DNA of 23,802 bases from a virus. Under the pieces are notes generated by a model. That model had not been told where the DNA came from, made no database searches, and saw nothing but the letters and a program-made list of their open reading frames with translations. Positions 1 through 23,802 of the stretch are shown piece by piece. The position numbers and the translations under genes were made by a program. Numbering within the stretch: position 1 is the stretch's first letter; each line of letters begins with the position of its first letter. The DNA lies in IMG/VR virus record IMGVR_UViG_3300025674_000395, positions 1 through 23,802 of that record, one strand, 5' to 3'.

Positions 1-138
1 CCAACACAAGCTATTAAAATAATAGCAAGTAATTGTGATGAGGCAGAGGCGAAGTTAAGATATATGAAGAAACATTTTATTGCAGATGATAAAGGTTATT
101 TATATGTGTTAACAAATGATAAACCAAGATTGATATAG
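1..138 (+). CDS. C-terminal end of a small unknown phage protein (partial)
   Basis: Frame 1 is open from the window edge to a TAG at 136-138, giving the last 45 residues of a protein whose start lies outside. The fragment has a short beta-like stretch (AIKIIAS) followed by an acidic helix (DEAEAKLRYMKKHF). This is the same strand-then-EA-helix pattern seen in the small proteins at 1566, 2005 and 2409. The stop codon lies inside the AGGAGG ribosome binding site of the next gene, so the two are probably translated together. The function is unknown. Confidence 0.65.
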   Translation, partial: PTQAIKIIASNCDEAEAKLRYMKKHFIADDKGYLYVLTNDKPRLI

Positions 139-146
139 GAGGATAA

Positions 147-488
147 ATGGAAACAGCACACTATAAAGATACACCACAAAAAATATTTGATATAGCTGAG
201 GATTGTTATAACGAATATAAAAGTGGTGAGTTGGGTGATGGAGTATATATGGCAGGTGGATTTACAGTATCAAATGAATTTGTAAACAGATGTAAAAAAG
301 CAGGGTTTGATACAGAGAAGTTTAACATACCTGAGATAGCAGGTGATATTGAAAGTGATGTTGATGAAAACAATTCACACTTGATGAGTAAGTATGCAGG
401 TGAACCACCTGAACCTGATGAGGATGACGAAGATATATCAGAGGAAGAACAAGAAGAGGCGAACCATAAAGCAAGAGGAGATAGATAA
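147..488 (+). CDS. Acidic small phage protein of unknown function
   Basis: A 113-residue protein with AGGAGG at 137-142, four bases before the ATG. The second half is very acidic: residues 84-103 or so are a run of Glu, Asp and Pro, followed by a short basic end (HKARGDR). I recognise no domain. Its TAA overlaps the next ATG by one base (taATG), so it belongs to the early small-gene operon. Acidic early phage proteins are sometimes DNA mimics or inhibitors of host enzymes, but nothing here shows that specifically. Confidence 0.75.
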   Translation: METAHYKDTPQKIFDIAEDCYNEYKSGELGDGVYMAGGFTVSNEFVNRCKKAGFDTEKFNIPEIAGDIESDVDENNSHLMSKYAGEPPEPDEDDEDISEEEQEEANHKARGDR

Positions 489-667
489 TGAGTAAAACAG
501 ATTGGGATAAGTTAGAAACTAAAATATGGAGAGTTGTTTTGTTTAAAGAAAATGAAAAGGGAGAACGAAAGTTTTATGAATATGATGGAGACCATTCTTG
601 GATAGCTGAACCCTTATATGATGTTGAACCTAAGTATTTATATGATATAAAAGAGGAGAATAAATAA
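488..667 (+). CDS. 59-residue small protein, unknown
   Basis: An open frame of 59 codons begins at the ATG that overlaps the previous stop (taATG at 486-490) and ends in TAA at 665-667, which again overlaps the next ATG. The protein starts MSKTDWDKLETKIWRVVL and is rich in Trp, Tyr and acidic residues. The perfect stop-start overlap on both sides and the filled gap between two genes are the main reasons to call it. There is no recognisable domain. Confidence 0.7.
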   Translation: MSKTDWDKLETKIWRVVLFKENEKGERKFYEYDGDHSWIAEPLYDVEPKYLYDIKEENK

Positions 668-1032
668 TGGCTAGTTTTTATTATGATGTTAAGAAATTAA
701 AAAGAGTATGGAGTGAGGAAAGTTTAAAAGAGTGGGGCGATTATGTTGCAGAGTGTTTTAGAAGTGATGAGTTTTATAAGGATGGATGGGCAGAGGCAAC
801 ACTAGAAGACTTTAGTATTGAGGGATGTACTCTTAATATTAGATGGGGTATGGATGAAGAGGGTTATAAGCAAGAGTTTAATGAAACAATTGAGTATGAT
901 TTTGACGCATGGTTTAAAGAGTTTGATGAACATTTTCCTGAGAGGAAACCTAAACCACCAGTAGGAATTAAGTTTCATTATATGGATGATGAACCTGAGG
1001 AAGAGTACTCAGTATTTGGAACTAAAATATAG
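667..1032 (+). CDS. Acidic, Trp/Tyr-rich phage protein, unknown
   Basis: A 121-residue soluble protein whose ATG overlaps the preceding TAA. It is acidic and aromatic-rich, with a predicted alternation of strands and helices. The segment FDAWFKEFDEHFP (about residues 79-91) resembles the FDAWL segment in the 67-residue protein at 2409, so the two may be distant relatives. No catalytic motif is visible. The stop codon TAG at 1030-1032 is part of the next gene's ribosome binding site. Confidence 0.75.
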   Translation: MASFYYDVKKLKRVWSEESLKEWGDYVAECFRSDEFYKDGWAEATLEDFSIEGCTLNIRWGMDEEGYKQEFNETIEYDFDAWFKEFDEHFPERKPKPPVGIKFHYMDDEPEEEYSVFGTKI

Positions 1033-1040
1033 GAGGATAG

Positions 1041-1334
1041 ATGAGAAGATTAATAGATATAACAAGCGAAGATATAAAGATGGGTAAGAGAGGTGATGAA
1101 AATACTTGTGCAATTGCTTTAGCATTACAAGAAGCATATAATACTTTAAATGTTTCTGTACAAAAAGAAGATATAACTTATCTTTATGTAGATAATCAGG
1201 CATTATCTTTAAGTAAAAGAATGAGAAAAAAAGTTGATGATTTTGTAGAGTTGTTTGATACCTTTACAAATGCAAATGATTATAAAGGTAGAGAACATAA
1301 GATACCTAAACCATTTACTTTAGTAGTTGAATAA
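1041..1334 (+). CDS. Small phage protein of a widespread CAIALAL-type family
   Basis: A 97-residue protein with a clear AGGAGG site before the ATG at 1041. The layout is an N-terminal strand (LIDITSEDI), a GDENTCAIALALQEA segment at about residues 19-33, a central strand, a helix with a basic then acidic face (SKRMRKKVDDFVELFD) and a C-terminal KPFTLVV strand. I recall many phages of diverse hosts with small proteins of this order: start strand, CP/A-IALAL, a D-FV--FD helix, then PF-F. I cannot give the family name or function. Confidence 0.75.
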   Translation: MRRLIDITSEDIKMGKRGDENTCAIALALQEAYNTLNVSVQKEDITYLYVDNQALSLSKRMRKKVDDFVELFDTFTNANDYKGREHKIPKPFTLVVE

Positions 1335-1358
1335 TAAAATAAAAATATAGGAGGAGAT

Positions 1359-1541
1359 ATGTACGAAGTAAAAATTGAAAAACATTGGAGTGGTAAAACA
1401 TATAATGTTAGTTTAATTAGTTGGGAAGGTAATGAGGGTGTTAGTTTTGGAAGAGCCTTTAATGTTTCAAAGACTAAAGCAGAGAAAGAAGCTAAAGAAA
1501 ATTCTGAATTATATAACGCTAAAATAATAAGGCAGTATTAA
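1359..1541 (+). CDS. 60-residue small protein, unknown
   Basis: AGGAGG at about 1350-1355 lies just upstream of the ATG. The 60 residues look like two or three beta strands (MYEVKIEKHW, TYNVSLISWEG, GRAFNVS) followed by an Ala/Lys/Glu helix (TKAEKEAKENSELY). That is the same small strand-helix architecture as its neighbours. It has no recognised motif. It is read as part of the + strand early operon. Confidence 0.7.
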   Translation: MYEVKIEKHWSGKTYNVSLISWEGNEGVSFGRAFNVSKTKAEKEAKENSELYNAKIIRQY

Positions 1542-1565
1542 TATAAGAATAAAACAGGAGGATAA

Positions 1566-2012
1566 ATGATTAGATATAAAGTAATACTTACGCAGACAAG
1601 TATAGTTGATGCAAAAGATGAGCAAGAAGCAAAAGATAAGATAGTAGATACGTTTGACTTTGGGAACTTAGATGTGTACGCAGAAGAGTTACATCCTGAT
1701 GATGTTAACCCTGATGATGCTGAGCATATGAAACCAATGACAAGGGAAGAAGAGTATAGGAACGCAGATGTTCCAATACCTAAGAAAAAATACTTCTATA
1801 CTTATGAGGAGTACTCACAAGATTGTAGAAATTTTGAAATTGAAAGTGATAAGCAGTTAAGTAGAGGAGAGATAACAGACTTGGCTTGTGCAGTTGACTT
1901 GGTAGATGATGCAACATACGAAGAGGATGGGGCTGTTGTTAAGTTTACTGGTACAGAAATAGGAGATGATATTCAAACAGAATATGGAGGAGATGATACT
2001 ACTGATGAATAG
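1566..2012 (+). CDS. Small protein with YKV-strand plus EA-helix start, acidic, unknown
   Basis: A 148-residue acidic protein with AGGAGG directly before the ATG. It opens MIRYKVILTQTSIVDAKDEQ and continues as an EA-rich helix. This opening (basic residue, Tyr, hydrophobic strand, second strand ending V-A-K-D, then E-A helix) recurs in the proteins at 2005 and 2409. The rest is acidic and has no known domain. The end overlaps the start of the next gene by eight bases. A small paralogous family used against the host is possible but not shown. Confidence 0.75.
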   Translation: MIRYKVILTQTSIVDAKDEQEAKDKIVDTFDFGNLDVYAEELHPDDVNPDDAEHMKPMTREEEYRNADVPIPKKKYFYTYEEYSQDCRNFEIESDKQLSRGEITDLACAVDLVDDATYEEDGAVVKFTGTEIGDDIQTEYGGDDTTDE

Positions 2013-2157
2013 ATATAGAGTGTTAAAAGAATTTTTTGTGTATGCAAAAGATGAATACGAGGCAGAAATAAAATCAGAAAATGATAAACTTAAATTGCCT
2101 TGGAGATTAATTGATGTACAAGAAATGAAAGGGGAAGATGAAGAAGAAACTAATTAA
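2005..2157 (+). CDS. 50-residue YRV-type small protein
   Basis: I start this gene at ATG 2005, giving MNRYRVLKEFFVYAKDEYEA and so on. That start lines up with the openings of the proteins at 1566 and 2409. In-frame ATGs at 1984 and 1993 would add residues with no counterpart in the relatives. The GGAGG at 1986-1990 is too close to 1993 and rather far from 2005, so the start is not certain. The protein is strand-strand-helix and ends in a run of acidic residues. Confidence 0.6.
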   Translation: MNRYRVLKEFFVYAKDEYEAEIKSENDKLKLPWRLIDVQEMKGEDEEETN

Positions 2158-2209
2158 ATTAATAGATAAGATAGAGAGAGTTTTGTTAAAACTAATGGGG
2201 TGGAAATGA
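2138..2209 (+). CDS. Possible 23-residue amphipathic peptide
   Basis: A short frame encodes a basic amphipathic peptide (MKKKLIKLIDKIERVLLKLM, then GWK). A GGGGAAG sequence lies just upstream. It overlaps the end of the previous gene by 20 bases, and its TGA overlaps the next ATG at 2206. It could be a translational coupler or a real membrane-active peptide. At this length in AT-rich DNA, chance is a serious alternative. Confidence 0.3.
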   Translation: MKKKLIKLIDKIERVLLKLMGWK

Positions 2210-2409
2210 ATGATAAGCAAAAAATAAAAAAACTAAAAGAAAAAATAAAACATTTAGAAGATGTTACTAAACAATTAGTAATGAGAAGTTTTATCAAACA
2301 CGATATACAAGATAGATTAAGTGAACATAATCTAACAGAAGAAGAAGTGTTAGGTATAGCTGATGATATAAATTTAATGGATGAACTAAGATATTTAGGG
2401 TTGAACTAA
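2206..2409 (+). CDS. 67-residue helical, Lys-rich coiled-coil protein
   Basis: I take ATG 2206 as the start, where the ATG overlaps the TGA of the short frame upstream. A GTG at 2200 would add only two residues. The first 25 residues (KQKIKKLKEKIKHLED) are a charged heptad-like helix. A second part has short helices (LTEEEVLGIADDINLMDEL). It ends in TAA overlapping the next ATG. It may be a small dimeric protein. No family is recognised. Confidence 0.65.
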   Translation: MNDKQKIKKLKEKIKHLEDVTKQLVMRSFIKHDIQDRLSEHNLTEEEVLGIADDINLMDELRYLGLN

Positions 2410-2612
2410 TGAAAAAGTATAGAGTGTGGAGACAAGAAGTAGTTATGTATCACAATGAAGTTGAGGCAAAGAATAAAACTGAGGCGTATGAGAAGGCTTT
2501 AGATTTAGACTTTGATGCTTGGCTGATGGGCGAGTGTGATAGATATGATAGTTGGAAAGATAGTTATGTTAGAAAAGATTTAACGGAGGTAGTAAAGAAT
2601 GAAAGTAAGTAA
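2409..2612 (+). CDS. 67-residue YRV-type small protein
   Basis: It starts MKKYRVWRQEVVMYHNEVEA, followed by an Ala/Glu/Lys helix and a FDAWLMGECDRYDSW stretch. It belongs to the same apparent small family as the genes at 1566 and 2005 (Tyr-Arg/Lys-Val strand, second strand, EA helix). The ATG overlaps the preceding stop (taATG). Its last codons overlap the next gene and contain that gene's GGAGG ribosome binding site. The function is unknown. Confidence 0.7.
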   Translation: MKKYRVWRQEVVMYHNEVEAKNKTEAYEKALDLDFDAWLMGECDRYDSWKDSYVRKDLTEVVKNESK

Positions 2613-2841
2613 AGTAATACAATTAATTTCTTTAATAGGTGATAGTAAAATACCAATAGATATACACAAACACCTAAACGAAGAACATTATTCTAAAAGT
2701 AAAGATGTATTTATTAAGATAGGAGATATGGATTTGTACCATTATATTAGAAGTCATCTCAAAGATACTAAAAGAGTATGGGATGATATATCTGATAAGT
2801 CTGATAAACTTGCAAAGATACAAAGAATATTGGAGGACTAA
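2599..2841 (+). CDS. 80-residue unknown protein
   Basis: The ATG at 2599 overlaps the previous gene by 14 bases and has GGAGGT at a good distance upstream. The protein is a mixture of helices (KVIQLISLIGDSKI, DLYHYIRSHLKD, SDKLAKIQRILED) and is close to neutral. I see no known motif. The TAA overlaps the next ATG at 2841. Confidence 0.65.
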   Translation: MKVSKVIQLISLIGDSKIPIDIHKHLNEEHYSKSKDVFIKIGDMDLYHYIRSHLKDTKRVWDDISDKSDKLAKIQRILED

Positions 2842-3143
2842 TGGTTAAAAAAATTAAATTAAAAAAAGCTATTTTTGGCAGAAGAAATTTTTTAGATAAG
2901 AATGAATTAGAATTTTATAGGAGGTATAAAAAAATGAAGTTAGATAAAAGATTAATATATGATACTCATACAGCAGTTGGGATTTGTGAAGGTTATATAC
3001 CTGCAAAAACAACACAAGAAGAAATAGATGCATGGCAATATCTAATAGATACTGGGGTTTGTTGGAGATTGCAAGGGTGGTTTGGAAGAACAGCACAATC
3101 TCTAATTGAAAGTGGTATGTGCAAAGAAAAAACTATAAATTAA
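2841..3143 (+). CDS. Small marine-phage protein with two possible starts
   Basis: The full frame is 100 residues. A second in-frame ATG at 2934 has its own perfect AGGAGG at 2919-2924 and would give a 69-residue form beginning MKLDKRLIYDTHTAVGICEG. The core (AWQYLIDTG, CWRLQGWFGRTAQSLIESG) looks like a small protein I recall from marine phages, with the pattern LIDTG-x-W-x-LQG-x-FGRTA-LI--G. The N-terminal 31 residues are very basic and may be an optional extension. Function is unknown. The gene ends just before a predicted promoter. Confidence 0.7.
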   Translation: MVKKIKLKKAIFGRRNFLDKNELEFYRRYKKMKLDKRLIYDTHTAVGICEGYIPAKTTQEEIDAWQYLIDTGVCWRLQGWFGRTAQSLIESGMCKEKTIN

Positions 3144-3145
3144 AC

Positions 3146-3174
3146 TTGACTTATCTTATTAAGTGTGATAAGAT
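3146..3174 (+). promoter_or_regulatory. Sigma70-type promoter overlapping an inverted repeat
   Basis: TTGACT (3146-3151), a 17-base spacer, then TAAGAT (3169-3174), placed in the gap before the lipoprotein pair. A perfect 9-base inverted repeat, TTATCTTAT at 3151-3159 and ATAAGATAA at 3168-3176, covers the spacer and the -10 box. It could be an operator. It is unlikely to be a terminator because it is AT-only and has no T run. Confidence 0.5.
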
Positions 3175-3195
3175 AATCTTTAACAAGGAGAATAA

Positions 3196-3375
3196 ATGAG
3201 AACAATATTAATAATTTTAATATCAATAACTTTAATTGGGTGTTCAAGTATTCAAAACCCTAGATTAAGTTTAGGTAAAAAATGTTTAGATAAAGATGGT
3301 GATGTGGCTTATTCATATGTATGGTTATATGATAAGAACACAGGATTAAAACCAACTAAAGAACAATGCGAATAA
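3196..3375 (+). CDS. 59-residue predicted lipoprotein
   Basis: ATG 3196 is preceded by AAGGAG. The protein begins MRTILIILISITLIGCSSIQ: two residues including one Arg, then a hydrophobic stretch, then a lipobox LIGC with Cys16 as the lipidated residue, so the mature form is about 44 residues. The mature part has two more cysteines (about residues 30 and 58) that could form a disulphide. It is the first gene after the promoter at 3146. A role in the envelope (Rz1-like spanin partner, superinfection exclusion, or outer membrane change) is inference. Confidence 0.75.
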   Translation: MRTILIILISITLIGCSSIQNPRLSLGKKCLDKDGDVAYSYVWLYDKNTGLKPTKEQCE

Positions 3376-3521
3376 TATTATTAATAGTACTTGGAATGTT
3401 TGTGTTATCAGGATGTTCAAAACAAATGTCACCGAACCCTACACTTTCAATTGCTAAAGAGATATTAAAGCATCAATACAATAAAAAAATTAAGGAAGTA
3501 ACTTATGAGAAAAAATGGTAA
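3366..3521 (+). CDS. 51-residue predicted lipoprotein
   Basis: ATG 3366 lies inside the end of the preceding lipoprotein gene (10-base overlap, different frame). The product begins MRIILLIVLGMFVLSGCSKQ, a short basic start, hydrophobic core and LSGC lipobox with Cys17. The mature part is about 35 residues, with a basic C-terminus (KKIKEVTYEKKW). Two overlapping tiny lipoproteins recall Rz/Rz1 spanin pairs, but neither has the usual periplasmic coiled coil or transmembrane partner, so I do not call them spanins. Confidence 0.7.
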   Translation: MRIILLIVLGMFVLSGCSKQMSPNPTLSIAKEILKHQYNKKIKEVTYEKKW

Positions 3522-3648
3522 GAAAATAAACTATACTATATTTACATATAATTATTTCCTTAAACTATTTAGGAAAAATATAAAAAGAAAAAATAAAAAA
3601 TCAAAGTTTGAGAATGAACTATTGATACAAGAAACTAGGAGGATATAA
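3505..3648 (+). CDS. 47-residue very basic small protein
   Basis: ATG 3505 overlaps the end of the second lipoprotein gene by 17 bases and has AAGGAAG upstream at good spacing. The product is 47 residues and very Lys/Arg-rich (for example FRKNIKRKNKKSK), with an aromatic segment YTIFTYNYFLKLF before it. Its stop TAA is directly followed by the next ATG. The sequence suits nucleic acid or membrane binding, but nothing specific can be said. Confidence 0.5.
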   Translation: MRKNGKKINYTIFTYNYFLKLFRKNIKRKNKKSKFENELLIQETRRI

Positions 3649-3861
3649 ATGTACGTAAGTAAAACTAAAGTTGAACATTACACTTACCCTTGGAAAAATG
3701 GTAAGAGAGGTAGTAATTTACAATTAGAAAATACACTTAATATAAATGAAGCTAATAATTTAAAACGATTATTACCTTTAATAGATGAGTTTGAAGATAC
3801 TATTTCACAACATTCAAGTACAACAATTGAATTAATTGTTAAAATTAAAGAAGATAAATAG
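3649..3861 (+). CDS. 70-residue unknown protein
   Basis: AGGAGG plus an ATATAA spacer lies before ATG 3649. The protein has a basic, aromatic N-terminus (VEHYTYPWKNGKRG), a helix (NINEANNLKRLLPLIDEFED) and a C-terminal strand (TTIELIVKIKE). I recognise no family. It is followed by another AGGAGG and the next gene within 10 bases. Confidence 0.7.
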   Translation: MYVSKTKVEHYTYPWKNGKRGSNLQLENTLNINEANNLKRLLPLIDEFEDTISQHSSTTIELIVKIKEDK

Positions 3862-3871
3862 GAGGATATAA

Positions 3872-4120
3872 ATGTTTGGTAAAAAAGAAAATGTAAAAAC
3901 AAATAGATATATAGTTATGTCAAAGCTAGATGGACAAACTACATTCTATGCACAAAAAGGATTTGCAACAAGAGATGATGCAGATGCTTATGCTAAACTT
4001 ATGATGAAGACAGAAGAATATGATAGAAATAAATATTATTTATTCGAGCAATCTGTTGCTTATAGTTTAGGTGAAAAAGATGTAGTAAGAACTGAGGAAA
4101 GTTTTAGTACTAATGGTTGA
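3872..4120 (+). CDS. 82-residue small protein with strand plus DADAYAK helix
   Basis: The start at 3872 has AGGAGGATATAA directly upstream. After a basic N-terminal tail the pattern is RYIVMSK strand, TTFYAQKGFA strand, then an acidic helix TRDDADAYAKLMM. This is close in layout to the YRV-type proteins at 1566, 2005 and 2409 and may be the same fold. It overlaps the next gene by eight bases. The function is unknown. Confidence 0.7.
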   Translation: MFGKKENVKTNRYIVMSKLDGQTTFYAQKGFATRDDADAYAKLMMKTEEYDRNKYYLFEQSVAYSLGEKDVVRTEESFSTNG

Positions 4121-4355
4121 TACATATTTAAAATCTATTCTTGAAACAGTACAAGAAGCTAAAAAAACTAAAGGTCAAAATGACTTAGAAAGAATAATAG
4201 CTGAACAAAAATTAAAGATAGAAAATCTTCAAGCAATTAGTAAGGTACATCAAAAACAAAATGGTGAACTACAAATAAAAATAAAAGAACTCAAAAAACA
4301 AATCGAAGATAAAAGAGTAGATGATGGAGGTTGGGTTAATAAGGATAATGCTTAA
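4113..4355 (+). CDS. 80-residue coiled-coil protein
   Basis: Starts MVDTYLKSILETVQEAKKTK. From about residue 22 to 68 it is an almost unbroken charged helix with heptad-like hydrophobic spacing (LERIIAEQKLKIENLQAI, LQIKIKELKKQIEDK). It is likely a parallel dimer. It overlaps the previous gene by eight bases and lies directly before the LexA-like gene. No enzyme motif is seen. Confidence 0.7.
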   Translation: MVDTYLKSILETVQEAKKTKGQNDLERIIAEQKLKIENLQAISKVHQKQNGELQIKIKELKKQIEDKRVDDGGWVNKDNA

Positions 4356-4581
4356 TACAATGTTAACACCTAAACAATATAAACTTTATAAGTTTTTAAA
4401 AGTCTATGCTAAAAAAAATAATGTTATGCCTACGTTTGAAGAAATGAAAACATATATGAATAGAAAATCTAAGAGTGCTATCTTTCAACTTTTATTTTAT
4501 ATGGAGTGGAAGGGTTATATTAAACGTCACCCTGCTCATGCAAGGGCTATTGAAATAATAAAGGAGTATGAAAATGAGTAA
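4348..4581 (+). CDS. Stand-alone LexA-type winged-helix DNA-binding protein
   Basis: 77 residues from ATG 4348 (MLNTMLTPKQYKLYKFLKVY). An alternative ATG at 4360 gives MLTPKQ, which matches the usual start of alphaproteobacterial LexA. The product has the LexA N-terminal layout in order: LT-x-KQ helix 1, a linker with MPTFEEM (usually PPS/TFDEM), the recognition region MNRKSKSAIFQLL (LexA: L-x-x-RSKSGIHRLI), a wing GYIKRHP, then ARAIEII. The serine protease half of LexA (Ala-Gly cleavage site, Ser/Lys dyad) is absent, since the gene stops 70-odd residues in. It could bind LexA operators without being cleavable, either repressing SOS genes or competing with host LexA. The domain call is strong; the role is inference. 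Confidence 0.8.
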   Translation: MLNTMLTPKQYKLYKFLKVYAKKNNVMPTFEEMKTYMNRKSKSAIFQLLFYMEWKGYIKRHPAHARAIEIIKEYENE

Positions 4582-4816
4582 GTTTTATTTAAAGAAGTCC
4601 TATGTTAATGTACATATATGTATAGAAGACTATCATCCTGATGTAAAGCATGAAGAAAAACTTAAACAAAAAATAAAGTTTACGGATAATGCTACAATAA
4701 TATCTAAGGATGTTAAGGAAAGTAGAAATACAATTGAAGAGATAACCGAAAAAGAATATAACAAGAAGATAAATAAAGTAAAACAAACTTCTATTAAATT
4801 CTCAGATATTAAATGA
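4574..4816 (+). CDS. 80-residue unknown protein
   Basis: I use ATG 4574 because AAGGAG at 4561-4566 is seven bases away. The ATG at 4568 is only one base from it. The protein has N-terminal strands (KFYLKKSYVNVHICIED) and a Lys/Glu-rich helical second half. It overlaps the LexA-like gene by eight bases and the next ATG by four (ATGA). No recognisable domain. Confidence 0.6.
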   Translation: MSKFYLKKSYVNVHICIEDYHPDVKHEEKLKQKIKFTDNATIISKDVKESRNTIEEITEKEYNKKINKVKQTSIKFSDIK

Positions 4817-5172
4817 TAGTAAATAGAAACACTTTTAACTCTCAGATGGAGGGTCAAGGACAAGGATATTATATTACTCCTGAGGTTTTATTATGGCGTA
4901 GTGTTATTGTTAGAGCAATGATGGATGCACTTGATATAGATATTCATGCATGGGGTTTAAGCAGAAGAAGAATAGTTGAGGAAGCTAATGATTGGTTTAA
5001 TACTAAGGATGCATATTTTGTAGAAGTTTGTTCTCATTCTAATATGTCACCTTATTTTGTGTGTAGATTATTTAAAAAAATAAAGGATGCAAATGTGAAG
5101 AAGTTATTTAAATTTAAAAACTTGAATAAATTTTTACTAGAGTATATTTGTACTTTTGAAAATGAAAGGTAA
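4813..5172 (+). CDS. Phage protein with LLWRSVI helix and NDWFNTKDAYF motif
   Basis: A 119-residue protein whose ATG overlaps the previous TGA. After a Gly/Gln-rich start it has a helix LLWRSVIVRAMMDALDI (about residues 26-42), then EANDWFNTKDAYFVEVC and a helix with a basic face (SPYFVCRLFKKIKDANVKK). I recall small alphaproteobacterial phage and prophage proteins with the order LWRAVI---L-DA, A--W----F--VC-yAg-----VR. They are usually of unknown function and may be DNA-binding. That is recall, not a search result. Confidence 0.65.
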   Translation: MIVNRNTFNSQMEGQGQGYYITPEVLLWRSVIVRAMMDALDIDIHAWGLSRRRIVEEANDWFNTKDAYFVEVCSHSNMSPYFVCRLFKKIKDANVKKLFKFKNLNKFLLEYICTFENER

Positions 5173-5173
5173 T

Positions 5174-5560
5174 ATGAAATTAAATAACAATTCTAAGTTT
5201 GATATAGACTTAAAGTATGGTCAAATTAGAGAGAAGAGAGTTGCCGAACTGTTGTCTTCAGATAAGATTGAAGTTAAAACTGAACGAAGTTGGTGGAGAA
5301 AAACAGGGAACATAGCAATTGAATATGAGTATAGAGGTAAACCTAGTGGCATTGATAAGACAGATGCTAAGTGGTGGTTTCATATTCTTGAACAACAGAA
5401 GAAAGAATATTGTATGTTAGTATTCAGAGTGGCAACACTAAAAAAAATAGTAAAGAAATATAAGAAGACGCATACAAAAAACATAGGTGATTATAGGGCA
5501 AGTAAATGTGTAGTTATACCTATAAAAGAATTATTTCATGAAAGATGTTATAGTTTATAA
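5174..5560 (+). CDS. Putative small PD-(D/E)XK nuclease
   Basis: I start at ATG 5174 (MKLNNNSKFDIDLKYG), with AAAGG upstream. An ATG at 5162 would add four residues. Over 128 residues the order fits a PD-(D/E)XK core: a helix with Glu20, a strand with Glu33-Val-Lys35 (IEVKTERSWW), Glu50 in IAIEYEYRG, and a conserved-looking GKPSGIDKTDAKWW loop. Family knowledge: E-x-K in such proteins binds metal in Holliday-junction resolvases and restriction-like nucleases. It may replace T7 gp3 endonuclease I next to the replication genes, although it is not obviously similar to gp3. The fold call is moderate and the substrate is unknown. Confidence 0.55.
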   Translation: MKLNNNSKFDIDLKYGQIREKRVAELLSSDKIEVKTERSWWRKTGNIAIEYEYRGKPSGIDKTDAKWWFHILEQQKKEYCMLVFRVATLKKIVKKYKKTHTKNIGDYRASKCVVIPIKELFHERCYSL

Positions 5561-5643
5561 TGTGGTGGAATATTCTTATAATAGTATTTTGGTTAGACCT
5601 AATACTATTTTTAATAATACTAGGAGGAATGTTAATTAAATAA
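5560..5643 (+). CDS. 27-residue single-span membrane peptide
   Basis: The ATG overlaps the nuclease stop codon (taATG at 5558-5562). The product starts MWWNILIIVFWLDLILFLII and ends LGGMLIK, so almost the whole peptide is one hydrophobic helix with a Lys at the end. The stop is just before the next gene at 5646, and the AGGAGG inside this frame probably helps that gene. The stop-start overlap and the clear membrane character support it; the short length keeps confidence moderate. Confidence 0.45.
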   Translation: MWWNILIIVFWLDLILFLIILGGMLIK

Positions 5644-5645
5644 TT

Positions 5646-5927
5646 ATGAGTAATAGAGATTTATTATCAGCCTATAAAGAACAGCTTAAAGATTTAACAG
5701 AAGAGAAGCAAGACTTAATAAAACTAACAGACGAAAAAGATGCTAGAATTAAAAAGTTATTAATACAATTAGAACAAGCTAATGCAGATGTTGAAAACTT
5801 AGGTAAACGAATAGCTGAAGTAGAGGCAAAAGCTAAGAAGAAAGATAAAATAAAAAAGATTATCAATCAAAAGATTGATGAAGTACTAGAAAAAAAAGAT
5901 GAGATTGTTGTTGACAATGATGAGTAA
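5646..5927 (+). CDS. 93-residue coiled-coil protein
   Basis: Starts MSNRDLLSAYKEQLKDLTEE. Nearly the whole protein is a charged heptad helix (KLLIQLEQANADVENLGKRI, then Ala/Lys/Glu-rich), with an acidic tail VVDNDE. The nearest AGGAGG is about 18 bases upstream, inside the 27-residue frame, so translation may be coupled to that frame. The last codons contain the -35 box of the predicted ssb promoter. No enzyme motif. Confidence 0.7.
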   Translation: MSNRDLLSAYKEQLKDLTEEKQDLIKLTDEKDARIKKLLIQLEQANADVENLGKRIAEVEAKAKKKDKIKKIINQKIDEVLEKKDEIVVDNDE

Positions 5928-5939
5928 TTGTGATAGAGT
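5911..5939 (+). promoter_or_regulatory. Sigma70-type promoter for the SSB gene
   Basis: TTGACA (5911-5916, perfect), a 17-base spacer, then TAGAGT (5934-5939, four of six), preceded by TGA that gives an extended -10. It overlaps the end of the coiled-coil gene and would start RNA near 5946, about 40 bases before the SSB start. No other promoter-like sequence is closer. Confidence 0.5.
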
Positions 5940-5986
5940 TTCATCAATAATAAAAAATAAAAATATAAATAGAGGTAAAAAATAAA

Positions 5987-6436
5987 ATGGCAATAGTAGA
6001 AGGTACAGCATATTGGGCATCAATTACAAGACCCAATGAAAAATTTGAACCAATGTGGAGAGTTGATGTGGCTTTATCAGATAAAGACGCAGAAGACTTT
6101 AAGAGCAAAGGGATTAATCTTAAGGAGTCTGTTATCGAAGACAAGACAGTTAAGAACCTTGTAACTTTTAAACGAAAAGTTTCCAAAGCAAATGGAGATA
6201 GAAATTCTCAGCCAACATTAGTTGATGCAGAGAAAAAACCACTAGACAAAATAGTCGGTAATGGTAGTAAAGTTAAAGTTATGTACAAATCTTATGATTG
6301 GAACTATAAAGGTAAGACAGGTGTAGGCTTGGATTTACAAGCAGTACAAGTTGTTGACCTTATAGAGTATCAACCTAAAGAAGACTTTAGCGTAGAGAAA
6401 TCTTCAAATGGTGTTGACATCAAGGAAGATTTTTAG
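5987..6436 (+). CDS. Single-stranded DNA-binding protein, T7 gp2.5-like
   Basis: A 149-residue protein that coats single-stranded DNA and recruits polymerase and helicase. Visible signs are a beta-rich OB-like body (GTAYWASITRPNEKFEPMWR at the start; VKVMYKSYDWNYKGKTGVGLDLQA strands in the second half) and a flexible acidic tail ending KEDF. An acidic tail with a terminal Phe is the hallmark of gp2.5 in T7-like phages, where it contacts polymerase and helicase. It lies directly before primase-helicase and polymerase, as expected. The family is recognised from pattern rather than strong identity. A promoter lies upstream, and a terminator separates it from the helicase gene. Confidence 0.8.
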   Translation: MAIVEGTAYWASITRPNEKFEPMWRVDVALSDKDAEDFKSKGINLKESVIEDKTVKNLVTFKRKVSKANGDRNSQPTLVDAEKKPLDKIVGNGSKVKVMYKSYDWNYKGKTGVGLDLQAVQVVDLIEYQPKEDFSVEKSSNGVDIKEDF

Positions 6437-6442
6437 TATCAT
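6414..6442 (+). promoter_or_regulatory. Strong sigma70-type promoter at the end of the SSB gene
   Basis: TTGACA (6414-6419, perfect) lies in the last codons of SSB, followed by a 17-base spacer and TATCAT (6437-6442, five of six). RNA would start near 6449 and would meet a terminator hairpin about 40 bases later. That makes a short transcript likely, with some read-through to primase-helicase. Confidence 0.6.
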
Positions 6443-6448
6443 CAATCG

Positions 6449-6526
6449 AGAATGAATAACTTAGATAGTTCATTTTCTAACTCCGAAGGGGAGGCGATTA
6501 GTAGTGAGTTGCCTCCTCTTTTTTTA
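6449..6526 (+). ncRNA. Candidate phage small RNA of about 78 nt
   Basis: The stretch is bounded by the promoter at 6414-6442 and the terminator at 6486-6525. The 5' half folds as AATG-AACT (6451-6461, three-base bulge) against AGTT-CATT (6467-6474), with loop TAGAT, extendable by wobble pairs. The 3' half is the terminator hairpin. A 25-codon frame (MNNLDSSFSNSEGEAISSEL...) runs through it but has no ribosome binding site. It could instead be an attenuator leader controlling primase-helicase and polymerase. Confidence 0.45.
6486..6525 (+). terminator. Rho-independent terminator between SSB and primase-helicase
   Basis: AAGGGGAGGC (6486-6495) pairs with GCCTCCTCTT (6511-6520) with one G-T pair and a 15-base loop, followed by a run of T to 6525. 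This is the clearest GC-rich hairpin plus T tract in the window. It ends the SSB transcript or the short RNA. Confidence 0.85.
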
Positions 6527-6540
6527 TGAGGTAAATAACA

Positions 6541-8190
6541 ATGAGGGCGACAATGGAAACAAACGATAATGGATTTATAAAATATCATATGCCTTGTCCA
6601 CTATGTTCAAGTAGTGATGCAGTTTCAATAAACAAGGATGGGTCAGCATATTGTTTTTCTTGTCAAGAATACATAAAGGAATACAATATGGAAACACAAG
6701 AAATACAATCAACAAAATCAACAAATGAATATGAGGTAAAGGATTATCTCAAACAATCTAACTATGCAGAAATTATAGATAGAAATATTAAAGAACAAAC
6801 TTGTAAGCGTTATGGTGTTACAGTTAAGATGGATAGTATTGGTAATATAACAAATCATTATTACCCATATCACGATAAACAAGGTGCAAAGATAGCAACT
6901 AAAACTAGATATACAAAGTTAAAAGAATTTAGTTTGCAAGGTAATACTAAGTTGTCAGGTTTATTTGGAGAACATTTATTCACAAAAAATAAATATATAA
7001 TAATAACTGAGGGAGAGTTGGATGCTCTATCAGCTTATCAAATGTTTAAAACTGATAGATATGAAACACCAGTAGTTAGTATTAAGAATGGTATAACTTC
7101 AGCAGTTAAAGATATTAAAGGAAGTTTAGATTGGTTAGAACAATTTGAGAATGTCATTATAAATTTTGATAATGATGAGCAAGGTCGTGAAGGTGCTTTG
7201 AAAGTAGCTGAATTATTTTCGCCTGGAAAATGTAAGATACTTCATTTACCTGAGGGATATAAAGATGCATCAGATTGTTTAACACAAAATAAAATACAAG
7301 TATATACTAAAGCATTTTGGGATGCAAAAATCTATGCTCCTGATGGTATCATTAATGCTAATATATTATTTGATGCTATAACTAAACCAACATTAAAATC
7401 TTTTGTTCAATATCCTTTTGAGGGTATGAATAAAATTACTTATGGAATTAGACCTTCAGAGTTAATTACATTTACAGCAGGAAGTGGCTTAGGTAAAACT
7501 CAAGTGATGAGAGAAGTAGTACATCATATGATTAAATCTACCGAAGATAATATTGGATTGTTAATGTTAGAAGAAACACCAGTAATAACTTCTAAAGGTT
7601 TAATGAGTATTGAAGCAAATCAAAGATTACATTTACCTGATGTTCATGTAAGTAAAGAAGAGATGAAGACTTACTTTGATGCAACAGTAGGTACAGGTAG
7701 AGTATTTATGTTTGACCATTTTGGCTCAAACTCTATTGATAATATTGTATCAAGAGTTAGATACTTAGCTAAGGGATTAGATTGTAAGTATATTATAATT
7801 GACCACGTTAGTATTATAGTATCAGACCAAAGTCATGGAGATGAACGAAGAGCATTAGATGAGATTATGACTAGACTTAGAACACTTGTTCAAGAGACAG
7901 GCGTTGCTATGATAGTTGTTTCACATTTAAGAAGACCTGATGGCAAAGGTCATGAGGAAGGTGCTGCGACTTCTCTATCTCAATTAAGAGGGTCAGCTAG
8001 TATTGGTCAGTTATCTGATATGGTAATTGGTTTAGAAAGAGATGCTCAAAATGCAGACCCTGAAATAAGAAATACAACAAGAGTAAGAGTATTAAAAAAT
8101 AGATTTGCAGGATTAACTGGTCCATGTTGTGATTTACAATATGATGTTGATACTGGTAGATTGAAAGAGGTAAATATAGATGCAATTTGA
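6541..8190 (+). CDS. Bifunctional DNA primase-helicase, T7 gp4-like
   Basis: 549 residues that unwind the fork and make RNA primers. In order: a zinc-binding domain with Cys19, Cys22, Cys38 and Cys41; TOPRIM primase with Glu157 (ITEGELDAL) and Asp210/Asp212 (NFDNDEQGREG); a linker; then a RecA-like helicase with Walker A GSGLGKT (314-320), catalytic Glu in LMLEETP (344-345), Walker B YIIIDH (417-422), His462 in the SHLRRPDGKGHEEG motif, QLRGSASIGQLSDMVIGLER (481-500), and the likely arginine finger Arg521 (KNRFAG). Length is close to T7 gp4 (566). GAGG at 6528-6531 supports ATG 6541; an ATG at 6553 is possible. It overlaps the polymerase start by 11 bases. Confidence 0.97.
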   Translation: MRATMETNDNGFIKYHMPCPLCSSSDAVSINKDGSAYCFSCQEYIKEYNMETQEIQSTKSTNEYEVKDYLKQSNYAEIIDRNIKEQTCKRYGVTVKMDSIGNITNHYYPYHDKQGAKIATKTRYTKLKEFSLQGNTKLSGLFGEHLFTKNKYIIITEGELDALSAYQMFKTDRYETPVVSIKNGITSAVKDIKGSLDWLEQFENVIINFDNDEQGREGALKVAELFSPGKCKILHLPEGYKDASDCLTQNKIQVYTKAFWDAKIYAPDGIINANILFDAITKPTLKSFVQYPFEGMNKITYGIRPSELITFTAGSGLGKTQVMREVVHHMIKSTEDNIGLLMLEETPVITSKGLMSIEANQRLHLPDVHVSKEEMKTYFDATVGTGRVFMFDHFGSNSIDNIVSRVRYLAKGLDCKYIIIDHVSIIVSDQSHGDERRALDEIMTRLRTLVQETGVAMIVVSHLRRPDGKGHEEGAATSLSQLRGSASIGQLSDMVIGLERDAQNADPEIRNTTRVRVLKNRFAGLTGPCCDLQYDVDTGRLKEVNIDAI

Positions 8191-9865
8191 TAAAGTAGTT
8201 TTTGATATAGAGACTACTATCAACGCAGATAAAATTTGGTGTATTATTTGTAAGCATGATAAAACATATTATCAGTTTACGGATGGTAAAAACTTACATA
8301 GGTTTGAAGAATTTGTTAAGAAGACTAAAGAATTTATTGGACATAATATAATTGGATTTGATATTCCAGTAGTTAATAAATTTTTTGGTAAAGATTTATT
8401 TGAGAATTGTAAGATTACAGATACATTAATTTTATCAAGATTACTTAACCCAGTAATAGATGGTGGACACTCACTTAAAAACTGGGGTACAAAACTAGGT
8501 CAAGCTAAAATAGAGTTTGAACAATTTGATTTTCTTTCTGATGATATGTTAAAGTATTGTAGAAATGATGTTGAATTAACTGAAAGACTTTATAAATTTT
8601 TAATTACAAAGATTAAAGATTTTGGAGAGTCAGTACAGTTAGAGCATGATGTTGCTAAAATAATACAGGCTCAACATGAGAAAGGATTTAAATTAGATAT
8701 TGTAAATGCTTATGGTTTACAAGCTAAATTTCAAGAAGATATGAATGACTTAACTACTCAAGTTAGAAAGTCTTTCCCTCCCCTAAAAATAGAAGAAGAG
8801 TTTATCCCTAAAGCAAACAATAAAGCTAGAGGTTATGTTAAAGGTGTACCCTTTACTAAAGTAAAATATAAAGAATTTAATTTAGGCTCACGACAACAGA
8901 TAGCAGAAAGATTAGTTATGCTTGGATGGAAGCCTAAAAAGAAAACAGACAAAGGACATATTATTGTAGATGAAAAAGTTTTATCTGAAATAAAAAATAT
9001 TCCTGAGGCTAAATTGATTAACAAGTTTCTAATGCTTCAAAAAAGAATAGCCCAAGTTTCCTCCTGGATTGAAGCAGTTAGAGAAGATGGAAGAGTGCAT
9101 GGCAAAGTAATTACCAATGGTACAATTACAGGTAGGATGAGTCATCAATCGCCCAACATGGCTCAAGTACCTGCTGTGTACTCTCCATATGGTAAAGAAT
9201 GTAGAGGATTATGGACAATAGATAAGGGCTATAAATTAGTAGGTGTGGATGCATCAGGGTTGGAATTAAGAATGTTAGCACACTACATGAACGATAAGGA
9301 TTATATAAATGAAGTCATTAATGGAGATATACATACATCAAATAAAATTGCTGCTGGTTTGGAATCAAGAGATGAGGCGAAGACTTTCATCTATGCTTTC
9401 ATATATGGAGCAGGGAATAGAAAAATTGGCTCTATCATTGGAGGTACGGAAAGAGATGGAGAAAGAATTAAAGAAAAATTTCTTAGAGCAACGCCAAGTC
9501 TTAGACGCTTACGAGAAAAAGTGGAAAGAGTGGCTCAACGTAGATGGGTCAGAGGACTCGACCAAAGAAAAATAATTATAAGACATCCTCATGCAGCTTT
9601 AAATACTTTGTTGCAAGGAGCAGGTGCTTGTGTTATGAAGAAAGCGTTGACATTGCTACAACAATATGTTATAAATAAACGAATCAGAGCCTTTCCAGTT
9701 GTGAATGTTCATGATGAATTTCAGTATGAAGTTCAATCAGATAAAGCAGACGAATTTGGAAGACTTGCAGTACAATCAATCAGAGATGCAGGAGATTTAT
9801 TAAATGTTCGGTGTCCACTAAATGGAGAATATAAAATTGGAAACAACTGGTCAGAAACACACTAA
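8180..9865 (+). CDS. DNA polymerase I-type replicative polymerase, T7 gp5-like, short form
   Basis: 561 residues. The 3'-5' exonuclease is complete: Asp9 and Glu11 (FDIETT), Asn56...Asp61 (HNIIGFDIP), Tyr126...Asp130 (YCRNDV). Polymerase motif A is VGVDASGLELR with Asp357; motif B is RDEAKTFIYAFIYGAG with Arg397, Lys401 and Tyr405; motif C is NVHDEF with Asp512. T7 gp5 has 704 residues. Most of the difference falls in the thumb, where the roughly 75-residue thioredoxin-binding loop is missing: residues 220-265 run from YVKGVPF directly into the LGSRQQIAERL--LGW region. Processivity therefore probably does not use host thioredoxin. Tyr405 at the T7 Tyr526 position predicts poor discrimination against dideoxynucleotides. 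Confidence 0.97.
   Translation: MQFDKVVFDIETTINADKIWCIICKHDKTYYQFTDGKNLHRFEEFVKKTKEFIGHNIIGFDIPVVNKFFGKDLFENCKITDTLILSRLLNPVIDGGHSLKNWGTKLGQAKIEFEQFDFLSDDMLKYCRNDVELTERLYKFLITKIKDFGESVQLEHDVAKIIQAQHEKGFKLDIVNAYGLQAKFQEDMNDLTTQVRKSFPPLKIEEEFIPKANNKARGYVKGVPFTKVKYKEFNLGSRQQIAERLVMLGWKPKKKTDKGHIIVDEKVLSEIKNIPEAKLINKFLMLQKRIAQVSSWIEAVREDGRVHGKVITNGTITGRMSHQSPNMAQVPAVYSPYGKECRGLWTIDKGYKLVGVDASGLELRMLAHYMNDKDYINEVINGDIHTSNKIAAGLESRDEAKTFIYAFIYGAGNRKIGSIIGGTERDGERIKEKFLRATPSLRRLREKVERVAQRRWVRGLDQRKIIIRHPHAALNTLLQGAGACVMKKALTLLQQYVINKRIRAFPVVNVHDEFQYEVQSDKADEFGRLAVQSIRDAGDLLNVRCPLNGEYKIGNNWSETH
9647..9675 (+). promoter_or_regulatory. Internal sigma70-type promoter in the polymerase gene
   Basis: TTGACA (9647-9652, perfect), 17-base spacer, TATAAA (9670-9675, five of six) with TGT just before it (extended -10). 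RNA would start near 9682, about 140 bases before the exonuclease gene, and would serve the exonuclease-SpeD group. The site is inside coding sequence, so coding constraint is an alternative explanation. Confidence 0.45.
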
Positions 9866-10760
9866 GAATATTGCGACATTAGCTGACGACATTAAGCAGT
9901 TAATTGCAAATATATCTAAAGGAAAGTCTGCCAAGATTACAGACGAACAAATGAATAAGTTTCTTGGTAATATAAAAGAAGCTTTATTAGCTTGGAATAA
10001 TCCTGATAGAAAAAAACAAGGAATGTTAAGAATGTCAGTACTAGGTAAACCACCTAGACAGTTATGGTATGATAGATTTAGTCCTAAAAAATATATAGCT
10101 GGTGATGATAGTCTTAATTTAAAATTTTTATATGGACATATATTAGAGCATTTAGTTTTATTCTTAGCTGAATTAGCAGGACATAAAATTGAAGACCAAC
10201 AAAAGAAAGTAGAAGTAGATGGTATTACTGGACACTTAGATAGTAAAATAGATGGTGAAGTATGTGATGTAAAGTCAGCATCATCATTTAGTTTTAAGAA
10301 ATTTAAATCAGGTGAGTTGTTAGGTGATGACCCATTTGGTTATCATGCACAGATAGCAGGGTATGAACAAGCTGAAGGTACAAAAAAAGGTGCGTTTCTT
10401 GTTATAGATAAAGTGTCAGGTGATATATGTTTGTATCAACCTGATGATTTAGCTAAACCTAATGCTAGTCATTTAATTAAAACACTAAGAGAAACATTAG
10501 AAAAGAAAGAACCACCTGAAGAAAAATGTTATCCATTAAGTAACACTAAGGCAGGTAACAAAGAATTATCAATTGGATGTCAATTTTGTACTCATAAATT
10601 TGAGTGTTATAAAGATAGTAATAATGGTAAAGGTTTACGAATATTTAAATATGCTAGTAAAAATGTTTATCTAGCTGAAGTAAATAAAGAACCTAATGTA
10701 GAAGAAATAACTAAAAACTTTAAAGAAGAATTAAAAACTTTTAATAAAAAATATGCTTAA
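9822..10760 (+). CDS. PD-(D/E)XK exonuclease, RecB/Cas4-like with four cysteines
   Basis: 312 residues. The nuclease core shows His110 region (GHILEH), Asp140 (GHLDSKIDG), Asp149-Val-Lys151 (CDVKSAS) and Gln177 with Tyr181 (YHAQIAGY), the usual order in RecB and Cas4 nucleases. Four cysteines near the end (Cys236, Cys253, Cys256, Cys262) could hold an iron-sulphur cluster, as in Cas4 and AddB; here all four are C-terminal to the core. By position it stands in for T7 gp6 exonuclease: degrading host DNA, removing primers and helping recombination. ATG 9822 overlaps polymerase by 44 bases and has no clear ribosome binding site, so the start is uncertain; the next in-frame ATG is 42 codons later. 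Confidence 0.85.
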   Translation: MENIKLETTGQKHTKNIATLADDIKQLIANISKGKSAKITDEQMNKFLGNIKEALLAWNNPDRKKQGMLRMSVLGKPPRQLWYDRFSPKKYIAGDDSLNLKFLYGHILEHLVLFLAELAGHKIEDQQKKVEVDGITGHLDSKIDGEVCDVKSASSFSFKKFKSGELLGDDPFGYHAQIAGYEQAEGTKKGAFLVIDKVSGDICLYQPDDLAKPNASHLIKTLRETLEKKEPPEEKCYPLSNTKAGNKELSIGCQFCTHKFECYKDSNNGKGLRIFKYASKNVYLAEVNKEPNVEEITKNFKEELKTFNKKYA

Positions 10761-11118
10761 ACATAAACATCTTCTTATCAGAGCAGAAGTTAAACAGCCT
10801 GTAAAAACTGAACAACAAACAATTGATTGGATGAATAAGCTAGTAAATAAAATAGATATGAATATATTAGCAGGTCCATATTCATCTAAAGTATCTAAGA
10901 AAGGTAATAAAGGTTTGAGTGGTGTTGTTATTATAGATACATCTCATATTGGTATTCATACATGGGATGAGACCGACCCTGCTTTATTACAATTAGATGT
11001 GTATTCTTGTAAAGAATTTAAAAAGTCTGATGTAATAGAATGTTTAGAAGAATTTAAACCTATTACAATTGATTATAAATATTTTGATAGAGAAACAAAC
11101 TTTACAGAAATAAAGTAA
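10753..11118 (+). CDS. speD: S-adenosylmethionine decarboxylase proenzyme
   Basis: 121 residues, the usual length of bacterial SpeD. The enzyme cleaves itself and makes decarboxylated SAM for spermidine. All key residues are present: Ser56 (LSGVVII), the processing and pyruvoyl serine Ser64 (DTSHIGIHTW), His69, and Cys86 (LDVYSC). The usual Pro-Glu after IHTW is replaced by DETDP. It overlaps the exonuclease gene by eight bases, inside the DNA metabolism operon. Polyamines would help condense DNA for packaging. Removing SAM could also weaken host methylation. SpeD is known in some marine phages. No spermidine synthase is in the window, so the host enzyme must finish the pathway. Confidence 0.92.
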   Translation: MLKHKHLLIRAEVKQPVKTEQQTIDWMNKLVNKIDMNILAGPYSSKVSKKGNKGLSGVVIIDTSHIGIHTWDETDPALLQLDVYSCKEFKKSDVIECLEEFKPITIDYKYFDRETNFTEIK

Positions 11119-11291
11119 TGAAATGTTTTTACTGTTTAACACCTGTAATTTGGGGTAATGATTTTGATACAGAGGAAGTATATGGTGAATCTAATTATTT
11201 ATTTACAAGTAATTACAGTTGTCCTAATTCAAAGTGTGAAGCAATGTATGAAGTTTTACATGAAAAAAAAGAGGTAAAGAATGAACACTAA
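11118..11291 (+). CDS. 57-residue zinc-ribbon-like protein
   Basis: The ATG overlaps the SpeD stop (taATG). The product begins MKCFYCLTPVIWGNDFDTEE and has two cysteine pairs, Cys3-x2-Cys6 and Cys35-x4-Cys40, spaced as in small treble-clef or zinc-ribbon proteins. It ends 11 bases into the next gene. Such proteins in phages often bind nucleic acid or host RNA polymerase, but no partner can be inferred here. The overlap on both sides and the ordered cysteines support a real gene. Confidence 0.65.
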   Translation: MKCFYCLTPVIWGNDFDTEEVYGESNYLFTSNYSCPNSKCEAMYEVLHEKKEVKNEH

Positions 11292-11598
11292 GAAAATGAG
11301 TAAGATAAGAAGAAAGGCAGAGCAGTTTCTTGTTATATGGTTGAAAGGATTGTTGAATAAAGAAGAACAAGCTAAGGTAAATGTAAAAAATATATTTACA
11401 TTGATGCCTCCTCAAACTCATTATTGGCAAGGTACAACATTAAAGTTACAACCTTGGTCTTATAAATGGATAGTAAAAAAATTAAAAAAGAATCCATTGT
11501 TGACATATGACCAATTGAATGATACACTTCAACCAACAGAAAAAGATTTAAGAAGACATAAGATGATTGAAGAAGGACCTATAAAAAATGACAGATAA
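11281..11598 (+). CDS. Basic 105-residue unknown protein
   Basis: GAGG lies upstream of ATG 11281. The N-terminal third is basic and helical (KKMSKIRRKAEQFLVIWLKG, then LLNKEEQAK). The middle has MPPQTHYWQGTTLKLQPWSYKWIVKKLKKNP and the end LTYDQLNDTLQPTEKDLRRH. It looks soluble, with an aromatic core. I recognise no family. It overlaps the next gene by 11 bases and contains a promoter-like sequence near its end. Confidence 0.7.
   Translation: MNTKKMSKIRRKAEQFLVIWLKGLLNKEEQAKVNVKNIFTLMPPQTHYWQGTTLKLQPWSYKWIVKKLKKNPLLTYDQLNDTLQPTEKDLRRHKMIEEGPIKNDR
11500..11528 (+). promoter_or_regulatory. Possible internal promoter before the DUF3310 gene
   Basis: TTGACA (11500-11505, perfect), 17-base spacer, TACACT (11523-11528, four of six) with TGA before it as an extended -10. 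RNA would start near 11535, about 50 bases before the DUF3310 gene. It is inside a gene and has a weaker -10, so it is less sure than the others. Confidence 0.3.
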
Positions 11599-11827
11599 AA
11601 ATATATTTAAAAATGTAGTTTATGATTCACTTAATAAGCAGGTGGATGGAAGTCATTATAAATCTTTTAAGGTACAACCTGCAGAATTTATTAATGAAAA
11701 TAATTTAAAGTTTGCAGAAGGTAATGCTATTAAATATATTTGTAGGCATCCGTTTAAAGGAAAAAGAAAAGATATTGAAAAAGCTATTCATTATCTTGAA
11801 ATGATATTGGAGAGAGACTATGATTAA
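11588..11827 (+). CDS. DUF3310 protein (T7 gp1.7-related domain)
   Basis: 79 residues with the DUF3310 pattern: HY (SHYKSF), QPAEFI, a helix with FAEGNAIKYICRHPFKGK, then DIEKAIHYLEMILE. In T7 the nucleotide kinase gp1.7 carries this domain, and many phages have a short version alone. A role in nucleotide metabolism is likely from the family, but the short form lacks any other catalytic part. It overlaps both neighbours by 8-11 bases. Confidence 0.85.
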   Translation: MTDKNIFKNVVYDSLNKQVDGSHYKSFKVQPAEFINENNLKFAEGNAIKYICRHPFKGKRKDIEKAIHYLEMILERDYD

Positions 11828-12059
11828 TGAATCACAAATAACACAATTAGAAAAAAGAGCAAGAGGTTTTAGAAGAATTATATCTTCATTAAATGATTTA
11901 CCTATGTATGGAATTAATCCTACAATAGATAAAATGTTATATATAAAGATAGATGATTTGAAAGCTCACTTAAAAAAGAAGATACAAAGAAACAACGAAA
12001 AATTAAATGAAATTCATACAGAAAGTATTGATAGTTTAATTGATGATAGTGATGGATAA
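11820..12059 (+). CDS. 79-residue helical unknown protein
   Basis: ATG 11820 overlaps the DUF3310 gene by eight bases. The protein is mainly helical: an N-terminal basic helix (ITQLEKRARGFRRIISSLND), a Pro/Gly turn, then KIDDLKAHLKKKIQRNNEKL and an acidic end. No known motif. Two bases separate it from the next ATG. Confidence 0.7.
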   Translation: MINESQITQLEKRARGFRRIISSLNDLPMYGINPTIDKMLYIKIDDLKAHLKKKIQRNNEKLNEIHTESIDSLIDDSDG

Positions 12060-12061
12060 CA

Positions 12062-12397
12062 ATGGTAAATAAAGTATATGATATGAGTGGTAATCAAATC
12101 AATTCAGCTCCACCTATATACAATATAAGAATTTGTTTAGTCGGCTCAAATGATTTAGATATTAAAAATATTGAAACATTTGGTGTTGCTGAAGATGGAT
12201 TCTTCATGGTTAAATCAAAATCAAATCCTAAGTTTCCTGTATTTATGACTAATCCTGTTCGTATTCAAACAGTAGAAGTTTATACTAATAATGAAAAACC
12301 TATTACAAAATTACAAACAGAAAAAAATGATGATGATTTTTTAATGGATTTATTGAGAAAACAAAATGCAGAAACTTCGAAAAATAAAAAAGACTAG
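12062..12397 (+). CDS. 111-residue unknown protein
   Basis: Starts MVNKVYDMSGNQINSAPPIY. The centre is beta-rich (NIRICLVGSNDLDIKNIETF, EDGFFMVKS, PVFMTNPVRIQTVEVY), like a small barrel or PilZ-like fold, with a charged helical end (DDDFLMDLLRKQNAE). The family is unknown. It overlaps the next gene by 32 bases. Confidence 0.7.
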   Translation: MVNKVYDMSGNQINSAPPIYNIRICLVGSNDLDIKNIETFGVAEDGFFMVKSKSNPKFPVFMTNPVRIQTVEVYTNNEKPITKLQTEKNDDDFLMDLLRKQNAETSKNKKD

Positions 12398-12620
12398 TAA
12401 AAGAGTTAAAAGAAAAGAAGCAGATTTAGCTGTATTTAAATTGATTATAAATAATCAAGGTCAATTTATTACTGAACAATCATTATATCCTGTAGATAAA
12501 GTACATTTACATTTTAAAAAACAAAATTCAGGAATAGTAAATGCTATGTTAAGAGAAGCTAAAGTTAAGTTTGATGATATGCATATTCTTTTAGAAAAAA
12601 TTGCAAGATATTTAGCTTAA
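12366..12620 (+). CDS. 84-residue basic unknown protein, last + strand gene
   Basis: Starts inside the previous gene. The N-terminus is very basic (KLRKIKKTSKRVKRKEADL), followed by a mixed body (AVFKLIINNQGQFITEQSLY, VHLHFKKQ, FDDMHILLEKIARYLA). It may bind nucleic acid. Its TAA (12618-12620) overlaps the stop codon of the opposing - strand gene. Confidence 0.65.
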   Translation: MQKLRKIKKTSKRVKRKEADLAVFKLIINNQGQFITEQSLYPVDKVHLHFKKQNSGIVNAMLREAKVKFDDMHILLEKIARYLA

Positions 12621-12832
12621 GATTCTGTTATTTCTTTACAAGTAAATGATATAACAATTTTTAAATCATTAACATTATCTTCTTTAAGTATCTGTACTTC
12701 TTTGAATGAACGTAAATAACCTGCAGCAATACAATCGTAGTGACTTCGATATAAATGTATTTGAGGTTTAGGTTCAGCACATTCTTGTGCAACCATAGAA
12801 CACATAAATAATATTAATTCAAATTTTCCCAT
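12617..12832 (-). CDS. Small exported Cys-rich protein
   Basis: 71 residues on the - strand. The N-terminus MGKFELILFMCSMVAQECAE looks like a signal peptide or a short membrane anchor. The rest has cysteines at about 18, 34 and 65 and a SHYDCIAAGYLRS motif, fitting a small periplasmic disulphide protein. I recall similar small exported proteins beside lysis genes in marine phages. Its ATG overlaps the upstream gene's stop. It is the last gene of the - strand transcript. Confidence 0.65.
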   Translation of the reverse strand: MGKFELILFMCSMVAQECAEPKPQIHLYRSHYDCIAAGYLRSFKEVQILKEDNVNDLKIVISFTCKEITES

Positions 12833-13044
12833 TATTCTAATATTAAAGATTTGATAGATTTAGACCCATCAATATTTGTTTCAAGTTCTGCTTTAGATTT
12901 AATACATTTATAATCTACATTAGATTTAACTTGTCTTGTAGCTTCACGCTTATGTTTAAGACATACAGACATAGAAGATTGTATTCTATGTTCCTTAATA
13001 TCAGGTCCAATAAACATTAATAATGCAACAATAGATTCAATCAT
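12832..13044 (-). CDS. Small exported Cys-containing protein
   Basis: 70 residues. A hydrophobic start (MIESIVALLMFIGPDIKEHR) is followed by a basic, Cys-containing body (SSMSVCLKHKREATRQVKSN, YKCIKSKAELE). The two cysteines, 19 residues apart, suggest a disulphide in the periplasm. The layout is like the adjacent 71-residue protein, so they may be a pair. The stop-start overlaps with neighbours show one operon. Function is unknown. Confidence 0.65.
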   Translation of the reverse strand: MIESIVALLMFIGPDIKEHRIQSSMSVCLKHKREATRQVKSNVDYKCIKSKAELETNIDGSKSIKSLILE

Positions 13045-13205
13045 AATACTTTCCCTTTGTTCTTTCCTTCTTTAATAGTATATTTTTGAGTTCCATTAGC
13101 ACCTATCTCAACTTCTTGTCTAAGCATCTTAAACATATTCATTTGTTTAACATCTTCCCATTTTTGTTGAGTGTATTTAATTACTTTTTTATGTACTCTA
13201 TCCAT
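13041..13205 (-). CDS. 54-residue basic small protein
   Basis: An open - strand frame from ATG 13205 to TGA 13041. The ATG overlaps the stop of the upstream 122-residue gene, and the TGA overlaps the downstream ATG (ATGA). The product starts MDRVHKKVIKYTQQKWEDVK and continues with a helix (MNMFKMLRQEVEIG) and a basic end (TIKEGKNKGKVL). It fills an otherwise unexplained 160-base gap exactly. Unknown function. Confidence 0.65.
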   Translation of the reverse strand: MDRVHKKVIKYTQQKWEDVKQMNMFKMLRQEVEIGANGTQKYTIKEGKNKGKVL

Positions 13206-13573
13206 TAATGTCCATTTCCATTAGAAAATTCTCTTTGTTTATCTTTTAATTTCTCAATATCGTTTAATGCTTTTTCTACTTGGTCTTTCAAGAATTGTAT
13301 ATTAACTTTGTTAGTCATATTTTGTTCTTGATTCTTTTCTAATTTTTCTACAGTTTTATATAAGTCTTCCAAAAGCATTAGTTGTTCTTGGTCCACAGGT
13401 AACTGTTCACTTTTTTTAAGTAAGTCAGCTTGGAATAATTCTCTTGATGTTTCTAATGACGTTAATCTACTTGTCAATTCTGTATAAGCAAAGATACCCA
13501 TAGATACACCAACAATAATTCCAATCATGTTTTTAATTGGCATACTTACTGCTGTATTATCAGATACTTTCAT
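13205..13573 (-). CDS. Membrane-anchored coiled-coil protein near lysis genes
   Basis: 122 residues: a short N-terminal segment, one transmembrane helix (about residues 14-30, KNMIGIIVGVSMGIFAYTEL), then a long charged coiled coil (QLMLLEDLYKTVEKLEKNQE; VNIQFLKDQVEKALNDIEKL). This is the form of an i-spanin (Rz-like), with the coiled coil in the periplasm. I also recall marine-phage proteins of this type of unknown function. It lies between the holin candidate and the small exported proteins, which supports a lysis or envelope role. Confidence 0.7.
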   Translation of the reverse strand: MKVSDNTAVSMPIKNMIGIIVGVSMGIFAYTELTSRLTSLETSRELFQADLLKKSEQLPVDQEQLMLLEDLYKTVEKLEKNQEQNMTNKVNIQFLKDQVEKALNDIEKLKDKQREFSNGNGH

Positions 13574-13647
13574 TTATCACCTTTATAAAAATCTTTGAAT
13601 AACCAATCCAAATACTTTTGCCAAAGTTTTTTTAGAAATTTGAGCAT
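13570..13647 (-). CDS. Possible 25-residue amphipathic peptide
   Basis: The frame starting at 13647 encodes MLKFLKKLWQKYLDWLFKDF plus YKGDK, an aromatic amphipathic helix. Its TGA overlaps the ATG of the downstream 122-residue gene (ATGA). A second frame starting at 13660 (MDLDYAQISKKTLAKVFGLV...) covers the same stretch. Neither has a good ribosome binding site. The first is preferred for its stop-start overlap and Trp/Leu pattern. Confidence 0.35.
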   Translation of the reverse strand: MLKFLKKLWQKYLDWLFKDFYKGDK

Positions 13648-13662
13648 AGTCTAAGTCCATTG

Positions 13663-14031
13663 TTATTTAAACTTCTTTCCTGTTAATAAATTAGTTACGG
13701 ATATTCCGTAATTTCCTCCAACAACTATAAAGATTAACCAAAGATAAGTCTCAGGTATATTTTTAAGTTGTTCAAAATAAAATTCTACTTTAGCTAACAT
13801 ATCTTGGTCTCCCCAAAATGTAGCATAGCCAAGTATTCCTAATGGTGCAAGTATAAATGAACCTAGAATTAAATCTAAGAATAAAGAACCATTTCTTTTT
13901 GCTCTTTCGTTTCCTGTTGCCATCTCTTGTAAAGCAATAGCGTGTTTTCTTTCACTCTTTTCTTTACGTCTGTTCATATAAGTGCCAACAGCTTTTGAAC
14001 CTATATTGAATAATAGTTTATATGGAATCAT
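13663..14031 (-). CDS. Putative holin-like membrane protein
   Basis: 122 residues. A basic N-terminal helix (NRRKEKSERKHAIALQEMAT) precedes two hydrophobic segments, about residues 49-70 (SLFLDLILGSFILAPLGILG) and 95-115 (YLWLIFIVVGGNYGISVTNL), and a basic tail (LTGKKFK). The order resembles holins of the gene-transfer-agent three-span type: basic helix, hydrophobic span, W/Y-rich span ending YG-x-x. AAGGA lies five bases before the ATG. The endolysin would be elsewhere or be the glucosaminidase of the virion protein. Holin is the best guess, not proved. Confidence 0.55.
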   Translation of the reverse strand: MIPYKLLFNIGSKAVGTYMNRRKEKSERKHAIALQEMATGNERAKRNGSLFLDLILGSFILAPLGILGYATFWGDQDMLAKVEFYFEQLKNIPETYLWLIFIVVGGNYGISVTNLLTGKKFK

Positions 14032-14045
14032 ATTGTCCTTTGTGT

Positions 14046-14090
14046 ACTGGGCAGAGCAAGGCTGCGTTGTGATTTCTCTTGATGCCCAGT
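14046..14090. other. GC-rich inverted repeat in the hsp20-holin gap
   Basis: ACTGGGCA (14046-14053) and TGCCCAGT (14083-14090) form a perfect 8-base stem around a 29-base loop, in which GAG/CTC can pair further. It is more GC-rich than anything nearby. It lies just before the holin ribosome binding site and just after hsp20. There is no T run on either strand, so it is not a standard terminator. An RNA processing or stability element is possible. Confidence 0.5.
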
Positions 14091-14097
14091 TATAAGA

Positions 14098-14517
14098 TTA
14101 CTTAATCTTAATTGTTTTTATTTTTTTCTCTTCAGGTAATTCTTCAAAGAGTTTAACTTTAAGAACTCCGTCTATAAAGTCAGCACCTTCTACTTTAATA
14201 TACTCTGAAAGAGTAAATTTTCTAACAACACTTCTAGATGCAATACCTTGATGTATTAAAGTATCGTTATCTTTATCTTCTTTCTTAGCACTAATTGTAA
14301 GTACACCATCTTGTAACTCACAGTTAATGTCTTTCTTAGAGAACCCAGCTAAAGCCATCTCTATTTGATACTGACCATCCTTAATTTTTCTTATATTATA
14401 AGGTGGAAAGTTAGAAGTGTTTATTTGTGAAACCTCATTTAGTGAATCAAACATTCTATCAAAACCGATAGAGAAGTTTTTAAATGGGTCAAAGTTTATT
14501 AAATTATATCGTGTCAT
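14098..14517 (-). CDS. IbpA-like small heat-shock protein (Hsp20)
   Basis: 139 residues. An ATP-independent holdase that keeps unfolding proteins soluble. The N-terminal part (NFDPFKNFSIGFDRMFDSLN) has the F-x-P and GFDR-(L/M)-F motifs of IbpA-type class A sHsps. The alpha-crystallin domain runs from about 39 to 126, starting FPPYNI and including MALAGFSKKDI, LIHQGIASRSVVRKF and DGVLKVKL. The C-terminal I-x-I anchor is Ile136-Lys-Ile138. It heads a - strand unit with its own perfect promoter and a thermometer-like leader. Hsp20 genes are known in some marine myoviruses; possible roles are capsid assembly or keeping the host working under stress. Confidence 0.95.
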   Translation of the reverse strand: MTRYNLINFDPFKNFSIGFDRMFDSLNEVSQINTSNFPPYNIRKIKDGQYQIEMALAGFSKKDINCELQDGVLTISAKKEDKDNDTLIHQGIASRSVVRKFTLSEYIKVEGADFIDGVLKVKLFEELPEEKKIKTIKIK

Positions 14518-14570
14518 TTGTTATCCTTTCGTTAAGCGATATTTATATGCAACCCCAAATGGGCGTTGCT
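14518..14570 (-). promoter_or_regulatory. ROSE-like RNA thermometer in the hsp20 5' leader
   Basis: Read on the - strand, the predicted leader is about 53 nt. Hairpin I (14549-14569) pairs GCAAC with GTTGC and CCC with GGG, with one bulged G and an ATTT loop. Hairpin II (14522-14541) pairs UAUC-CUU with AAGGAUA, with a bulged G and loop AACGA. Within it UCGCU lies opposite AGGA, the Shine-Dalgarno, which is six bases from the ATG. U(U/C)GCU facing AGGA with an unpaired G is the conserved signature of ROSE elements of rhizobial and enterobacterial sHsp genes. Confidence 0.7.
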
Positions 14571-14576
14571 TAGTAT

Positions 14577-14605
14577 ATTATAGAGAGAAATATCTTTAAT
14601 GTCAA
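14577..14605 (-). promoter_or_regulatory. Perfect sigma70 promoter for hsp20
   Basis: On the - strand, TTGACA (14605-14600), a 17-base spacer and TATAAT (14582-14577) match consensus at all 12 positions. The -35 box directly follows the TAG of the 1391-residue virion gene. RNA should start near 14570, at the base of the 5' hairpin of the hsp20 leader. Confidence 0.85.
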
Positions 14606-17600
14606 CTATTTTTTAAATAGTGAACTTTCAAGACTTTTCAACTCTTCTGAGTGTTTGCCATTTACTCTAGCTTTTAGTATTGATTTAACATTATCAGACC
14701 ATTTCGGGTTTTCAGCCCATCCAGTATCTGAGATTGCGTCAATAATATCATTCTTAGTAGCTTCACCTTGTTTATATTTTTCTAATGTTTCTCTAACATT
14801 TTTATAATGAGGTTTAGTTTCTACCCAAGTGTAAAATTTATCTATGCTTTCAGATGGTGATTCAAACTTAGCAACTTGTGTGTTATCACCTTTTGCTTTA
14901 ATTCTATTATCACCTTTTTCAGCAACCATATTGAAATAATTATTACCTTCTTTATAGAATCTACTACTACCATATCCAGTTTCTTCTAATGCAATAGCAA
15001 TTAAAATATCTGAAGGTACATCTTTACCTTGATTACTTTGATAAATTACTGAAGCACTATCTAAAAGAAATTTTTTTTTATCTTCAGGTAACTCAGAAAG
15101 TTTACTATAGTCTTTAGGTTTTTCCTTTTGAACTACTTCTACTTTAGGTTTAGCTTTCGGCAACAAGAAGTTATCTTGTGCTTTTATCATATCAGCATTT
15201 ACTCCTGATGTATTAATCATTGTAGCGACAGCACCAACTTTAGCCATATCTTTAACATTCATATTATCTTCCTCCTTTCCTTGATTAATGTTATCTTTTT
15301 CAACAACATCTCCTGTATTAAATTGTTTTCTTTCTAATTTTGTTTCAGGTAATTTTCTACCTGCATCATCAAAATCAACTCCAAAATCTTTTGCTCTTTC
15401 TAATATAAAATTTCTCCAATTAGGTAGAATAAATATTCTTTGAAAAAATCTTTCTGTTGCTCTTTCAGTATTTCCTTTTAAATAATCTTTTAATATTTTA
15501 TCAGTTTCAAATGCAATACTACCTGCAGGAAAACCTAAAAAGAAAGGTTGTCTTGAGCCTGGTCCAATAATATTACTTGCAATAAATTCAGGACCAATAC
15601 CTGACATACCTGATAATCTAAAAGCTTCTGACCACCATTCGCTAGTATCAGCATCAATATCAGTTTGAACTTCGCCATACTTAGCTAATTCTCTTAATTC
15701 TTGAATACCACCATAAACAGGAATAGATGCTAAAATTTTTACCATAGTTCTTGCATCTCCATTTTCTACTCTTTGTAATATTTTATTTGTTTGAGCAGAT
15801 TTAGCCATAGCCCACGACATAAATTGACCCATTAATCTTATCCATGGTGTTTGACTTTGTGTAAATAATAATCTATTAGAAACTTGAGGTATGATTGCAT
15901 CTCTGTTTGCAGCTAAAATAGCAGCATCATTTAAATTCTTTTTACCTATTGATGTTTTAACAGCATCATCAAATGAAGTACTACCAATTCTTAATGCATC
16001 TTTTATACTAATACCATATCTATCTAAATCTCTAACTAATTTTGCACCTTTAGATGAAGAAAGTTTATTACCTGCACTAACATATTTAGCAAGTTTTCTT
16101 GAAGTAATATAAGCATCAGCAGCTCCTGCATTATAAGCAAATCTTCTAGCAAATCCTGTTAACCATTCTAATCCTGAAAGTCTAAAAAATAAATTATTGG
16201 CAGCTCTCATACTTAGTTTATCATTACCAAGCCAACTAGAATGTGCTGTCATTTCATCTCCTTTAATAGCTAAAGGTTTTTGTAATGCAGCTTGTATTTC
16301 ATTTGATTGAGCTATACCTAAATTTTTTGCTATACCTTTTTCACCTTTAGCTGTAAATGATGTATTCTTTAAAGCTCTTAACCAACTTGTCCAGTTTGTT
16401 GAATTAGTAAAAGGTTGAATTAAATCTCCTAAAGAAGCTATTGTTACTCTATCTAACATATTTAAGTTAGATATTGTTGATAATGTTCCTGATAAAGCCT
16501 TTAATTGATTTTCACTAGTCTTACCAAATCTATCAAAGTAAGCATCTATAGTATCATTAACTAATTTTATTTCTTTTTGAGCTAATAATCTCCATTGTTC
16601 ATTACCTGTATTTTTATATTTATCTTTTATTGCTTGATAAAAAGGTTTTAAAAATTGACCATTAGCACCAAATTTTTGAGAAAATGCTATAGAATTAGAT
16701 GACCTATTTACTAAAGATGATAATGTTTGTGCAGCATCATTAACTAAAAAACCATTATCACTTAATAATTTTTCTACTTTTGCATATGGACCTGTTAAAA
16801 TTCTTTGTTGATTAATATGATTACTTAATGGAGTAATAATAAAATTATCACTAATTTTTTTATCATTAATAAAATCATCTACATTTGTTTTAACAACATT
16901 ACCTGATGATATTTTATTTAATTGGTCTTTAAATTTTTTAGCAGCATTTTTAGGATTTTTACTACCTTTATTTTTAAATATTTCAGTTAAAACTTTTTCA
17001 AATTCTTTTGGATTTTTATTTATTTTATCAAAGTTATATACTCTTGGAAAATAATCTTTTATATTTTCTTTAGAAAAAATTCCTGCTTCATTATATAATT
17101 TTTTAAAATCATCTAGGTATGTTCTAATTTGTCCTTTTAATATTTTTTCTTTGCCTGATAATTTATTTTTACCACCTCTTAAAGAATTTAATACATTAGT
17201 TTGTTCAACTCTTGTATAATTTTTTGTTAATTCAACAGCTCTTGATGTCCAAGTTCTTTGAATTTCATCTGCAACTTTTGATACAGAATTTTTAGCATAA
17301 GGTGAATCAATGTTTTGTAATAAAATTTTACTTAATTGTTCTGTTTTACCACCAAATGCTGATAGTTTTGTTGCTGTAGTTGTAGCTGTTAATTCTCTTA
17401 TTTTTTGTAATGTTAATTTTACAGCTTCATTTTTAATAATATTTGTTGCTAAATTTTTATCACCAACTTGTAATACTTTACTAGCTTGAATACCTTTTTG
17501 TAATGCTCCAAGAGTTGCACCACCAATAATCCATTTATTTAAATCATCATCTTCAGAACCCCATAAAGTACCAAAGGCATAACCTATACCAGCACCCATT

Positions 17601-18781
17601 AAAGGTCTAGTTGTAGTATTTAAAACATATCTAATAGTTGTATCTGTAAGACTTTCTTTTTCTTTTAATTTTTCTAAAATCTTTACATCTCTTTTTTGAA
17701 TTAAATCTGTTTCTTTTTGTAATGCATCAGATTGTTTTTTTATTAATTTTTTCTTTTCTAAATTAAATTCTTTTTTAAGTTCTGCTTTGTTATTTTTTAA
17801 TTGTTCTATTTTATTAGCAGTTGATTTAGTAAATTTTTCTTTATTTATTTTATTTAATTTATCAATATTATTTTGTATATTTAAAATTTTCTTTTGAAAT
17901 GCTGGTTCAATAGTTTGAAAAGGTTTAGAGTGATTTTCACCAGTTTTTTTAATTAAATTATTTAATGTTATAAATTCTTTATCACTAACTATATTTTGAA
18001 TATCAGTAAATTCTTTTTTTGTTAAACCTAATTTTTTAGCTTTAGCTCCATTAGCAACTTCAATAATTTGAGCTATCTTTTTTTTATCAGCTCCTGGTAA
18101 ATATTTACTTATTGTTTTAAAAGTTTTCATAGCAGCAGGACCTAACACAGCAGCACTACCTGCAGCTAAAGCAGCTTCTCCAGGTTTTACCTCACCTGTT
18201 TTCACATAGTCTGACAATAATTTATCAAGACCTACAGTAACACCTCCAACAGTTGCTAGTCCTTTATAAGACATAGTGGCAGCTCTGCCCCAAGGTGTTA
18301 AATATGCTAGTAAATAAAAAGGGTCAAGTAGCATAGATGCCATTTCCCCAGCTTTAGTGTAAATATCATCATTATATTTACCACCTCTAAATCTTTCAAA
18401 TTTATTTAAAAGTTTTTGATTTTCTATACCAGCATTGTCTTGTAAAACTTGTTTTAAATCTCTATCATCATCTCTAATATCAATAAGTTTAGCTTTACCT
18501 AATCTAAAAACATTACCGAAGAATTGGTCTTGTTTATCAAAACCATAAGTAAATTTTCTAAACCAAGAGGGTTCTTCCTGCTCGGATGTAGTAAAAGTTG
18601 TTTCTGTTTTAGGAGATTCTATTTGTTGTGGAGCTTCTTCAGTAGTTAAATATTTGTCATATTTACTAGAATCAAATTTTGTAGTAGGAGGTGTTATAAC
18701 AACATCAGATTGTTGTTCATTATTTTGAATAATGTATTTGTCGTATTTTGACGAATCGAATATGTTTGTTTCTTCTGCCAT
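14606..18781 (-). CDS. Large internal virion protein with C-terminal glucosaminidase domain
   Basis: 1391 residues, the size of T7 gp16 (1318), which is ejected into the cell and cuts peptidoglycan. The N-terminus has the motif FDSSKYDKY twice (about residues 8-16 and 36-44). Then come hydrophobic stretches (about 140-230), a long Lys-rich coiled coil (about 295-377) and a long helical body. The last 150 residues (about 1225-1380) are a glucosaminidase-type muramidase domain, with the likely catalytic Glu in ALEETGYGSSRF, then GNNYFNM, FESPSESIDKFYTW and DNVKSIL. T7 gp16 has a transglycosylase at the N-terminus, so both fold family and position differ here. It may also supply muramidase for lysis. 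It sits last in the virion gene row, as the gp14-15-16 order predicts. Confidence 0.85.
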   Translation of the reverse strand: MAEETNIFDSSKYDKYIIQNNEQQSDVVITPPTTKFDSSKYDKYLTTEEAPQQIESPKTETTFTTSEQEEPSWFRKFTYGFDKQDQFFGNVFRLGKAKLIDIRDDDRDLKQVLQDNAGIENQKLLNKFERFRGGKYNDDIYTKAGEMASMLLDPFYLLAYLTPWGRAATMSYKGLATVGGVTVGLDKLLSDYVKTGEVKPGEAALAAGSAAVLGPAAMKTFKTISKYLPGADKKKIAQIIEVANGAKAKKLGLTKKEFTDIQNIVSDKEFITLNNLIKKTGENHSKPFQTIEPAFQKKILNIQNNIDKLNKINKEKFTKSTANKIEQLKNNKAELKKEFNLEKKKLIKKQSDALQKETDLIQKRDVKILEKLKEKESLTDTTIRYVLNTTTRPLMGAGIGYAFGTLWGSEDDDLNKWIIGGATLGALQKGIQASKVLQVGDKNLATNIIKNEAVKLTLQKIRELTATTTATKLSAFGGKTEQLSKILLQNIDSPYAKNSVSKVADEIQRTWTSRAVELTKNYTRVEQTNVLNSLRGGKNKLSGKEKILKGQIRTYLDDFKKLYNEAGIFSKENIKDYFPRVYNFDKINKNPKEFEKVLTEIFKNKGSKNPKNAAKKFKDQLNKISSGNVVKTNVDDFINDKKISDNFIITPLSNHINQQRILTGPYAKVEKLLSDNGFLVNDAAQTLSSLVNRSSNSIAFSQKFGANGQFLKPFYQAIKDKYKNTGNEQWRLLAQKEIKLVNDTIDAYFDRFGKTSENQLKALSGTLSTISNLNMLDRVTIASLGDLIQPFTNSTNWTSWLRALKNTSFTAKGEKGIAKNLGIAQSNEIQAALQKPLAIKGDEMTAHSSWLGNDKLSMRAANNLFFRLSGLEWLTGFARRFAYNAGAADAYITSRKLAKYVSAGNKLSSSKGAKLVRDLDRYGISIKDALRIGSTSFDDAVKTSIGKKNLNDAAILAANRDAIIPQVSNRLLFTQSQTPWIRLMGQFMSWAMAKSAQTNKILQRVENGDARTMVKILASIPVYGGIQELRELAKYGEVQTDIDADTSEWWSEAFRLSGMSGIGPEFIASNIIGPGSRQPFFLGFPAGSIAFETDKILKDYLKGNTERATERFFQRIFILPNWRNFILERAKDFGVDFDDAGRKLPETKLERKQFNTGDVVEKDNINQGKEEDNMNVKDMAKVGAVATMINTSGVNADMIKAQDNFLLPKAKPKVEVVQKEKPKDYSKLSELPEDKKKFLLDSASVIYQSNQGKDVPSDILIAIALEETGYGSSRFYKEGNNYFNMVAEKGDNRIKAKGDNTQVAKFESPSESIDKFYTWVETKPHYKNVRETLEKYKQGEATKNDIIDAISDTGWAENPKWSDNVKSILKARVNGKHSEELKSLESSLFKK

Positions 18782-18793
18782 TATTCATTAGTT

Positions 18794-20668
18794 TTATGTA
18801 AGAGGTTTAAATTTTGTAAGGTCATTAAATTTTACAGTAGTATTATCAATTGCGTAAGTTTCTTTTATTTCTTTTCCTGACATTGGATATGGTAATATTC
18901 TTAAAATTTCTTCTCTAGTTTCAAATACAGGTTTATTTGTTTCACCAAAATCTGCAGGAGTTTTCTTTTTATTAACTGTATCAGTTTTTATATTGTCAAT
19001 AATTTTTTCTTCTTGTTTTATTGGTTGAACAACTTCTTGACTTATTATATTTTCTTTATCTTTTTCTAAATCTTTTCTAACTGTTTCAGTATTAGGTAAA
19101 GTGTAAGTTTTACCATCACTAAATTTAACTTTTATAGAACCTTGTTCATTACCTGTTTTACCTGTTACATTACCTGTTTCACCTGTTTCTTTAGGTTTTA
19201 CAACATTTATATTATCTATTATATCTTTAAATGGAGTTTCATCTTTATCATTTTTAAAATTATAAAATTGATTATTAACATTATTTTCTAAAAATTGTTC
19301 TTTAGTTATTAATCCTTTTTGAAGTAAAGCTGCACCAAATTTAAAGTTAACATCATTTAATAATGAATTAGTTTCTCCATATTTTAAATTTTGTAATCTA
19401 GCTTGATTTTGTTTTAAAAGTAATGGATTTAATTGTAGTTCATCATTAACTCTTTCAGAAGATATATCCATTAAAACTTTTGCATATGTTTGTGATACGT
19501 CAGATTTCTCTGAATTAGTTAAAACTTTGTTACTTCCAAAAATAGTATCATCAAAATCAATAGTATTAGCTGTTGGTACAACAATTAAGTTATCTTCATT
19601 TCTTAAAACTGTTTTAAAGTTTAATGCACCACCTTTTCCAAGAATATTATTATTTGCAACAGGAACTGCATAATCTTTCATTCGATTTGCAACAGTACCA
19701 TTCATATTACTTTTACCATAGTATGAAGGAAGTTCACCTATTTGTCCATTAAATTTTACAAATAAATAATCAGTTCCATTTCTTTTTAAAAAATCTTGAT
19801 TATGTTTATAAGTACTATAAACTGATTCTGCAAAATTTGCTCCACCTTTCATAAATCCTGTTATTTCACCTGATTGTCTATTTTCTTTAAAATAATCTTT
19901 AGTATTAGTCATTCCAAGATTTTTAAATGAAGCTTTAATAGCTTCGTTATTATCTTTACTTGTTACTTTTGAATTTAAATCTGTAATATTTTTTAATTGT
20001 TCATAGTTTTTATTTCTAAATGTTTTATAACCATCAGATGCCTTATCAATATTACTATATAAACCACCTGTACCTTCTACTTTTAAACCTACAAATTCAG
20101 GATTAACAGATGTTTCAGTTAATTTAACAGCATTTTGAGCTTTCAATGCTGCTTCCATATCTTTTAATTGTTCTGCTTCAGCTTTAGATTTTGTACCTAA
20201 TATTTTATTAATTAAAAATCTATTACCTCTAGCATCATCAAGAGCAGTAGAAGTATATCTAGTAATTGCAGCATCTGCCATTGCAGCATTTTGTTCAATC
20301 TCATCTAACGTACCTGCCATTTTATAATCAATAGTTTCACCTTTATAACCATTAATCATACTTGTTTTTAATTTTTCAGGTAAGTCTTTCCAACCAGGAG
20401 TTGTTAATGGTAAAATTTTTGCAGCATATTGTGATACGTTACCATCTTTACTATAAGCAGCATTAGCTGATTCAATAGTTTTAAATTTATCTTTTTCTTT
20501 ATAATAGTTTTCTATATCTTTTTCATATCTTTTATCTTTTCTTTTAAGTAAAGAAGCTCTATTAGCTTGTAACTCTTCAGCTCTAATAGCAAATCTTTCT
20601 TTAGTGTTTGCTTTATCTTGTTCAATAGCCCCTACTGCAATATTACCTAAGTCTGTCCAAAATCCCAT
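18794..20668 (-). CDS. Probable internal virion protein (T7 gp15 position)
   Basis: 624 residues. Starts MGFWTDLGNIAVGAIEQDKA, then a long charged helical region (about 20-75). The rest is Asn- and Lys-rich with no enzyme motif. A low-complexity piece (TGETGNVTGKTGN) near residue 500 comes from four ACCTGTT repeats. Size and position directly before the 1391-residue protein suggest an ejection protein like T7 gp15 (747 residues). The function is inferred from context only. Its ATG overlaps the upstream stop. Confidence 0.6.
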   Translation of the reverse strand: MGFWTDLGNIAVGAIEQDKANTKERFAIRAEELQANRASLLKRKDKRYEKDIENYYKEKDKFKTIESANAAYSKDGNVSQYAAKILPLTTPGWKDLPEKLKTSMINGYKGETIDYKMAGTLDEIEQNAAMADAAITRYTSTALDDARGNRFLINKILGTKSKAEAEQLKDMEAALKAQNAVKLTETSVNPEFVGLKVEGTGGLYSNIDKASDGYKTFRNKNYEQLKNITDLNSKVTSKDNNEAIKASFKNLGMTNTKDYFKENRQSGEITGFMKGGANFAESVYSTYKHNQDFLKRNGTDYLFVKFNGQIGELPSYYGKSNMNGTVANRMKDYAVPVANNNILGKGGALNFKTVLRNEDNLIVVPTANTIDFDDTIFGSNKVLTNSEKSDVSQTYAKVLMDISSERVNDELQLNPLLLKQNQARLQNLKYGETNSLLNDVNFKFGAALLQKGLITKEQFLENNVNNQFYNFKNDKDETPFKDIIDNINVVKPKETGETGNVTGKTGNEQGSIKVKFSDGKTYTLPNTETVRKDLEKDKENIISQEVVQPIKQEEKIIDNIKTDTVNKKKTPADFGETNKPVFETREEILRILPYPMSGKEIKETYAIDNTTVKFNDLTKFKPLT

Positions 20669-21258
20669 TATTTTTCTACCTCTTCTTTAACTTCTTCTTT
20701 AACTTCTACAGCAGCTTCAACTTTGCTTGGAAGTTCTTGTTTAACTTTTGCTAATAAACTTTTACTTAATACTTCTTCAGTTGGTTTAATTTTTTCTTCA
20801 ACAACTTCATCATCTTCATCCATATTAATAGGTGTTACATCATCACCTGGTATTTCAGTATCAGGGTCATCTTCTTCTTCACCTTCATATAAAACATAAT
20901 CTTTAATATCAGCGTAATCTGCAATAGCAATTAATAAATATATTGTTGGCTCTGCTAATAACATTACCATATCAGGATTAAACTTACCTGACCTATAACC
21001 TTTGTATAATATAACTTGTGCAATTTCATCTAAAGCAACTCCATCATCAATTATCTCAACTAATTTTCTTAATGTAGTTTGTTCTGTTAATTCTAAATAT
21101 ACAGCTCTCATAGCTTCTTCTTGGTCTGTAAATTCAGGTGGTCTTTCCCATGCTGTAGGTGTATCAGGAGAAGCAGTTAAAGATTCTCCAGGAATAGGAG
21201 CATTGAAAGGATTTACACCTTGCTCATCAAATTGATTCTGTTGTATTTTTTCTGCCAT
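20668..21258 (-). CDS. Acidic virion-module protein, unknown
   Basis: 196 residues. The N-terminus is Pro/Asn-rich (NPFNAPIPGESLTASPDTPT, AWERPPEFTDQEEA). A helical core (about 50-125) follows, then a very acidic tail with repeated KEEVKEEVEK. I recall proteins starting with a similar PIPG-SLT--P-N-PWE-PP pattern in the structural region of marine phages. It lies between the 624-residue protein and a small basic protein. It could be a scaffold-like or chaperone protein, because acidic proteins are often paired with basic ejection proteins. Confidence 0.65.
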   Translation of the reverse strand: MAEKIQQNQFDEQGVNPFNAPIPGESLTASPDTPTAWERPPEFTDQEEAMRAVYLELTEQTTLRKLVEIIDDGVALDEIAQVILYKGYRSGKFNPDMVMLLAEPTIYLLIAIADYADIKDYVLYEGEEEDDPDTEIPGDDVTPINMDEDDEVVEEKIKPTEEVLSKSLLAKVKQELPSKVEAAVEVKEEVKEEVEK

Positions 21259-21500
21259 TATGTTCTATACTTCCTTACTTTTTTTGCAATACCTTTTGGT
21301 TGTTTACTAAATTGTTTACCTGAGGCTTTTGCTTTTCTCTTTGCTTTTGTGGTTGCTGCATACTCCGAAGCACTTAAATTTTTTATTGCTGCAGAAGGCA
21401 AGTATCTTTCTCCAGTAACACTTGATTTCTTCCCTGATTTTGTACGCCATTTTTGTTTTCCCCAATTTTTTAAACTTTGTTGTGATTTAGCCAAGGACAT
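21258..21500 (-). CDS. Small basic virion-module protein (WRTKSGKKSS-type)
   Basis: 80 residues, strongly basic. The order SLKNWGKQKWRTKSGKKSS, GERYLPSAAIKNLSASEYAA, then Lys/Ala-rich and a basic end is a pattern I recall in many phages (W-T-SGK-S, GE-YLP, AI--L---EYA). The family is usually annotated as unknown or structural. GGAGGATATAAATA precedes the ATG, inside the upstream gene. Nucleic-acid binding is plausible from charge. Confidence 0.7.
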   Translation of the reverse strand: MSLAKSQQSLKNWGKQKWRTKSGKKSSVTGERYLPSAAIKNLSASEYAATTKAKRKAKASGKQFSKQPKGIAKKVRKYRT

Positions 21501-21676
21501 TATTTATATCCTCCCCCAGCTTTTTTATATGCTTTAGCTAGAGCTTGTGCTTTTCTAGCTGACCATTGACCAGCTTTAGTTCCATGTGATGCTTGACTTT
21601 TTATTCTACTAAATATTTTTTTTCTTAAAGTAGGTTTAGTATAATTACCTGCTTTGTTTACTGTGCTTTTTGTCAT
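21500..21676 (-). CDS. 58-residue basic protein with GQWSARKAQ motif
   Basis: An open - strand frame from ATG 21676, ending in TAA that overlaps the next ATG by one base. The product starts MTKSTVNKAGNYTKPTLRKK and ends GQWSARKAQALAKAYKKAGG plus GYK. The pattern YTKP-LR--I---I-----GT--GQWSARKAQ-LA--YK-AGGGY is a small family I recall from many phages and giant viruses. Its function is unknown; it is possibly DNA-binding. It fills the gap between the 80- and 409-residue genes. Confidence 0.75.
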   Translation of the reverse strand: MTKSTVNKAGNYTKPTLRKKIFSRIKSQASHGTKAGQWSARKAQALAKAYKKAGGGYK

Positions 21677-21687
21677 TATTCCTTTTA

Positions 21688-22917
21688 TTAATTACTACCT
21701 AATATGTTCATATTTTTATAGTAATTCATTATTCTATTTCTTTCAACATCAGAATAAACACCTTGTAATAAGTTTCCACCTGCTGAACCATAAATATCAG
21801 TACCACCATAAGTACCTGTTATATCTGTCATTAATCCTTTACCTTGTCCAAAAGTAAAATCTACTGTAGTAACATCTACTGGTTTTTCTTTTTGTTTTAA
21901 TAAAGATGATACTGCTGACTTACCTGCAGCTTTTGCTTTAGTTGTAAATCCTTGAGCTTTTTCTCCAGTACCATATGTGTTATTACCATTGAAAACCATT
22001 TCTGTTCCTTCTTCATTTAAGATATTGTAATCACCAGTTCTACTTAAATCAACATCAAATTGTTTAATTACGCCTGGGTCAACAGCATCATAAACATCTA
22101 CAAAATTTCCTTTATTTTCAATTACTTGTCCTATTTCTAAATCATTAGTATATGTTTTCATATCCATTGCTTTTGATTTTAAATCATTAAAATATCTTTT
22201 AGCACTAGGACTATATGTATTTAAAGTTTTTTCATATGCATTATTAATTGTATTAGTAATTATATTATCAGCTTCTTTACTTCCTTGTACAAACCATTTA
22301 TTACTTCCTAAAGTTTGTTTAGATATATCAGCAACATCTAATGTACCTCTACTAATAGCTTTACCAGCTTCTTCACTTGTCATAGTATAAACTTGGTCTA
22401 AACTATCTGATACTGTAACTGTTCCTTGTTTACCTTTAATAGGAGAATACTTTTGAGTAGTTTCTTTAGCTGCTTGAAATAAATTTTTAGCACCTTGAGA
22501 TATTCGAGAAAATATATTACCTTCACCTTTTGGTGCAAATCTAGTAAATCCTTGTTTAATTGAGTTTGTAATACTTGAAAAAGCAGTTGAAACTTTAGCA
22601 TTAAATGCTTGATAACCACCTCGTATAGCATTACCAACATTACCTATAGATTTAAGAAATATATTGGTTGAGTTCATTAATCCAGTTTGACCTCCTGCAA
22701 CACCAATCATATTACTTAAACCACCTAATGCATAAGGCATAGCAACAGCTAAAGCAATACTACCTAAAGGTCCTAGTTTTTTATTTATTCTAGCTACACC
22801 TCTCATAGTTGCTTTACCAACCTTTTTAATACCTTTAGCAATACCTTTAAATGCTTTACTTAAAGGTTTAGTTACTGCTTTTTTTGTTTGCTTAAATACT
22901 CGTGTTACACTTCCCAT
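21688..22917 (-). CDS. Probable internal or ejection virion protein
   Basis: 409 residues. The first 45 are extremely basic (KQTKKAVTKPLSKAFKGIAK, GIKKVGKATMRGVARINKKL), followed by a hydrophobic glycine-rich stretch (LGSIALAVAMPYALGGLSNM) and a mixed Ser/Asn-rich body ending in Gly/Tyr-rich TYGGTDIYGSAGGN. This basic tail plus hydrophobic segment is like phage proteins that insert in the membrane during DNA ejection. No known domain. It lies directly downstream (nine bases) of the HlyC-like acyltransferase and could be its lysine-rich substrate, which is speculation. Confidence 0.6.
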   Translation of the reverse strand: MGSVTRVFKQTKKAVTKPLSKAFKGIAKGIKKVGKATMRGVARINKKLGPLGSIALAVAMPYALGGLSNMIGVAGGQTGLMNSTNIFLKSIGNVGNAIRGGYQAFNAKVSTAFSSITNSIKQGFTRFAPKGEGNIFSRISQGAKNLFQAAKETTQKYSPIKGKQGTVTVSDSLDQVYTMTSEEAGKAISRGTLDVADISKQTLGSNKWFVQGSKEADNIITNTINNAYEKTLNTYSPSAKRYFNDLKSKAMDMKTYTNDLEIGQVIENKGNFVDVYDAVDPGVIKQFDVDLSRTGDYNILNEEGTEMVFNGNNTYGTGEKAQGFTTKAKAAGKSAVSSLLKQKEKPVDVTTVDFTFGQGKGLMTDITGTYGGTDIYGSAGGNLLQGVYSDVERNRIMNYYKNMNILGSN

Positions 22918-22926
22918 ATTATTTCC

Positions 22927-23376
22927 TTATTTAAATTTTCTTACTCCTGTTGATAATTTCATTTTATTAAATCTTTTTATTCCTTTACCTGATTTATTCA
23001 TTCTTATCCAATATATATATTTATTATTATCACCTATATCTTTAGACAATCTTTCTGCTGTCCACTTATATATTTCTTTTAATTTAGCTGGGTGAGTATT
23101 TACTGTTTCTATATGCCAACAAATATCTCCACTATCCCAATCTAAGTTTTCAAGAACACCTGTTTTCTTAAATCGTTCTTCAACTTCTTTATTTAAAAAT
23201 GCCCAATTAGTAAATGCATATGCAACATTAGTAGTTGGGTATCTAAAAATTTTGTATTGATTCAATGATAAAGAAGGAATAATTTGTTTTGCTATATCTC
23301 TATCAGAAATATGATTGTATTTATCAAAGTTTCTATAAAGTCTTATTACCTCTATTATATCATTATTATTGACCAT
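22927..23376 (-). CDS. HlyC-like (RTX toxin-activating) lysine acyltransferase
   Basis: 149 residues from ATG 23376; a TTG two codons earlier is less likely. HlyC uses acyl-ACP to attach fatty acids to lysines of protoxins. The order of HlyC motifs is visible: His22 (NHIS) before the IIPSLSLNQYKIFR segment, VAYAFTNWAFLNKEVEERF (HlyC: VAYCSWANLSLENEIKYL), then LDWDSGDICWHIE with Asp84 (HlyC: DWTSGDRKWFI-W), then a lysine-rich helix and a basic end. His22 and Asp84 correspond to HlyC His23 and Asp92, the catalytic pair. No RTX toxin is here; the substrate is more likely a virion protein. A perfect promoter overlaps the start. Confidence 0.75.
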   Translation of the reverse strand: MVNNNDIIEVIRLYRNFDKYNHISDRDIAKQIIPSLSLNQYKIFRYPTTNVAYAFTNWAFLNKEVEERFKKTGVLENLDWDSGDICWHIETVNTHPAKLKEIYKWTAERLSKDIGDNNKYIYWIRMNKSGKGIKRFNKMKLSTGVRKFK

Positions 23377-23382
23377 TGTCAA
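23354..23382 (-). promoter_or_regulatory. Perfect sigma70 promoter over the acyltransferase start
   Basis: On the - strand, TTGACA (23382-23377), a 17-base spacer that contains the acyltransferase ATG, and TATAAT (23359-23354) preceded by TGA. All 12 core bases match and the -10 is extended. RNA would start near 23347, inside the acyltransferase gene, so it would serve the genes downstream (409-residue protein onward). Confidence 0.65.
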
Positions 23383-23389
23383 TACTTAA

Positions 23390-23802
23390 TTAACTACTTT
23401 CGTTTTTATCAATTCTATCCCAAATATCAATAGCAAATCCACCTAATGTTTTTAATGTACTTGCTCTTCCTGCATCAGAAGCTGCTTCATTTCCTAAAGC
23501 TGCTATAGCTAAATTTGTTTGTCTTTCCTGCTCACTTTGAGCTGCTTCATATTCCCATTTAGCTGCATCTCTCATTTCTTGCCATATAAAAGATAATGCT
23601 TGATTACTCATATTAAAAGCATTCATTGCATTAGCTTGATTAACAGCATTAGTTCCTGCAGTATTAGCTGTGTTTAATTGTCTTCTCCATGCAACATTTG
23701 ATTGTTCAATTGCTAAAGAGTTTTGTGTATTAAATTGATTTCTATTATAATTTAATTGAGAATTAAATTGTTCAATTTGACTATTTAAAGTATTTTGTAA
23801 TC
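23390..23802 (-). CDS. C-terminal part of a gp14-like internal virion protein (partial)
   Basis: The - strand frame is open from the window edge to a stop at 23390, giving at least 137 residues without a start; an internal Met at 23626 is not the real start. The visible N-terminal half is Asn/Gln-rich and repetitive (FNSQLNYNRNQFNTQNS). It is followed by helices (LSFIWQEMRDAAKWEYEAAQ, then SEQERQTNLAIAAL) and a short GFAIDIWDRI end. Size, composition and position before the other ejection proteins fit the T7 gp14 place. Assignment is by context and helical pattern. Confidence 0.65.
   Translation of the reverse strand, partial: LQNTLNSQIEQFNSQLNYNRNQFNTQNSLAIEQSNVAWRRQLNTANTAGTNAVNQANAMNAFNMSNQALSFIWQEMRDAAKWEYEAAQSEQERQTNLAIAALGNEAASDAGRASTLKTLGGFAIDIWDRIDKNESS

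Follow-up and report, generated by a model that had tools for sequence, protein, structure and literature searches.

A short two-hairpin ROSE-like leader RNA ahead of hsp20 genes in marine phages

Small heat-shock genes of many marine phages are preceded by a short leader RNA, for which we report structure, conservation, covariation and association with hsp20, taking as reference a 23.8 kb virus record (the whole stretch of DNA analysed, hereafter the window). The ROSE-like identity of this leader is strongly supported. In our view it probably acts as an RNA thermometer of the ROSE-like kind, in a short form with two hairpins; melting and temperature-dependent translation are inferred, and so is thermometer function, from close likeness to tested Pseudomonas elements. 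Elements of this kind are known; what appears to be new is how widely they occur in marine phages, with promoters exchanged.

The hsp20 leader of the window

The hsp20 product matches Pfam HSP20 (3.9e-15) and PHROG 432 (2.1e-38), and the genes around it code for a T7-like primase-helicase, a family A polymerase and a large glucosaminidase-domain protein. These neighbours mark the window as a phage of the SAR11 type, as do the closest isolates, which are Pelagibacter phages HTVC103P and HTVC104P at 81% identity. The hsp20 promoter (−35 TTGACA at 14605-14600, 17 nt spacer, −10 TATAAT at 14582-14577, minus strand) is the sole 12/12 match in the 2 kb scanned. Its expected +1 is at about 14570, so that the 5'UTR opens with hairpin I and the leader consists almost wholly of two hairpins (Table 1). 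Hairpin I is built of five pairs, bulged G14564, three pairs and an AUUU loop, and the bulge falls inside a Y[G]CY/RGG core that is also found in hairpin II. In hairpin II, UAUC-[G14537]-CUU pairs with AAG-GAUA (7 pairs, loop AACGA), with a modest predicted stability of −4.1 kcal/mol at 25 °C. The 16-mer UCGCUUAAYGAAAGGA, which spans motif, loop and Shine-Dalgarno (SD), occurs once in the window, where 0.09 occurrences would be expected even at three mismatches.

A first-pass annotation of this DNA had described a perfect promoter, an IbpA-like hsp20, UCGCU opposite AGGA in a 7-pair hairpin with one bulged G (14522-14541) and a stable hairpin before it (14549-14569). Its coordinates all agree with the sequence, and the descriptions were borne out by the TTGACA-17-TATAAT match, the Pfam and PHROG assignments, the predicted fold (UCGCU at 14539-14535 facing AGGA at 14527-14524, G14537 unpaired) and hairpin I covariation (below).

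Table 1. Features of the hsp20 region in the window
Feature	Position	Strand	Basis
sigma70-type promoter TTGACA-N17-TATAAT	14577..14605	-	12/12 consensus positions
5' untranslated leader, ~53 nt	14518..14570	-	sequence; start inferred from −10 box
hairpin I, GCAAC[G]CCC AUUU GGGGUUGC	14549..14569	-	covariation; bulged-G hairpin in 77/80 leaders
hairpin II, ROSE-like, UAUC[G]CUU AACGA AAGGAUA, hides SD	14522..14541	-	fold; core pairs in relatives; covarying outer pairs
anti-SD UCGCU (ROSE motif U[U/C]GCU), bulged G14537	14535..14539	-	kept in relatives; 80/84 non-redundant leaders
Shine-Dalgarno AGGA	14524..14527	-	sequence; six bases 5' of ATG at 14517
hsp20, IbpA-like small heat-shock protein, 139 aa	14098..14517	-	Pfam, PHROG; alignment to E. 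coli IbpA

Two further features were observed around the gene. The −10 box of HTVC103P-like promoters sits within an inverted repeat (e.g., TTACTATAATATAGTAA), at 14590-14570 in the window and in relatives; its flanks covary between relatives, the repeat is weak in the window, and it is a possible operator. Between hsp20 and the next gene (14097-14032, minus strand), CTGGGC/GCCCAG could pair as a hairpin that would enclose TTGCT 5' of an SD, AAAGGA, with a geometry unlike that of ROSE elements.

Conservation, covariation and association with hsp20

The 16-nt core is kept among pelagiphages down to 50% protein identity, and core and loop are near-invariant within the window clade. Among 60 IMG/VR relatives found by protein, UCGCUUAA[C/U]GAAAGGA is unchanged in almost every readable leader, while the inner stem of hairpin I beside it varies by relative (CCC/GGG, CUC/GAG or UCC/GGA). 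In phage HTVC115P, whose protein is 50% identical, the 16 nt are intact, the flanking pair is C-G in place of A-U, and an unrelated hairpin takes the place of hairpin I.

Searching with the window Hsp20 (tblastn) gave 508 phage records that hold an hsp20 relative, for only part of which leaders were read. For an unbiased set, viral contigs were scanned with a profile of other phage Hsp20s and leaders were chosen regardless of motif; a mixed profile (A1) was too diverse for the scan. U[U/C]GCU faces the SD in 71 of 75 readable leaders of phage hsp20 genes fetched by protein alone; SD quality partly guided the choice of start codons in this set, a criterion that gives the anti-SD no advantage. 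Across loci fetched by protein, the core precedes 91/99 hsp20 open reading frames (ORFs) compared to 6/284 other SD-bearing ORFs, and these six comprise two divergent hsp20s, two copies of the gene after hsp20, one small ORF preceding hsp20 and one phage dnaK. After redundancy removal, 80 of 84 phage hsp20 leaders have the core and four lack it; homologous leaders without the UYGCU/AGGA pairing had been named at first pass as grounds for refutation, which did not materialize. When viral contigs were matched to a DNA pattern of the tandem hairpins, hsp20 followed 103 of the 120 sites. Exact 16-mer matches in bacterial genomes were rejected as a statistic because their count is about that expected by chance for 257 Gb (our estimate); only six precede hsp20, including those of Serratia ibpB and Planktomarina, and they serve as illustration only. 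Viral 16-mer matches away from hsp20 were also set aside, because in some of them an ordinary SD simply comes after a stop codon (GCT TAA).

Pairing was analysed separately for the two hairpins. Core pairs Y-G, C-G and U-A of hairpin II hold in all 80 motif-bearing leaders. Its MAFFT alignment was unusable because loop length varies, and it was analysed by anchoring on the motif: the first outer pair is C-G in 49 leaders, A-U in 9, and U-A and G-C in one each, with covariation above all 200 shuffles, and the second is U-A in 16 and A-U in 16 and is paired in only 40%. For hairpin I, 88.9% of cells are paired in a MAFFT alignment of 42 leaders, where 94 cells are changed on both sides (28.6 when shuffled, sd 6.1) and the covariation score is 0.637, compared to 0.203 for shuffled and at most 0.183 for slid controls. 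RNAalifold independently recovers hairpin I with compensatory changes in five of six pairs. Relatedness inflates covariation counts, and slid controls retain relatedness. Compensatory changes among related phage leaders, proposed at first pass as a check, are therefore present, with hairpin I covarying and hairpin II outer pairs co-changing (A-U/C-G).

Variants of the arrangement also occur. An extra AGAGA..TCTCT segment lies between the two hairpins in leaders L082, L092, L109 and L117, whose proteins are 38-40% identical. ROSE-like leaders precede phage dnaK genes at L536:5600-9627 and L343:1440-2438 (HSP70 1.5e-152 for L343), and L536 has the order tandem leader, dnaK, hsp20 and a short ORF that resembles ClpS, which makes a phage heat-shock cluster. 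A tandem ROSE-like leader lies 5' of a 65-76 aa ORF with hsp20 immediately after it in L497, L499, L526, L532 and L568 (also L400:717), so some elements head a two-gene unit; no convincing Pfam match was found for these small ORFs.

ROSE membership, predicted melting and a possible Hsp20 site

ROSE-like elements are defined by U(U/C)GCU imperfectly paired with the SD in a 3'-proximal hairpin, a bulged G inside the motif and at least one further stable upstream hairpin (two to four hairpins in all), typically ahead of a small heat-shock gene; the SD hairpin melts and translation rises with temperature (PMC3669281, PMC11342760). The window leader meets the criteria of motif, bulge, SD pairing, upstream hairpin and gene, as the first-pass reading of a ROSE-like element had it. 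The fourU criterion is not met, the anti-SD being UCGCUU rather than four consecutive U. The Rfam covariance-model check proposed at first pass was negative: RF00435, RF01832 and RF02523 stayed below threshold, with no match at E up to 10 for the window or the leader alone, and the Rfam scan of either gave only chance hits. The leader is therefore not filed under an Rfam family. In controls, E. coli ibpA scored 100 bits (ROSE_2) and a Pseudomonas-type leader (L313) 69 bits, while SAR11 ibpA leaders reached only 26-28 of the 43 bits needed; the Rfam ROSE models were found to be insensitive to AT-rich short forms.

The nearest known systems are the short ROSE-like elements of Pseudomonas ibpA (ROSE_3, RF02523), which are experimentally proven thermometers (PMC3669281). 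They share with the window leader two hairpins only, a stable hairpin I, U(U/C)GCU with a bulged G facing the SD in hairpin II, a 5'UTR of about 60 nt and a small heat-shock gene. The window leader differs in being AT-rich, phage-borne, transcribed from a sigma70 rather than a sigma32 promoter and below the Rfam threshold, and its function is inferred. It had been called much shorter than most ROSE elements; the Pseudomonas elements (61-62 nt; PMC3669281) match this shortness. E. coli ibpA (ROSE_2, RF01832) has the same SD hairpin logic (UCGCU..AGGAG), and the hairpin before its SD hairpin, UGUCCAUUGUGGA, recurs unchanged as hairpin I in relatives such as L010; its leader is longer with more hairpins, and ROSE_2 finds nothing in the window. 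Leaders of ibpA in SAR11 (the Pelagibacter family) have the two hairpins and the core but differ in a sigma32-like promoter and in UUGCU/AAGGAGG compared to UCGCU/AAGGAU in the window.

The first-pass annotation knew of no phage example. This does not hold for phage RNA thermometers as such, which are known for lambda cIII, SPbeta blyA and the sigma70 gene of a Caudoviricetes phage (PMC4166951, PMC11182007), the last two from a fourU-based search; it stands for ROSE-like elements, for which no earlier report in a phage was found in the open-access literature. Open-access papers yielded nothing relevant on thermometers in cyanophages or pelagiphages. All three known cases share temperature-controlled translation in a phage, which is inferred for the window leader. 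Lambda cIII is unlike it in being a two-state switch of opposite sign, and SPbeta blyA and phage sigma70 lack UYGCU and are not chaperone genes.

In the thermometer mechanism that we favour, anti-SD UCGCU would pair with AGGA around the bulged G at lower sea temperatures and block ribosome entry. Warming would loosen the weak, 7-pair hairpin II but leave the stronger hairpin I intact, and more chaperone would be translated. The sigma70-type promoter would stand in for the cell's heat-shock promoter, so that the phage would keep a post-transcriptional brake without sigma32 dependence. In the 5'UTR with its AUG, the predicted unpaired fraction of the SD is 0.02, 0.03, 0.06, 0.14 and 0.27 at 5, 15, 25, 37 and 45 °C; the mean over 84 phage leaders goes from 0.17 to 0.32, compared to 0.40 to 0.49 when the upstream part is shuffled. 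Proven thermometers rise no more in the same calculation (E. coli ibpA from 0.02 to 0.15 at 45 °C), which makes it only a rough guide. When 15 nt of coding sequence are included, the window RNA is predicted to prefer a helix AUAUCG/CGAUAU (codons 3-4) that leaves the SD about equally open (0.56-0.59) at all temperatures, and this predicted helix is the chief computational reason to doubt the copy in the window itself. HTVC103P with its coding sequence has no such helix, and its predicted SD opening goes from 0.03 to 0.34 at 45 °C, as expected. An ON helix between the anti-SD and codons 3-6 was considered as a conserved switch and rejected as unconvincing (complementarity of 4.9 nt compared to 4.5 nt with coding starts of other phages).

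The modest predicted stability of hairpin II and an alternative helix that could free the SD leave room for a reading in which the leader does no more than provide an efficient and stable start of translation, with a non-regulatory hairpin II and a 5' hairpin that protects the mRNA. Stable 5' hairpins do protect mRNAs (discussed in PMC3669281), which fits. We nevertheless regard this as improbable because it leaves unexplained why an anti-SD faces the SD in hsp20 leaders and almost nowhere else, why flanking pairs covary, and why host ibpA and phage dnaK have the same element.

The thermometer reading is itself challenged by the core and loop sequence, whose conservation goes beyond what melting alone needs. 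In hairpin I, the 5' arm is predicted by folding to bulge out a G in 63/80 leaders, compared to 22/2400 shuffled regions. A search for the best bulged-G hairpin finds one in 77 of 80 leaders, with Y[G]CY opposite RGG in 66 of these, which mirrors the hairpin II arrangement of Y[G]CU opposite AGG. The repeated core also occurs in SAR11 leaders and in the Pseudomonas-type leader, where hairpin I reads AU[G]CC..GGG. The function of the 5' hairpins of Pseudomonas elements is not fully understood (PMC3669281). No earlier description of the repetition was found in the literature; as far as we could find, the hairpin I repeat of the ROSE core is unreported.

These observations bear on a reading in which the leader is mainly an Hsp20 binding site: free phage Hsp20 (or host IbpA) would bind the two bulged-G hairpins and block its own translation, and the mRNA would be set free once misfolded or aggregated protein engages the chaperone. 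Temperature would then act indirectly, and binding may combine with melting. The precedent is E. coli IbpA, which binds the ibpA leader and represses its own translation, with R93 irreplaceable and an aromatic residue needed at position 34 (PMC10474464). The system is alike in pairing a ROSE-type leader with a small heat-shock protein that has an R93-type arginine and an aromatic residue. Aligned to E. coli IbpA, the window Hsp20 has F at the Y34 position and R at the R93 position, which meets the residue criterion for such self-repression; R is present in 126 of 142 distinct phage Hsp20s with readable context, and Y or F occupies the other site in all those read. Near-invariance of core and loop within the clade also favours binding, as does retention of Y[G]CY/RGG in 66/77 leaders by hairpin I, which is SD-free and does not melt in Pseudomonas. 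On the other side, proteobacterial IbpAs commonly have R93 in any case, and a structural need may be what keeps it; nor does every protein encoded behind a ROSE-like leader have it, the exceptions including IbpB of E. coli and Serratia and the protein of phage C48C1. Leader binding has been shown only for gamma-proteobacterial IbpAs. The conserved arginine and aromatic residue and the repeated hairpin I core make protein binding a serious second mechanism, possibly together with melting, although without binding data we hold self-repression as the main role only tentatively. Melting and binding could be combined, so our confidence in the thermometer and in self-repression overlaps. A specific combination, a double sensor in which the Hsp20 of the phage itself binds both bulged-G hairpins (Y[G]CY/RGG) of a ROSE thermometer, likewise lacks binding data and is speculative and, in our judgement, rather unlikely. 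If true, heat and protein aggregation during virion production would both relieve Hsp20 self-repression, and hairpin I of ROSE elements, so far without an explained role, would supply the other half of an Hsp20 site.

Hosts, promoter exchange and significance

SAR11 genomes were located with a 16S probe, and Hsp20 is present in 53 of 79 genomes of the family. The SAR11 ibpA leaders that were read have the same two hairpins, with UUGCU and AAGGAGG, under promoters that are sigma32-like (CTTGAA...) in 29/30. A strong sigma70 promoter is present instead in all 19 HTVC103P-like relatives examined. Among T4-like relatives, 33 of 75 have the exact late motif TATAAATA, mostly 8-11 nt 5' of the hairpin I YGCY, and a phage late type is probably among the promoters exchanged. 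Promoters thus differ by group while the leader is the same, which makes the RNA the constant part and the promoter the exchanged one. Recent acquisition from a SAR11 host was rejected because a protein tree places the window Hsp20 clade outside SAR11 proteins.

Presence of the same element on bacterial ibpA genes could also mean that phages acquired it passively, as a relic that came with an hsp20 of proteobacterial origin. We disfavour this strongly and think it very unlikely, since the leaders of different phages have built up compensatory changes, the core persists even where the proteins share only 50% identity, and the element has outlasted promoter swaps without the frequent decay that a relic should show (4/84 leaders are without it).

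In the picocyanobacterial family, Hsp20 occurs in 18 of 51 genomes, and the core was found in none of the plausible hsp20 leaders that were read. Cyanophages carry the core, unlike those host-family leaders. No Hsp20 was observed in 33 of the 51 genomes (the family of G518), mostly small ones, so many cyanophages may supply a small heat-shock protein that is absent from their hosts.

Nearly every related phage chaperone gene that could be read bears a short folded leader RNA, and its response to temperature is inferred. With these findings ROSE-like control, known from bacteria, reaches a large number of marine phages, and a regulatory RNA is seen to persist through changes of promoter between the heat-shock type of the host, the sigma70 type and, probably, a late type of phages. 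The role of the unexplained first hairpin can now be probed with more than 80 distinct natural variants. If the inferred temperature response holds, the amount of chaperone that a phage makes would be expected to depend on the temperature of the sea.
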